From positions 138,416 to 202,415 of the forward strand of contig NZ_AYYQ01000035.1 in the NCBI RefSeq assembly GCF_001435995.1: 64,000 nucleotides of DNA, read 5' to 3'. The notes below the pieces were generated by a model. That model did not search any database and had not been told where the DNA came from. It worked only from the letters and a program-made list of their open reading frames with translations. Positions 1 to 64,000 of this stretch are shown piece after piece (the stretch's first letter is position 1; each line of letters begins with the position of its first letter). The DNA is from Apilactobacillus ozensis DSM 23829 = JCM 17196 (GTDB lineage: Bacteria; Bacillota; Bacilli; Lactobacillales; Lactobacillaceae). The position numbers were made by a program, and so were the translations under genes.

Positions 1-484
1 TTCATTTGATGATGCAGCAGTGCTTTTCTTAGCTATGTTTTATGTTGGAAATGGTTTCCATTACTTCATTGCGGCAAGAAATGCTGGATTATCAGTTTTA
101 TTTTATGCCTTATTGATTGTTTGGATGACTGATAGTGGTGCATATCTAATTGGTCGTAAAATTGGTAAACATAAATTAGCTCCAAATGTTAGTCCTAATA
201 AAACTTGGGAAGGATCGGTTGGAGGATCTATAATTGCTACAATTGTTGGGGTATTATGGATTTGCATTTATCCAATTGCTGGTTTTAATATTTTTGAAAT
301 GTTGATTATTACGGTCGTTCTTTCAATTGCTGGTCAATTTGGTGATTTAGTAGAATCGGCTCTAAAGAGATATTATCGAGTGAAGGACTCTGGGAAAATT
401 TTACCGGGGCACGGTGGAATTTTAGACCGCTTTGATAGTCTAATTTTTATATTACCGTTATTACATTTATTTGGAATCATTTAA
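1..484 (+). CDS. cdsA: Phosphatidate cytidylyltransferase, 3' part
   Basis: CdsA makes CDP-diacylglycerol from CTP and phosphatidic acid in the membrane, the branch point for anionic phospholipids. The frame is already open at base 2, so the gene is cut by the left edge and about 160 C-terminal residues are visible. They contain several hydrophobic membrane segments. Near the end is the CdsA family signature: an S-A-L-K-R start, then K-D-S-G, then P-G-H-G-G-I-L-D-R-F-D. The apparent GTG at 20 is an internal codon. The stop lies 25 bases before the rseP start, so the two are probably cotranscribed, which is the usual cdsA-rseP-proS-polC order in lactobacilli. Confidence 0.95.
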   Translation, partial: SFDDAAVLFLAMFYVGNGFHYFIAARNAGLSVLFYALLIVWMTDSGAYLIGRKIGKHKLAPNVSPNKTWEGSVGGSIIATIVGVLWICIYPIAGFNIFEMLIITVVLSIAGQFGDLVESALKRYYRVKDSGKILPGHGGILDRFDSLIFILPLLHLFGII

Positions 485-509
485 GGTTCTTTATTAAGGA
501 GGAATGCTT

Positions 510-1787
510 TTGATTACTACGATAATTTCATTTATTATAGTTTTTGGTTTATTAGTAATTGTGCATGAGTTTGGACATTTCATTGTAGCTAAAAAATCAG
601 GAATTATGGTACGTGAGTTTTCAATAGGAATGGGTCCTAAAATTTTTTATTACCGTAAGAATAATACTACTTACACTTGGCGATTATTACCACTAGGTGG
701 GTATGTTAGGATGGCAGGTAGTGCTGATAATGAGTCCCAAGAAATTAAGCCTGGCACGCCTATCAGTTTGAAATTTAATAGTGACAACAATGAAGTTATT
801 TCCATTAATACAAGTCATAAACAAACACTATTCAATGGAGTACCCTTGACGGTTACTAAGGCAGATTTAGAAAAAGATTTGTTCATTGAAGGTTTTGAGA
901 ATGCTGACGAAAGCGAAAAAAAGACTTTTAAAGTAAATCATGATGCAACAATTATTGAAGAAGATGGAACTGAAGTTCAAATTGCTCCAGAAGATGTTCA
1001 GTTTCAAAATGCTCCACTGTTTAGAAGAATTTTAACTAATTTTGCTGGAGTTTTTAATAATGTTTTGCTTGCAATCGTAGCTTTTACGGTCGTTTCTTTC
1101 ATGCAAGGTGGCGTTTCTAGTTATACTAATAAGGTAAATTTAGCCTCTAACGATTCAATAGCTGCCAAAGCAGGTTTACAAAATAATGACAAAATACTAA
1201 AGATTAACGATGCTAAGGTTAATAACTGGTATGATTTAACTAAACAAATTCAAGCTAAACCCAATCAGAAAATTGCTTTAGATGTAGAGAGAAATAACCA
1301 AAGTCGTAAAATTAATTTAAAAACTGGTAGTTCCGAATACAATAACAAAAAAGTGGGTGTAATTGGAATTACGCAAACCACTGATAATTCATTTACAGCT
1401 AAAATAACTTCTGGATTTACACAAACTTGGCGAATGACAACTACTTTAGTGTCGGCACTATATTATATGATTGTTGGACACTTTAGTTTAAATGACTTAG
1501 GAGGTCCAGTGGCCATATTTGCTAGTACGTCACAGGCAGCCAAATTAGGAGTTTTAGGAGTCGTTAATTTACTTGCGTTTTTATCTATAAATTTGGCGAT
1601 TATGAACTTAATACCAATTCCAGCTTTAGATGGTGGTAAAATATTATTGAACATAATTGAAGCCATTAGAAGAAAACCAGTTTCAGAAAAGGTAGAAACC
1701 ATTATTACTGTAGTTGGAGCGGTGTTCTTACTAATATTAATGCTACTAGTTACTTTCAACGATATACAAAGATATTTTATAAGGTAA
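510..1787 (+). CDS. rseP: Site-2 (RIP) zinc metalloprotease RseP
   Basis: Membrane-embedded protease that cleaves transmembrane substrates such as anti-sigma factors and signal-peptide remnants. The first transmembrane helix carries the zinc motif HEFGH (about residues 19-23). A PDZ domain follows in the middle (about 200-280), and the second active-site motif, N-L-I-P-I-P-A-L-D-G-G, lies near the C-terminus. The length, about 425 residues, is normal. I chose TTG at 510 because AAGGAGG (496-502) sits 7 bases before it; the in-frame ATG at 504 is only one base from the ribosome-binding site. The gene sits between cdsA and proS with short gaps, consistent with an operon. Confidence 0.95.
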   Translation: MITTIISFIIVFGLLVIVHEFGHFIVAKKSGIMVREFSIGMGPKIFYYRKNNTTYTWRLLPLGGYVRMAGSADNESQEIKPGTPISLKFNSDNNEVISINTSHKQTLFNGVPLTVTKADLEKDLFIEGFENADESEKKTFKVNHDATIIEEDGTEVQIAPEDVQFQNAPLFRRILTNFAGVFNNVLLAIVAFTVVSFMQGGVSSYTNKVNLASNDSIAAKAGLQNNDKILKINDAKVNNWYDLTKQIQAKPNQKIALDVERNNQSRKINLKTGSSEYNNKKVGVIGITQTTDNSFTAKITSGFTQTWRMTTTLVSALYYMIVGHFSLNDLGGPVAIFASTSQAAKLGVLGVVNLLAFLSINLAIMNLIPIPALDGGKILLNIIEAIRRKPVSEKVETIITVVGAVFLLILMLLVTFNDIQRYFIR

Positions 1788-3521
<1,734 letters not shown>

Positions 3522-3525
3522 CAAT

Positions 3526-3561
3526 AAAAAAGACCAGTGAAAGATGTAACTGGTCTTTTTT
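3526..3561 (+). terminator. Intrinsic terminator after proS
   Basis: A stem of about 12 pairs (3526-3538 with 3549-3561, core AAGACCAGT / ACTGGTCTT) with a 10-base loop runs into a T-run. It separates proS from polC. Confidence 0.9.
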
Positions 3562-3589
3562 AATCTTTGATTAGGAGGGCTTAAAATTA

Positions 3590-6500
3590 ATGGATAACCC
3601 TGATTTGTTTATTAAATTGCTAAACCAACTTCAGATGACAGATTCAGTTAGTGATGAAGATTTTAAAAGTGGTTTAATTGATGAAATTAATGTTCATGAA
3701 AAATCTAACTGTTGGGATTTTTTAATAAGTTTAAATAACATTTTGCCATATAAAAAATTTATCGACTTTTATAGTCGTATGCAGGCTACTTTTAGTCCAA
3801 TTGCCAAAACCAATTTATTTATAAAGACCAGGAATAATAACTTTAATAACAAACTGCTTGGCGAATATTGGATTTGGATTATTAAAAATAGTGGAGTTTC
3901 AACTTCTTTAATTCAAACTTTATTAAATTCAGAACCACCTAAGTTGATAGAATCTAAGGTTGAATATGTAGCTGAAAATGAAATTGTTAAAAACTTTTTG
4001 GTTCAAAAAGCTTTAGGACCAATTGAAGAAATGTATGCTCAACTAGGTTTTCCTAAGTTTCATATTAATATTAGAGTTGATAATACAGCATCACAAGAAA
4101 AAATAAATGAATTTAGGCAAAAAAAAGAAATGGATGATGCTAAGTTAGCTCAAAAAGCAGTTGAAGCGATAAAAGATGCTAATCAAAAACGTGATAACAA
4201 TAAAAAAGCTGCTATTCCCAATGGAAAAGTTACGATTGGTAAAAAAATAAACAGTGATGAATCGGTTACAAAGCTAGCTGATATTTTACAAGAGGAACGC
4301 TCAGTAATTGTTAACGGGCATATTTTTGATAAAGAAATTAGGGAATTACGTTCTGGTAGACAATTAATGATTTTAAAAATTACTGATTATAGTTCTTCTA
4401 TTGTAGTAAAGAAATTTTCTAACAACGATGAAGATAAAAATCAATTTGCTGCCTTACAAGAAGGTGAATGGATAAAAGTTAGGGGAAGTGTACAAGAAGA
4501 TAATTATACCCATGAACTAACTTTAAATGCATACGATATTAATCCTTTGCAGCATGAAGAACGTCATGATAATGCTGATGAAAAACGTATTGAATTACAT
4601 CTGCATACTCAAATGAGTCAGATGGATGCAACTAATAGTATTGATGACTTTGTTAAGCGAGCTAAAGATTGGGGACATCCAGCAATTGCTATCACTGACC
4701 ATAGTGCTATTCAAGGCTTTCCCTTTGCGTATAAAGCAGCTAAAAAAAATGACATTAAGATGCTGTATGGTGTTGAAGCTAATGTGGTCGATGACGGTGT
4801 CCCAATTTCATTTAATAATGATGGTCGTGAACTATTAGGTGCTACCTATGTAGTTTTTGATGTTGAAACAACTGGATTATCAGCGATTTATGATCGAGTT
4901 ATCGAATTATCAGCCGTTAAAATGGTGCATAATAATGTTGTTAATCAGTTTGAAGAATTTATTGACCCTGGATTTCATTTGTCAGAACAAACGACTAATT
5001 TGACTTCTATTACCGATGAAATGGTTAAAGGTTCGAAAAGTGAAGAAGAGGTTTTTAAACTATTTAGAGAATTTTGTGGAGATGCAATTGTAGTAGGTCA
5101 TAATGTTACTTTTGACGTTGGGTTTATGAATACTGGATATAAGAGACATGGAATGAGTGAAATTTCTAATCCAATTATTGATACGTTACCACTTGCGAGG
5201 TTTTTATACCCACATTACAAAAGTTATCGTTTAAATACTTTAGCTAAAAAGTTTAACGTTTCTTTAGAGCATCATCACCGAGCTGTTTTTGATGCGGAAA
5301 GTACAGGTCATCTGAACTATCTATTCTTGAAAGATGCTGAAAAAAGATATGGCATTACAACGATTGACCAGTTAAATGACCATATGACTGATAATGGAGC
5401 CTATCGTCATGCTAGACCTTTTCACGCAATTTTAATGGCTAAAACACAAGTTGGTCTTAAAAATATGTTTAAACTAGTTTCTTATTCTAACGTTGATTAT
5501 TTCTACCGAGTTCCTAGAATTCCTAGAAGTGTTTTAGAAAAATATCGTGATGGTATCTTAGTAGGTTCAGCGTGTGCCAATGGTGAAGTTTTTACCGCAA
5601 TGATGCAAAAGGGTAAAGATGAAGCTCGCAAAAAAGCTGAATTTTACGATTATCTGGAAGTTCAGCCATCAGCTGCCTACCAACCACTAATTGATTCGCA
5701 ATTAATTCATGATCAGAATCATTTAGAGGAAATAGTTAAAAATATGGTTGATTTAGGAGAAGAATTAAATAAACCAGTAGTAGCAACTGGGGATGTTCAT
5801 TATTTGGACCCACATGATTATATTTATCGTAAAATTCTAATTCATTCGCAAGGTGGGGCTAATCCACTAAATCGTCAAAAATTACCAGATGTACATTTTT
5901 TAACTACTGATGAGATGTTAAAAGACTTTTCCTATCTTGGTGAAGACATAGCTAAAAAAATTGTAGTTACTAATACCAATAAAATTGCTGATGAAATTGA
6001 CGACGTACATCCAGTTAAAGATAAGTTATATACTCCACATATGGATGGTGCTGAAGATAAGATAAGAGACAAGACCATGGCTACAGCCTATAAATTATAT
6101 GGTAACCCCTTACCCGATATCATTGAAAAAAGACTAAAAAAAGAATTAAAAAGTATTATCGGTAATGGATTTTCAGTTATTTACCTAATTGCTCAAAGGT
6201 TAGTTGCCAAAAGTAATAAAGATGGATACTTAGTTGGTTCTAGAGGCTCAGTTGGTTCTAGTTTAGTAGCGACTATGGCTGGAATAACTGAAGTTAATCC
6301 ACTTCCGCCACATTATCGTTGTCCTGAATGTAAGTATTCACATTTTTACACGAAAGGTGAATATAGTTCAGGATACGATTTACCACATAAAAAGTGTCCA
6401 AAATGTGGGACCTTAATGATTGGTGACGGGCATAATATTCCTTTTGAAACTTTCTTAGGCTTTACTGGTAATAAGGTGCCAGATATTGATTTAAATTTCT

Positions 6501-7906
6501 CGGGAGATTATCAACCAATTGCACATAATTATTTAAAAGTGTTGTTTGGTGAGAAAAGTGTTTATCGTGCTGGGACTATTGGTACCATTGCAGATAAGAC
6601 GGCTTATGGATACGTAAAAGCCTATGAACGTGATACTGAGCAAACCTTACGAACTGCTGAAATTGATCGTTTAGCTAAGGGAGCGACTGGAGTTAAACGT
6701 ACAACCGGACAACATCCCGCCGGAATCATCATTGTGCCAGATGATATGGATATTTATGATTTTACGCCGGTACAATATCCGGCTGATGACCAAAATGCAG
6801 CTTGGGAAACGACGCATTTTGATTTCCATTCTATTCATGATAATATTCTTAAAATGGATGTTTTGGGACATGATGATCCGACTATGATTAGAACACTACA
6901 AGATTTATCAGGAATTGATCCACAGTCCATACCAATGGATGATCCAGGCGTTATGTCAATTTTTTCTAAACCTGATATTTTAGGAGTAGACGAAAGACAA
7001 ATTAATTCTAAAACTGGAACGCTAGGAGTTCCTGAATTCGGAACTAAATTTGTTCGTGGAATGTTGGAACAAACTCACCCAAGTAATTTTTCAGAATTGT
7101 TACAGATATCGGGACTATCACATGGTACGGATGTATGGTTAGGAAATGCTGATGAGCTAATTAAAGAAGGTAAGGCAACGATTGCGAACGTTATTGGTTG
7201 CCGTGATAATATTATGACCGATTTAATTAACTGGGGATTAGATTCAGAAACCTCATTTCAAGTTATGGAATCAGTGCGAAAGGGCCGTGGTATCACTGAT
7301 GAGTGGCAATCAAAAATGCGTCAAACAAATGTTCCTAGTTGGTATATTGAATCTTGCTTAAAAATTAAATATATGTTCCCACGAGCCCATGCAGCAGCAT
7401 ATGTTTTAATGGCGTTAAGAGTAGCTTATTTTAAAGTTTACTTTCCACTAGTTTATTATTGTGCATACTTTTCTGTGCGTGCTGATGACTTTGATATTGT
7501 GTCTATGTGTCACGGTAAAGAAGCAGTTAAAGCTGCTATGAAAGAAATTACCGATAAGGGGAACGATGCATCTGCTAAAGAGAAAAATTTATTAACAGTT
7601 TTAGAATTAGCTAACGAGATGCTAGAGCGTGGATTTGGTTTTAAGATGATTGATTTAGATAAGTCTGATGCTTCTAAATGGTTGATTGATGGGGATAAGC
7701 TTATTGCACCATTTAGATCAGTACCAGGTCTAGGACTAAATGTTGCCAAGCAAATCGTTGCTGCACGTGAAGATAAGCCATTTATATCTAAAGAAGATTT
7801 ATCTAAACGTGGTAAAGTCTCTAAAAAGTTAATTGAATTTATGGATTTAAATAATGTCTTAAAAGGTTTACCAGACGAAAATCAGCTTAGTCTGTTTGAT
7901 TTTTAA
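3590..7906 (+). CDS. polC: DNA polymerase III alpha subunit, PolC type
   Basis: Main replicative polymerase of low-GC Gram-positives, with built-in 3'-5' proofreading. The 1438 residues match PolC length. Order of domains: N-terminal region; OB fold (about 225-320); PHP domain with an intact metal motif (HLH at 337-339 and I-T-D-H-S); an inserted DEDD exonuclease starting F-D-V-E-T-T-G (D424, E426); the polymerase core, including a zinc-binding region (C-x2-C ... C-x2-C around 6320-6405) and P-D-I-D-L-N-F-S; and helix-hairpin-helix elements near the C-terminus. AGGAGG (3573-3578) precedes the ATG. Flanked by a terminator upstream and a hairpin leader downstream. Confidence 0.98.
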
Positions 7907-7962
7907 TTGAGAACTTTGTATTTTTATGTTACTCTAATAAGAGAGATATAGAGTACTTAAGT

Positions 7963-7990
7963 GAGTGAGCAGGGATGCTCACTCTTTTTA
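7963..7990 (+). terminator. Hairpin with T-run in the rimP leader
   Basis: An 8-pair stem GAGTGAGC / GCTCACTC (7963-7970 with 7977-7984) with a six-base loop is followed by TTTTTA. It may terminate polC transcripts or attenuate the rimP-nusA operon. I could not identify a convincing promoter between it and rimP. Confidence 0.6.
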
Positions 7991-8024
7991 TTGAACTAAT
8001 ATTTATAGATTAGGAGGTATTCTT

Positions 8025-8501
8025 TTGAGTAAAGTAATTGAAACTGTAACTCCATTATTAAAACCCATTTTAGAAAAATATGATTTTTATTTATACGACA
8101 TTGAATTTGTTAGTGAAAGTGGTAGCTGGTATTTGAGAGTTTACATCGATAAAACTGGTGGTATTACAATTGAAGATTGTGCTCTAGTTTCTGATGAGTT
8201 AAGCGAGAAATTAGATAGCATTGAGCCCGATCCAATTCCACAAGCTTATTACTTAGAAGTTTCTTCGCCAGGCGCTGAACGTCCTTTGAAAAAAGATTCC
8301 GACTTTCAAAGTGCTATTGGGGATTATGTAAACGTATCACTTTATGCGCCTATTAAGGGAAATAAAGTATTTGAAGGAACTTTAAAAGATATTAAAAACG
8401 ATACATTATTTATTGAATATAACGATAAAAGTGTTATGCGAACCGTTGAAATACCAAAGAGTTCAATTGCTAAAGCTAGGTTAGCAATCAAATTTGATTA
8501 A
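8025..8501 (+). CDS. rimP: Ribosome maturation factor RimP
   Basis: Assembly factor for the 30S subunit, first gene of the nusA-infB operon. The 158 residues show the RimP layout: an N-terminal alpha/beta domain with Y-D-I-E-F-V and the conserved S-P-G-A-E-R-P-L segment, then a C-terminal SH3-like domain (about 90-158). The start is TTG, with AGGAGG about ten bases upstream. nusA begins 11 bases after the stop. The leader holds a terminator-like hairpin, so the operon may be attenuated. Confidence 0.95.
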
Positions 8502-8512
8502 GGAGAAAAAAT

Positions 8513-9583
8513 ATGAGTAAAGAATTAGTTAGTGCTTTAAACTCTTTAGAAGAAGATAAGGGTATAAAAAAAGAAATTATTGTTGAAGCATTAGAAGCTG
8601 CACTAACTTCAGCATACAAGCGTAATTATGGACAAGCACAAAATGTTGAAGTTGAATTTGATGATAAAAAAGGCAATATTCATGTTTATGCTGTTAAAAA
8701 AGTAGTTGAAGAAGTTGCTGATAGTCGCTTGGAAGTAAGTATTAAAGATGCTTTAGAGCTTAATAAGGGTTATGAATTAGATGACGAAATTAAGTTTGAA
8801 GTAACACCAAAGAATTTTGGTAGAATTGCTGCTCAAACTGCTAAACAAGTTATTATGCAACGTGTCCGTGAAGCTGAAAGAACAATGGTTTACAATAAAT
8901 TTAGCAAATATCAAGATGAATTAATTACTGGTGAAGTTGAACGCCAAGATGGTCATTTTGTATACGTTGATTTGGGACAAGTAGAAGCAGTTATGCCGGC
9001 TGGCGATCAAATTCCAGGTGAAGTCTACCGTCCACAAGACAAAGTTAAAGTTTATGTAAATAAAGTAGAAGATGCCACTAAGGGACCACAAGTATTTGTT
9101 AGTCGTACTTCACCAGGTTTGTTAAAACGATTATTTGAAGAAGAAGTCCCAGAAATTTATGATGGTACCGTTGAAATTGTTTCAATCGCCAGAGAAGCTG
9201 GTGATAGAGCTAAGGTTTCAGTTCGTTCTAACAACCCAGATATTGATCCAGTTGGGACTACAGTTGGAACACGTGGACAAAGAGTTCAAACAATTGTAAA
9301 TGAATTAAGTGGAGAAAATATGGACGTTGTTGAGTGGACAGACGATAATGCTCAATACATTGCGAATGCACTTAATCCATCAGAAGTAGTTGACGTAATC
9401 TTTGATCCAGAAAATGAACGTGCATGTACAGTCATTGTACCTGATTACCAACTATCTTTAGCAATTGGTAAAAAAGGACAAAATGCTCGTTTAGCTGCTA
9501 AATTAACTGGATATAAGATAGATATTAAATCTGAATCTGAGGTTTCTGGTAACTCATCTGATATAATTGAAGATAATGAATAA
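8513..9583 (+). CDS. nusA: Transcription termination/antitermination factor NusA
   Basis: NusA binds RNA polymerase and nascent RNA and modulates pausing, termination and antitermination. The 356 residues contain an N-terminal polymerase-binding domain (about 1-125), an S1 domain (about 135-200) and two KH domains (about 205-345, with the G-x-x-G loop in A-I-G-K-K-G-Q-N-A). It lacks the C-terminal acidic repeats of the E. coli protein, which is normal for Firmicutes. ATG with AGGAG just ahead. Cotranscribed with rimP and ylxR. Confidence 0.97.
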   Translation: MSKELVSALNSLEEDKGIKKEIIVEALEAALTSAYKRNYGQAQNVEVEFDDKKGNIHVYAVKKVVEEVADSRLEVSIKDALELNKGYELDDEIKFEVTPKNFGRIAAQTAKQVIMQRVREAERTMVYNKFSKYQDELITGEVERQDGHFVYVDLGQVEAVMPAGDQIPGEVYRPQDKVKVYVNKVEDATKGPQVFVSRTSPGLLKRLFEEEVPEIYDGTVEIVSIAREAGDRAKVSVRSNNPDIDPVGTTVGTRGQRVQTIVNELSGENMDVVEWTDDNAQYIANALNPSEVVDVIFDPENERACTVIVPDYQLSLAIGKKGQNARLAAKLTGYKIDIKSESEVSGNSSDIIEDNE

Positions 9584-9619
9584 TTGATGACATAATATCA
9601 ATATGGGAGGAGATTGCAC

Positions 9620-9919
9620 ATGAAACGTAGAAAGATTCCTATGCGAAAAGATATTGTCACTGGCGAAATGGCTCCCAAAAAGGAACTAGTTAGAATCGTT
9701 AGAGATAAAGATAATAATGTTTCAGTTGATGAAACTGGTAAAAAATCAGGTAGAGGAGCATATTTATCAATTGATGTTGAAGTTGCTAAAAAAGCTAAGC
9801 AATCAAGAACTTTTGATAAGGTATTTTCTGTTAAGTTAGATGATGATTTTTATGATGACTTGATTGAGTACATTGATCATAAACAAGCAAGAAAGCAATT
9901 ATTTGGCGATGAAAAATAA
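9620..9919 (+). CDS. ylxR: RNase P modulator RnpM / YlxR
   Basis: Small basic nucleic-acid-binding protein of the YlxR (DUF448) family; the Bacillus homologue has been described as a modulator of RNase P. It starts K-R-R-K-I-P-M-R-K-D and has a G-R-G-A-Y-L segment, both conserved in the family. The ATG at 9620 is preferred because GGAGGA lies 8-9 bases ahead; an in-frame TTG two codons earlier is too close. The last 11 bases overlap the ylxQ start, so the two are translationally coupled. The functional assignment comes from family knowledge only. Confidence 0.92.
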   Translation: MKRRKIPMRKDIVTGEMAPKKELVRIVRDKDNNVSVDETGKKSGRGAYLSIDVEVAKKAKQSRTFDKVFSVKLDDDFYDDLIEYIDHKQARKQLFGDEK

Positions 9920-10241
9920 TATTTTAGATCAAAAATTCCTAAATTTAATAGGAATTGCTAAAAGAGCCGGTAAAATAGTGACTGGCGAAGATATTATATT
10001 GAATTCGATTAAAAAGAATAAAGTTCATTTTCTTTTGATTGCAAGTGATACTGGTAGTTCGGTATATAAAAAATTTAACGATAAAGCTAAATTTTATAAT
10101 ATCCCCACTAATTGTAAATTTAATAAATCTCAGATTAGTGATGCAATTGGGATGAAAAGAACTATTTTAGGCATAGATGATTTAGGTTTTTCTAAAAAAT
10201 TATCTGAATTAACAATGCAAAATAACGAAAAAGGAACGTGA
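9909..10241 (+). CDS. ylxQ: L7Ae-family ribosomal/RNA-binding protein YlxQ
   Basis: A 110-residue member of the L7Ae/L30e/S12e/Gadd45 fold that binds kink-turn RNA. The visible signature is [12 protein letters not shown] followed by the K-x2-L-L-I-A-S-D-T strand. The ATG at 9909 lies inside the end of ylxR, giving coupled translation. Reading could be extended further upstream, but that would overlap ylxR deeply and lacks a ribosome-binding site. infB starts five bases after the stop. Its role in the operon, perhaps in ribosome or RNase P biology, is inferred from neighbours. Confidence 0.9.
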
Positions 10242-10245
10242 TGAT

Positions 10246-12504
10246 ATGGATAAAAAGAGAATTTATGAATTGTCCAAAGAAATTAGAGTGGATAGTAAGA
10301 AGATTTTAGATAAGGCAAAAGAAAAGGGCTTTGACGTCAAGAACCATATGTCAACATTAGGTGAAGATGAAGAAAAACAAATGCGTGATTTCTTTGCTAA
10401 AAACAAAAATAATCACAAAAAAAATAATTATCACAATAATAATAACCACCATAATAGCTACCACGGAAGCGTAAAAAGTAGTGGTCAAAGTCATGGTAAT
10501 GATAATAAACCAAGCCATGATAAAAATACCACCAATAAAGCTAATAATAGCCATGTAAGCAATAATACTACTAACAATCATAGTAACAACGATGCTAACA
10601 AAGGTAAAAACAACAAAAAACGTTTTAATAAAAAACGTAATAAATTTAATCGTCGCAATAAATTTAGTGGTATGTATACTAAGAATCAACGTATTCGCCA
10701 AATTCATAAAGAAAATAAATCAAATCAACGAAAAGAAAGACCATTACCAGAAACTTTAGTATATTCCGTAGGTATGAATGCTCAAGAAATTGGTAAACTA
10801 TTACATCGTGAACCAGCTGAAATCGTTAAGAAATTGTTCATGTTAGGAGTTATGGTTAACCAAAATGTTTCATTAGATAAAGAAACAATTGAATTATTAG
10901 CTGCTGACTATGGAATTAACGCTGAAGAAAAGCAAGAAGTTAATGTTTCTGATATTGATAAATTCTTTGAAGAAGAAAATAACAATACTAAATATCAAGA
11001 AGCTAGAGCTCCGGTAGTTACTATCATGGGACACGTTGACCACGGTAAAACTACTTTGCTTGATTATCTAAGACATTCTCATATTACTTCGGGTGAAGCT
11101 GGAGGAATTACGCAAGCTATTGGTGCATACCAAATTAAACATGATGATAAGAATATTACTTTCTTAGATACTCCTGGACATGCTGCATTTACTGAAATGA
11201 GAGCTCGTGGAGCTGATGTTACTGATATTACTATTCTAGTAGTAGCTGCTGATGACGGTGTTATGCCTCAAACCATAGAAGCTATTAATCATGCTAAAGC
11301 TGCCGAAACTCCAGTTATAGTTGCTGTTAATAAGATTGATAAACCTGGTGCAAACCCTGATCACGTTATTGAACAACTTACCGGTTATGGTCTAGTTCCT
11401 GAGGACTGGGGTGGAGATACTATTTTTGTTAAGATTTCTGCCAAAATGGGAACTAACGTTGATGAATTGTTAGACATGATTTTATTACAAGCTGATGTTA
11501 TGGAACTTAAAGCTAACCCTAAACAACATGCTGCTGGTTCGGTAATTGAAGCTCGACTAGATCGTGGTCGTGGTCCTGTAGCCACTTTATTAATTCAACA
11601 AGGTACAATGCACGTTGGTGATCCAATTGTTGTTGGTGATACATTCGGACGTGTGCGTACAATGAATAATGAAAATAACAAAGAAATTGATAACGCTAAG
11701 CCATCTACCCCAGTTGAAATAACTGGTTTAAATGATGTTCCAAAGGCCGGAGATCGTTTTGTAGTATTTGATGATGAAAAGACTGCTCGTGCTGCCGGTG
11801 AAGAACGTGCCAAAGAAGCTCAAGTTGAAGAACGTAAGAAGAACAATAGTATTACTTTAGATAACTTATTTGATTCACTTAAAGAAGGTGACATGAAAGA
11901 AGTTGCTGTAATTATTAAGGCTGATGTACGTGGTTCAGTTGAAGCTATTAGTTCTAGTTTAGAAAAAATTGACGTTGAAGGTGTTAAAGTCAACATTGTT
12001 CATAGTTCAGTAGGTGCTATTAACGAAAGTGATGTTGCTTTAGCTGAAGCAAGTAATGCTATTATTATTGGATTTAACGTTAGACCAACACCACAAGCTA
12101 AGATTCAAGCAGATGCAGACAGCGTTGATATTCGTTTACACCAAGTTATTTACGATGCCATTGATGAAGTTGAATCAGCTATGAAAGGGATGCTAGCTCC
12201 TAAGTACACCGAAGAAGTTACAGGTGAAGTTGAAGTTAGACAAATCTACAAAGCATCTAAGATTGGAACTATCGCTGGTGGAATGGTAACTAGTGGTGTA
12301 GTTAAGAACGATAGTAAGCTAAGATTAATTCGTGATAACGTTGTTATTTACAGTGGTGATATTGATAGCTTGAAACGTTTCAAAGATGATGCAAAAGAAG
12401 TTAAACAAGGTTTCGAATGTGGTATTACCATTGAAAATTATAACGACATTAAAATTGGCGATGTCATCGAAGCTTATGAAATGAAACAAGTTCCTGTTAA
12501 ATAG
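10246..12504 (+). CDS. infB: Translation initiation factor IF-2
   Basis: GTPase that brings fMet-tRNA to the 30S subunit and promotes subunit joining. The 752 residues begin with an IF2-N domain (1-50), then a strongly Asn/His/Lys-rich linker (about 55-155), a second IF2-N domain (about 170-220), the G domain with G1 motif GHVDHGKT (262-269), D-T-P-G-H and N-K-I-D, and C-terminal domains II-IV that bind the initiator tRNA. The length is typical for lactobacilli; the linker composition is unusual but still reads as one open frame. rbfA follows after 28 bases. Confidence 0.98.
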
Positions 12505-12532
12505 TATTTATTGCTAAGGGAGTGTAAATATC

Positions 12533-12889
12533 ATGACACAAAATTACAGAGTTGGTAGATTAGAACAAGAAATACAACGTGAAGTAAATGATATACTGTT
12601 GAAGCGTGTTCGTGACCCGCGTGTGAACGGTGTTACAATTACTGGAGTAGATGTAACTGGTGATTTACAGCAGTCTACTATTTACTACAGTATTTTGTCT
12701 GATAAGGATAACGATGAGGAAAATACTCAAAAGGGTCTAGAAAAAGCTACTCCATTAATTCGTGGCGAACTAGGTTCTAGATTAAGTATTTATAAAACAC
12801 CTGAAATTAAATTTGCCTTAGATAATTCGATTCAATATGGTAGTAAAATTGACCAATTAATTAATAAATTGAAACGTGAAGACAGATAA
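12533..12889 (+). CDS. rbfA: 30S ribosome-binding factor RbfA
   Basis: Cold-shock factor for late 16S rRNA 5'-end maturation. The 118 residues hold the single KH-type fold, with the conserved R-V-G-R-L-E-Q-E-I start and a D-P-R-V-N-G-V-T-I segment. GGGAG lies ahead of the ATG. It is the last gene of the rimP-nusA-infB operon: a clear terminator follows. Confidence 0.96.
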   Translation: MTQNYRVGRLEQEIQREVNDILLKRVRDPRVNGVTITGVDVTGDLQQSTIYYSILSDKDNDEENTQKGLEKATPLIRGELGSRLSIYKTPEIKFALDNSIQYGSKIDQLINKLKREDR

Positions 12890-12901
12890 ATAGAAAATAT
12901 G

Positions 12902-12937
12902 AAAAGAGAGTTCGCTTTTATAACGGGCTCTCTTTTT
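12902..12937 (+). terminator. Intrinsic terminator after rbfA
   Basis: The stem pairs 12902-12914 with 12924-12936 (core AAAAGAGAG / CTCTCTTTT, with G-U pairs near the loop) and runs into a T-run. Confidence 0.9.
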
Positions 12938-12942
12938 GTGTA

Positions 12943-12951
12943 TGATATAAT
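12943..12951 (+). promoter_or_regulatory. Extended -10 promoter for truB-ribF
   Basis: TGATATAAT matches an extended -10 (TGnTATAAT). The -35 region falls inside the preceding terminator and matches poorly. Placed about 30 bases before truB. Confidence 0.65.
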
Positions 12952-12982
12952 TTTCAAATAAGAAGATATCTAGGAGGCAATT

Positions 12983-13897
12983 ATGTTAAATGGAATAATA
13001 CCATTATTTAAAGAACGTGGAATGACTAGTTTTGACTGTGTGAGAAAATTAAGAGGTATTCTTAAAATGAAAAAAATTGGGCATAGCGGGACTCTTGATC
13101 CGAACGTTGATGGTGTCTTACCCATTTGCTTAGGTAATGGAACTAAGGTTGTAGATTACTTAATGAATTCTGGAAAAATCTACCGTGGTAGTATTACATT
13201 AGGCTTTTCCACTACGACCGAAGACTTAGACGGCGAAGTAGTTGATCAAAAAGAATTAGTATCGCCACTAACCGATGACCAAATTAATCAGGTCTTACAA
13301 GAATTTGTACAAAAAGAACTTATTCAAATTCCACCAATTTATTCAGCCGTAAAAGTTAACGGAAAAAGATTGTATGAATATGCTAGAGAAGGCTTACCAG
13401 TTGAAAGACCAAAAAGAAAAGTTAGAATTGATTATTTTAAGCAGACAAAACCTTCCGTTTATAATCAAGATAAAAAGCAACAAACAATTTATTTTGAAGT
13501 AGGTTGTGGTAAGGGGACCTATGTTCGAACTTTAGCAGTTGATTTTGGTAAAAAAATTAACATGCCAGCGGTGATGTCTGATTTAACACGTATTAAAAGT
13601 GGTAATTTTGAAATAGAAAATACCGTAACACTGCACCAAATTGAATCAGCTGTAAAAGAAAACCAATTATCTTCTATAATTTATTCAATTGATCATGCCT
13701 TAAAAGAATTTGAACATTTTGAATTAGACGAAAAACAATGGAAAATTGTTCAAAATGGTGGTTTCTTATCGGCAAGGGTTATCAATAAAAATAATAATTA
13801 TATTGTGTTAACATATGGAAATGACGTTAAGGCTTTATATTATTTCGATACAGAAAAAAATATTTATAAGCCTGAAAAAATGTTCAATGTAAATTAG
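12983..13897 (+). CDS. truB: tRNA pseudouridine(55) synthase TruB
   Basis: Isomerises U55 in the T-loop of nearly all tRNAs. The 304 residues have the family motif H-S-G-T-L-D-P (catalytic Asp39) near the N-terminus, then Y-x-G-x-I-T-L-G-F and the C-terminal segment G-T-Y-V-R-T-L-A. A poorly conserved C-terminal extension (about 230-304) is present. One substitution from the common motif is seen: N-V-D-G-V-L-P where many homologues have A-A-G. ATG with TAGGAGG ahead. Followed closely by ribF. Confidence 0.96.
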   Translation: MLNGIIPLFKERGMTSFDCVRKLRGILKMKKIGHSGTLDPNVDGVLPICLGNGTKVVDYLMNSGKIYRGSITLGFSTTTEDLDGEVVDQKELVSPLTDDQINQVLQEFVQKELIQIPPIYSAVKVNGKRLYEYAREGLPVERPKRKVRIDYFKQTKPSVYNQDKKQQTIYFEVGCGKGTYVRTLAVDFGKKINMPAVMSDLTRIKSGNFEIENTVTLHQIESAVKENQLSSIIYSIDHALKEFEHFELDEKQWKIVQNGGFLSARVINKNNNYIVLTYGNDVKALYYFDTEKNIYKPEKMFNVN

Positions 13898-13909
13898 GAG
13901 TTAATAATA

Positions 13910-14851
13910 TTGAAAATAATTAAGATTCACCATCCTTTAAAAAAGGAACTAAATCTTAGTCAACCATTAGTAATAGCTATGGGATTTTTTGATGGACTAC
14001 ATTTGGGACATCAAAAAGTAATCAATTCAGCTAGAGAAATATCTGAAAAGAAGAATTTACCGTTGGCTGTGATAACTTATGATCATAAGCCTGAATTAGT
14101 TTATAAAAAAATGCAGGGGAATGATAAACGATACATTACGGTTTATCAAGACAAAATGCAGTTGCTAAATCAATTAGGTGTAGACTATGTTTTTTACATC
14201 AACTATAGTTATGCTTTTCAATCACAATCACCACAAATGTTTGTAGATGATTATCTTGTGCAAAATTTTAATGCCGACACCGTAGTTGCTGGATTTGACC
14301 ACACTTATGGTGATAAAAATGCGGATATGGATTTATTGCCTACATATGCTAAACATCGTTTTGAAGTTGTTCAAGTAGCCCCCAATTTAATTAACAACAA
14401 AAAGATTAGCTCTACACGTATTAGACGTAATTTGGAAGATGGGCATATCGAGACGGTTAATAAACTATTAGGACGACATTTTAAAAATGATGGAGTAATT
14501 GTTCATGGATACGCGCGTGGTCGTGAACTGGGGTATCCAACTATTAATATTGATTATGATGGATTGCAGATGATGCCTTCTATTGGTGTTTACGTTACCA
14601 AAGTTAGAATTGGCAATGAATGGTTTGAAGGAATGGCTTCAATTGGTAGAAATGAAACTTTTGGAGAGAACAATCCAATCACTTTGGAAATCAACCTATT
14701 AAACTTTAATCGTAATGTTTATGGAGAAACAGTCCGTGTGGAATGGCTATATAAGATTAGAAATCAAGTTAAATTTACTGGAATTGACAATCTAATTAAA
14801 CAGATGGATCAGGACAAAATCATTACTGAAAGATTTTTCAAAAATATTTGA
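13910..14851 (+). CDS. ribF: Bifunctional riboflavin kinase / FAD synthetase RibF
   Basis: Converts riboflavin to FMN and then FAD. The 313 residues split into an N-terminal nucleotidyltransferase domain with G-F-F-D-G-L-H-L-G-H-Q (about 25-35) and S-S-T-R-I-R, and a C-terminal flavokinase domain (about 180-310) with G-R-E-L-G-Y-P-T-I-N and a Y-G-E-T-V-R-V-E-W segment. The start is TTG at 13910 with AGGAG upstream. It forms a unit with truB. No riboflavin (FMN) riboswitch is visible. Confidence 0.96.
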   Translation: MKIIKIHHPLKKELNLSQPLVIAMGFFDGLHLGHQKVINSAREISEKKNLPLAVITYDHKPELVYKKMQGNDKRYITVYQDKMQLLNQLGVDYVFYINYSYAFQSQSPQMFVDDYLVQNFNADTVVAGFDHTYGDKNADMDLLPTYAKHRFEVVQVAPNLINNKKISSTRIRRNLEDGHIETVNKLLGRHFKNDGVIVHGYARGRELGYPTINIDYDGLQMMPSIGVYVTKVRIGNEWFEGMASIGRNETFGENNPITLEINLLNFNRNVYGETVRVEWLYKIRNQVKFTGIDNLIKQMDQDKIITERFFKNI

Positions 14852-14869
14852 TATTATCGAGTTCAATTC

Positions 14870-14898
14870 TTGACTTATAAGTATCGTTTTGTTAAATT
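14870..14898 (+). promoter_or_regulatory. Vegetative promoter of hrcA operon
   Basis: TTGACT (14870-14875), 17-base spacer, TAAATT (14893-14898). The CIRCE operator starts 11 bases downstream, so repressor would cover the transcription start. Confidence 0.75.
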
Positions 14899-14908
14899 AT
14901 ATATGTGG

Positions 14909-14935
14909 TTAGCACTTAAAGTGTTTAAGTGCTAA
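14909..14935 (+). promoter_or_regulatory. CIRCE operator (HrcA binding site)
   Basis: Inverted repeat TTAGCACTT - 9 bases - AAGTGCTAA. It matches the CIRCE consensus (TTAGCACTC-N9-GAGTGCTAA) except for a symmetrical change of one base in each arm. It lies between promoter and hrcA, implying autoregulation of the hrcA-grpE-dnaK operon by HrcA. Confidence 0.95.
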
Positions 14936-14950
14936 AAAGGGGTGATTGAT

Positions 14951-15991
14951 TTGATACTTAGTGATAGGCAAAAAATGATTTTGCGAGTTATTATAAATGA
15001 CTATACATTGTCTGGTGTGCCTGTTGGTTCTAAAGTTTTATCTAATCAACTGCCGATACATGTTAGTTCTGCAACGATTAGAAACGAAATGGCTTATCTA
15101 GAGAAAATGGGCTTAATTAATAAAACTCATTCATCTTCTGGTAGAGTACCTTCAACTGAAGGATATCGTTATTACGTTGATAATTTACTAGCATCGAAAC
15201 CACTTACTAACGAAGAACTATTAACGATTAAAAAGTCTTTGAATGGGAAATTTCATAAAATTGATGAAATTGTTAAACATTCAGCTGATATATTATCTAA
15301 CCTTACTAGCTATACTGCTTTGACTTTGAAACCAGAGAAGGCAATGAGCAGTAAATTAGAGGGGTTTAGATTAGTACCACTTGGTAACCATCAAGTTATG
15401 GCAATTATTGTTACTGATAATCAAGATGTTGAAAATCAAATCTTTCATATTCCTGATAATGTTACAGGTAGCCAGCTTGAAGCTGTGGTGCGAGTTATTA
15501 ATAGTAAGCTCGTTGGTAAACCGATTCCAGTCGTTATTAATAAGTTAAAAGATGAAATTAGGCTAGAGATTAGTAAATATATTAAATCGCCTAACGGATT
15601 TTTAGATACTTTTTATGACGTATTAAGTGAAGTAAATCGTGATAAATATTATGTTGGTGGTCAACTTAATTTACTTGATTTTGTCGATAACACTGACGTT
15701 AGTTATATAAAACCACTTTATGCATTACTTAATCGGGATGATGATGTTTATAAAATGCTTAGTAATCCTCGTGACCCTATATCGGTACAAATAAGTCCTA
15801 AAACTAATAATGACCTATTAAAGAACTATAGTGTAATTACGGGTTCTTACGATGTTGGGCCTTATGGCAAGGGAATGATAGCGATTTTGGGTCCTACGAG
15901 AATGCCATATTCTAAGATAATTAGTATTGTGAATGGATTTAGTGATGAATTGTCAAAGAAGCTATTGCAATACTATAATCATTATGACTGA
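14951..15991 (+). CDS. hrcA: Heat-inducible transcription repressor HrcA
   Basis: Represses chaperone operons through CIRCE; its activity depends on GroEL in characterised species. The 346 residues have an N-terminal winged helix (about 1-80, including S-S-A-T-I-R-N-E-M-A-Y-L-E and S-S-G-R-V-P-S-T-E-G-Y-R-Y-Y-V) and a C-terminal GAF-like/dimerisation region. I favour the TTG at 14951, giving M-I-L-S-D-R-Q, because AAGGGGTGAT lies just ahead; an in-frame GTG at 14942 overlaps that ribosome-binding site. First gene of hrcA-grpE-dnaK(-dnaJ). Confidence 0.96.
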   Translation: MILSDRQKMILRVIINDYTLSGVPVGSKVLSNQLPIHVSSATIRNEMAYLEKMGLINKTHSSSGRVPSTEGYRYYVDNLLASKPLTNEELLTIKKSLNGKFHKIDEIVKHSADILSNLTSYTALTLKPEKAMSSKLEGFRLVPLGNHQVMAIIVTDNQDVENQIFHIPDNVTGSQLEAVVRVINSKLVGKPIPVVINKLKDEIRLEISKYIKSPNGFLDTFYDVLSEVNRDKYYVGGQLNLLDFVDNTDVSYIKPLYALLNRDDDVYKMLSNPRDPISVQISPKTNNDLLKNYSVITGSYDVGPYGKGMIAILGPTRMPYSKIISIVNGFSDELSKKLLQYYNHYD

Positions 15992-16006
15992 TAAAGGAGG
16001 ATTCAA

Positions 16007-16585
16007 ATGGCTAAAGATAAAGAAGAAAAGAATACTGATCAAAAGGTTTCATCAAAAGAGAAATCTAATTCTAAGTCAGTTAAAGATGATTCTTCCAAGA
16101 AAAAAGCTAAGACTAAGGAATTATCTCCTGAAGCTAAAAAGATTCAGGAATTAGAAAATAAAGTAGACGAACTTTCTGATAAATATTTAAGATCCGAAGC
16201 TGAAATGCAAAATATGCAAAGTCGTTTTAAACGCGAAAAAGCTAGTATGCTTAAATATGATGGTCAAAAATTAGCTTCTTCAATTTTACCGGTTATTGAT
16301 AACTTGCAACGAGCGGTAGAAGTTGAGGTAGATGATGAAAGTGGTAAACAACTTAAAAAAGGTGTTGAAATGGTAATTAGCCATTTTAACAAAGCACTTG
16401 GCGAAAATGATATTGAATCAATTAATCCATTAAATGAAAAATTTGATCCAAACCTATGCCAAGCAGTTCAAACTGAGGCTGCTGATGATGAGCATCCGGC
16501 TGATACAGTAGTTAAAGTTTTACAAAAAGGATATAAATTATCTGATCGAGTTATACGTCCAGCCATGGTTGTCGTAGCTCAATAA
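16007..16585 (+). CDS. grpE: Nucleotide exchange factor GrpE
   Basis: Releases ADP from DnaK. The 192 residues begin with a charged, Lys/Ser-rich disordered segment (about 1-45), then the long coiled coil (about 45-90) and the compact C-terminal beta domain ending V-I-R-P-A-M-V-V-V-A. AAAGGAGG precedes the ATG. It sits between hrcA and dnaK in the CIRCE-controlled operon. Confidence 0.96.
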   Translation: MAKDKEEKNTDQKVSSKEKSNSKSVKDDSSKKKAKTKELSPEAKKIQELENKVDELSDKYLRSEAEMQNMQSRFKREKASMLKYDGQKLASSILPVIDNLQRAVEVEVDDESGKQLKKGVEMVISHFNKALGENDIESINPLNEKFDPNLCQAVQTEAADDEHPADTVVKVLQKGYKLSDRVIRPAMVVVAQ

Positions 16586-16609
16586 TAAAATTTAGGAGGA
16601 ATTAATATT

Positions 16610-18466
16610 ATGGCAAGTAACAAGATTATCGGAATTGACCTTGGAACAACTAACTCTGCTGTTGCTGTTCTTGAAGGTAAAGAACCAAAAATTATTACCA
16701 ATCCAGAAGGTTCAAGAACTACTCCTTCTGTTGTAGCATTTAAGGATAACGAAACTCAAATTGGTGAAGTTGCAAAGCGCCAAATGATTACTAATCCAAA
16801 CACTATTGCATCTATTAAGAGTCACATGGGTGAACAAAATTATACTGTTGATGTTAACGGTAAGAAATACACACCTCAACAAATTTCTGCAATGATTTTA
16901 CAATACATTAAAGGTTTTGCTGAAGATTACCTAGGCGATACAGTTAGCGAAGCAGTTGTTACTGTTCCTGCTTACTTTAATGATGCTCAACGTCAAGCAA
17001 CTAAAGATGCTGGTAAAATTGCTGGTCTTGATATCAAGCGTATTATCAATGAACCAACTGCTGCTGCATTGGCTTATGGACTAGACAAACAAGACAAAGA
17101 TGAAAAAGTATTGGTATATGATTTAGGTGGAGGAACTTTTGATGTTTCTGTACTGGAATTAGGTGACGGTGTATTCCAAGTACTATCTACTAATGGTGAT
17201 ACTCATCTTGGTGGTGATGATTTCGATAAGAAAATCATGGATTGGTTAATTGAAAACTTCAAGAAAGAAAATGGTGTTGACCTATCACAAGATAAGATGG
17301 CCTTACAAAGATTGAAGGATGCTGCTGAAAAAGCTAAGAAGGACTTATCAGGTGTTTCTGAAACTGAAATCAGCTTACCATTCATTTCATCTGGTGAAAA
17401 TGGACCACTTCATTTACAAACTTCATTGAGTAGATCTAAATTTAATGAATTAACTGCTGACTTAGTTGATAAGACTAGAGTTCCATTTGAAAATGCATTG
17501 AAAGATGCTGGATTACAAACTTCTGACATTGATGAAGTTATCCTAAATGGTGGTTCTACTAGAATTCCAGCTGTTCAAGAAGCTGTTAAGAACTGGACTG
17601 GTAAAGAACCTAACCACTCAATTAACCCCGATGAAGCTGTTGCTTTAGGTGCTGCTGTTCAAGGTGGAGTTCTAACTGGTGATGTTAAAGATGTTGTATT
17701 GCTTGATGTTACTCCATTATCATTAGGTATTGAAACTATGGGTGGTGTGTTCACTAAGTTAATCGATCGTAACACTACTATTCCAACTTCTAAATCACAA
17801 GTATTCTCAACTGCTGCTGACAACCAACCTGCTGTAGATATTCATGTTTTACAAGGTGAACGTCCAATGGCTGCTGATAACAAAACTTTAGGTCAATTCC
17901 AATTAACTGACATTCCTGCTGCCCCTCGTGGTGTTCCTCAAATCGAAGTTAAATTTGATATTGATAAGAATGGTATTGTTAACGTTTCTGCTAAAGACAA
18001 GGGTACTGGTAAGTCACAAAACATTACCATTAAAGATTCCAATGGTCTTTCAGATGATGAAATCAAGAAGATGATGGATGAAGCTCAAAAGAATGAAGAA
18101 GCAGATAAGAAACGTAAAGCTGAAGTTGATTTGAAGAACGAAGTTGATCAACTTATCTTCCAAACTGATAAGACTTTGAAAGAAGTTGAAGGTAAAGTAT
18201 CTGAAGATGAAATCAAGAAAGCTAAAGATGCTGAAGATGCATTGAAGAAGGCCAAAGAAGACAACAACTTGGATGATATGAAAGCTAAGAAAGAAGAATT
18301 GAGCAAACAAGTTCAAGCCTTAGCAGTTAAGTTATATCAACAAAAACAAGCTGAAGGTCAAAATGGTCAAGACGCATCAGCTTCAGATGGTGACGCATCT
18401 AATAAAGATGACAGCACCGTTGATGGTGACTTCCACGAAGTAAATGATGATAAAGACAAAAAGTAA
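16610..18466 (+). CDS. dnaK: Chaperone DnaK (Hsp70)
   Basis: ATP-dependent chaperone. The 618 residues show the ATPase domain (about 1-355, with G-I-D-L-G-T-T-N-S at the N-terminus and [10 protein letters not shown]), the interdomain linker D-V-V-L-L-D-V-T-P, the substrate-binding beta sandwich and helical lid, and an acidic tail ending in D-D-K-D-K-K. Codon use is visibly biased to few codons, as expected for an abundant protein. TAGGAGG ahead of the ATG. A terminator-like hairpin separates it from dnaJ. Confidence 0.98.
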
Positions 18467-18501
18467 TTTACGATTCGAGTAATTACTAATGAGTGAATAA
18501 G

Positions 18502-18540
18502 AAGTCAAAGTCTGACTCGTTAGGCTTTGGCTTTTTATTT
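18502..18540 (+). terminator. Terminator between dnaK and dnaJ
   Basis: A 14-pair stem with four G-U pairs (18502-18515 with 18520-18533) and a four-base loop CTCG, followed by TTTTTATTT. It should reduce dnaJ transcription relative to dnaK. Confidence 0.85.
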
Positions 18541-18594
18541 AACGATGTGCTACTCTTAGCATGACTTTTGAATAAAAATTGTGGGGGATTAAAC

Positions 18595-19749
18595 ATGGCT
18601 AGTAAAGACTATTATGATATTTTAGGTGTTTCTCGAGATGCTAGTGATAGTGATATTAAGCATGCATATCGAAAATTATCTAAAAAATATCATCCCGATT
18701 TAAATAAAGCACCAGATGCTGAAAAAAAGTTTAAAGAAATAACTGAAGCTTATGAAGTTTTAGGTGATAAAAACAAGCGTGCTAATTATGATCAATATGG
18801 TTCTGCCGATGGTCCACAAGGCTTTGGCGGTGCCGGTGGCGGTTTCGGCGGTGGTGCCGGAGGCTTTGGCGGCGCTGGCGGTTTTGGTGACTTTAGTGAT
18901 ATCTTTGGTTCTTTCTTCGGTGGTGGCGGACAGCGTCGACGTGATCCTAATGCTCCACAGCAAGGAAGAGATCTTCAATATCAAATGACGTTGAATTTTG
19001 AAGATGCTATTTTTGGTAAGAAAACTACCATTAAATATAACCGTGAAGCTCAATGTGACACTTGCCATGGAAATGGTGCTAAACCTGGAACTCATCCAGA
19101 AACTTGTCATAACTGTAATGGTAGTGGTTATGTCACTGCAGTAAGTAATACACCTTTAGGTAGAATGCAAACCCAAAGACCTTGTCCAGTATGTAATGGT
19201 TCAGGTAAAGAAATTAAAGAAAAGTGCCCAACTTGTGGTGGTTCAGGTAAAACTAATCAAAAACATGAAGTTGAGGTTAATATTCCAGCCGGTGTTGATG
19301 ATGATCAACAAATGAGATTACAAGGTCAAGGTGAGGCTGGTACTAATGGCGGGCCTTATGGTGATTTATTCATTATCTTTAGGGTTAAAAAGAGTAATGA
19401 ATTTGAAAGAAATGGTTTTAACTTAGATTATCAACAAGAAGTTTCATTTGCTCAAGCGGCTTTAGGTTGCGAAATTCCAGTTAAAACAGTTCACGGGGAT
19501 GTAGAACTAAAGATTCCAGCTGGTACGCAAACTGGAACTACTTTCCGTCTTCGTGGAAAAGGTGTGCCTAAGCTAAATGGTAGTGGCAATGGTGATCAAC
19601 ACGTTCATATTAAAGTTGTTACACCTAAGAACTTGAATAAGCGTCAAAAGCAAGCTTTACAAGCATTTGCTGAAGCTAGTGGTGATAAAGAATATAAAAA
19701 CGGTGGTTTCTTTGAAAAAATGAAAGATGCTATCAATGGTAATAAATAA
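18595..19749 (+). CDS. dnaJ: Co-chaperone DnaJ (Hsp40)
   Basis: Stimulates DnaK ATPase and delivers substrates. The 384 residues show the J domain with Y-H-P-D (HPD motif), a long Gly/Phe-rich linker (about 75-120), four CxxCxGxG zinc repeats ([32 protein letters not shown]) and the C-terminal substrate-binding domains. The ATG at 18595 follows a G-rich ribosome-binding site (GGGGGA); reading could start nine codons earlier at a TTG, but that would add a non-conserved extension. Separated from dnaK by a terminator. Confidence 0.97.
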
Positions 19750-19755
19750 TAGATT

Positions 19756-19782
19756 AGAGCTATTTTTAAATAGCTCTTTTTT
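19756..19782 (+). terminator. Intrinsic terminator after dnaJ
   Basis: AGAGCTATTT pairs perfectly with AAATAGCTCT (19756-19765 with 19768-19777), followed by six T. Confidence 0.9.
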
Positions 19783-19784
19783 AT

Positions 19785-19813
19785 TTGTTATAAATTATTA
19801 CGATTGTTATAAT
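19785..19813 (+). promoter_or_regulatory. Promoter of lepA
   Basis: TTGTTA (19785-19790), 17-base spacer, TATAAT (19808-19813), directly after the dnaJ terminator and about 40 bases before lepA. Confidence 0.75.
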
Positions 19814-19855
19814 TAGAGTATAAATTTAAGAGATTGAAAGTAGGAATAAACAAAT

Positions 19856-21694
19856 ATGGACATAAACAAGATGAAAGAGCATCAAAAATACATTCGTAAT
19901 TTTTCGATTGTTGCCCATATCGATCATGGTAAGTCAACTTTGGCTGACCGAATTTTGGAAATGACCGATACAGTTGCTAAAAGAGATATGAAAAACCAAC
20001 TGTTAGATAATATGGATTTGGAAAGAGAACGTGGAATTACAATTAAACTTAATGCGGTGGAACTAAATTATCATGCCAAGGATGGTCATGATTATGAATT
20101 TCATTTAATTGATACTCCGGGACATGTGGATTTTTCATATGAAGTTTCTAGAAGTTTAGCTGCCTGTGAAGGGGCTATTTTAGTGGTGGATGCTGCGCAA
20201 GGAGTTGAAGCTCAGACCTTAGCTAATGTATATTTAGCAATTGATGATGATTTAGAGATTGTGCCAGTAGTTAACAAAATCGATTTACCTTCTGCTGACC
20301 CTGACCGTGTTAAAAAAGAAATTGAAGATATCATTGGATTAGACACTTCCGATGCAGTTTTAGCTAGTGCTAAAAAAGGAATTGGAATTGAAAAATTATT
20401 GGAACAAATCGTTCGTAAAGTTCCAGCTCCACAAGGTAATTTAGATGATCCTCTAAAGGCGTTAGTATTTGATTCAATTTATGATGATTATCGTGGGGTT
20501 GTGCTAAGTGTTCGTTTATACGATGGAGTAGTTAAACCTGGTGATAAAATTCGCTTAATGAACAGTGGTAGCGAATATGAAGTTAATGAAGTGGGAGTTA
20601 ATTCACCACATCCAGTTCAAAGAGAATATTTAATGGCAGGAGACGTTGGATACATTACTGCTAGTATTAAGGATATTGCTCAAACTCGAGTAGGTGATAC
20701 GGTTACTAATGCTGATAATCCAGCAGCCGAATCATTACCAGGTTATCGTGAAATGGAACCAATGGTATATTCAGGACTTTATCCTACAGACAATGCTAAA
20801 TTTGGTGATTTGAGAGAAGCTTTAGAAAAGCTAAAATTAAATGATGCAGCGTTGGAATTTGAACCAGAATCGTCACAAGCCTTAGGTTTCGGTTTTAGAT
20901 GTGGATTCTTAGGATTGTTGCACATGGATGTAGTTCAAGAACGATTAGAACGTGAATTTAATTTAGATTTAATTACGACAGCTCCCTCTGTTACTTATCA
21001 TGTAAGTACTACTGATGGTGAAACTAAACTAGTTGAAAATCCTTCTGAAATGCCAGATGCTTCAGAAATTAAACAAGTTTTAGAACCATACGTAAAAGCA
21101 ACTGTTATGGTACCTAATGACTATGTGGGTGCGGTAATGGAATTATGTCAGCATCGTCGTGGACAATTTGAAACAATGGAATATGTAGATGATTACCGTG
21201 TCAATGTTATTTATCACATTCCATTATCTGAAATTATTTTTGACTTCTTCGATAATTTAAAATCAGCTACGCGTGGATATGCATCATTAGACTACGAATT
21301 AGAAGATTATAAGCAATCAGATTTAGTTAAAATCGATATTTTATTAAATGGTGAAAAAGTTGATGCTTTAAGTTTTATTTCACATCGTTCTTTTGCTGCT
21401 AGTCGTAGTCGTGACATTGTTGGTAAGTTGAAGAATATTATTCCAAGACAAAACTTTGAAATTCCGGTTCAAGCTGCTGTAGGTGCAAAAATTATTGCTA
21501 GAACTAACATTAAAGCATATCGTAAAGATGTTACCGCTAAACTTTATGGTGGTGACCGTACAAGAAGAATGAAGTTGTTAGAAAAGCAAAAAGCTGGTAA
21601 AAAACGTATGAAAGCAGTTGGAAAAGTTGATATTCCTCAAGAAGCTTTCATGGCAGTGCTACAAACTGATGAAGATGAAAAAGGAAAAAATTAA
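19856..21694 (+). CDS. lepA: Elongation factor 4 (LepA) GTPase
   Basis: Ribosome-associated translational GTPase with a role in initiation/back-translocation. At 612 residues it has the usual length: G1 motif A-H-I-D-H-G-K-S-T near residue 20, D-T-P-G-H-V-D, N-K-I-D-L-P, domain II, and the LepA-specific C-terminal domain with K-A-G-K-K-R-M-K. The ribosome-binding site ahead of the ATG is weak (TAGGAA); a second in-frame ATG five codons later is possible. Monocistronic by its own promoter. Confidence 0.96.
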
Positions 21695-21699
21695 AAAAT

Positions 21700-21728
21700 T
21701 TGACAAATTAAAGTTTTTTCTTTAGTAT
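21700..21728 (+). promoter_or_regulatory. Promoter of the uracil permease gene
   Basis: TTGACA (21700-21705), 17-base spacer, TAGTAT (21723-21728). It lies just upstream of the PyrR-type leader, as expected for an attenuated pyr gene. Confidence 0.75.
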
Positions 21729-21744
21729 TATTGCAAATAACATA

Positions 21745-21834
21745 AGAGCTTTAAAATGGTCCCGTGAGACTAAGAAGCATTCGTTAAAAAATGAAAGTCT
21801 ACTTTTCTTACGGGATTAGTAGGCTTTTTATTTT
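21745..21834 (+). promoter_or_regulatory. PyrR-binding attenuator leader
   Basis: The segment TCCCGTGAGACTAAGAAG (21760-21777) resembles the PyrR recognition loop (UCCnGnGAGRCU). A terminator follows: AAAGTCTACT (21794-21803) with AGTAGGCTTT (21818-21827), then a T-run. TGGTCCCGT (21758-21765 region) can instead pair with ACGGGATTA (21810-21818), overlapping the first base of the 3' terminator arm, which gives an antiterminator that excludes the PyrR loop. This is the classical arrangement: PyrR plus UMP favours termination. The downstream gene is a uracil permease, which fits. Confidence 0.88.
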
Positions 21835-21851
21835 AGGACGGAGGAATTCTT

Positions 21852-23108
21852 TTGAAACACGACAATGATGTTATATTAGATGTTAACGATAAACCTAGTT
21901 TATTAATGTGGATTGGTCTATCGTTGCAACATATGTTTTCAATGTTTGGTAGTACGGTAATTGTGCCATTATTAGTTGGATTAAGTCCAAACATTGCTTT
22001 ATTTGCATCAGGCGTGGGGACATTGTTGCATATTTTAGTTACCAAGAAACAAATACCTGCTTATATGGGCTCTAGCTTTGCATTTATTGTCCCCATGACA
22101 GCCTTAATGAAAACTACTGGATATCCCGGAATTGCTCAAGGGGTAATCGCAGTAGGAATTATTTATTTAATTGTTGCTTTAATTGTTTGGATGGTTGGTT
22201 CGCAATGGATAGATAAACTTTTACCACCAATTGTGGTAGGCCCTATCGTAATGGTAATTGGATTGTCCTTGGCAGGTAGTGCAGCACAAAATGCAACTAT
22301 GAATAATGGTAAATACGATTTAAAGTTTGTAGCAGTAGCATTAATTACTCTAGCTTTAGCAATTTTATTTAATACATTTTTAAAAGGATTTTTAGGACTG
22401 ATTCCAATTTTACTAGCGGTAGTTTGTGGATACGTTGTTTCAATAATGTTTGGTTTAGTTAATTTGCACACGATTGCTGTAGCACCATGGTTTGCAATGC
22501 CTAAATTTGAAATTCCATTTATTAATTATCATGTTCATTTAGAAGTCGGAGCTATACTGTCGATTGCACCTATAGCGTTAGTGACGATGACGGAACATTT
22601 GGGTCATATTATGGTTTTGGATGAATTGACAGGACGTAATTATATTAAAGACCCCGGGTTAAACCGAACTTTAACTGGGGATGGATTATCTTCAATCGCT
22701 GCTGGATTACTAGGTGGCCCAGCAATGACTAGCTATGGTGAAAATATTGGAGTTATGGCTATCACGAAAGTGCATAGTGTTTATGTTTTGATTGGTGCAG
22801 CCATCTTTGCGATTATCTTTTCATTTGTAAATAAGCTAAACGTTCTAATTATGCAAATGCCATTACCGGTTATTGGAGGAATTAGTTTCTTACTTTTCGG
22901 AACAATTGCTTCTAGCGGGATTAAAATACTAATCGAGAATCATGTTGATATGAATATCAAACGTAATCTTATGATAGTATCAACAGTTTTGGTTGTAGGT
23001 GTAGGAAACTTTAGCTTAAACATTTTTTGGTGGTTACCCCTTAGTGGATTAGCAGTTGCTACATTGTTAGGCATTATTTTAAATGCATTTCTACCACGTA
23101 AAGAATAA
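21852..23108 (+). CDS. pyrP: Uracil permease (NCS2 family)
   Basis: Proton-coupled nucleobase transporter of the UraA/PyrP type, 418 residues with about 12-14 hydrophobic segments. Recognisable NCS2 features are the Q-H-M-F-S-M-F-G-S-T in the first helix, Y-M-G-S-S-F-A-F-I in the third, and the T-E-H-L-G-H substrate-binding Glu segment (around residue 245) with G-x-x-x-T-S-Y-G-E-N-I-G downstream. Start is TTG at 21852 with GGAGG ahead. The PyrR leader supports uracil rather than xanthine as substrate. It stands alone between two terminators. Confidence 0.93.
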   Translation: MKHDNDVILDVNDKPSLLMWIGLSLQHMFSMFGSTVIVPLLVGLSPNIALFASGVGTLLHILVTKKQIPAYMGSSFAFIVPMTALMKTTGYPGIAQGVIAVGIIYLIVALIVWMVGSQWIDKLLPPIVVGPIVMVIGLSLAGSAAQNATMNNGKYDLKFVAVALITLALAILFNTFLKGFLGLIPILLAVVCGYVVSIMFGLVNLHTIAVAPWFAMPKFEIPFINYHVHLEVGAILSIAPIALVTMTEHLGHIMVLDELTGRNYIKDPGLNRTLTGDGLSSIAAGLLGGPAMTSYGENIGVMAITKVHSVYVLIGAAIFAIIFSFVNKLNVLIMQMPLPVIGGISFLLFGTIASSGIKILIENHVDMNIKRNLMIVSTVLVVGVGNFSLNIFWWLPLSGLAVATLLGIILNAFLPRKE

Positions 23109-23110
23109 TA

Positions 23111-23139
23111 AAAATGGCTCTTATAAGAGCCATTTTTTT
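23111..23139 (+). terminator. Intrinsic terminator after pyrP
   Basis: AAAATGGCTCTT pairs perfectly with AAGAGCCATTTT (23111-23122 with 23125-23136), then TTT. Confidence 0.92.
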
Positions 23140-23181
23140 ATTGAATTGACTTTAATTTTTAATTTAAAGCGTATCTATTAA

Positions 23182-23190
23182 TGATATAAT
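23182..23190 (+). promoter_or_regulatory. Extended -10 promoter of the glycosyltransferase operon
   Basis: TGATATAAT extended -10 at 23182-23190, about 60 bases ahead of the first gene; -35 is weak (TTTAAA at 23163-23168). Confidence 0.6.
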
Positions 23191-23251
23191 ACGGTATGTG
23201 TGAATTCGTTTTAGAAATTAAAAATGGAAAGAAAAGGAATGATTTTAGTTT

Positions 23252-25492
23252 ATGAAATTGAGTATTATTACTCCTTGCAAAACTAAAGATATTGAAAAAA
23301 TAAAACAATTAGCTACTAATTTAAATCGTCAAGATAACAAAGAAATTGAATGGATAGTAGCTTGTAACAGTAGTGAACTTGATTTAAGTGGATTAAATTT
23401 TCCAGTAGACATCATTAAATTTGATGGAGATAATGTTGCTCAAGCAAGGAATGCAGCAATTCGTGAGGCACATGGAGAATATTTAATGTTTGTAGATGCC
23501 GATGACTTCTTATTACCTGGCACAATTAACAATGTGATTGATAAATTAAAACCGGGTTGCTTAGTTGATTTAAAAGTGTATCCAACCTATGAGCCCGTTA
23601 ACTCTTACTTCAATGAAATTAATCAAAAGCAAGAATTTAGAATGCCTAATTGGGCTTTTAGACGTAAGCCAGAGCCAGAAGCAGAAGAAACATTACTAAA
23701 TGATAAATTTCATAAAGTTGATAAAAAATCAGTTTTTGAAGAAATTAGCCATTATTTAAAAATTAGCGGGAAAATAATCCCTAAGGGGGTCATTTGGGAT
23801 AATGACATTTTGTTTGATGAAGAAAATCCTTTATATGATGACTTTTATTTTATGGGAAAAGTTTTAAATATCATTAATAGCTTCATTGAATTTGATACTT
23901 TTAAATATGTAAAGGTTAAACATAACGACCCAATTAACGACCCTTCATTAAGTCAAATTGAATGTGATGATAGATGGAATCAAATGCTTAATTCATTCAT
24001 TAAGACTGCTGATTTGATCAATGCTAATAACTTAAAAGATTGTATAATTATACATTCAATTAAAAAAATCAATAAGTATTTTTATAATGCTGTTGTTAAC
24101 AATCACTTCAGTAGTAGTAAGCAAAGTGAAATCATGGATATCATGAGTGGATATTTTGCTAGCATCGATCACAGACTATTTAAAAATGTAAACATTATTA
24201 GTCGCCATATTTTGTTTAATATTAGAAAACACAATTACGCTAAAGCTATTCGACAAATGAAATTAATTATAGCTTTGAGATATACACATAAAATACTACG
24301 CAATAAAGGGCGTGGAATTACTAGAGCTTACTATGAAGTTATTTGTAAAAAATTGAAAGTTAATGAAAAAGTCATAGTTTATGAATCATTTTTAGGTCGA
24401 AACTATTCAGATAGTCCTAAATATATTTATCAATACAGTCAAAAACATTATCCTGGTCAATTTAAACACGTTTGGATAGCTGCTAAAGGCTCAAATGTCA
24501 AAAAAGATTTAGCTAACGAACCTAACACTAAAGTAGTTAAAAGATTTGGCTTTAGATATATGTATTATTTAGGAATTTCTAAGTATCAGGTTATAAATAT
24601 GCGTCAACCACGTTGGTTTAATAAGAAACCAGGAACTGTTTTTATGTCTACTTGGCATGGAACACCCTTAAAACATTTAGTTTTTGACATGGAAAATGTA
24701 GCCAGTGCAACTAGACTATATAAAAAAATATTTTATGAGCAATCTCGACAATGGGATTATTTAGTGACTGCTAATCAATTTTCAGTTGACGTTTTTAAGC
24801 ATGCTTTTATGTATCCTGAACAAAAAATGATTAAGTCTGGTTATCCTAGAAATGATATTTTAAGTGCGCCAAATCGTGAAGAATTATCCCGAAATATTAA
24901 AGAAAAGTTGGGAATTCCATTAAATAAAAAAGTTATTCTATATGCTCCAACTTGGCGTGATGATGAATATGTTGATGTTGGTCAATATAAATTTCAGTTA
25001 AAATTAAATATTGCTAAATTAAGAGAACAGTTAGGTGACGATTATGTCATGGTACTTAGAACGCATTATTTCATCACTAACAATTTAGATACTTCTGGAT
25101 TTGGCAATTTTGTATATAATGAATCTAGTTACGATGACATATCGGAATTATATTTGATTTCCGACATTTTAATAACTGATTATTCTAGTGTGTTCTTTGA
25201 TTATTCAATATTGAGAAGGCCAATTTTATATTACGTTTATGATTATGATAAATACGCTAGTGTGTTACGCGGATTCTATTTAGATATGAATAAAGACTTA
25301 CCAGGACCACTTTTGAAAACTAGTGATGAAGTTATTGATTCAATTAAGAATATTGACCAAGTAAGCACTGAATATGCTGACAAATATGCTAAATTTAATG
25401 AACGATTTAGTAAATGGGAAGATGGTCATGCATCCGAACGTGTGGTTAATATGTTGTTGAAAAATGATGCAAGAGTTAAAAAAATTGATTGA
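23252..25492 (+). CDS. Glycosyltransferase GT2 - CDP-glycerol glycerophosphotransferase fusion
   Basis: A 746-residue two-domain envelope enzyme. Residues about 1-200 are a GT-A family 2 glycosyltransferase (M-K-L-S-I-I-T-P-C start, DXD-like V-D-A-D-D at 81-85). After a helical linker, residues about 370-740 form a TagF-type glycerophosphotransferase: S-T-W-H-G-T-P with W468-H469-G470, Y-A-P-T-W-R at 564, R-T-H-Y-F with H605, and I-T-D-Y-S-S at 641-646. These are the conserved catalytic/CDP-binding positions of the family. Such a protein probably adds a sugar and a polyol phosphate to an envelope polymer; the exact sugar and polyol cannot be read from sequence. No signal peptide or membrane helix, so cytoplasmic face. 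The next gene starts 14 bases later. Confidence 0.85.
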   Translation: MKLSIITPCKTKDIEKIKQLATNLNRQDNKEIEWIVACNSSELDLSGLNFPVDIIKFDGDNVAQARNAAIREAHGEYLMFVDADDFLLPGTINNVIDKLKPGCLVDLKVYPTYEPVNSYFNEINQKQEFRMPNWAFRRKPEPEAEETLLNDKFHKVDKKSVFEEISHYLKISGKIIPKGVIWDNDILFDEENPLYDDFYFMGKVLNIINSFIEFDTFKYVKVKHNDPINDPSLSQIECDDRWNQMLNSFIKTADLINANNLKDCIIIHSIKKINKYFYNAVVNNHFSSSKQSEIMDIMSGYFASIDHRLFKNVNIISRHILFNIRKHNYAKAIRQMKLIIALRYTHKILRNKGRGITRAYYEVICKKLKVNEKVIVYESFLGRNYSDSPKYIYQYSQKHYPGQFKHVWIAAKGSNVKKDLANEPNTKVVKRFGFRYMYYLGISKYQVINMRQPRWFNKKPGTVFMSTWHGTPLKHLVFDMENVASATRLYKKIFYEQSRQWDYLVTANQFSVDVFKHAFMYPEQKMIKSGYPRNDILSAPNREELSRNIKEKLGIPLNKKVILYAPTWRDDEYVDVGQYKFQLKLNIAKLREQLGDDYVMVLRTHYFITNNLDTSGFGNFVYNESSYDDISELYLISDILITDYSSVFFDYSILRRPILYYVYDYDKYASVLRGFYLDMNKDLPGPLLKTSDEVIDSIKNIDQVSTEYADKYAKFNERFSKWEDGHASERVVNMLLKNDARVKKID

Positions 25493-25505
25493 GGTGAACT
25501 TTTAA

Positions 25506-28500
25506 ATGCAAAGACCTGATCTTAGTGTGGTAGTGGCCTGTTACAATGTAGACAATTTTTTAAGAGATTGTTTGGATTCAATTGCTAATACTGAGTTTCC
25601 TAAAGAAAATTTAGAAGTTTTGATGATTGACGACGGTGCTACAGATAGTACCCCGCAAATTATAGATGAGTATGCTAAAAAATATGACTTCTTTAAAGCT
25701 TTTCATAAAGAAAATGGTGGAATCAGTTCTACTAGAAACTTTGGAATTGACAAAGCTAACGGAAAATATCTAGCTTTTGTTGATGGTGATGATATTGTGC
25801 CATCTGACGCTTATACTAAAATGGTTTATAAAGCTGAGATGAATAATTCTGATGTAACATTAGGTTTTGTTAAAAGATTTGATTCTAGTCGTTATCAAAA
25901 TTCATTTTTACACAAATTTGCTGTTAAAGATGATTTAGACCGAACTCATATTAGTAATAATCATGACCTTTTGTATGACACAACTGTCTGGAATAAAGTG
26001 TACCGGCTAGATTTTTTGAAAGATAATAATATTAAATTTATTCCAGATATTATTTATGAAGATATACCTTTTACAATGCTAATTCACTTGTTATCTAAAA
26101 ATACCACAGTAATTAGTGACGTAGTTTATAATTGGCGTTGGCGAGAAACACATGATTCAATTACGCAAAGTCGTAATGCGATTACTAACTTTAATAGTCG
26201 TTTAAATGCTTTAAATATTTGTTGGGATATTTTGAAAAAGTATGATTATCTGAAAAATGATGATTTAATTAATGCTTTTAAAACTAAAATATTGAATTTG
26301 GATCTATACATTTTCTTAGAAAATGTTGGTGATAATGAAGAAGATTATATCTACAAGATTCAAGAATTAGTGTATAAATTTTTAAGAGATTGGCAAATGC
26401 TAGACTTAAAACTAGCTAGTTCATTATCTATAAAACATCAAGTGGTATACTATGCAGTTAAAACTGGCAATTTAAATTTGTTGAAGAGATTTACTTACGA
26501 TAAAAACGTAATTGAATTTAAACATACACTTAGAGGTAAAAAGTATTCTGTAAGCATTGTAGATAATAATGACCCTGAACTAATAAAAAACATTAATTTT
26601 TACGATGATTCTTTAAATATTGCGCAACGTTTAAACAATTTTTATTACGCTAAGCAGGATACCGAAATTGCTGGCTCTGGCTTTTTCAAAATAAATCATT
26701 TGCCATTAGTTAAACGAGTGGGTAAGGAAAATAATGTTAATGAAAAAATATCTGCAAAGTTAGTCAATGTTGATAATGGCAAGCAGATGTCAATTTCTTT
26801 TAAAAGAATTGCAACATCCAGATATAAGCGAATTTTAAGGCCCAAGTCAGCTTGGAAAAATGCTAAATATCGATTTAGATTTGATATTGAAAAAGCAGTC
26901 AATACTTTAGGCATAGGGACTTGGAAAATCCGTTCTACCAATCAAGTAGACGGGAAATTTATTGCTAGTGAATTCATTTCTAATCCTAGAGGTAAAGCTA
27001 CTGATAAAGTTTTAAAACCATTAGATAAGTATAATGTTAGAATTTCTTCTAAATTTAATACTAATAATGAATTATCTTTTACAGTTGATTCTCTAAATTT
27101 AATTGGTTCAGATAAAGCCAATTGGATTAGAAAACCAGTTATCAACGAAAATAAGATTAATTTTGAAGCAGGAATTATTAATCCAGATACAGTCAAAGCC
27201 ATTATTAGTGATGATAACGGAAAATTTGTTGATGGTAATATCTCTTCAAACAATGGTAAATGTTTAATAAGTTTTGATATTAAAAGTATAGAAAAAACAT
27301 TTATGCATAAAAAAGGTCATTTATTGCTGTTGCATACTCGTACAAATCATAAAATTAATTATGAATTTGAAGTTAATAGTTCTAATGAACATTTTAATGT
27401 TTTGGATAATAAAGATTTAAACGTATATCAAAACAATACACCAAATATACTGATTTCTATGAGTTATAGAAACGCTAATTTGAGCAGTATTAAAATTGTA
27501 GGTCATAAAACGTTAAAAATTAATACTAGTTTAAATATTGATTTGGCTAATTATAAACTTGATTTATCCAAAAGCAAAATTGAAATGATTAGTACTGATA
27601 AATCGGTTAGAAAAGTTATCGATGCTGACAATGGTAACTTTAAAATTAATAATAATGCGTTTTCTTTTGAAGTTGAGATGCTAAAAAAACACCAAGATAA
27701 TTTGAATATTTTAAAGGGAAACTACGTATTTAAGTTATATTTAAATATTAATAATTCAATTAAATTAGTTAAATTACTTAATACGGATGCAATTAAACTT
27801 AATAAAACTAAAATAGCTTTGAATAGTAAGCAGGATGTTGCCTTTGTAAATGCTAAAAGTAATCATTTAGATGAGCTAACTGTAAGAGTAACTCAACCAT
27901 TTGTGGGCTTTTTAAGTAAAAGTAAGGCTCGTCGAGCAATTAGCTATTCCGTATTGTACCCATTAATGCGTTTATTACCATTGCGTAAAGTTATGGTATT
28001 TGATGCTTATTGGTCCAGTAAGTTTGATAGTAATGAAAAATTAATGTATGAATATGTTCAAAAACATCATCCCGAAATTAAAACAGTGTGGTTTTTCAAA
28101 AATAGTCAGACTGAGATAAATGGAAATGGACTTAGAGTTAAAACTGATAGCTTTAAATATTGGTACTATTTAGCTGTATCTAAATATTTAATTCAAAACA
28201 CTAATTTTCCTAATCAATATTTGAAACGTAAAAATCAAATTGAAGTAGAAACATTGCATGGAACTTTCTTAAAGCATATGGGATTCGATGAACCATATTT
28301 CAGAACTGCAACACCCAAAATTCAAAATGCTTTTGCTAGACGGAATCGTCGTTGGGACTATATGGTAGTTCCATCTGAATATATGGCTAGGACTGCCAGC
28401 TCAGCCTTTGATTATCATCAAAAATTAATTAAGGCTGGTTTTCCACGTAACGATGAACTTTATACTAACAATAATGAGACTTACATTAATCATGTTAAAG

Positions 28501-30554
28501 AAAAACTAGGTATTCCAAAAGATAAAAAAGTTATTTTATACGCACCAACATATCGTGCTGACGAAGGATTTGATTTTAATCTTAACCTAGATGATTTAGA
28601 GAAAAATTTATCAGAAGAGTACGTACTGTTAGTTCGTTTACATTACTTTGTAGCACATTCTAATAGTTTTTATGACAATCCAGGTTTTGTTTTTGATGTT
28701 TCAGATTATGAAAATATTAATGATTTATATTTGATTAGTGATTTAATGATTACAGATTATTCGTCTGTAATGTTTGACTACGCACATCTTAAACGTCCAA
28801 TGTTATTTTATGCGTATGATAAAGATTGGTATTTAGATGACGAAAACCGAGGAGTTTATTTAGATTACGAAAAAGAAATTCCTGGTCCAATTGTCGAAAA
28901 CCAAAATGATTTAGTTAAATGTATCAAAAATATTAGTAATATTTCCGTGGAATATGATGCCAAATTATCTGATTTTCACGATAAATTTGCTGAGTTTGGT
29001 AATGCTGGGGATGCCTCTAAAAACGTCGTGGAAACTATCCTGGCTACCAAGAATTCTGATTTAGATCAAGAACCAGTTAAAAAAGTTATTTTTAATAAAT
29101 TCTGGCATTTCTTTAAAATTAAGAATTTTCAAGCGACTATGCTTAACTATCTTTCTAACAAATTATCTAAGAAGAATATTATTATGTTCGAAAGCTTCTT
29201 TGGTACTCAATATTCAGATAATCCTAAAGCAATTTATGAATACATGAAGAAAAACCATCCAGAGTATAAGATGTATTGGAATGTTAACTCTGAGTATGTT
29301 GATTACTTTAAGGAACATAATATTCCTTATATTGTTAGATTTGGTTATAAAGGTATTTTTAAACAATCGCGTGCTAAATATTGGGTAACTAATGTGCGAA
29401 GACCATTTAGGTGGCATCCAGCCAAAGATACTACTGTATTGCAAACTTGGCACGGGACACCTTTAAAAACAATTGGGGCCGATGTTAACATTGTTACTAT
29501 GCCTGGGAATAATCCGGCTAAATATCATAAACAAGTTTATAACGATGACCGTCGTTGGAGTAAATTGATTGCACCTAATATGTATTCTAACTTAATCATG
29601 CAAAGAGCATTTAGAAAAAATGAAAATCAAATGATGCTAACCGGATATCCTAGAAATGATATTTTATCCAACTATACTGATGCTGATATAGTCAGAATTA
29701 AGAATAAGCTTGGTATTAGCGGTGATAAAAAGGTTATTTTATATGCACCGACTTGGCGTGATGATGAGTATGTTAAAGATAGTGAATTTACTGCCAGGTT
29801 ACATCTTGATTTAAATAAAATAAAATCTCATTATGGTAAAGATGTTTTGATTTTAGTTAGAACGCATTATCTAATATCTAATAGTTTAGACTTATCCGAC
29901 TTTAGTGATATTGCCATGGATGTAAGTTTGTATGAAGATATTTCAGAACTATATTTAGTTAGTGATGTGTTAATCACTGATTATTCATCTGTAATGTTTG
30001 ATTATTCTATTTTAAAACGTCCAATTATTTTCTTTGCTTATGATTTAGAAAAATACGCTGGAGATATTCGTGGCTTTTACTTTGATTTTGTTAATAGTGC
30101 TCCTGGTAAAATTGTTAAAACCAGCGATGAAGTTATCAGTGAATTAGATAATATTTTCAAAAATCATTGGGAGCCAGATGATAAATACATTGCATTTTAT
30201 AATAAATATAATAAATGGATGGATGGTTCCGCTACTGAAAGAGTAGTTAATCAGTTATTAAATGATAATAACGTTAAGATGAATTTCGATGATAATTTAT
30301 CTAAATATAATTTACGCAATCTGATGTCATTAAAAGACGGTACAGCAGTTTGGGATGTAAACAAAGATTTTACTGTGGATGACAGTCGTGGATTTTTAGA
30401 AAATTACAATTGTTCTGTTAACGACAAATTCAAAGTCAATAAAGTTATGTTTTTACAGTCACAAGCTTTTGATGAGCAAGTTGGAAATATTGTATATGCA
30501 TTAATTGAATACAATGGTAAACCAGCATATGTTAATGCTGACAACTTAGAATAA
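25506..30554 (+). CDS. Giant GT2 glycosyltransferase with two glycerophosphotransferase domains
   Basis: A 1682-residue protein. Residues about 1-250 are a GT2 domain (S-V-V-V-A-C-Y-N-V, D-D-G-A-T-D-S-T, DXD-like V-D-G-D-D at 92-96). About 330-800 is beta-rich and unassigned, perhaps linker or carbohydrate-binding modules. About 825-1160 is a first TagF-like domain whose key motif is L-H-G-T-F (H918) rather than W-H-G-T-P; Y-A-P-T-Y-R, R-L-H-Y-F and I-T-D-Y-S-S remain. About 1224-1575 is a second TagF-like domain with an intact W-H-G-T-P (H1316), R-T-H-Y-L and I-T-D-Y-S-S. A tail of about 90 residues ends the protein. No signal peptide or membrane helix is seen. Single open frame, GAGGTGA ahead of ATG. 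The fused repertoire suggests processive synthesis of a sugar/polyol-phosphate polymer; this is inference. Confidence 0.82.
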   Translation: MQRPDLSVVVACYNVDNFLRDCLDSIANTEFPKENLEVLMIDDGATDSTPQIIDEYAKKYDFFKAFHKENGGISSTRNFGIDKANGKYLAFVDGDDIVPSDAYTKMVYKAEMNNSDVTLGFVKRFDSSRYQNSFLHKFAVKDDLDRTHISNNHDLLYDTTVWNKVYRLDFLKDNNIKFIPDIIYEDIPFTMLIHLLSKNTTVISDVVYNWRWRETHDSITQSRNAITNFNSRLNALNICWDILKKYDYLKNDDLINAFKTKILNLDLYIFLENVGDNEEDYIYKIQELVYKFLRDWQMLDLKLASSLSIKHQVVYYAVKTGNLNLLKRFTYDKNVIEFKHTLRGKKYSVSIVDNNDPELIKNINFYDDSLNIAQRLNNFYYAKQDTEIAGSGFFKINHLPLVKRVGKENNVNEKISAKLVNVDNGKQMSISFKRIATSRYKRILRPKSAWKNAKYRFRFDIEKAVNTLGIGTWKIRSTNQVDGKFIASEFISNPRGKATDKVLKPLDKYNVRISSKFNTNNELSFTVDSLNLIGSDKANWIRKPVINENKINFEAGIINPDTVKAIISDDNGKFVDGNISSNNGKCLISFDIKSIEKTFMHKKGHLLLLHTRTNHKINYEFEVNSSNEHFNVLDNKDLNVYQNNTPNILISMSYRNANLSSIKIVGHKTLKINTSLNIDLANYKLDLSKSKIEMISTDKSVRKVIDADNGNFKINNNAFSFEVEMLKKHQDNLNILKGNYVFKLYLNINNSIKLVKLLNTDAIKLNKTKIALNSKQDVAFVNAKSNHLDELTVRVTQPFVGFLSKSKARRAISYSVLYPLMRLLPLRKVMVFDAYWSSKFDSNEKLMYEYVQKHHPEIKTVWFFKNSQTEINGNGLRVKTDSFKYWYYLAVSKYLIQNTNFPNQYLKRKNQIEVETLHGTFLKHMGFDEPYFRTATPKIQNAFARRNRRWDYMVVPSEYMARTASSAFDYHQKLIKAGFPRNDELYTNNNETYINHVKEKLGIPKDKKVILYAPTYRADEGFDFNLNLDDLEKNLSEEYVLLVRLHYFVAHSNSFYDNPGFVFDVSDYENINDLYLISDLMITDYSSVMFDYAHLKRPMLFYAYDKDWYLDDENRGVYLDYEKEIPGPIVENQNDLVKCIKNISNISVEYDAKLSDFHDKFAEFGNAGDASKNVVETILATKNSDLDQEPVKKVIFNKFWHFFKIKNFQATMLNYLSNKLSKKNIIMFESFFGTQYSDNPKAIYEYMKKNHPEYKMYWNVNSEYVDYFKEHNIPYIVRFGYKGIFKQSRAKYWVTNVRRPFRWHPAKDTTVLQTWHGTPLKTIGADVNIVTMPGNNPAKYHKQVYNDDRRWSKLIAPNMYSNLIMQRAFRKNENQMMLTGYPRNDILSNYTDADIVRIKNKLGISGDKKVILYAPTWRDDEYVKDSEFTARLHLDLNKIKSHYGKDVLILVRTHYLISNSLDLSDFSDIAMDVSLYEDISELYLVSDVLITDYSSVMFDYSILKRPIIFFAYDLEKYAGDIRGFYFDFVNSAPGKIVKTSDEVISELDNIFKNHWEPDDKYIAFYNKYNKWMDGSATERVVNQLLNDNNVKMNFDDNLSKYNLRNLMSLKDGTAVWDVNKDFTVDDSRGFLENYNCSVNDKFKVNKVMFLQSQAFDEQVGNIVYALIEYNGKPAYVNADNLE

Positions 30555-30559
30555 GCTAT

Positions 30560-30595
30560 AAGATCTAACACTTAGTCAAGTGCTAGATCTTTTTT
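30560..30595 (+). terminator. Intrinsic terminator of the glycosyltransferase operon
   Basis: A 14-position stem with one mismatch (30560-30573 with 30578-30591) and a four-base loop, then a T-run. Confidence 0.88.
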
Positions 30596-30887
30596 AGTTT
30601 ATTTAAAAATAGGGGTTTATTTTATAAATGAAATGTTATATAATTCTTATTGTTATAAAATTCACAATGAAAAATAACTTTGGTGATTTAATTTTTCTAA
30701 GTATTAAATAGTAAAATCACATTCATTTTTGTATAATAAACACTTGTATTTTATGAATTTTTGTTTATAATTAGAATGTGATTGTGATTAAGTTAACTAT
30801 TTATCTTATAATATTTTTGCACTAAATAGTATATATATTCACAAATGACTGAAGTTATTTTAAATTTAATAAGGACGAGTGATATTT
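30596..30887 (+). promoter_or_regulatory. Long AT-rich regulatory region with several -10 boxes and an inverted repeat
   Basis: No gene is seen in these roughly 290 bases. A plausible promoter is TTGTAT (30744-30749), 16-base spacer, TATAAT (30766-30771). Additional TATAAT boxes stand at 30639, 30732 and 30807 with weak -35 partners. A perfect 10-base inverted repeat, AATCACATTC (30715-30724) and GAATGTGATT (30774-30783), brackets the best promoter and could be a repressor or activator site. It presumably controls the membrane protein gene downstream. Confidence 0.5.
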
Positions 30888-31622
30888 ATGGAAAATAGCG
30901 TTAAAGCTAAAAGAACTATTTCAATGACTAGTTCAATCATTTATTTTGCAATTTCTCTAATCATTAATTCTTGTGGTAACGTTTTAACACTTGTAACTAG
31001 TGCTAAAATTCATCCTCAATTTTTAGGATCTGCTTACTGGACAGCTGCAGAAAATAATTTAGGAATTGCCGTGTTAGGAAACGGAAAATGGAGTTTATTT
31101 TGGGCTTTCTTTGGATTAGGTATGTTGACTACTGTACTTAATGCAATTTTAGTTGGACACTGGAGTTGGGGCCGAGCAATTGGTAATGCCATCTTCCTTG
31201 GACCTTTCTCACTATTAATTCAATTCTTTAATAACGTATTTATTAAAGTTCTACCTGATGCTAACAATATGTTTATGATAGTGCTATATGTATTATTGAA
31301 CTTCTTGGGTGTTGCTTTAATTGCGGTTGCTATTTCAATTTACCAAAGGGTTAACTTAGCTCTACATCCTGCTGATGACTTAATGCAAATTCTTCGCTTT
31401 AAATACTGCAATGGTAATGCTGCCAAAGCAATGTGGTTCTCTTACATTCCACCTACTGTAATGGCTGTTATCGCCGTTATTCTTACTGGTAAGATTGAAT
31501 ACTTTGGATTAGGTACTGTGTTTGCCTTCTTCTTCCAAGGTGGTATCACTGGTATTTCTGATAAATTTGTCTTTAGAAGTTTGAAACATCAAGCACTTGA
31601 TGTTGGTGACAGTAAAAAATAG
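30888..31622 (+). CDS. Multi-pass membrane protein, possibly YczE/YitT-like
   Basis: A 244-residue hydrophobic protein with about five transmembrane segments, a short Lys-rich N-terminus and a charged C-terminus. I do not recognise it firmly. The pattern of a Gly-rich third segment followed by a G-x-G-T-V-F-A-F-F-F-Q-G-G-I-T-G-I-x-D-K-F segment recalls the YczE/YyaS/YitT superfamily, but this is weak. The ATG at 30888 is chosen; an in-frame GTG at 30879 overlaps the ribosome-binding site (AAGGACGAG). It is monocistronic, with a long regulatory region before and a terminator after. Confidence 0.7.
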   Translation: MENSVKAKRTISMTSSIIYFAISLIINSCGNVLTLVTSAKIHPQFLGSAYWTAAENNLGIAVLGNGKWSLFWAFFGLGMLTTVLNAILVGHWSWGRAIGNAIFLGPFSLLIQFFNNVFIKVLPDANNMFMIVLYVLLNFLGVALIAVAISIYQRVNLALHPADDLMQILRFKYCNGNAAKAMWFSYIPPTVMAVIAVILTGKIEYFGLGTVFAFFFQGGITGISDKFVFRSLKHQALDVGDSKK

Positions 31623-31625
31623 TTC

Positions 31626-31661
31626 AAAAACACCTTTGATGATTGTCAAAGGTGTTTTTTT
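31626..31661 (+). terminator. Intrinsic terminator after the membrane protein gene
   Basis: AAAAACACCTTTGA pairs with TCAAAGGTGTTTTT (31626-31639 with 31646-31659), loop of six, then more T. Confidence 0.93.
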
Positions 31662-31767
31662 GTTAGATAAATTTTCTTGCTATTTTGTTAAAACTTTATT
31701 ATGATATTAATTAATATAGTCAGTTCGATTGTTTAATTTATTAACTAATTCTGGGGGGTGTATCACG

Positions 31768-32100
31768 ATGTTAAATCGTACTAAACAATTTTTACGCAGC
31801 AATGGTTATTACTATAAAAAAACTTACATTCGACCTTTGTTTACTCCAGATAATGTTTATGTATTTAGATTTGGTAAAAAGCATTTGAACAATCGTTTAA
31901 TTGTAAGATATGGTCATAAATGGACCGGTAGACAAAAAATCAATGAAATTGATTTAAGACTTCATAAGCAAAACCATCCGCGTATTTTTAACGATGAAAA
32001 TGGACTGCTAATTTATTTAGAAAGCCATTTAAAAGAGCATGAACAAAAATTAGCGGCAATTAAAGCAAAAGAATTAGAAAATAAAAGTGCGTCCAAGTAA
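31768..32100 (+). CDS. Small basic protein of unknown function
   Basis: A 110-residue protein rich in Lys, Arg, His and Tyr with a predicted charged helical C-terminus (E-H-E-Q-K-L-A-A-I-K-A-K-E-L-E). No membrane segment, signal peptide or cysteines. I do not recognise the family. The ATG follows GGGGGGTG with a normal spacing; reading further upstream lacks conservation cues. Its stop codon lies in the loop of a terminator hairpin. The next gene is prmA (ribosomal protein L11 methyltransferase), which starts 45 bases later, so a translation-related role is possible but unsupported. Confidence 0.7.
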   Translation: MLNRTKQFLRSNGYYYKKTYIRPLFTPDNVYVFRFGKKHLNNRLIVRYGHKWTGRQKINEIDLRLHKQNHPRIFNDENGLLIYLESHLKEHEQKLAAIKAKELENKSASK

Positions 32101-32120
32101 TTGGAGGCACTTTTATTCTT
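32083..32120 (+). terminator. Terminator overlapping the end of the small basic protein gene
   Basis: The stem pairs 32083-32096 with 32101-32114 (AAAAGTGC-GTCCAA / TTGGA-GGCACTTTT, one mismatch); the loop GTAA contains the stop codon. T-rich tail TTTTATTCTT. Confidence 0.8.
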
Positions 32121-32145
32121 AAATAACGAGTATAGGAGTTTTGAA

Positions 32146-33021
32146 ATGATTTGGAAAGAACTAGAAGTAAGCGTTAATAATGAAGCTAAAGATGCAGTTA
32201 TTAATATTTTGATGGACTTAGATTCATCTGGAGTAAAAATTGACGAATTAGAAAATAATCGAATAACGATAACTTCGTATCATTCTAGCGACATAGACTT
32301 AGATACTTTATTACCGGGACTTAAGTCTAAAATAGGCAATCTAAGCGAATATGGCCTAAATCCCGGTGAAATTAAAGTTACTACTTCTGACAATAATGAT
32401 GATGCTTGGAGTCACGAGTGGGAAAAATACTATGAAGTTACGAAGATAACTAGATATTTAACGGTTGTACCTAAATGGAAAGCTTATCAACCAACAAATA
32501 GTGACGAAATAATTTTGAAAATGAATCCTGGAAAAGCTTTTGGAACAGGATTACATCCAACCACTATCCTTTGCTTACAAGCACTAGAAATGTATATAAG
32601 AGGACAAGAAGAAGTTTTAGATGTAGGAACCGGTACCGCAATATTAAGTATTGCGGCTAAAAAAATGGGGGCAGGTAAAACTTATGCCTTTGATAACGAT
32701 GACAATGCGATTGTGTCTTCGAAAGAAAATATTGAATTAAACGACTTATCAAATGAAATTGTGATTAAAAAGAATAGTTTGCTGGATAACATAAGCCGTA
32801 ATGTTGATTTAATAGTTGCTAATATGTTACCTGAAGCCATTTTTCCATTGATTCCACAAGCTTTTAATAATTTAAAAGAAAACGGTGTCTTTATAATATC
32901 AGGAATTATAGATGAAAAGTTAACTGATACTATCAATAAACTAAAGACTAATCATTTTACGATTAAACAAACTTTTGCGTTGAAAAATTGGCGTGGCATT
33001 GTAGCTATTAAAGAAGTTTAG
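32146..33021 (+). CDS. prmA: Ribosomal protein L11 methyltransferase
   Basis: SAM-dependent trimethylation of ribosomal protein L11. The 291 residues start M-I-W-K-E-L, with AGGAG ahead. An N-terminal substrate-recognition domain precedes N-P-G-K-A-F-G-T-G-L-H-P-T-T and the SAM-binding V-L-D-V-G-T-G-T-A-I-L-S. The following catalytic-pocket segment V-A-N-M-L-P-E is close to the common N-I-L. Short gap to rsmE (13 bases), the normal lactobacillar pair. Confidence 0.95.
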   Translation: MIWKELEVSVNNEAKDAVINILMDLDSSGVKIDELENNRITITSYHSSDIDLDTLLPGLKSKIGNLSEYGLNPGEIKVTTSDNNDDAWSHEWEKYYEVTKITRYLTVVPKWKAYQPTNSDEIILKMNPGKAFGTGLHPTTILCLQALEMYIRGQEEVLDVGTGTAILSIAAKKMGAGKTYAFDNDDNAIVSSKENIELNDLSNEIVIKKNSLLDNISRNVDLIVANMLPEAIFPLIPQAFNNLKENGVFIISGIIDEKLTDTINKLKTNHFTIKQTFALKNWRGIVAIKEV

Positions 33022-33034
33022 GAGTGTATATTTA

Positions 33035-33778
33035 ATGCAACACTATTTTATAGATAAAGAATTAACTGAGCATCAAACATTTATTTTACCCAACGATATA
33101 TACCATCATTTTGTATCGGTATTACGTTCAAAAGTTGGTGAAAAGTGTGAGATAGTAGACTCTAGCGAGAAAAATTTTATTGCTCAATTAATTTCTACTG
33201 CTAAAGATGAAGTTAATATCAAAATTTTAGAATTAAATCCTAAAAATGTGGAGTTTCCTTATTCAGTAAATATTATTTGTGGAATTCCTAAAAAGGAAAA
33301 GGCAGAGTGGATAGTTCAAAAGGCTACTGAAATGGGAGCTAAGAGCATAACATTTGTTGATACCGATTGGTCTATTGCTAAATGGACTGGTAATAAGATA
33401 AACCGCAAACTAGAAAGATTGAATAAGATTGCTAGAAGTGCCGCTGAGCAATCTCATCGTAACATCATCCCTAAAGTTGGTTTTTATAATAACATTCAAG
33501 AAATTAAAAATGTTAACTATGATGTTAAAGTTTTAGCTTATGAAGAATCAGCTAAGCAAGGTGAAAAGTCAGCTTTAAAAACTTGTTTAGATAATCTAAA
33601 ACAGAATAATTCTATCGTTGCTTTCTTTGGACCTGAAGGTGGTATTTCACCCAAAGAAGTCAACTGTTTAAATGAATTAGGTTTCATAAATTGTGGATTA
33701 GGGGCTAGAATTTTGCGTACAGAAACAGCACCTTTGTATTTCTTATCGGCACTATCGTTTGAATGTGAATTACGGTAG
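33035..33778 (+). CDS. rsmE: 16S rRNA m3U1498 methyltransferase RsmE
   Basis: SPOUT-fold methyltransferase acting on U1498 of 16S rRNA in the 30S subunit. The 247 residues have an N-terminal PUA-like domain (about 1-70) and a C-terminal knot with F-F-G-P-E-G-G-I-S and L-G-A-R-I-L-R-T-E-T-A, both diagnostic. ATG with AGGAG about ten bases ahead. Follows prmA in the same unit. Confidence 0.96.
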   Translation: MQHYFIDKELTEHQTFILPNDIYHHFVSVLRSKVGEKCEIVDSSEKNFIAQLISTAKDEVNIKILELNPKNVEFPYSVNIICGIPKKEKAEWIVQKATEMGAKSITFVDTDWSIAKWTGNKINRKLERLNKIARSAAEQSHRNIIPKVGFYNNIQEIKNVNYDVKVLAYEESAKQGEKSALKTCLDNLKQNNSIVAFFGPEGGISPKEVNCLNELGFINCGLGARILRTETAPLYFLSALSFECELR

Positions 33779-33800
33779 TTTTCCTTAATTTTTCAAACTG

Positions 33801-33809
33801 TGCTAAAAT
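33801..33809 (+). promoter_or_regulatory. Extended -10 promoter of relA
   Basis: TGCTAAAAT (TGn plus TAAAAT) at 33801-33809, about 40 bases before relA; the -35 is weak. Confidence 0.5.
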
Positions 33810-33850
33810 GTGGAATTAATAATTAATTTATTTTCAAGGGGTGACTTCAT

Positions 33851-36082
33851 ATGTCTAAGCATGAAGAATGGTCTTCAGTCGATGTTTTTGATCAAGCTAG
33901 TAAATATATGAATCAAAAACAACTGTCTTTGGTTAAAAAAGCTTATGAGTTTGCTAAAATTTGTCATGATGGTCAAAAACGTCAGTCTGGTGAGGCTTAC
34001 ATTATCCATCCTATTCAGGTTGCTAGTATTTTAGTATCTTTAAAAATGGATGCTGAAACGATTAGTGCTGGGTTTTTGCACGATGTAGTGGAAGATACGG
34101 GAGCTAATTTGTCTGATATTAAAGAACTATTTGGTGATAACATTGGTTTAATTGTTGATGGAGTTACTAAATTAGGTAAGATTAAGTACAAATCTAATCA
34201 AGAGCAATTAGCAGAAAATCATCGTAAGTTATTGCTAGCAATGTGTCAGGATATTAGAGTGATGATAGTTAAACTAGCGGACCGTCTTCATAACATGCGT
34301 ACACTTGGACATTTAAGACCAGAAAAGCAACGCAGAATTGCTAATGAAACTTTGGAAATTTATGCTCCTTTAGCTGATCGTCTAGGAATCGGTACAATTA
34401 AATGGGAACTAGAAGATATATCATTGAGATATCTAAATCCACAACAGTATTATCGAATTGTTCATTTGATGAATTCTAAGCGTAATCAAAGAGAAGAATA
34501 TATACAAATAGCTATTAAAGATGTTAAAAAGTCGATTAAAAGTTTAAACATGTCTAACGTCGAGATATATGGTCGTCCTAAGCATATTTACTCTGTTTAT
34601 AAAAAAATGAAGGATAAACATAAACAGTTTAGTGAGATATATGATTTGCTGGCAGTTAGAGTAATTGTTGATTCAATTAAGGATTGTTATGGAATTTTAG
34701 GGGCGATTCATGCACAATGGCCTCCAATGCCTAGAAGGTTTAAAGATTACATTGCTATGCCAAAAGCTAATATGTATCAGTCGTTGCATACTACAGTTAT
34801 TGGACCTGAAGGCAGACCTTTAGAAGCGCAAATTAGAACCCATAAGATGCAACAAGTTGCTGAATATGGGGTTGCTGCTCATTGGGCTTATAAAGAAGGC
34901 GTCAGGGATGAAGTTAAATCTTCAAACGATAATAATCGTTTAAATTGGTTTAAACGAATTATTGAATTACAAGAAGACACTGATAATGCTTCAGACTTTA
35001 TGACTAGTGTGAAGGGCGAACTATTTGGTGATCATGTTTATGCATTTACTCCTAAGGGGGATGTGCTTGAACTTCCTAAGGGCGCTGGGCCATTAGATTT
35101 GGCATACTTAATTCATACTGATGTTGGTAATAAAACTACTGGGGCTCGTGTTAATGGGAAAATTGTGCCACTAGATTATAAAATCAAAAATGGTGATATT
35201 GTTAGTATCATGACATCAACTAATTCTGCAGGTCCTAGTGAAGACTGGATACATTTAGTTTCAACTAGTCGTGCTCGTCATAAAATCAAACAGTTCTTTA
35301 AAAAAAGAGATCGCGACAAAAATATTTTAAATGGTCATGAAACTTTAAATAAATTGATTAAAGAAAATGGTTATGATGTTAAGGCTGTTTTAGAAAAAGA
35401 TAATCTCAACAAAGTTCTTAATGCAATGAAATTTCATCACATTGATGACTTATATGCAGCGATTGGTTTTGGAGATGTTCAGCCACAAAGTGTTGTTAAT
35501 AACCTAACCTCAGATATTAGAAATGCTGAAGAAAAAGAAAAACAAGCACGTGAACAAAAAGAATTGTTAGAAAATCACCAGACTATTTCACCAGAAGAAA
35601 ATGACAAGTTTAAAAATATCAGCAGTACATCTGAAGGAGTTATTATCAAAGGTGTCGACAATTTACTTTTAAGGTTAAGTCATTGTTGTTCCCCAATTCC
35701 AGGCGATAAAATTGTTGGATATATTACTAAGGGTCGAGGCGTTTCAGTTCACCGTTATGATTGTCCAAATATTAAAAAGGCTGAAGATAGTGGTGAAAGA
35801 CTAATTAATGTTAGCTGGGCTGATAATTTAGAAAATAAAAACATTTATGAAGCAATGATTGAAGTGCAAGGATATAATCGTGGTGGATTTTTAAATGACG
35901 TGATAAAAACAGTTAATAACGTAACTAAACAAATTAATTCAGTTGAAGGTAAAGTTACACATGATAAACTTATTACTATTTCCATGAAAATAGGTGTTAG
36001 AAACATTAATCAACTTAAAATGATTATTGATCACGTTAAAAACATTCATGATATTTATGTCGTACAACGCCCATTTAAATAA
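33851..36082 (+). CDS. relA: Bifunctional (p)ppGpp synthetase/hydrolase (RSH)
   Basis: Stringent-response enzyme that makes and degrades (p)ppGpp. The 743 residues have an N-terminal HD hydrolase domain with an intact H77-D78 in F-L-H-D-V-V-E-D-T, a synthetase domain (about 200-340, Y-x-S-L-H-T-T-V-I-G-P), a TGS domain (about 385-450, V-Y-A-F-T-P-K-G-D), a zinc-finger/CC region with C-C-S-P-I-P-G-D, and an ACT domain at the C-terminus. Intact HD and synthetase motifs imply a bifunctional Rel. dtd follows after 21 bases, the common pairing. Confidence 0.97.
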   Translation: MSKHEEWSSVDVFDQASKYMNQKQLSLVKKAYEFAKICHDGQKRQSGEAYIIHPIQVASILVSLKMDAETISAGFLHDVVEDTGANLSDIKELFGDNIGLIVDGVTKLGKIKYKSNQEQLAENHRKLLLAMCQDIRVMIVKLADRLHNMRTLGHLRPEKQRRIANETLEIYAPLADRLGIGTIKWELEDISLRYLNPQQYYRIVHLMNSKRNQREEYIQIAIKDVKKSIKSLNMSNVEIYGRPKHIYSVYKKMKDKHKQFSEIYDLLAVRVIVDSIKDCYGILGAIHAQWPPMPRRFKDYIAMPKANMYQSLHTTVIGPEGRPLEAQIRTHKMQQVAEYGVAAHWAYKEGVRDEVKSSNDNNRLNWFKRIIELQEDTDNASDFMTSVKGELFGDHVYAFTPKGDVLELPKGAGPLDLAYLIHTDVGNKTTGARVNGKIVPLDYKIKNGDIVSIMTSTNSAGPSEDWIHLVSTSRARHKIKQFFKKRDRDKNILNGHETLNKLIKENGYDVKAVLEKDNLNKVLNAMKFHHIDDLYAAIGFGDVQPQSVVNNLTSDIRNAEEKEKQAREQKELLENHQTISPEENDKFKNISSTSEGVIIKGVDNLLLRLSHCCSPIPGDKIVGYITKGRGVSVHRYDCPNIKKAEDSGERLINVSWADNLENKNIYEAMIEVQGYNRGGFLNDVIKTVNNVTKQINSVEGKVTHDKLITISMKIGVRNINQLKMIIDHVKNIHDIYVVQRPFK

Positions 36083-36103
36083 TTAAATAGGATGTGAGTA
36101 AGC

Positions 36104-36550
36104 ATGCGAGTGGTTTTACAAAGAGTAAACAGTGCAAGTGTTTCAATTGATGGTAAAGAATATAGTTCAATTAAATTAGGATATTTATTACTGGTGGGTA
36201 TTCAAGATGATGATACCGAAGAAGAATTAGACTATTTGATAAGAAAAATAACTAATTTAAGAATTTTTGAAGATGACCAACATAAAATGAATTTAAACGT
36301 TAAACAAGTTAACGGGTCAATCTTGTCAGTATCTCAATTTACTCTCTATGCTGATACTAAACATGGTAATCGTCCATCATTTGTTAAAGCTGGTAAACCT
36401 GAATATGCAGAAAAATTATATAACAAATTTAATGATAAATTGGCACTTAGCGGAATTAAAGTCAGCACCGGAATTTTTGGTGCTGACATGAAAGTTGATA
36501 TCCAAAATGATGGACCATGCACCATTATTTTTGATACGGATAATAAATAA
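36104..36550 (+). CDS. dtd: D-aminoacyl-tRNA deacylase
   Basis: Hydrolyses D-aminoacyl-tRNA (and Gly-tRNA-Ala) by an RNA-based mechanism. The 148 residues carry both signature motifs: S-Q-F-T-L near residue 78 and the C-terminal N-D-G-P-C-T-I (usually N-x-G-P-V-T). ATG follows GGATGTGAG. Part of the relA unit and closed by a terminator. Confidence 0.96.
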   Translation: MRVVLQRVNSASVSIDGKEYSSIKLGYLLLVGIQDDDTEEELDYLIRKITNLRIFEDDQHKMNLNVKQVNGSILSVSQFTLYADTKHGNRPSFVKAGKPEYAEKLYNKFNDKLALSGIKVSTGIFGADMKVDIQNDGPCTIIFDTDNK

Positions 36551-36576
36551 AAGAACCTAGAATAGGTTCTTTTATT
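36546..36576 (+). terminator. Intrinsic terminator after dtd
   Basis: AATAAAAGAACCTA pairs with TAGGTTCTTTTATT and overlaps the dtd stop codon. The next gene's ribosome-binding site follows almost at once, so readthrough is likely to feed it. Confidence 0.85.
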
Positions 36577-36590
36577 ATGGAGTGATTTAT

Positions 36591-37244
36591 ATGAAAAATA
36601 TAATTTGGGACTTTGATGGGACTTTATTTGATACCTATCCCCAAATGGTTAACAGTTTTCTGTTGGCATTGAACAAGATGCATATCGATGATTTTGAAAT
36701 TGACGAGTATGAAATATATGAAATAATGCGGAGACATTCTCTATCTATAGCTATTCAAAAATATTCAGCACATTTTAATTTAGATCCTGAAAAGTTAAGA
36801 AAAAACTATTCACACTTTGAAAATCAAAATGTTTTGAATGCTAAACCATTTCAGAATGCTGAATCATTATTGAAAAATAGCGTAGATAATGGAATGAAAA
36901 ATTTCATTTTAACGCATCGAGACCAAGAAACACTTTTTAAATTACTAAACAATAATCATTTGTCCAAATGCTTTGAAGATATAGTTGATAAAGATAGTGA
37001 TTTTCCGCGAAAGCCCAATCCAGCTGCTATTAATCATTTAATTGAAGTAAATAAGTTAGACAGATACGCAACCATGATGATTGGCGATCGGATTATAGAT
37101 ATCAAAGCTGGTCTAAATGCGGGAATTAAAACGGGACTATTTGATCCAGATGCAATTATTATTGAAAAATCAAATGCGGACTATCAGTTTTCTAACATGT
37201 ATGATTTAAATTTATTTTTGAATGATTCCAAAAAAGATAAATAG
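36591..37244 (+). CDS. HAD-superfamily phosphatase (phosphoglycolate phosphatase-like)
   Basis: A 217-residue class I HAD hydrolase. Motif I is W-D-F-D-G-T-L (D7, D9), a helical cap follows, motif II is I-L-T-H-R, motif III lies in F-P-R-K-P-N-P and motif IV is M-I-G-D-R-I-I-D. The PGP/YjjG-like fold allows many small phosphate esters, so the substrate is unknown. ATG at 36591 with GGAGTGAT ahead; an in-frame GTG lies inside that site. It starts 15 bases after the dtd terminator and ends just before the hisS promoter. Confidence 0.88.
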   Translation: MKNIIWDFDGTLFDTYPQMVNSFLLALNKMHIDDFEIDEYEIYEIMRRHSLSIAIQKYSAHFNLDPEKLRKNYSHFENQNVLNAKPFQNAESLLKNSVDNGMKNFILTHRDQETLFKLLNNNHLSKCFEDIVDKDSDFPRKPNPAAINHLIEVNKLDRYATMMIGDRIIDIKAGLNAGIKTGLFDPDAIIIEKSNADYQFSNMYDLNLFLNDSKKDK

Positions 37245-37250
37245 TAAATC

Positions 37251-37279
37251 TTGACTTTTTGTATTTTTTAATTTAATCT
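37251..37279 (+). promoter_or_regulatory. Promoter of hisS-aspS T-box transcript
   Basis: TTGACT (37251-37256) followed by TTTAAT (37272-37277, 15-base spacer) or TAATCT (37274-37279, 17-base spacer). TATGAT at 37303-37308 is an alternative -10. Confidence 0.55.
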
Positions 37280-37309
37280 GAAATAGAATTAAATATTTTA
37301 CCTATGATA

Positions 37310-37510
37310 AAGAATAGTACGGTTTATCTTGTTGCAAAGAGAACATCTGAATGCTGAAAAGATGGGTTCAAGATTACTGAAAGACGCTTTTGAGGTTAAT
37401 GACTTCGGTTATTCGCAGTTTAATTGCGTTATTTTTAGAATCAAAAAGGTGGTACCGTGCTTTTTAAGCGCCCTTGGCTATATATATATTTTAGTCAAGG
37501 GCTTTTTATT
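37310..37510 (+). promoter_or_regulatory. T-box leader for hisS-aspS, specifier GAC (Asp)
   Basis: T-box core AAGGTGGTACCGTG at 37446-37459 and a terminator (GCCCTTGGCT 37470-37479 with AGTCAAGGGC 37493-37502, then TTTTTATT). On the 3' side of stem I the segment GAAAGACGCTTTTGAG aligns with GAA-A-specifier in glyQS leaders, placing GAC (37383-37385), an Asp codon, in the specifier position. The antiterminator bulge TGGT ends in U, which can wobble with the G73 discriminator of tRNA-Asp but not with C73 of tRNA-His. The leader thus senses uncharged tRNA-Asp. Confidence 0.88.
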
Positions 37511-37532
37511 TTACATTTAGGAGGGTTTATTT

Positions 37533-38822
37533 ATGAGATATCAACGTCCAAAGGGTACAGCTGACATTTTACCCGGAGAATCTGAAAAATGGCAATACAT
37601 TGAAGAAACTGCTAGAATGCTATTTTCTGATTATAGATATAGAGAAATAAGAACACCAATGTTTGAAAATTTTGATGTTTTTTCTAGAACTTCAGGAGAA
37701 ACATCTGATATTGTAACCAAAGAAATGTATGATTTTCATGATAAAGGTGACCGTCACATTACATTAAGACCGGAAGGAACTGCTGGGGTAGTTAGAGCTT
37801 TTATCGAAAATAAATTATATGGCCCTGACGTACAAAAACCAGTTAAAGTATTTTATGCTGGCCCTATGTTTAGATATGAAAGACCTCAGTCTGGCCGACT
37901 ACGTGAGTTCCATCAAATTGGTGTAGAAGCATTTGGTAGTGAATCACCAGAACTAGACGTTGAAGTAATTGCAATGGCAATGGATTTATTGCAACATTTT
38001 GGTATTAAAGATTTAAAACTAACCATTAACACTTTAGGTGACAAAGAAACTCGTGAAAATTATCGTCAGGCATTAATTGGTTATTTGGAACCACATTTTG
38101 ATGAACTTAGTGATGATTCTAAGGAACGTTTACATAAAAACCCATTACGAGTTTTGGATAGTAAAGCTCCGGAAGATCAAAAATTTGTTGAAAATGCACC
38201 ATCCATTTTAGATTACTTGACTGACAATGCTAAAAATCATTTTGATAAAGTTACGAACTTGTTAGAACGTTTAGGCATTAACTACGTTGTTGATTCTACG
38301 ATTGTTCGTGGCTTAGATTATTATAACCATACAATTTTTGAAATTATGGCTAATTCTAAGGCTTTAGGTAGTGGATATACTACTATTTGTGCTGGTGGCC
38401 GATACGATGGCCTGGTTTCAGAATTAGGTGGACCGGAAGTTTCAGGAATTGGTTTTGGTCTTGGGGTAGAACGTTTATTGTTATTAATGGATTCAGAAAA
38501 AGTAGAATTTCCTCAATTTAATCCATTAGACGTGTATGTAGTGGCTATTGGTGAAAATGCTAGTTTGGAATCTCTAGAAGTCGTGCAAGCTTTGAGATAT
38601 CGTGGATTTTCTGCAGATAGGGATTATTTATCACGCAAGCCCAAAGCACAATTTAAGTCTGCAGATAAATTACACGCTAACTTTACAATTACCATCGGTG
38701 ATAAAGAGTTAGAAAACAATACAGTAAATTTAAAATCAATGGAAACTGGTAAAGAAGTATCAGTATCATTAAATTCAGTTAAAAATGATTTTTCAGCAGT
38801 AATAGAAAAAAATTTTGATTAG
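37533..38822 (+). CDS. hisS: Histidyl-tRNA synthetase
   Basis: Class IIa synthetase that charges tRNA-His. The 429 residues contain motif 2 in [10 protein letters not shown], the His-binding [12 protein letters not shown], motif 3 ([10 protein letters not shown]) and a C-terminal anticodon-binding domain. TAGGAGG lies ahead of the ATG. First gene behind the T-box; aspS starts 14 bases downstream. Confidence 0.97.
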
Positions 38823-38836
38823 AGGAGATGGTTCAT

Positions 38837-40615
38837 ATGGATAGAACAACATATTGTGGACTAGTTGACGAAAGCTATTTAGGAAAAGAAGTTTGTTTAG
38901 ATGGATGGGTTCAAAAACGTCGTGACCTAGGTAAATTGATTTTCGTAGATTTACGTGATCGTGAAGGAATAGTTCAATTAGTTTTTAGTGAAGAATATAG
39001 TAAAGAAGCTTTAGACATTGCTGATGAAATTCGTAGTGAATATGTAATTCAAGTACGTGGTAAAGTCGTAGCTAGAAGCGATAAAGAAGTTAATAACGAC
39101 ATGCGTACTGGTAAAATCGAAGTTGATGTAACTGATGTTGAAATTTTCAACAAAGCCAAAACCGCTCCTTTCGATATTAAGGATGGAATTTCAGCTTCTG
39201 AAGATACTAAGCTAAAATATCGTTACTTAGATTTACGTAGACCAGAAGTGCAAAAAGGAATTTTGCTAAGAAACCGTATCATGCAATCTGTACACAGTTA
39301 CTTTGACAGTCAAGGTTTTATTGACATTGAAACGCCAAACTTAACTGTTTCTACTCCTGAAGGAGCACGTGATTACTTAGTTCCTTCGCGTTTATACCAT
39401 GGTTCTTACTATGCTTTACCACAATCTCCACAACTATTTAAACAATTATTAATGGGTTCTGGATTTGACCGTTATTATCAAATTGCTCGTTGTTTCCGTG
39501 ATGAAGATTTACGAGGTGATCGTCAACCTGAATTTACTCAAATCGATATGGAAACTTCATTCTTAAATGCTAAAGATATTCAAGATATTACAGAAGGTTT
39601 AATTGCTAAAGTAATGAAAGACGCTTTAGACATTGATGTAAAACTTCCATTCAAACGAATTAGTTGGCAAGATTCTATGGATAGATTTGGTACTGATCAA
39701 CCAGATGTTAGATTCGGCATGGAATTGAAAGATATTTCAGATATTGTTAAAGATGTCGATTTCAAAGTATTCTCTAGCACTGTAGAAAATGGCGGTAAGG
39801 TAAAAGCTATTTGTGTTCCTGGTGGCGCTGATAAATATTCAAGAAAAGACATTGATAAATACACCAAATATGTGGAAAGATTTGGTGCTAAAGGATTAGC
39901 TTGGATAAAAGTTACTGATGAAGGATTTAATGGTCCAATTGCTAAATTCTTTAAAGATGAAACAATTGATGCAGCTATTAAAGAACGTACGGATGCTAAA
40001 GTGGGTGACTTATTACTATTTGTAGCTGACCGTGAAAAAGTGGTTGCTGATACCCTTGGATATTTACGAGTGGCAATTGCTGAAGAACAAAATATGATTC
40101 CAAAGGATGTCTTTGACTTCTTGTGGGTTGTGGATTGGCCATTATTTGATTATGATGAAGGAATTGATAGATGGGTTCCAGCTCACCATCCATTCACAAT
40201 GCCTAATGAAGGTGATGAACATTATCTAAATGACGGTGAAGACCCACATAAAGCACATGCACAAAGTTATGATATTATCTTAAATGGTCTAGAACTTGGT
40301 GGTGGATCAATTCGTATTCATAAGAAAGAATTACAACTTAAAATGCTAAAAGCATTAGGCTTTGATCGTGAAAAGGCTCAAGCCCGTTTTGGATACTTCT
40401 TGGATGCTTTAGATTATGGTTTTCCACCACATGGTGGTTTAGCAATTGGATTAGACCGTTTTGCTAGATTATTAGCTCAAACTGAAAATATCCGTGACGT
40501 TATTGCTTTTCCTAAGAATTCTAAAGCAACTGAGCCAATGACTAACGCACCATCTCCAGTTTCTAAAAAACAACTAGAAGATTTAGGAATTGAACCAGAT
40601 GATAGTGCATATTAA
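38837..40615 (+). CDS. aspS: Aspartyl-tRNA synthetase (bacterial type)
   Basis: Class IIb enzyme that charges tRNA-Asp. The 592 residues have an N-terminal OB-fold anticodon domain (about 1-105), motif 2 ([18 protein letters not shown]), the bacterial GAD insertion (about 290-420) and motif 3 (G-L-A-I-G-L-D-R). The ATG at 38837 is chosen: GAGGAG (38822-38827) is 9 bases ahead, whereas the ATG at 38828 adjoins it. The Asp specifier of the leader fits this gene. Closed by a terminator. Confidence 0.97.
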
Positions 40616-40620
40616 TAATA

Positions 40621-40649
40621 AAAAAAGCTGATTTATTCAGCTTTTTTTT
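40621..40649 (+). terminator. Intrinsic terminator after aspS
   Basis: AAAAAAGCTGA pairs with TCAGCTTTTTT around a five-base loop and runs into T. Confidence 0.92.
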
Positions 40650-40711
40650 ACTATTCACTTATTCATTTCAATGTTATACTAATTTCATATTTTTGTTGAG
40701 GAGTAATAATT

Positions 40712-41590
40712 ATGGATGATGTACAAAAAGTTTTAAGAAGACATCAATATATAGCTAAAGCTTCTACTGCTTTTATGTATGGAATAATGGTTTCAATTGC
40801 AATGAACTTTTTCTGGACGCCAGGAAATATATATTCTTCTGGTTTTACAGGTTTGGCACAATTAATTAATACACTATCTTCAAGATACCTACCTTTTACA
40901 ATATCTGCATCTTGGGGATTGTTACTTTTTAATATACCGTTATTAGTTTTAGCGTGGAAACAAATTGGGCATCAATTTGCTTTGTTTACACTATTAACAG
41001 TTTTTTTAGCTAGTTTTATGATTAAAGCTTTGCATCCGGTTTATTTAACACATGATCCTATGATTTGTGCAATTTTTGGTGGTGTAGTTAATGGATTTGG
41101 AACAGGTTTAAGTTTAAAGAATGAAATTTCAACTGGTGGATTAGATATTTTAGGTATCGTAATTAGGCGTAAAACTGGTAAAAGTATTGGTAATATTAAT
41201 ATTATGTTCAATGTATTTATTGTGTCTGCAGCCGGTTTTGCATATGGTTGGCCATTTGCTTTTTACTCTGCAATTGGAATTGTTGTTAATGCTAAAGCAA
41301 TTGATTTTGCTTATACTAGACAGCAAAGAATGCAAGTGTTAATCGTTACTAATCGCCCTAAACGAGTAGTTGACAGTATTCAAAATCATATGCGTCGCGG
41401 TGTTACCATAATACATGGTGCTGAGGGAGCATATCGTCATGATGTTAAAACAATTTTATTCACAACGATTTCTAGATATGAAATGGCTGAACTAGAAGAA
41501 GCCATTGATGAATCTGATCCCAAAGCGTTTGCTAGTGTGACCGAAGCTGATACTATTTTAGGTCATTTCTATGAGCATAAGTTAAAATAA
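40712..41590 (+). CDS. YitT family membrane protein with DUF2179 domain
   Basis: A 292-residue protein with an N-terminal membrane part of about five helices (about 15-200; the motif F-W-T-P-G-N-I-Y-S-S-G-F-T-G and G-x-S-T-G-G-L-D-I-L are typical of YitT) and a C-terminal cytosolic DUF2179 domain (about 210-285, with the R-G-V-T-I-I-H-G-A-E-G-A-Y segment). The function of the family is not established. GAGGAG ahead of the ATG. Own transcription unit between aspS and the teichoic acid genes; a weak TATACT -10 lies at 40675. Confidence 0.9.
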   Translation: MDDVQKVLRRHQYIAKASTAFMYGIMVSIAMNFFWTPGNIYSSGFTGLAQLINTLSSRYLPFTISASWGLLLFNIPLLVLAWKQIGHQFALFTLLTVFLASFMIKALHPVYLTHDPMICAIFGGVVNGFGTGLSLKNEISTGGLDILGIVIRRKTGKSIGNINIMFNVFIVSAAGFAYGWPFAFYSAIGIVVNAKAIDFAYTRQQRMQVLIVTNRPKRVVDSIQNHMRRGVTIIHGAEGAYRHDVKTILFTTISRYEMAELEEAIDESDPKAFASVTEADTILGHFYEHKLK

Positions 41591-41625
41591 TTAGGCAAAA
41601 CTTTTTAATTATTGTTTTTAAATTA

Positions 41626-41634
41626 TGTTATAAT
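41626..41634 (+). promoter_or_regulatory. Extended -10 promoter of tagB
   Basis: TGTTATAAT at 41626-41634 (TGn plus TATAAT); the -35 is poor. About 45 bases ahead of tagB. Confidence 0.6.
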
Positions 41635-41678
41635 TACCATTTGTATCAAACATTATAAATTATATGGTGGGGTATAGA

Positions 41679-42827
41679 TTGAAAGTCTTTTATCTGTGGT
41701 TGATAAAAATTATTTCGTTTGTATGTAATTTTAGAAAAAAGCGTAACGTTATTTACATAATGAGTTTTGATAATAACTTACAGTTAATAAAAAAAATTGC
41801 AAACAATTTGCCAAAAGATTGTAACTTGATTGTTCTTTACAAACCAGTTACTGAAGCTGCAGCGACGGATCTGGCTGCTTATGGGATAGAAACGATTCCA
41901 TTTTGGGACGGTTTCCATTTTGTATTCAAGATATTGCCTATAATAATGACTGGTCAATTAATTTTCTGTGATAACTATTTTCCATTTCTAGGAGGACTTT
42001 TTCACTCTAAAAAAATTAAGATAATCCAGTTATGGCATGCCAATGGAGCTATTAAAAAATTTGGATGGGAAGATCCTACTACTAATTTGAGAAGTAAGTC
42101 TGATAAAAAACGTTTTCAAAAAGTATACAATAGTTTCGATGATTACGTAGTTGCTTCCGAGACAATGGGGAAAGTTTTTGAGAATAGTTACCATGTTCCA
42201 TTTTATAGAATGAAAATGATTGGTTATCCTAGGTCTGACAGACTGTTTCATAATAAATGGCAAGATTTAGCTAAAAGGCGTGTCTATAAAGCTGCTCCCG
42301 AATTGAAAAATCGTCGAGTAATTTTATATGCACCTACTTATCGTGAAGATATTGGATTTAATCCGCCTAAGGATTTATCAAAAGTATTATCCTCAACTGA
42401 GGATGCGGTAGTAGTTGTTAAGTTGCACCCGTTGTTAAAAGATAAAGAACATGAATTACAAAGAATTAGTAATAATAAGAATATGTGTTTCTACAGTCAA
42501 TTATCAACTAACGATTTATTGTCAGTTACAGATACTCTAATAACTGATTATTCATCAATCGCATTTGATTTTGCATTACTACCTAATGCACATTCTTTAC
42601 TATTTTTCATGTTTGATTTAGATAAATATAAAAAAGATCCAGGTATTCAAGATGATATGTTAAATTGGTTACCAAGTAAACCAATTATGGATACTAAAAC
42701 TTTAGCAAAAGCTATAAAATCAAATCAAAAAACTGATTTTAGCAAATTTAATCAAAAATGGAATACTTACAATGATGGTTTTGCAATTGAAAGATTAATT
42801 GATAAGTATATTAAAACATTAAAGTAA
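41679..42827 (+). CDS. tagB: Teichoic acid glycerophosphotransferase TagB-like (primase)
   Basis: TagB/TarB adds the first glycerol phosphate from CDP-glycerol to the lipid-linked disaccharide of wall teichoic acid at the membrane. The 382 residues equal the length of known TagB. Visible motifs are Q-L-W-H-A-N-G-A-I-K-K-F-G (W119-H120), typical of TagB rather than TagF, then Y-A-P-T-Y-R, V-K-L-H-P and I-T-D-Y-S-S (288 on). The hydrophobic N-terminus may bind the membrane. TTG at 41679 is favoured because GGTGGGG lies about 7 bases ahead; an ATG at 41664 precedes that site. First gene of tagB-tagG-tagF-like-nfo. Confidence 0.87.
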   Translation: MKVFYLWLIKIISFVCNFRKKRNVIYIMSFDNNLQLIKKIANNLPKDCNLIVLYKPVTEAAATDLAAYGIETIPFWDGFHFVFKILPIIMTGQLIFCDNYFPFLGGLFHSKKIKIIQLWHANGAIKKFGWEDPTTNLRSKSDKKRFQKVYNSFDDYVVASETMGKVFENSYHVPFYRMKMIGYPRSDRLFHNKWQDLAKRRVYKAAPELKNRRVILYAPTYREDIGFNPPKDLSKVLSSTEDAVVVVKLHPLLKDKEHELQRISNNKNMCFYSQLSTNDLLSVTDTLITDYSSIAFDFALLPNAHSLLFFMFDLDKYKKDPGIQDDMLNWLPSKPIMDTKTLAKAIKSNQKTDFSKFNQKWNTYNDGFAIERLIDKYIKTLK

Positions 42828-42843
42828 AGGAAGTGTGACTGAC

Positions 42844-43653
42844 TTGAAAGAAGTCATTACATTAATTAAAGAGCAATTTGGAAATCTAGGCATTATGTTT
42901 AGAATTTCTAGGTATCAAGATAAATCTGACTATCAAAGTCACTATTTAGGATTAGTATGGGAATACCTATATCCAATTATTCAAATTGGAATTTATTGGT
43001 TAGTATTTGGATTCGGCCTTAAAAAAGGAACTTCTGGTGGAGTAGATTATTTATCATGGATGGTAATTGGAATCACACCTTGGTTCTACATGAATAGTGT
43101 AGTTTTAGATGCTTCGAAGAGTATTTATCAACAAGTTGGTATGGTTTCTAAAATGAAGTTTCCGGTTAGTGTATTACCAACGATTAAAGTTATTTCCAAT
43201 CTTAGCTCATTTTGGGCAATGTTAGTGGTATCAATCTTTATTGCTTTCTTTAAAGGCGGAATTGTAATAAATATGTACTGGATTCAATGGATTTACTATT
43301 TCTTTGCGATGATATGTTGGTTAGTAGCATTCAGTATATTTAATTCAACTATTACTATTTTAGTAAGGGATTATCGAATTTTCTTACAATCATTAATGCG
43401 AATGCTTTTCTACATGTCTGGGGTATTATTCAATTTTGAAACGAACGCCTTTCCAGCTCCATTAGTAAGAATTTTCCAATTAAATCCATTTTTCTACATT
43501 ATTTCTGGATTTAGAGAATCTATGCTAGGGGATGACTGGTTCTGGCAAAAGCCAATTTTAACAATAACCTTCTGGCTTTTCGTATTATTCTTTTTATTGG
43601 TTGGTTCACATCTACATTACAAATTCCGTTCTAGATTTGTGGACTTAATTTAA
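42844..43653 (+). CDS. tagG: Teichoic acid ABC transporter permease TagG
   Basis: ABC-2 type permease that, with the ATPase TagH, flips the lipid-linked teichoic acid across the membrane. The 269 residues have about six transmembrane segments, the N-terminal amphipathic S-R-Y-Q-D-K-S-D-Y-Q-S-H-Y-L-G-L-V-W-E-Y region and M-V-S-K-M-K-F-P in the loop, as in TagG. I favour TTG at 42844, with AAGGAAGTG ahead; GTG at 42835 lies inside that site. Between tagB and the tagF-like gene. tagH is not next to it nor elsewhere in this window. Confidence 0.9.
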   Translation: MKEVITLIKEQFGNLGIMFRISRYQDKSDYQSHYLGLVWEYLYPIIQIGIYWLVFGFGLKKGTSGGVDYLSWMVIGITPWFYMNSVVLDASKSIYQQVGMVSKMKFPVSVLPTIKVISNLSSFWAMLVVSIFIAFFKGGIVINMYWIQWIYYFFAMICWLVAFSIFNSTITILVRDYRIFLQSLMRMLFYMSGVLFNFETNAFPAPLVRIFQLNPFFYIISGFRESMLGDDWFWQKPILTITFWLFVLFFLLVGSHLHYKFRSRFVDLI

Positions 43654-43673
43654 AAATAGAAATGAGGATTTTT

Positions 43674-44888
43674 ATGAATAGTTTAAAGCAAAAATTTATA
43701 AATTGTATTAAAATTCTCATTAGAGGTGGACTCATCGTTATTAACGATGGGTTTATTTGTTTACCTGTAAAAAAGAATTTAGTTATTTTTGAAAGTTTTA
43801 GTGGTAAAGACATTAATGATAATCCGGCTGCTATTTATCGTGAGTGGATTAAACATCATGATAAAAATTTAGCTTATTTTAGTGTTAAACCTAAATTTTA
43901 CAAGCAACTTAAGGCAGTACATCCAGATATTAAAATTGTTAAGCGATTTATGCCGAAATGGGTTTGGCTAATGGCACGAGCTAATTTTTGGGTTTTTAAT
44001 GCTAGAATTCCAGGTTGGTGGAAGAAAAATAGTAAAACTACTTATATTCAAACTTGGCATGGAACACCTTTGAAAAAATTAGGTATAGACATTGATAACG
44101 TAGAGATGCCTGGAACTAATACTAAAAAATATAAGCAAAGATTTGTTAAAGAATCTCATCGTTGGGACTATTTAATTGCGCCAAATCAATATTCTAAAGA
44201 AATTTTTAAACGGGCATTTGATTTTAAAGGCGAATCTTTAGACTTTGGCTATCCCCGAAATGATGTATTATACCAATACAGGGATGCTGATATGAGAAAA
44301 CTAAAAAATGATTTAGTAGGAAATCCTGACTGTAAAGTGATTACCTATGCACCTACTTGGCGTGATGATGATTATACTAGTAAGGGAGCATATAATTTTG
44401 AATTGCCGTTTAGCCTTAGTAAATTCTTTTCTAAGGTTTCTGATGATACTATTTTAGTCATTAGGCCGCACTATTTAATTAAGGATTATATTAATATTAA
44501 GGGCTTTGAAAGTAGGGTTAAAATTTTAGCTGATGATGACATCAGCAAGATATATTTAATTTCTGATTTGTTAATTACTGATTACTCATCTGTAATGTTT
44601 GATTATGCTAATTTAAAACGACCAATGCTTTTTTATGCTTATGATTTAGAACATTATCGAGATAGTCTAAGGGGTTTTTATTTTGACTATCAAGATGAAT
44701 TGCCAGGGCCTTTAGCTGAATCCGAAGCTGAATTTTTAAAAGCAATAAGTGACTTTAACTTAAATGGTAATTTTAAAGGTTTTGCAGGTAAATTTAATAA
44801 TTTTTATAATAAATATTGTGATTGGGAATCTGATAAATCTTCAAAACAAGTTGTTAACTTAATGGAGGATATTTCAAATGGAAAATAA
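43674..44888 (+). CDS. CDP-glycerol glycerophosphotransferase, TagF/TarF-like
   Basis: Transfers glycerol phosphate units to extend teichoic acid. The 404 residues form a single GT-B domain: F-E-S-F-S-G-K, Q-T-W-H-G-T-P (W128-H129), [13 protein letters not shown] (H266) and [11 protein letters not shown]. It lacks the long N-terminal part of Bacillus TagF, so it resembles TarF-size enzymes. ATG at 43674 follows GAGGAT; an ATG at 43662 is too near. The gene carries an internal hairpin about 60 bases from its start. Its 3' end overlaps nfo by 11 bases. Confidence 0.85.
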
Positions 44889-45786
44889 TTTTTTAATTGG
44901 ATCACATGTAAGTATGAGTGGAAGTAAGATGTTGTTAGGAGCAGCTGAAGAAGCTAATAGCTATGGTGAAAATACATTTATGGTATATACAGGTGCTCCA
45001 CAAAATACGGTACGTAAGAGCATTGATAAATTTAGAATTGAAGATGGTCATGCATATATGAATGACCATAATATAAAGTGCATAGTAGTACACGCCCCTT
45101 ATATAATTAATTTAGCTAATAATAAAAAATTAGAAAGTTATAAGTTTGCTATTCAATTTTTGCACGATGAAATTGAAAGATCTGAAGCAATTGGTGCTAC
45201 ACAAATAGTTTTACACCCCGGTTCACATGTCGGTTTAGGCGAAGATAAGGGAATTGAAAATATTGCAAAAGGACTTAATGAAGTAATTGATTCTAATCAA
45301 TCTGCTCAGATTGCATTGGAAACAATGGCTGGTAAAGGAACTGAAGTTGGCCGAAATTTTGAGCAACTGGCTTCAATTATGGAAAAAGTAGATTTAAATG
45401 AAAAATTATCCGTAACGTTTGATACTTGTCATACTAATGACGCTGGGTATGATGTTAAAAATAACTTTGACGACGTTTTAAATGAATTTGATAAAGTGAT
45501 AGGATTACCAAAACTTAAAGTAGTTCATTTAAACGATTCTAAGAATCCTACAAGTAGTCATAAGGATCGTCATGAGATTATTGGATTAGGAACAATTGGT
45601 TTTGATAGTTTGGACTATATAGCACATCATGAGTCCCTGATTAACGTACCTAAGATTATGGAAACACCAATCGTTAAATTAGAGGATGGAAAAACTAAGA
45701 AATCACCACATTATTTTGAAGTGGAAATGTTAAAAAATCATCAATTTAATTCTAATTTGATGGACGATATTAAAAGTCAAAAATAA
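44878..45786 (+). CDS. nfo: Endonuclease IV (AP endonuclease)
   Basis: Base-excision repair enzyme that incises abasic sites using three zinc ions. The 302 residues show the metal-binding motifs [29 protein letters not shown] and H-L-N-D-S-K, plus H[10 protein letters not shown]. ATG with GGAGG ahead; it overlaps the end of the tagF-like gene, so translation is coupled although the functions are unrelated. A bidirectional terminator follows. Confidence 0.96.
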
Positions 45787-45823
45787 AAGAGTGGTCACTT
45801 TTAAGCGACCGCTCTTTTATTTT
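45784..45823. terminator. Bidirectional terminator between nfo and ppsR
   Basis: AAAAGAGTGGTC pairs with GACCGCTCTTTT (one G-U), flanked by A-run and T-run on both sides. It serves the convergent genes and overlaps the ppsR stop codon. Confidence 0.88.
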
Positions 45824-46632
45824 TCTCTAGTATCGATGTTTAGACTTTCCATTATGATTGTTGCAGTTTCCTCAATTGATTTATCATATACGTTAATGTT
45901 TAAGCATCCAATTTTGTTATATAATTTTCGAGCATAATCTAATTCCGCTTCAATATGCTCAGTATTGGAGTATGGAGTTTCCATATCTAGGCCATAAGAT
46001 AACATTCTAGCTTCTCTAATTTTTTTCAAAGCAGCAACACTGTTAGTTAATCCAAATATTTTATTTTTATCAATTTTCCATATTTCATCAGGTAGTTGGG
46101 TTTCTGGACCAATTGGAACATTAGCTACTTTGAGATTCTTATTAGCTAAGTACAGTGACAGTGGAGTTTTTGAAGTTCTTGACACACCTAAAATAACAAT
46201 ATCAGCTTGCGATAAGTTTTGTGGGTTTTTGCCATCATCATTAGCAACAGCAAATTCCATAGCCGCAATACGATCAAAATAGTTTTCATTTAAGTCATGA
46301 ACTAAGCCGGTAATCTTTTCGGGGTGTTCATCAGTTTGGTCTGATATTAACTTGAGTGGCTCTTGAATGCAGTCAAAGTTTCTTAACCCATGTGATTTAG
46401 TAAAATTTGCAACGATGTTACTTAAATTAGTATCCACCAATGTATTAAAAATAATTGCTTTTTTCTTTTCTGCTAGATTTAAAATACCATTCAAAATAGA
46501 TTCAGTTGTAATGAATGGGTATCTTTCATATTCAATCTCAATATTTTTAAATTGCGAACATGCGGTTTTGGCTACTTGCATAGCGGTTTCACCACTTGAA
46601 TCAGATACAGCAAATACGATTAGTTTTTTCAT
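45817..46632 (-). CDS. ppsR: Pyruvate phosphate dikinase / PEP synthase regulatory protein (DUF299)
   Basis: Family of bifunctional kinase/pyrophosphorylases that switch PPDK or PEP synthase on and off by threonine phosphorylation. The 271 residues start with F-A-V-S-D-S-S-G-E-T-A and carry the P-loop G-V-S-R-T-S-K-T (149-156). AAGGAG precedes the ATG. An extended -10 (TGCTAAAAT on the minus strand, 46661-46669) drives it divergently from rpsU. No dikinase gene lies in this window. Whether the target exists in the genome cannot be told from here. Confidence 0.93.
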   Translation of the reverse strand: MKKLIVFAVSDSSGETAMQVAKTACSQFKNIEIEYERYPFITTESILNGILNLAEKKKAIIFNTLVDTNLSNIVANFTKSHGLRNFDCIQEPLKLISDQTDEHPEKITGLVHDLNENYFDRIAAMEFAVANDDGKNPQNLSQADIVILGVSRTSKTPLSLYLANKNLKVANVPIGPETQLPDEIWKIDKNKIFGLTNSVAALKKIREARMLSYGLDMETPYSNTEHIEAELDYARKLYNKIGCLNINVYDKSIEETATIIMESLNIDTREK

Positions 46633-46660
46633 AACATGATTCTCCTTTGCCTTTTTATAT

Positions 46661-46669
46661 ATTTTAGCA
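46661..46669 (-). promoter_or_regulatory. Extended -10 promoter of ppsR
   Basis: TGCTAAAAT read on the minus strand. The nearest TTGAAA (-35-like, 46688-46693) is 18 bases from the TG element, 21 from the -10, so the -35 is doubtful. Confidence 0.5.
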
Positions 46670-46701
46670 TAATTATTTTTATTTTATTTTCAATAGAAAT
46701 A

Positions 46702-46730
46702 TTGACGTACAATATTTAATTTTGTATAAT
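46702..46730 (+). promoter_or_regulatory. Promoter of rpsU
   Basis: TTGACG (46702-46707), 17-base spacer, TATAAT (46725-46730); a near-consensus vegetative promoter about 80 bases ahead of rpsU. Confidence 0.88.
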
Positions 46731-46807
46731 TATTAAGAACCGGTTTAAGTTGTTAAAACACATTTTAAACAAGTTGTATTTTGAATTCGGAGGGAGGGAA
46801 TTTTCAT

Positions 46808-46999
46808 ATGTCAAAAACAGTTGTTCGTAAAAACGAGTCTTTTGATGATGCTCTTCGTCGTTTCAAACGTACAGTTTCTAAAAACGGTACATTAAGAGAA
46901 TACCGTAAACGAGAATTCTACGAAAAACCAAGTGTTAAACGTAAGTTAAAATCTGAAGCAGCACGTAAACGCAATAACAAGAAAAAACGTCGCTTCTAA
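46808..46999 (+). CDS. rpsU: 30S ribosomal protein S21
   Basis: A 63-residue, very basic ribosomal protein with [10 protein letters not shown] at the start and a Lys/Arg-rich tail ending K-K-R-R-F. GGAGGGAGGG lies ahead of the ATG at 46808; reading can extend nine codons upstream but without conservation. Own strong promoter and terminator; next to yqeY, as in other Bacilli. Confidence 0.97.
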
Positions 47000-47006
47000 T
47001 TATTGT

Positions 47007-47042
47007 AAAAAACGCCCCTGTTTAAAATCAGGAGCGTTTTTT
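47007..47042 (+). terminator. Intrinsic terminator after rpsU
   Basis: AAAAAACGC-CCTG and CAGG-GCGTTTTTT form a 14-position stem with one mismatch; T-run follows. Confidence 0.92.
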
Positions 47043-47070
47043 ATTATTTACTTAAAAAGGGGATTTTATT

Positions 47071-47514
47071 ATGAGTATAGCTAGTTCTTTAATGAATGAT
47101 TTAAAAAATGCAATGAAAGCACACGACAAAGTAAAACTTACAGTTGTAAGAATGCTTAAAGCTTCTTTGATGAATGAAAAAATTAAGCTAGGACACGATT
47201 TGTCTGATGAAGAAGAAATAACAGTTATTAGTCGTGAAGCTAAACAACATAAGGAATCTATCACTGAATTTAAAGCAGCCGATAGAGATGATTTAGTTGA
47301 ACAACAAGAGGCTGAGTTATCGATCTTACAAGAATATTTACCTAAACAATTATCAGAAGATGAAATAAATCAAGTAGTGTCAGATGCAATTAAACAAGTT
47401 AATGCTTCTAACATGTCTGATTTTGGAAAAGTTATGGGTGCAGTCATGCCCAAAGTAAAAGGTAAAGCTGATGGAAATCTAGTTAACCAAGCTGTTAAGT
47501 CTCAACTAAAATAA
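47071..47514 (+). CDS. yqeY: GatB/YqeY domain protein
   Basis: A 147-residue protein of the YqeY family, related to the tRNA-binding tail of the GatB amidotransferase subunit. It shows the K-x-A-M-K-A-x-D-K-x-K-L-x-V-V-R-M-L N-terminal helix and the C-terminal D-F-G-K-V-M-G-A-V-M-P-K-V-K-G-K-A-D-G segment typical of the family. Function is not fixed; tRNA-related is the usual guess. ATG follows AAAAGGGG. Between rpsU and phoH as in B. subtilis. Confidence 0.94.
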   Translation: MSIASSLMNDLKNAMKAHDKVKLTVVRMLKASLMNEKIKLGHDLSDEEEITVISREAKQHKESITEFKAADRDDLVEQQEAELSILQEYLPKQLSEDEINQVVSDAIKQVNASNMSDFGKVMGAVMPKVKGKADGNLVNQAVKSQLK

Positions 47515-47522
47515 ACTTATTA

Positions 47523-47556
47523 ATAAGCTAATTAAATTTTATGTTAATTAGCTTAT
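47523..47556 (+). terminator. Hairpin after yqeY
   Basis: Perfect 12-pair stem ATAAGCTAATTA / TAATTAGCTTAT (47523-47534 with 47545-47556) and 10-base loop, but no T-run behind it; it may be a weak terminator or an RNA stabiliser. Confidence 0.5.
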
Positions 47557-47594
47557 GTACATAGAACAAACCGCTTTTTTTAAGTATAAAATTA

Positions 47595-47603
47595 TGCTAG
47601 TAT
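47595..47603 (+). promoter_or_regulatory. Extended -10 promoter of phoH operon
   Basis: TGCTAGTAT at 47595-47603, about 35 bases before phoH; no good -35. Confidence 0.45.
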
Positions 47604-47637
47604 TTGATTAATAAAACTTGTAAAGGAGAAAGCTGTA

Positions 47638-48612
47638 TTGGCTGAAAACTCTAAAACTAAAAAGCAATTTATCTTAAAAAATTTAGATGACGAATCCTTA
47701 TTATTAGGTGCTCAAAATAAATTTATGTCTTTGTTAGAAGAAGGCATGGAAGTAACTATCAATCCTTTTGGTACAGAAATTAATGTTTCTGGAGCAGAAG
47801 ACAATGTAAATGCTGTCATGCAAATTTTAGGCAACTTATTAGATATAATTCAACAAGGAATATCGATTAACAGCAGTGATGTTGTTAGTGCCATGAACAT
47901 GGCTAAAAATGGTACTTTAAAACATTTTCAAGACTTGTATAATCAGATATTAATTAAAGACAATAATGGAAAACCAATTCGAGTTAAGAATTTCGGACAA
48001 CGTCAATACGTACAGTCTGTTTCTAGAAATGATATTACATTTGGAATTGGTCCAGCTGGTACTGGTAAAACATTCTTAGCAGTAGTTATGGCTGTCGCAG
48101 CTTTGAAAAGGGGCACAGTCGAAAAAATAATTTTAACCAGACCGGCAGTTGAGGCTGGAGAAAGTCTTGGATTCTTACCTGGAGACTTAAAAGAAAAGGT
48201 TGATCCTTATTTAAGACCAATTTATGATGCTTTGCATGCGGTTTTAGGTACTGAGCATACTGCTAGATTAATGGAACGTGAAGTTATTGAAATTGCACCA
48301 CTAGCATATATGCGTGGCCGAACTTTGGATTCTGCTTTTGTAATACTAGATGAGGCACAAAATACTACTACTGCTCAGATGAAAATGTTTTTAACTCGTT
48401 TAGGATTTAATTCTAAGATGATTGTTAATGGTGATATTTCACAAATAGATTTACCTAAGCATGCTAGTAGTGGATTAGTACAAGCACAAAAAATCTTGCA
48501 AAATGTTGATAAAATTAGGTTTGTTAAGTTTAATTCTGCTGATGTTGTTCGTCATCCAGTCGTTGCCAAGATTATTGACGCTTATGATAAATATAATGAC
48601 CAAAATAATTAA
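47638..48612 (+). CDS. phoH: PhoH-family ATPase (PhoL type)
   Basis: A 324-residue cytosolic ATPase; Walker A is G-P-A-G-T-G-K-T (138-145), Walker B lies in F-V-I-L-D-E-A-Q-N-T-T. The N-terminal portion (about 1-110) is the KH-like region of the PhoH/YbeZ type. The family is linked to RNA metabolism, and this gene is followed by ybeY, as in many bacteria. TTG start with AAAGGAG ahead. First gene of phoH-ybeY-dgkA-era-recO. Confidence 0.94.
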   Translation: MAENSKTKKQFILKNLDDESLLLGAQNKFMSLLEEGMEVTINPFGTEINVSGAEDNVNAVMQILGNLLDIIQQGISINSSDVVSAMNMAKNGTLKHFQDLYNQILIKDNNGKPIRVKNFGQRQYVQSVSRNDITFGIGPAGTGKTFLAVVMAVAALKRGTVEKIILTRPAVEAGESLGFLPGDLKEKVDPYLRPIYDALHAVLGTEHTARLMEREVIEIAPLAYMRGRTLDSAFVILDEAQNTTTAQMKMFLTRLGFNSKMIVNGDISQIDLPKHASSGLVQAQKILQNVDKIRFVKFNSADVVRHPVVAKIIDAYDKYNDQNN

Positions 48613-48626
48613 TTAAGGAAGATAAC

Positions 48627-49106
48627 ATGGATTTAGAAATTTATGATGAAACAAAAAATAAAGTTCCACAAAAACACATTGATTTAATCAAAGATATTTT
48701 AGAATATGCAGGTAAATACATCGAATTAGCTGAAAATACTGAAATGTCAGTTACATTTGTTAATAATGACAAAATTCAACAAATTAACAAAAAGTATCGT
48801 GGGGTAGACCGTGCTACTGACGTAATTAGTTTTGCAATAGAAGATGATAGCGATGATTTCCCAATTATCATGGATGATGAAATGCAAGCTGAAATTCCTA
48901 AGAACATAGGAGATATTTTTGTTTCGATTGACAAAGTTGCTGAACAAGCAGAATTCTTAAATCACTCTTACGAACGTGAATTAGGATTTTTGGTTGTGCA
49001 TGGTTTTCTACACTTAAATGGTTATGACCATATGAAGCCAGAAGACGAGGCAGTTATGTTCCCATTACAAAGAAAAATAATGGATTCTTATGGCCTTAAA
49101 AGATAG
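48627..49106 (+). CDS. ybeY: Endoribonuclease YbeY (rRNA maturation)
   Basis: Zinc-dependent RNase involved in 16S rRNA 3'-end maturation and ribosome quality control. The 159 residues contain the zinc motif H-G-F-L-H-L-N-G-Y-D-H (H125, H129, H135) and the R-G-V-D-R-A-T-D-V-I-S-F segment. ATG follows AAGGAAG. Overlaps dgkA by 17 bases; era follows, the canonical order. Confidence 0.96.
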   Translation: MDLEIYDETKNKVPQKHIDLIKDILEYAGKYIELAENTEMSVTFVNNDKIQQINKKYRGVDRATDVISFAIEDDSDDFPIIMDDEMQAEIPKNIGDIFVSIDKVAEQAEFLNHSYERELGFLVVHGFLHLNGYDHMKPEDEAVMFPLQRKIMDSYGLKR

Positions 49107-49488
49107 TAAAAAGCAGATTGGCAAGAATAAAAACTTTTGTCAGTCTCTGGCACATGCCCTACAAGGAATTTGGGCTTTAATAACTGAAGAAAGAAACTTT
49201 CGCTTTCATGTTTTTGCTTCAGCATTTGCTTTTATAATGGGAATTATTTTAAAAATTGATATAAATGGATGGCTGTGGATAGCTACTGCAATGTTTGTTG
49301 TTATTGCAGCAGAAGTTTTAAACACAATTGTGGAAACCGTTGTGGACTTAATAGTTGATAATCATTACAGTATATTAGCTAAAAAAGCTAAAGATGTTGC
49401 TGCTGGTGGTGTTTTAATATCGGCCTTGTTCGCAGTTATTATAGGATGTCTTATTTTTATACCATCTTTTTTTAAGTTGATTAGATAA
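49090..49488 (+). CDS. dgkA: Diacylglycerol/undecaprenol kinase DgkA
   Basis: Integral membrane lipid kinase; in Gram-positives it phosphorylates mainly undecaprenol. The 132 residues have three transmembrane helices and the signature [16 protein letters not shown]-terminal Lys-rich segment, then [10 protein letters not shown]. The ATG lies inside ybeY, so translation is coupled. The product pathway connects with teichoic acid and peptidoglycan lipid carriers. Confidence 0.93.
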
Positions 49489-49502
49489 TGGAGGATAATT
49501 TT

Positions 49503-50411
49503 ATGAATGATAATAAAGAATTTCACTCAGGATTTGTTGCGATAGTAGGACGTCCCAATGTAGGTAAATCTACATTTTTAAACAGAATTATTGGTCAAAA
49601 GATAGCAATTATGAGCGATAAAGCTCAAACTACTAGAAATAAGATTCAAGGTGTTTACACTACTGATAATGCTCAAATCGTATTTTTAGACACACCGGGT
49701 ATTCATAAACCAATCAATAAATTGGATGACTTTATGGAAGACTCTGCAATGTCTGCTTTAAATGAAGTAGATGCAGTTTTGTTCATGGTGAGTGCAACTG
49801 AAACTAGGGGCGCTGGTGATAACTTTATTATTGATAAGCTTAAAAAGGTTAATAAACCAATTTATTTATTAATTAACAAAATTGATGATATTAACCCTAA
49901 TAAATTGTTAGATATCATGGACACTTATAAAAATGCTTTAGATTGGAGCGAAGTTTTCCCAATTTCAGCATTGCAGGGTAATAATGTAGATGAATTACTC
50001 AATAATTTAGAAAATAGATTGCCAGAAGGTCCACAGTATTATCCTGAAGACCAGGTTACTGACCATCCAGAAAGATTCATTGTTTCTGAATTAATTCGTG
50101 AAAAAATTTTGATGCTAACTAGACAAGAAATTCCATACTCAGTTGCAGTGGAAATCCAAAGCATGAAATCACAAGATAATGGAAAAGTTCATATCGAAGC
50201 TACAATTATTGTTGAACGTGACGGTCAAAAGGGAATTGTAATTGGTAAAAAAGGTGCAATGCTGAAAAAGATTGGTACGTTAGCTCGTCAGGATATTGAA
50301 GACTTGTTAGGAAGTAAAGTTTTCTTAGAATTATGGGTTAAAGTGCAACCGGGATGGCGCGATAAAGCTTCTATGCTTAAATCTTTAGGCTATCGTAAAG
50401 ATAATTATTAA
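49503..50411 (+). CDS. era: GTPase Era
   Basis: Ribosome assembly GTPase that binds the 3' end of 16S rRNA. The 302 residues have G1 motif G-R-P-N-V-G-K-S-T (16-24), D-T-P-G-I-H, N-K-I-D, and a C-terminal KH domain with [11 protein letters not shown]. The ATG at 49503 follows GGAGGAT; an in-frame ATG at 49488 overlaps the dgkA stop and precedes the ribosome-binding site. Between dgkA and recO. Confidence 0.97.
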
Positions 50412-50428
50412 TATTTTTAGGTGATGTT

Positions 50429-51190
50429 ATGAAGGATTATCATTGTATAGATTTTCATGGCATTCTTATGTATCGTAAAAATTACCGAGAACATGACATG
50501 CTAGTTAAATTTTTCACTGCTGAATTTGGTCCAAAAATGTTTTTTTTGAGAGGTGCTCGAAGAAAAAATTATAAAATGGCAGCCGATATTTTACCGTTTA
50601 GTTATGGCAGTTATACTGGTAATATAAAAAAAGACTTACTTTCATATATAGTTAATCCGATTGATGTTCAGCATTACTTGAATATTTCTAATGATATTTA
50701 TTTAAATGCTTATGCTACTTACATTATGAATTTATTAGATACGGCCTTTGATGATGGTAAAACTAGCATAGATTGGTTTAACAAATTATTCTATAGTTTA
50801 AGATTAATTGATGCGGGGATAGACCCAGCAATCATAACCAACATTATCGAATTGCAGCTACTTTCGGTATTAGGAGTAGCACCAGAACTTCGTGGATGTA
50901 TGGTTTGTGGACGTTCTGATTTGAATTTAGACTATTCTGAAAGTATGGGCGGTTTGCTTTGCGAAAACCACTTTGACAGAGATTTATATCGACTTAGGTT
51001 AGATAAAAAAACTATTTTTTATCTAAGAAAGTTTTCAATAATTGAAATTTCTAAAATAAAAAATATCAAAGTTAATAACCAAACTAAAAAAGAATTGAGA
51101 AGTTTCTTTGATAATATTTATGAAAATAATTTAGGAATTAAGTTAAAAAGTAAAAATTTCTTAGATCAAATCAATAATTTTAAAATATAA
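50429..51190 (+). CDS. recO: DNA repair protein RecO
   Basis: Mediator that helps load RecA on SSB-coated DNA. The 253 residues have an N-terminal OB fold (about 1-80, beginning with D-F-H-G-I-L-M-Y-R-K-N-Y-R-E-H-D-M-L) and a C-terminal helical domain with a likely zinc site (C-M-V-C-G-R ... C-E-N-H, about 150-180). ATG with AGGTGAT ahead, 18 bases after era. Last gene of the phoH-recO unit. Confidence 0.95.
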   Translation: MKDYHCIDFHGILMYRKNYREHDMLVKFFTAEFGPKMFFLRGARRKNYKMAADILPFSYGSYTGNIKKDLLSYIVNPIDVQHYLNISNDIYLNAYATYIMNLLDTAFDDGKTSIDWFNKLFYSLRLIDAGIDPAIITNIIELQLLSVLGVAPELRGCMVCGRSDLNLDYSESMGGLLCENHFDRDLYRLRLDKKTIFYLRKFSIIEISKIKNIKVNNQTKKELRSFFDNIYENNLGIKLKSKNFLDQINNFKI

Positions 51191-51192
51191 AA

Positions 51193-51221
51193 TTGACTTT
51201 TTATAATAGCTAATTTAATAT
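51193..51221 (+). promoter_or_regulatory. Promoter of glyQS T-box transcript
   Basis: TTGACT (51193-51198), 17-base spacer, TAATAT (51216-51221). Confidence 0.68.
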
Positions 51222-51229
51222 TAAAATAT

Positions 51230-51446
51230 ATGAATAATTAGAGTTAAGATAAAAGAATTATCTTACAATTTTTTGCAGCGAGACTAGGTAAGGTGTGAGC
51301 TAGTTATTAATTGTAAGACCAATTGGCACTTTTTGAACTCTTTAAATTAAGTTGTTGGATTTATTTAATCCAAAATTAGGGTGGAACCGCGATTACATCG
51401 TCCCTATGTAAAATTGTTTATTACTTTTTTACATAGGTTTTTTTTA
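51230..51446 (+). promoter_or_regulatory. T-box leader for glyQ-glyS, specifier GGC (Gly)
   Basis: T-box core AGGGTGGAACCGCG (51378-51391) exactly matches the consensus; the bulge A can pair with U73 of tRNA-Gly. The specifier GGC (51325-51327) stands in AATTGGCACTTTTTGAAC, matching the glyQS pattern. Terminator: CCTATGTAAAA (51403-51413) with TTTTACATAGG (51427-51437), then eight T. Uncharged tRNA-Gly should prevent termination. Confidence 0.94.
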
Positions 51447-51471
51447 TGGATTAAAAATGGGGAGGATAACA

Positions 51472-52398
51472 ATGACAAAAAAACTTTCAATGCAAGAAAT
51501 AATTTTAAAATTGCAACAATATTGGTCATCACAAGGTTGTATGTTAATGCAATCATACGATACTGAAAAAGGTGCAGGAACTATGAGTCCATATACTTTC
51601 TTAAGAGCAATTGGACCAGAACCATGGAATGCTGCGTATGTAGAACCTTCGAGAAGACCTGCTGATGGTAGATATGGTGAAAATCCTAATCGTTTATACC
51701 AACATCATCAATTCCAAGTGATTATGAAACCTTCTCCAGAAAACATTCAAGAACTATATTTAGGTAGTTTGAAAGAATTAGGAATTAATCCACTGGAACA
51801 TGATATTCGATTTGTTGAAGATAACTGGGAAAATCCTTCAATGGGTTGTGCTGGTGTTGGTTGGGAAATATGGCTAGATGGGATGGAAGTTACTCAATTC
51901 ACATATTTCCAAATCGTTGGTGGCCAAGTTATGGATCCTGTTGCAGCCGAAGTTACTTATGGACTAGAGAGACTAGCTTCATACATCCAAGATGTTAACA
52001 GTGTATATGACTTGGAATGGGGCGATGGCGTTAAATATGGTGACATTTTTAAAGAACCTGAGTATGAACATTCAAAATATAGTTTTGAAGAAAGCAATCA
52101 AGAAATGCTTTTGAACATGTTTGATTCTTTTGAAACTGAAGCTAAAAAACAAATTGCAAATGGTTTAGTTCATCCAGCTTATGACTATGTTTTAAAATGT
52201 AGTCATACATTTAACCTGTTAGATGCTCGAGGTGCGGTTTCTGTAACTGAACGTGCTGGATACCTATCTAGAATTAGAAATATGGCACGTTCTATTGCTA
52301 AAGCTTTTATTGCTGAACGTAAAAAACGTGGTTTCCCATTAATCAAAGATGAAAAGAAACGAGCAGAATTATTAAAAGATGACAAGGAGGATAAATAA
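51472..52398 (+). CDS. glyQ: Glycyl-tRNA synthetase alpha subunit
   Basis: Catalytic subunit of the bacterial alpha2-beta2 GlyRS. The 308 residues start [10 protein letters not shown] and contain [12 protein letters not shown] (substrate loop), [13 protein letters not shown] and [12 protein letters not shown] at 51472 with GGGAGGAT ahead. glyS starts two bases after its stop. Confidence 0.97.
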
Positions 52399-52399
52399 A

Positions 52400-54481
52400 A
52401 TGGATCATACATTTCTATTAGAAATTGGTTTGGAAGAAATGCCTGCACATGCAGTAACTCCTAGTATTAAACAATTAGTTGATAGAACTAAAAAGTATTT
52501 AAAAGAAGCAAGAATGGATTATTCTGAAATCATTCCATTTTCTACTCCGCGTCGATTAACTATTAAAATTAATGGACTAGCTGATAAACAACCAGATATT
52601 GATGAATCAGTTAAAGGACCAGCTAAAAAAATTGCTTTAGATGCTGAAGGTAACTGGTCTAAGGCAGCTATTGGATTTTCTAAGGGTCAAGGTATGACTA
52701 CCGATGACATTACTTTTAAAGAAGTTAAGGGAACTGAATATGTATTTGTTCAAAAACATATTCCTGGTAAACCAGTTGCTGAAATTCTTTCAGGCATGAA
52801 AGATATCATTACTAGTATGAACTTTTCTACAATGATGAAATGGAACGTTTATCATTTAGAATACATTCGTCCAATTAGATGGATAGTTGCATTATTAGAC
52901 GATGAGATCGTTCCTATGCAAATTTTAGATGTTAAATCTAATCGTATCAGTCGTGGACATCGTTTCTTAGGTAAAAACGTAACTATTAATAATGCTGATG
53001 ATTATGAAGCTGATTTGAAAAAAGAGTATGTTATTGTGGATGCTAAAAAGCGTAAGAGCTTGATTGAATCTCAAATCGATGACATTGCTAAAAATAATAA
53101 TTGGACTATTAACATCGATGCCGGTTTATTGGAAGAAGTTAATAACTTAGTAGAATGGCCTACTGCATTCTTTGGTAGCTTTGATGAAAAATACTTAGAA
53201 CTACCATCAGAAGTTTTAATTACTTCAATGCGTGATAACCAAAGATTTTTCTATGTAAAAGATGCTAATGACAGCAAAATTTTACCTTACTTTGTTTCGG
53301 TTCGTAATGGGAATTCAGATTATCTAGAAAATGTATCTACGGGTAATGAAAAGGTGCTTACTGCTAGGTTGGAAGATGCAATGTTCTTCTACCATGAAGA
53401 TCAAAAAAATGATATTCAATTTTACGTTGATAAGCTTAAAAAAGTCAGTTTCCATGATAAGATTTCTACTATGTTTGAAAAAATGCAACGTGTTAATGTG
53501 ATTTCAAATTGCATTGGTAAAAAAGTAGGTTTAAGTGATACTGAACTTAAAGATTTATCTAGAGCAGCTGACATTTATAAATTTGATTTAGTAACAGGTA
53601 TGGTTGGAGAATTTTCTGAGTTACAAGGAATTATGGGTGAAAAATATGCCTTAATTAATGGTGAAAACCAAACTGTAGCTACGGCAATCAGAGAACACTA
53701 TATGCCAATTTCTGCTAATGGTGAATTACCTGAAAGTAAAGTTGGTTCAGTACTAGCTTTAGCTGATAAATTTGATAGCATTTTAACTTTCTTTGCAGCA
53801 GGAATGATTCCTAGTGGTTCCAATGATCCATATGCTTTAAGAAGACAGGCTAATGGAATTGTTAGAATTGTTGAAAACAAGCAATGGAATTTACCATTAA
53901 AAGCTATGATGAATCAATTTGTAGAATTAGAAAATGATAAACAAGTTGCTCCGCAATTAGATCAAAATAAAGAAATATCAGATATTGTAAACTTTATTAA
54001 AGACCGTATTGTAAAAGTTCTAAAGAGTGACAAATTATCACACGACATTATTGAAGCTGCTGCTAATGGTCTAAACAATAATATTAAATTTATTTTTGAT
54101 AGTGCTAGCGTTCTTAACGAAAACAAGAACAAAGATGATTTTAAAGACTCTATGGAAGCCTTAAATCGTGTCTTGAGAATTTCCGAAAAAGCATCATTTA
54201 AAGATGATGAATTAGCTGTAGATAGCAACTTATTTGAAAATGATTCTGAAAAAGATTTATTTGATAAAGTTAATGAAACAATTGATGGATACTTTGCTTT
54301 AGATGCTAGGGATGCTTATCAAAAACTAACAGAGTTACCAGCTTTAATTAATAGTTACTTTGATCAAACAATGGTAATGGCTAAAAATGAAAAAATTAAA
54401 AATAACCACTTAAAGCAACTTACGATTGTATCTAATATGATTAAATGGTTTGGTGACCTAAATGAATTAATTATTAAGTAA
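52400..54481 (+). CDS. glyS: Glycyl-tRNA synthetase beta subunit
   Basis: Beta subunit needed for tRNA binding. The 693 residues match the usual size and open with L-L-E-I-G-L-E-E-M-P-A-H. Also seen are S-T-P-R-R-L, K-G-P-A, W-P-T-A-F-F-G and P-Y-A-L-R-R-Q-A-N-G-I. AAGGAGG lies inside the end of glyQ, 9 bases ahead of the ATG, so translation is coupled. The same T-box controls both. Confidence 0.97.
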   Translation: MDHTFLLEIGLEEMPAHAVTPSIKQLVDRTKKYLKEARMDYSEIIPFSTPRRLTIKINGLADKQPDIDESVKGPAKKIALDAEGNWSKAAIGFSKGQGMTTDDITFKEVKGTEYVFVQKHIPGKPVAEILSGMKDIITSMNFSTMMKWNVYHLEYIRPIRWIVALLDDEIVPMQILDVKSNRISRGHRFLGKNVTINNADDYEADLKKEYVIVDAKKRKSLIESQIDDIAKNNNWTINIDAGLLEEVNNLVEWPTAFFGSFDEKYLELPSEVLITSMRDNQRFFYVKDANDSKILPYFVSVRNGNSDYLENVSTGNEKVLTARLEDAMFFYHEDQKNDIQFYVDKLKKVSFHDKISTMFEKMQRVNVISNCIGKKVGLSDTELKDLSRAADIYKFDLVTGMVGEFSELQGIMGEKYALINGENQTVATAIREHYMPISANGELPESKVGSVLALADKFDSILTFFAAGMIPSGSNDPYALRRQANGIVRIVENKQWNLPLKAMMNQFVELENDKQVAPQLDQNKEISDIVNFIKDRIVKVLKSDKLSHDIIEAAANGLNNNIKFIFDSASVLNENKNKDDFKDSMEALNRVLRISEKASFKDDELAVDSNLFENDSEKDLFDKVNETIDGYFALDARDAYQKLTELPALINSYFDQTMVMAKNEKIKNNHLKQLTIVSNMIKWFGDLNELIIK

Positions 54482-54486
54482 TTCAT

Positions 54487-54515
54487 TTGGCATACTAATT
54501 AAAATGTGATAAGAT
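54487..54515 (+). promoter_or_regulatory. Promoter of dnaG-rpoD
   Basis: TTGGCA (54487-54492), 17-base spacer, TAAGAT (54510-54515) with TGA directly ahead (extended -10). Confidence 0.78.
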
Positions 54516-54531
54516 TTAATATCTATATTTT

Positions 54532-54559
54532 TAAAGTCGCACTTTAAAGTGCGACTTTA
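54532..54559 (+). repeat. Perfect 28-base palindrome in the dnaG leader
   Basis: TAAAGTCGCACTTT and AAAGTGCGACTTTA form a perfect palindrome. It lies just downstream of the dnaG promoter and 25 bases before the dnaG start; a short T-rich tail (TTTATATT) suggests a weak terminator for glyS or an attenuator for dnaG. Confidence 0.8.
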
Positions 54560-54584
54560 TATTGCTATATGGGAGGTGTTTATT

Positions 54585-56405
54585 TTGGCTATGATACCAG
54601 AAACAGTCATCGAAAATGTTAGAAGCCAAACTAATGTTTTAGACGTAATTAGTGCATTTGTGCATCTAAAGAAGTCTGGAAATAATTACTTTGGTTTATG
54701 TCCGTTTCAAGCTGAAAAAACACCTTCTTTTTCAGTATCGGAAGACAAACAAATTTTTCATTGCTTTAGTTGTGGACGTGGAGGAAACGTCTTTAAATTC
54801 TTAATGGATTTACAAGGGCTGTCATTTCCAGAGGCCGTGGTTAAAGTTGCAGAAATGCAAGGTATAGAACTCTCTAAAGATTATTTAAGCAAAAATACTG
54901 GTCATGTAAATAATGGTAACCAAGAACTGATTAAGTTACATGAAGATGCTAGTAAACTTTATCACCATATTTTGATGAATACTGAAATTGGTGAACCATC
55001 ACTTAAATATCTTCAAGCAAGAGGCTTAACCAAAAGCACAATTGAGTATTATCAATTAGGATTTGCGCCTAAAAATAAAATATTAGAAGAATTTTTTAAA
55101 CAGAAAAACATTTCTACTGATTTACTGAGAAAGTCAGGCTTATTTGCTGAAAATGATGCTGGAAACTTAAAAGATAGATTTTTTAATCGGATAATTTTTC
55201 CTATTAAGAATAATAATGGTTCTATTGTTGCTTTTTCTGGTAGAGTATTTGATGAAGATAATCAAGCCAAATATCTTAATAGTCCCGAAACTGATATTTT
55301 TAACAAACGTAAAGTCTTATTTAATTTTAGCAATGCTAAAGATGAAATTCGTAAGCAATATTCAGTTATTCTTTTTGAAGGGTTTATGGATGTTATTTCT
55401 GCTTTTCAATCCGGCGTTAAAAATGGGATAGCTTCAATGGGAACTAGTTTGACCAATGATCAAGTTTATCAAATAAAAAGGCACACCAAACATTTATATA
55501 TTTGTTATGATGGCGATGCTCCGGGGCAAAATGCGATTAATCGTGCCTTAAAATTACTACAAAATAGTCAACTAAAATTAGGCGTTATTCAAATGCCTAA
55601 AGGAGTTGATCCAGATGAATATCGTAAACAATATGGTGAGCAAAGGTTCTTAGAGTACATTAACTCAGCTAAGGAATCACCAGTTTCTTTTGAGATGCAA
55701 TATCTTAAATTGAATCGTAATCTTAATAATGAGCAAGATTTGGCAGCGTATATAGATGATACATTAAAAATTATTGCGACAATGTCTAAACCAATTGAAC
55801 GTGAAATCTATTTAAATCAGCTGTCTGAGCAATTTGGGATTGATAAAAAAACTTTAGTTATTCAACTGAATAAAATAGATTCATTTAGTAACCAAAAAAT
55901 TAATGTTGACAATTCAAACAATCAAAATATTTCTTCTATTACGACTACCACTAAACACCGTCAAATTAGTAAGGTCGAAAGTGCCGAACGGATGTTGCTA
56001 TATCGGATGTTACATGATCATGATGTTTGGATAAAAATTATGGGAATTGACGGATTTAATTTTGTTCATGAACCGTATCAGATGCTATTTCTCTTAGCAC
56101 AGGGCTATTTTACTGAACATGATGAATTCGAAATTTCAGCTTTTACAGATTTTATTAAAGAAGATAATTTGCAAAAACTAATGATTGATATTGAGGTTAC
56201 TAACATTTTAGGCACAAGTAGTACAAAAGAGATTGATGATTATGTTAATATAATAATGAACCAGGCACCGATAGATATTAAATTAAAGTCCAAAAAAGAT
56301 GAATTTAAAGAAGCTACTAGATTAGGTGATATTGATCGTCAAACACAGTTAGCAATTGAAATCATTGGATTAAAAAAGAAACAACAGTTGATTGACAAGG
56401 ATTAA
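54585..56405 (+). CDS. dnaG: DNA primase DnaG
   Basis: Makes RNA primers for replication with the DnaB/DnaC-type helicase. The 606 residues include the zinc-binding domain, RNA polymerase domain with TOPRIM (F-E-G-F-M-D-V, Y-D-G-D-A-P-G) and a helicase-binding C-terminus (about 445-606). The zinc motif reads C39-P-F-Q42-A-E-K-T ... H-C60-F-S-C63-G: the usual His ligand (C-P-F-H) is Gln here. TTG at 54585 fits GGGAGGTG seven bases ahead; ATG at 54591 is possible. First gene of dnaG-rpoD. Confidence 0.96.
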   Translation: MAMIPETVIENVRSQTNVLDVISAFVHLKKSGNNYFGLCPFQAEKTPSFSVSEDKQIFHCFSCGRGGNVFKFLMDLQGLSFPEAVVKVAEMQGIELSKDYLSKNTGHVNNGNQELIKLHEDASKLYHHILMNTEIGEPSLKYLQARGLTKSTIEYYQLGFAPKNKILEEFFKQKNISTDLLRKSGLFAENDAGNLKDRFFNRIIFPIKNNNGSIVAFSGRVFDEDNQAKYLNSPETDIFNKRKVLFNFSNAKDEIRKQYSVILFEGFMDVISAFQSGVKNGIASMGTSLTNDQVYQIKRHTKHLYICYDGDAPGQNAINRALKLLQNSQLKLGVIQMPKGVDPDEYRKQYGEQRFLEYINSAKESPVSFEMQYLKLNRNLNNEQDLAAYIDDTLKIIATMSKPIEREIYLNQLSEQFGIDKKTLVIQLNKIDSFSNQKINVDNSNNQNISSITTTTKHRQISKVESAERMLLYRMLHDHDVWIKIMGIDGFNFVHEPYQMLFLLAQGYFTEHDEFEISAFTDFIKEDNLQKLMIDIEVTNILGTSSTKEIDDYVNIIMNQAPIDIKLKSKKDEFKEATRLGDIDRQTQLAIEIIGLKKKQQLIDKD

Positions 56406-56420
56406 CAGGAGGCTCTTTGA

Positions 56421-57533
56421 ATGACTGACAAAAAATTAGAAAAAAAAGAATATAAAGATTCTTTAAATACTTTTATTAAAAAGTATAAAAAAGTAGGGCA
56501 TGTAACTTATGACGTCATTGATAATGGAATTGCTTTACCATTTAAGTTGACTACTAATCAAACTGATAAGCTATTAGAAAAAATTGAAGATTCTGGAATT
56601 AGTGTTGTAGATCAAAATGGTGATCCAGACCCACGTGCTTTGAAAGCTGCTAAAAAGGTAACTCAAAAGGAATTAAAGAACACGGCTTCAGCTCCATCTG
56701 GTGTCAAAATAAATGATCCAGTTAGAATGTACTTGAAAGAAATTGGACGAGTTTCCCTATTAACAGCTGACCAAGAAGTTAGTTTAGCTTTGAGAATTGA
56801 AGATGGTGATGAAGCAGCTAAGCAAGAATTGGCTGAAGCCAACTTAAGATTAGTTGTTTCCATTGCTAAACGTTATGTAGGTAGAGGAATGCAATTCTTA
56901 GATTTAATCCAAGAAGGTAACATGGGATTAATGAAGGCGGTTGAAAAGTTTGATTACCGTAAGGGATTTAAATTTTCTACTTATGCAACTTGGTGGATTA
57001 GACAAGCTATTACGCGTGCTATTGCTGACCAAGCACGTACAATTAGGATTCCAGTGCACATGGTTGAAACGATTAACAAATTAATTCGAATTCAAAGACA
57101 ATTACTTCAAGATTTAGGTCGTGAACCAACTCCTGATGAAATTGGTGCTGAAATGGATATGCCAACTTCAAAAGTTCGTGGTATCTTGAAGATTTCTCAA
57201 GAACCAGTTTCATTGGAAACACCAATTGGTGAAGAAGATGATTCACATTTAGGTGACTTTATCGAAGACCAAGATGCCACTAGTCCATCCGAACATGCTG
57301 CTTATGAACTTTTAAAAGAACAATTAGAAGGTGTATTAGATACACTAACTGATCGTGAAGAAAATGTGCTTAGACTTCGTTTCGGTTTGGACGATGGACG
57401 TACCAGAACACTTGAAGAAGTTGGTAAAGTGTTTGGTGTTACCCGTGAAAGAATTCGTCAAATTGAAGCTAAGGCCTTACGTAAGTTGCGCCATCCATCA
57501 CGTAGTAAACAATTAAAAGACTTTCTTGAATAA
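56421..57533 (+). CDS. rpoD: Primary sigma factor RpoD (SigA)
   Basis: Housekeeping sigma-70. The 370 residues contain region 1.1 (about 1-80), region 1.2 ([11 protein letters not shown]), 2.3-2.4 ([16 protein letters not shown]), region 3 and region 4.2 helix-turn-helix ([16 protein letters not shown]). CAGGAGG ahead of the ATG. 15 bases after dnaG, the conserved dnaG-rpoD pair. Terminator follows. Confidence 0.98.
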
Positions 57534-57545
57534 AATGAGATGTTT

Positions 57546-57580
57546 AAAAAGCAGATGCATGTATGCATCTGCTTTTTATT
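57546..57580 (+). terminator. Intrinsic terminator after rpoD
   Basis: AAAAAGCAGATGCAT pairs perfectly with ATGCATCTGCTTTTT (57546-57560 with 57563-57577); T-rich tail. Confidence 0.93.
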
Positions 57581-57627
57581 TAAGATATAATAAATTTAAT
57601 AAATTTTTTAACAAAAGGAGCTTAATG

Positions 57628-58329
57628 ATGGACTCTAATCATTTATCAGATCGTTTAAAAAAAGTTGCCAGTTATGTTCCACTAAATAGTAGAATGGCTG
57701 ACATAGGTTCTGACCATGCTTATTTACCAGTATATTTAGCTAAAAATAACAAAATTTCCTTTGCAGTGGCAGGTGAAGTTGCTAAGGGACCTTTAGAAAA
57801 TGCTGAGCATGAAATTAACTTAGAAAAATTTGATGATATCATACTACCACGTTTAGCTGATGGTTTAGACGCAATTAAACTATCAGATAATATTGACTGC
57901 ATAACGATTGCTGGAATGGGTGGTACTTTAATTCGTGATATTTTAAAACGTGGTCAAAATAAATTAAGTGGTAAGGAAAAATTAGTTTTACAGCCAAACG
58001 TTGGCGAATTTATACTTAGACTATGGTTAATGAACAATGAATATAAAATAACTAATGAAGACATTATTCGTGAAGATGGCCATACTTATGAAATAATAGT
58101 GGCTGAAAAAGTAAATGAGACAATTCATTATAGTGATGATGAATTGCAATTTGGACCCTTTTTAATTAAAGAACAATCACAAGTTTTTATTGATAAGTGG
58201 TGTAATGAAAAGATAAGAATGCGTGAAGTCATTAATCAAATGAATCAAGCTAAAAAGCATAGGCCTATTGACCGAATTAATGCAATTGAAGATAAAATTT
58301 CTAAGATAGATGAGGTGTTGAATAAATGA
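57628..58329 (+). CDS. trmK: tRNA (adenine(22)-N1)-methyltransferase TrmK
   Basis: SAM-dependent enzyme that makes m1A22 in some tRNAs. The 233 residues contain the family start L-S-x-R-L-K-K-V-A-S-Y-V-P and the SAM motif M-A-D-I-G-S-D-H-A-Y-L-P, then I-T-I-A-G-M-G-G-T-L-I and a C-terminal coiled-coil helix. ATG at 57628 or the immediately preceding ATG at 57625; AAAGGAG lies 4-7 bases ahead. TATAAT at 57586 may be its -10. Stop overlaps the next start (ATGA). Confidence 0.94.
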   Translation: MDSNHLSDRLKKVASYVPLNSRMADIGSDHAYLPVYLAKNNKISFAVAGEVAKGPLENAEHEINLEKFDDIILPRLADGLDAIKLSDNIDCITIAGMGGTLIRDILKRGQNKLSGKEKLVLQPNVGEFILRLWLMNNEYKITNEDIIREDGHTYEIIVAEKVNETIHYSDDELQFGPFLIKEQSQVFIDKWCNEKIRMREVINQMNQAKKHRPIDRINAIEDKISKIDEVLNK

Positions 58330-59129
58330 AAGGAATTGATTTAGTAAGTCGATTTGAACAGTTTGCACCGAAAGATATAGCGGTTAAAGGAGATCCGGTT
58401 GGATTACAGATTGGTTCTTTAGATGCTGAAGTGCATAAAGTGGTGACGACTTTAGATGTTAGGCCGGAAGTTGTAGATGAAGCAATTGACCATAACGTTG
58501 ATTTCATATTTGCCCATCATCCAGTTATGTTTCGACCAGCTAAAAATTTGGATTTATCAGTTCCACAAAATATGATGTATGCTAAATTAATTAAACATAA
58601 TATAACTGTTTATGCAGCACACACTAACTTAGATAATGCTTTTGATGGAATGAATGATTGGTTGGCTGAAGCCTTGCAATTACAAAATACTGAAGGCTTA
58701 TCTTTCATGTTAAATAAACATGATAAAGATTTTTATATGGGAAGAATTGGAGAACTAGTTGCTGAAATGCCTTTAAATGAGTTCGCTAATTTATGTAAAC
58801 AGATTTTTAATGTTAAGGGCCTCAGACTTATTAGTAATAATCCTCAAAAAATAGTTAAAAGAGTTGCCATATTAGGTGGCGATGGCGGTAAATTTTATCA
58901 TGATGCAATCAAAAAACATGCTGATGTGTATATAACTGGGGATGTATATTATCATACTGGACATGACATGTTAGCTGATGGAATTTCAGTAATTGACCCC
59001 GGTCATCATATTGAAAGCATTTGTAAGCAAAAGCTACTAAAAATATTTTCTAATTGGAATCATCAATATGAATGGAATATTGAAGTTATAGCTTCCAAGA
59101 TTAATACTGATCCATTTACTTTTATTTAA
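58326..59129 (+). CDS. Nif3-like dinuclear metal centre protein
   Basis: YqfO/Nif3 family, 267 residues, a toroidal hexamer with two metals per subunit; the substrate is uncertain, with GTP cyclohydrolase-like roles suggested. Metal ligands are visible in F-A-H-H-P-V-M-F, H-T-N-L-D-N-A and D-P-G-H-H-I-E. The length is the short form without the middle PII-like insertion. It overlaps trmK by four bases (ATGA), the standard trmK-nif3 pair. Confidence 0.93.
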   Translation: MKGIDLVSRFEQFAPKDIAVKGDPVGLQIGSLDAEVHKVVTTLDVRPEVVDEAIDHNVDFIFAHHPVMFRPAKNLDLSVPQNMMYAKLIKHNITVYAAHTNLDNAFDGMNDWLAEALQLQNTEGLSFMLNKHDKDFYMGRIGELVAEMPLNEFANLCKQIFNVKGLRLISNNPQKIVKRVAILGGDGGKFYHDAIKKHADVYITGDVYYHTGHDMLADGISVIDPGHHIESICKQKLLKIFSNWNHQYEWNIEVIASKINTDPFTFI

Positions 59130-59148
59130 GGTTAAGGAGTGATTTAAT

Positions 59149-60384
59149 ATGAACAAATACGATGGTATGTTAGATCGATTTTTAAAGTATGTAAAAATAA
59201 ATACGCAATCTGATGAAGACAGTACAAGAATTCCTTCAACCAACTGTCAAGTTGATTTTATTAATAGTTTAAAACAAGAATTATTGTCGATGGGCTTAAA
59301 AAACGTTAGGGTTAATTCACAAAGTGGTTATTTATTTGCTGATTTAACATCTAATACTAGCCAAAGTTTACCTAGCATTGGATTCTTAGCACATGTCGAT
59401 ACAGCAGACTTTAATTCTGAGAACATTAATCCGCAAGTCATAAAAAATTATGACGGTGGAGTTGTTAATTTAGGTGATAGCAAATTTAAACTCGATCCTA
59501 AAGTGTTTAGTAGTTTAAATAAGTATGTAGGTCAAACTTTAGTTACTACTGATGGTAATACGTTATTAGGTGCTGATGATAAATCTGGGGTTACTGAAAT
59601 TATTACTGCCATGCAATATTTGATTGGTCATCCAGAAATTAAACACGGTAACATTAGTGTGGGATTTGGCCCTGATGAAGAAATAGGGACAGGTGCAGAT
59701 AATTTTGATGTAAAAGATTTCAATGTTGATATGGCTTATACGGTAGATGGTGGGCCTTTAGGTGATTTACAATACGAAACTTTTAATGCTGCAAGTGCAA
59801 AATTGAAGATATCTGGGACTGATGTACACCCAGCCGAAGCAAAGGGCATTATGGTTAATGCATTGCAAATCGGTATTGATTTCAATAATTTATTGCCAGA
59901 ACATGATCGTCCTGAAAATACTGAAGGTCGCGAAGGATTCTTCTTTTTAACGGATATGAGTGGAACTCCAGATCAAGCGACTTTAAATTATATAATCAGA
60001 GACCATGATCAAGAAAAATTTAAAAATCGTAAAAAATTATTTAAAGACATTGTTAATAAACTTAATGCTAAATATGGTGACGGAAGAGTTAATTTGGTAC
60101 TTAAGGATCAATATTACAATATGGCTGAAATTATCAAAAAAGATATGACAGTTGTAGATTTAGCTAAACAAGCGATGCTTAATTTAGATATAACCCCTAA
60201 TATTTTTCCAGTACGTGGGGGTACGGATGGTTCTAAAATCTCTTTTATGGGCATTACGACACCTAATTTGTTTGCTGGTGGTGAAAATATGCATGGACGT
60301 TTTGAATATGTATCGTTACAAACAATGGAAAAAGCGGTTGATTTAATTATTGAAATTGCTAATTTAAATACTAAAAATATTTAG
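59149..60384 (+). CDS. pepT: Peptidase T (tripeptidase)
   Basis: Zinc aminotripeptidase of family M20, 411 residues, acting on peptides imported by lactic acid bacteria. Visible metal motifs: [23 protein letters not shown], and G-G-T-D-G-S near the C-terminus. ATG with AAGGAGTGA ahead. Its stop codon overlaps the first half of the CtsR operator for clpB. Confidence 0.95.
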
Positions 60385-60400
60385 GTCAAAAAAGGTCAAA
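60384..60400 (+). promoter_or_regulatory. CtsR operator upstream of clpB
   Basis: GGTCAAA-AAA-GGTCAAA, a tandem heptad repeat identical to the CtsR consensus, about 25 bases upstream of the -10 box (60428-60433, TAAAAT with extended TGA). clpB is therefore likely repressed by CtsR. Confidence 0.94.
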
Positions 60401-60424
60401 ATATTTTTAACTTATAAATACTTT

Positions 60425-60433
60425 TGATAAAAT
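60425..60433 (+). promoter_or_regulatory. Promoter (-10) of clpB
   Basis: TGATAAAAT extended -10. The -35 region TTTTAA (60405-60410) is weak and adjoins the CtsR box. Confidence 0.6.
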
Positions 60434-60476
60434 ACTTATAGGTCATAAATTATGACTGACTAAGTATTTTTTATTT
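60429..60476 (+). terminator. Hairpin with T-run between pepT and clpB
   Basis: Outer stem AAAATACTTA (60429-60438) with TAAGTATTTT (60461-60470), inner palindrome GTCATAAATTATGAC (60442-60456), then TTATTTT. It likely terminates pepT transcripts; its left arm covers the clpB -10 box. Confidence 0.72.
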
Positions 60477-60494
60477 TAAAGTGGGTGAAAATAT

Positions 60495-63077
60495 ATGAAT
60501 CCAGATAATTTTACAGAATCAGTTAATCAAGCATTAGCTGAAGCACAAAAAGTTGCTAGTAATCGAAGACATCAAGATATAAGTATTGCACATTTATTTA
60601 AATTTTTAATTCAACCTGGCGAATTAGCTCGACAAATTTTTTCTGAAGCTAAGCTAGACATCGATAATTTAGAAACAGAAATAGATAGTGAAATTGATTC
60701 AATTTCAGTTGTAGAAGGTTCAAACGTTAGTTATGGTCAATCATTATCATCTAATATGTTAGCTTTGCTACAGAATGCAGATAAAGAAAAAACTGCTTTA
60801 GGTGATGAATATATTGCAATTGACACTTTAGTAATTGCTTTAATGGATTTAAGTGGTTGTAAACTAACCGACTATTTAAAAAACAACAACGTAGATAGAG
60901 ATACTATCATTAAAATCGTTAAAAACATTCGTGGAGGCGAAAAAGTGACTTCTAAGAATCAAGAAGAGACTTTTCAAGCGTTAGAAAAGTATGGAACTGA
61001 CTTAGTTAAAGAAGCTAGGGCAGGTAAATTAGGTCCTATTATTGGTAGGGATGAAGAAATTTTAGACGTAGTACGTATTTTATCTAGAATGACTAAAAAC
61101 AATCCAATTCTATTAGGAGACCCCGGAGTAGGTAAAACTGCTATTGTAGAAGGGTTAGCTAAACGAATTGCTGTTAATGATGTTCCAGATAATTTACGTG
61201 ATAAATCGTTATTTGAACTTGATATGAGTTCACTAATTGCGGGTGCTAAGTACAGAGGTCAATTTGAAGAACGTTTAAAGGCCGTCCTTAAAGCAGTTAA
61301 AAAGTCTGAAGGCAAGATTATTATGTTTATTGATGAAATTCATAATATTGTAGGTGCTGGTAAGACTGAAGGAAGTATGGATGCTGGTAACATACTAAAG
61401 CCAATGCTTGCACGTGGTGAATTACATTTGATTGGTGCTACTACTGTTGACGAGTATCGTAAATACATGGAAAAAGATAAAGCGCTAGAACGTCGTTTCC
61501 AACGAGTAATGGTAAAAGAACCATCTGTAGATGACACTATTACTATTTTACGTGGGATTAAAGAACGTCTAGAAATTCATCATGGAGTTAGAATTCATGA
61601 TAATGCTTTGGTTTCCGCTGCTAAATTATCTGATCGTTATATCACTGATCGTTATTTACCTGATAAAGCTATTGATTTAGTAGATGAAGCTTCTTCCACA
61701 ATTCGTGTAGAAATGAATTCTAGTCCAACCGAATTAGATCAAGCTAACCGACAATTGATTCGTCAAGAAGTAGAACAAGCAGCTTTAAAAAATGAAACTG
61801 ACGATGCTTCCAAAAAGCGTTTAGCTAAATTGACCCCTGAACTAGCTGAAACTAAAGAAAAAGTAAATAATTTAAATGCTCGTTGGCAACGTGAAAAAGA
61901 TGCCATTAAAAAATTAGGCGATAAAAAACGTGAATTAGATAAGGCTAAAAATGATTTACAACAAGCTGAAAGTAATTATGACTTAAATCAAGCGGCTATT
62001 TTGAAACATGGTACGATTCCAGAATTAGAAAGCGAACTAGCTGATATGGAAAAACAAGATCATTCGAATGATTGGTTAGTCAGTGAATCAGTTACGCAAA
62101 ATGAAATTGCAAATGTATTAAGTCGAGAAACTGGGATTCCAGTCCAACGCTTAATGCAAGGCGAACGTGCTAAATTATTAAGCCTTGATAAAAATCTTCA
62201 TAAACGAGTAGTAGGACAAGATGAGGCTGTAGAAGCAGTGTCTGATGCTGTTTTAAGGTCTCGGGCCGGTCTACAAGATCCAAGTAAACCATTAGGTTCT
62301 TTCTTATTCTTAGGACCTACCGGAGTTGGTAAAACGGAATTAGCTAAAGCATTAGCACAGAATCTATTTGATTCAGAAGACCATATGGTTCGTATCGATA
62401 TGTCTGAATATATGGAAAAGGAATCAGTATCAAGATTAGTAGGTGCAGCGCCTGGGTATGTAGGGTATGAAGAAGGTGGCCAATTAACCGAAGCAGTTCG
62501 ACGTGATCCATACACAATTGTATTATTTGATGAAATTGAAAAAGCACATCCAGATGTCTTTAATATTTTATTGCAAGTATTAGATGATGGTCGCTTAACC
62601 GACGGACAAGGACGTACGATTGATTTTAAGAATACGATTTTAATTATGACATCTAATCTAGGTTCTGATATATTGCTTAGTGGAACGGATAAAGATGGTA
62701 ATATTAGTGATGATGCTAAAAAATCAGTCGATGCGTTATTAAAGATTAAATTTAAGCCTGAATTTTTAAATCGAATTGATGATGTCATAACATTTAAGCC
62801 ATTGTCATTAGGCGATGTAAAATTGATTGTTAAAAAAGTCATTAATAAGTTGTCCAAACGTACCATTGAACAATCAATTAAGATAAATATTAACGATGAT
62901 GCTATTAACTGGATTGCTCAAAAAGGTTATCAACCACAATATGGAGCAAGACCTTTACAAAGATTTATAACTCGTTATGTGGAAACACCACTTGCTAAGT
63001 TAATAATTGCTGGTAAAGTAAAACCAAATTCTGAAGTACAAATTAGCTTAAAAGATGATAAGCTAGTATTTGAATAG
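60495..63077 (+). CDS. clpB: Disaggregase ClpB (Hsp100)
   Basis: AAA+ unfoldase that rescues aggregated proteins with DnaK/DnaJ. The 860 residues have an N-terminal Clp_N domain (1-145), D1 with Walker A G-D-P-G-V-G-K-T (208-215), a coiled-coil M domain (about 400-525) characteristic of ClpB, and D2 with G-P-T-G-V-G-K-T (607-614). No ClpP-binding tripeptide loop is recognised, which fits ClpB. ATG follows GTGGGTGA. Under CtsR, whereas the dnaK operon is under HrcA. Confidence 0.97.
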
Positions 63078-63090
63078 TAAATGCAAAATA

Positions 63091-63130
63091 AAAAAGGCTT
63101 GGACTTTTACAGTTCAAACCTTTTATTTTT
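63091..63130. terminator. Terminator between clpB and the DUF2929 gene
   Basis: AAAAGG-TTGGACT region (63091-63105) pairs with AGTTCAA-CCTTTT (63111-63124) with one mismatch; A-run and T-run on the two sides suit both convergent genes. Confidence 0.82.
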
Positions 63131-63317
63131 CAATCGCTTTTTTATCCATCATCAAGTTGATACCATTTACTAAGATGACAGCAGTTATTACAGAAACAAT
63201 TGCAATTTCTGTTGTTGAGTATGGTAGAGAGGTTAAATCGCTTGAAATGTATCCAATAACTTCACCAAATACTGCTGACCAGAAAATGATTGTTAAATTT
63301 GCAGAAATAAAACGCAT
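63123..63317 (-). CDS. DUF2929 family small membrane protein
   Basis: A 64-residue protein with two hydrophobic segments (I-S-A-N-L-T-I-I-F-W-S-A-V-F-G-E-V-I-G-Y and A-I-V-S-V-I-T-A-V-I-L-V). The F-W-x2-x3-G-x-V-x-G-Y-I pattern matches the DUF2929/YjzD family. Function unknown. The ATG at 63317 is chosen for GAGGTGGAT ahead; reading could start seven codons earlier. Oriented against its neighbours, often next to dnaE in lactobacilli. Confidence 0.82.
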   Translation of the reverse strand: MRFISANLTIIFWSAVFGEVIGYISSDLTSLPYSTTEIAIVSVITAVILVNGINLMMDKKAIEK

Positions 63318-63342
63318 TACATCCACCTCACATTTCAATAAG

Positions 63343-63372
63343 ATTTTAGCATAAAATCACGCAAAAATTCAA
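63343..63372 (-). promoter_or_regulatory. Promoter of the DUF2929 gene
   Basis: Read on the minus strand: TTGAAT (63372-63367), 18-base spacer, TAAAAT (63348-63343) with TGC ahead of it. Confidence 0.6.
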
Positions 63373-63407
63373 ACTAACTATTCGTATCATAAAAATTTAA
63401 ATAATTT

Positions 63408-63416
63408 TGTTATAAT
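63408..63416 (+). promoter_or_regulatory. Extended -10 promoter of dnaE
   Basis: TGTTATAAT at 63408-63416; weak -35. About 25 bases ahead of dnaE. Confidence 0.6.
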
Positions 63417-63441
63417 TTATTTAGCTAGAAAGGATGATTTT

Positions 63442-64000
63442 ATGAATTATACCCCATTACAGGTTATCAGCTCTTATAGTTTACTACAAAGCAATATATC
63501 CATAAAAGATTTAGTTTTAGAAGCTAAAAGTAGAGGCTATGATAGCTTAACTTTAACTGACAGAAATGTCATGTATGGTGCTATAGAATTTTATGATGAA
63601 TGTTTAAAAAATGACATTAAACCGATTGTTGGACTAACAATAGAACTATCAGGGACTGAAATATTAGATCAATCATTCGAATTAGTTTTGCTAGCTAAGA
63701 ATTTTAATGGGTATAAAAATTTAATGAAAATATCAACCTTAAAAATGACCGAAAAACGTGATAATGTTGGTCATGAATTAACGCTAAGTGATATAACACC
63801 ATATTTGAATCATTTATTTGTGATTATACCTAAAAATTCAGAAGTTTTCTCTTTACTGATGCGGGGCCAAAATGATTTAGCAATTAATTATGTAAAAAGC
63901 ATACAAAATAACGTAGACGAAAAGTCACTTTATTTTGGTGTTGATATTAATACGTCAGATAATTTAATTCAAATTATTAATAACCTTTCTAAAAAATATG
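63442..64000 (+). CDS. dnaE: DNA polymerase III alpha subunit, DnaE type, 5' part
   Basis: Second replicative polymerase of Firmicutes, extending RNA primers before PolC takes over. Only the first 186 residues are visible; the gene runs off the right edge. AAGGAT precedes the ATG. The PHP domain begins L-Q-V-I-S-S-Y-S-L-L and continues L-T-L-T-D-R-N-V-M-Y-G-A-I-E-F-Y, aligned with V-H-S-x-Y-S-L-L and L-T-D-D-H-V-M-Y-G of Bacillus DnaE. Two metal-ligand positions (H, H) are thus changed. Confidence 0.95.
   Translation, partial: MNYTPLQVISSYSLLQSNISIKDLVLEAKSRGYDSLTLTDRNVMYGAIEFYDECLKNDIKPIVGLTIELSGTEILDQSFELVLLAKNFNGYKNLMKISTLKMTEKRDNVGHELTLSDITPYLNHLFVIIPKNSEVFSLLMRGQNDLAINYVKSIQNNVDEKSLYFGVDINTSDNLIQIINNLSKKY

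What the first reader, a model, noticed from the sequence alone, without database searches (positions are those of the whole stretch)
25506..30554. A single 1682-residue protein with three predicted transferase modules
Seen: a GT-A glycosyltransferase domain, a roughly 470-residue beta-rich segment, and two TagF-like glycerophosphotransferase domains in one open frame. Known: TagF/TarF enzymes usually carry one such domain. Inference: the protein may alternately add sugar and polyol phosphate, building a repeating envelope polymer without separate enzymes.
Basis: partly seen in the sequence, partly recalled or inferred. Interest (0 to 1): 0.6.

Follow-up and report, generated by a model that had tools for sequence, protein, structure and literature searches.

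The report
Three-module teichoic acid polymerase protein
A lactic acid bacterium (Apilactobacillus) makes one very large protein that joins a sugar-adding enzyme to two glycerol-phosphate-adding enzymes, most likely to build a cell-wall polymer; simpler two-part versions are known, and this three-part one is a new variant whose parts seem to work as two units.

Summary
ORF 25506-30554 encodes 1682 aa: a GT2 (GT-A) domain, a ~480-aa spacer, two PF04464 (TagF) domains and a 96-aa tail. It is a real gene: 16 of 16 Apilactobacillus genomes held carry it (15 in one frame), and so do other Lactobacillales and a Pediococcus damnosus plasmid. All modules are under purifying selection with catalytic motifs present. 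Spacer and tail match no known family.

New here: TagF1 and TagF2 belong to different branches. In 395 genomes of the order, the 21 TagF1-type domains found all share an ORF with a GT2, 12 of them as 1144-1206-aa proteins without TagF2. In 36 proteins the GT2 and TagF1 motifs are both kept (35) or both lost (1), while TagF2 is lost separately (2 of 24). So it looks like a GT2-TagF1 unit fused to an independent glycerophosphotransferase. Three homologues have broken frames, one inside GT2.

Most likely it elongates wall teichoic acid from CDP-glycerol and a nucleotide sugar, much like Gram-negative TagF-like capsule polymerases. "Without separate enzymes" is wrong: TagA-, TagB- and stand-alone TagF-like proteins are encoded. 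Whether the sugar enters the backbone is unknown; nothing was assayed.

The parts
25491..25497 (+). Ribosome-binding-like site GAGGTGA, 8 nt before the ATG
   Evidence: sequence printed
25506..30554 (+). Whole gene, 1682 aa plus stop
25506..26465 (+). GT2 (GT-A) glycosyltransferase domain, residues 1-320; D93/D95/D96 and E185-D186 invariant in the 16-row alignment
26466..27917 (+). Spacer, residues 321-804; no known family; probably strand-rich (low-confidence model)
27978..29045 (+). TagF1, residues 825-1180; H918, H1046, D1084 invariant; seven residues shorter than TagF2 after the APT.R motif
29169..30263 (+). TagF2, residues 1222-1586; H1316, H1454, D1492 invariant
30264..30551 (+). Tail, residues 1587-1682; no known family
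30560..30591 (+). Hairpin followed by T-run, terminator-like
   Evidence: z -3.7; 2 of 200 shuffles fold as well; not flagged
23252..25492 (+). 746-aa TagF-like protein 13 bp upstream; present in 2 of 16 Apilactobacillus genomes (G000, G014)
41664..42827 (+). 387-aa TagB-like protein
   Evidence: TarB model 164.9 bits, below its cut-off of 500
42835..43653 (+). 272-aa ABC-2 permease, TagG-like by context
   Evidence: the name TagG is my reading
43662..44888 (+). 408-aa stand-alone TagF-like protein
   Evidence: TarF model 393.9 bits, below its cut-off of 550

Best explanation
A cytoplasmic wall teichoic acid elongation enzyme with two separable engines in one chain. Engine 1 is GT2-spacer-TagF1: the GT2 adds a (probably beta-linked) sugar and TagF1 adds glycerol phosphate, or possibly a sugar phosphate, next to it, giving a glycosyl-polyol-phosphate segment as in type II teichoic acid. 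Engine 2 is TagF2, a CDP-glycerol-dependent glycerophosphotransferase that works independently, extending poly(glycerol phosphate) or adding a further unit per repeat. Chains would start on the lipid-linked unit made by TagO/TagA/TagB-type enzymes. Shown here: domains, motifs, conservation, different origins of TagF1 and TagF2, GT2 and TagF1 always found together and mostly kept or lost together. Inferred: reactions, donors, acceptors, sugar, wall location, membrane contact.
For: Catalytic residues of all three modules invariant in 16 aligned proteins; H1316 and H1454 align with H444 and H584 of S. epidermidis TagF (their catalytic role from PMC5974469). TagF1 clade 99/99 is sister (94/92) to TagF of two-module GT2-TagF proteins, TagF2 clade 98/99 lies among stand-alone TagF. 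21 of 21 TagF1-type domains at 414 bits or more in 395 genomes share an ORF with a GT2. GT2 and TagF1 motif states agree in 36 of 36 proteins; TagF2 is damaged in 2 of 24 giants that keep both, and intact in the one that lost both. TagD and a TagA-family protein present. In 14 of 16 Apilactobacillus genomes the giant and a ~410-aa TagF are the only PF04464 proteins besides a TagB-like one. Two-engine precedents: Cps and HS1.09 enzymes.
Against: No assay. In the published GT-A/TagF-like enzymes the product is a sugar-phosphate polymer, and the glycerol-phosphate polymers come from TagF-like/GT-B enzymes (PMC5974469), so TagF1's donor may not be CDP-glycerol. Only one case of joint GT2/TagF1 loss. 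In G239 the frame is broken inside GT2 while TagF1 is intact, a possible exception if the break is real. G341, G286 and G022 branch in unresolved order. The 408-aa TagF may be the real polymerase. Wall location was not tested; the helix ranking gave no support for membrane helices before the TagF domains.
Confidence: 0.5

Rival explanations
1. TarS-like decorator plus polymerase: both TagF domains polymerise glycerol phosphate and the GT2 only hangs sugars on the backbone as side branches.
For: The GT2 domain matches PDB chains that I recall as TarS (5tze, 5.1e-22) and TarP (6h1j, 1.4e-8) (names recalled, listed only as glycosyltransferases). Staphylococcal plasmid pHL28-1 has a separate 568-aa GT and a 757-aa GT2/TagF protein side by side. 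L. plantarum WTA is glucosylated poly(glycerol phosphate) (PMC3511166).
Against: Does not explain why GT2 always travels with the TagF1 type and shares its fate while TagF2 does not. No TarS_C1 domain in the spacer.
Confidence: 0.27
2. The protein makes a capsule or exopolysaccharide-type phosphoglycan rather than wall teichoic acid.
For: The characterised relatives with this logic are capsule polymerases (PMC5974469, PMC11924219).
Against: In G019 the gene is next to ABC genes that read as tagG/tagH (my reading of the translations); in G353 and G373 a related GT2-TagF1 gene lies among TagF-family genes; TagD and a TagA-family protein are encoded.
Confidence: 0.12
3. GT2-TagF1 builds only a short cap or linkage segment, and TagF2 or the 408-aa TagF makes the long chain.
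For: The modules are independent; stand-alone TagF proteins sit next to several homologues.
Against: Nothing direct; not testable by sequence.
Confidence: 0.1
4. Chance open frame or assembly fusion.
For: G009, G022 and G239 show the protein in pieces.
Against: Single frames of the same length in many other assemblies and genera; a 1678-aa frame on a complete plasmid record; purifying selection in every segment.
Confidence: 0.01

Closest known systems
TagF-like capsule polymerases, GT-A/TagF-like type (Litschko et al. 2018, PMC5974469: abstract and three sections read)
   Same: N-terminal GT-A domain and a TagF-like domain in one chain, both needed, separable in trans
   Different: Gram-negative capsule enzymes; one TagF-like domain; products of this type are sugar-phosphate polymers; no ~480-aa spacer of this family
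HS1.09 of C. jejuni and Cps3D of A. pleuropneumoniae (PMC11924219: abstract and one section read; Cps3D is PDB 8qoy)
   Same: One chain alternates sugar and glycerol phosphate from CDP-glycerol
   Different: TagF-like domain followed by a retaining galactosyltransferase; one TagF-like domain; Gram-negative
S. epidermidis TagF (PDB 3l7i)
   Same: TagF2 aligns over 383 residues with the catalytic histidines; weak N-terminal GT2 similarity, 44 bits
   Different: 729 aa, one TagF domain, no spacer
Short GT2-spacer-TagF1 proteins of other Lactobacillales (12 found here)
   Same: GT2 and the TagF1 subtype
   Different: 1144-1206 aa, no TagF2, no tail; spacer not recognisably alike
RefSeq 'bifunctional glycosyltransferase family 2 protein/CDP-glycerol:glycerophosphate glycerophosphotransferase' (757 and 958 aa records)
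   Same: GT2 plus TagF in one chain, already annotated
   Different: One TagF domain
TarS-type WTA glycosyltransferases (TarS named from memory)
   Same: GT2 domain of the same broad group
   Different: Separate proteins; TarS_C1 not detected here

Membership tests
PF04464 CDP-glycerol glycerophosphotransferases (TagF/TarF-like) | Score above the curated Pfam cut-off, both domains | tested here: met
   378.3 and 358.9 bits against 22.1
PF04464 CDP-glycerol glycerophosphotransferases (TagF/TarF-like) | Catalytic histidines equivalent to TagF H444 and H584 | tested here: met
   H918/H1046 and H1316/H1454
PF04464 CDP-glycerol glycerophosphotransferases (TagF/TarF-like) | Transfer of glycerol phosphate from CDP-glycerol | not testable with these tools
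   TagD is encoded, but nothing was assayed
NCBIfam TarF equivalog NF041712 | Whole-protein score above 550 bits | tested here: inconclusive
   674.7 bits, but as the sum of two domains in a 1682-aa protein
TarL ribitol-phosphate polymerase (NF041713) | Score above 1000 bits; TarI for CDP-ribitol | tested here: not met
   204.8 bits; only a weak IspD-family match in a 460-aa frame
GT-A/TagF-like polymerases (Litschko 2018) | N-terminal GT-A with DxD plus a TagF-like domain in one chain | tested here: met
GT-A/TagF-like polymerases (Litschko 2018) | Alternating copolymer made in vitro | not testable with these tools
   needs enzymology
GT-A/TagF-like polymerases (Litschko 2018) | Group 2 capsule locus of a Gram-negative bacterium | tested here: not met
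   Apilactobacillus
TarS | TarS_C1 domain after the GT2 | tested here: not met
   no Pfam match in the spacer up to E 1; no profile similarity to a TarS_C1-bearing segment
Wall teichoic acid polymerase | Loss of wall polymer on deletion | not testable with these tools
   inferred from gene content only

The most novel reading that the evidence does not exclude
A Gram-positive type II wall teichoic acid polymerase with two engines in one chain: GT2-TagF1 lays down glycosyl-polyol phosphate and TagF2 adds plain glycerol phosphate, giving a three-part repeat or block copolymer whose pattern is set by the fused modules and changes when one engine is lost, as in G165 or G341.
Probability: 0.28. Interest if true: 0.7.

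Novelty: new variant of a known kind. Interest (0 to 1): 0.48.

Why it matters
How Gram-positive bacteria build teichoic acids with sugar inside the main chain (type II) is little known; Litschko et al. say so and leave open whether TagF-like fusions do it. This family offers natural variants: all modules intact (most Apilactobacillus), no TagF2 (1144-1206-aa forms), TagF2 damaged (G341), GT2 and TagF1 damaged (G165). The division of labour can therefore be tested by comparing enzymes and wall polymers.

Tried and rejected
Structure prediction of spacer and tail gave mean pLDDT 42.3 and 46.8 from two-row alignments; no fold search was made on such models. Internal-repeat test on three spacer blocks: nothing. 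Spacer against the middle of a short GT2-TagF1 protein and against a TarS_C1-bearing segment, tail against a DUF5776 region: no usable similarity. Amphipathic ranking did not single out the stretches before the TagF domains. The viral-contig scan with the full alignment returned 6 loci matching only GT2-sized or smaller parts; not followed. Phage records: 85 with a match, 0 covering 80% of the query, the five listed unannotated; not followed. The genome-contig scan used the single protein and found only A. xinyiensis. Paper searches: no listed title describes such a protein, and searches returned 0 papers; apart from the three papers named in the report only listings were seen.

Full report
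1. Observation. The frame 25506-30554 (+) is open for 1682 codons. It starts 13 bp after a 746-aa TagF-like gene, has GAGGTGA 8 nt before the ATG, and is followed by a hairpin and T-run (the scan did not flag it). Pfam finds Glycos_transf_2 at 7-138 and Glyphos_transf twice; profiles of my own place the TagF domains at 825-1179 and 1222-1586. Residues 321-804 and 1587-1682 match no Pfam family up to E 1. The spacer profile finds no PDB chain up to E 5, the tail profile five weak ones (best E 0.072).

2. Organism. The window's genome is 1.48 Mb in 36 contigs.

3. A real gene. Of 60 relatives searched, 15 are of the same genus; 14 of them hold one frame of 1677-1685 aa and one (G009) is broken inside TagF2. 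The genus search covered 16 genomes with the window's own. In a 16-row alignment (window, 14 congeners, G019) GT2 D93/D95/D96 and E185-D186, TagF1 H918/H1046/D1084 and TagF2 H1316/H1454/D1492 are invariant. dN/dS against A. xinyiensis is 0.07 for GT2, 0.20 spacer, 0.07 TagF1, 0.06 linker, 0.08 TagF2, 0.20 tail; dS is 0.7-1.2, so these are approximate.

4. Distribution. The spacer profile matches 7 of 295 order-wide genomes, three of them Apilactobacillus, all in frames of 1667-1722 aa. The whole order of modules is seen in G019, G165 and G300 and, with a weak or undetected spacer match, in G286 (another family) and G341. In G239 the first ~82 positions of GT2 lie in another frame; in G022 the protein is in three ORFs. 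On P. damnosus plasmid pL21532-3 (mobilizable, beer isolate) a 1678-aa copy with all motifs, 61% identical to that of G019, follows a 405-aa TagF gene; it runs across the record start and is absent from the gene table; IS256 and IS5 transposases lie around it.

5. TagF1 and TagF2 differ. In a tree of 46 TagF domains TagF1 of the giants is a clade (99/99), sister (94/92) to the TagF of short proteins in G057 and G031; TagF2 is a clade (98/99) inside a group with stand-alone TagF proteins. The program warned of long branches, among them G031's domain and G022's TagF2, which falls outside the TagF2 clade. In a ten-row alignment TagF1 and the short-form domains share a seven-residue gap after APT.R.

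6. TagF1 travels with GT2. A TagF1 profile of ten rows was run on 395 genomes of the order, at most four candidates being scored per genome. Twenty-one places reach 414 bits, the next 366.6. Six of the 21 belong to genomes whose sequence was in the profile. All 21 share an ORF with an N-terminal GT2 (in G239 only its later part): 9 giants and 12 proteins of 1144-1206 aa that end after TagF1. In G353 and G373 the short form lies between a 400-aa and a 1010-aa TagF-family gene. In a tree of GT2+TagF1 (29 of the 36 proteins; seven congeners left out) all giants fall together (100/100) and all short forms together (100/100) under a midpoint root, which fits one fusion.

7. Joint and separate loss. 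The motif table covers 24 giants (16 Apilactobacillus, G019, G341, G165, G239, G300, G286, G022, P. damnosus) and 12 short forms. GT2 and TagF1 motifs are both kept in 35 and both damaged in one (G165: DSRD, E185 to T, H918 to R, H1046 to D), where TagF2 is intact. TagF2 is intact in 22 of 24 and damaged in two that keep GT2 and TagF1: G341 (H1316 to Q, other changes; the second histidine is kept) and G022 (H1316 to Q, H1454 to S). G009 and G022 were read from their pieces. Limits: one joint loss only; the order of G341, G286 and G022 is unresolved and long branches meet; G239's break inside GT2, if real, would be an exception.

8. Pathway setting. The genome has TagD (204.1 bits), a WecG/TagA-family protein (196.7 bits) and two Glycos_transf_4 proteins, presumably MraY and TagO (names by inference). 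The only IspD/TarI-family match is weak, in a 460-aa frame that may be GlmU (not followed), so CDP-ribitol is unlikely. In the genus search 14 of 16 genomes have the giant, one 410-418-aa TagF and one 384-407-aa TagB-like protein and nothing else of PF04464 (in G001 the TagB-like gene is split at contig ends, in G009 the giant is broken); G000 and G014 add the ~746-aa TagF. So in most of the genus the giant and the ~410-aa TagF are the only elongation candidates. In G019 the giant lies beside genes that read as tagG and tagH (my reading).

9. What is known. Litschko et al. 2018 (PMC5974469; [quoted passage not shown] Against a simple carry-over: their GT-A type makes sugar-phosphate polymers, the GT-B type the glycerol-phosphate ones. 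HS1.09 (PMC11924219; abstract and one section) alternates glycerol phosphate and galactose. In L. plantarum deletion of tagF1-2 removes glycerol from WTA (PMC3511166, passages). RefSeq already calls shorter GT2+TagF proteins bifunctional, so such a fusion is not new in itself; the three-module form, the TagF1 subtype and the joint fate of GT2 and TagF1 are what this work adds, as far as the paper searches listed under Tried and rejected show.

10. Verdict. Observation confirmed; interpretation partly supported; new variant of a known kind. Sequence cannot tell whether the sugar enters the backbone or hangs from it.

Noticed in passing
window 23252-25492: A 746-aa TagF-like gene sits directly upstream in only 2 of 16 Apilactobacillus genomes (G000, G014); its TagF domain is 73% identical to that of a 769-aa protein that also precedes the giant in G165, another genus. 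Possibly gained as a cassette.
   Followed up: partly
L063 20145-24829 and L067 1-2500 (NZ_CP012272.1): P. damnosus plasmid from beer carries a 405-aa TagF plus an intact 1678-aa homologue near IS256/IS5 transposases: a mobile teichoic acid gene pair that the plasmid gene table misses.
   Followed up: partly
L032 6710-9907 (G043): A 1065-aa protein with TarS_C1 followed by two TagF domains: another tandem TagF fusion with a different partner.
   Followed up: no
L034 5160-9449 (G034): A 1429-aa protein with TagF followed by a GT-B (Glycos_transf_1) domain, the second capsule-polymerase architecture, in Lactobacillaceae.
   Followed up: no
L065 4034-5740 (Staphylococcus sp. HL28 plasmid): A 568-aa glycosyltransferase with a DUF5776 domain at its C-terminus, next to a GT2/TagF gene.
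   Followed up: no
L026 1574-6482 (G022), L027 1953-6985 (G009), L049 3507-8697 (G239): Frames of the giant are broken in these three genomes, at different modules; mutation, switching or sequencing error cannot be told apart here.
   Followed up: partly
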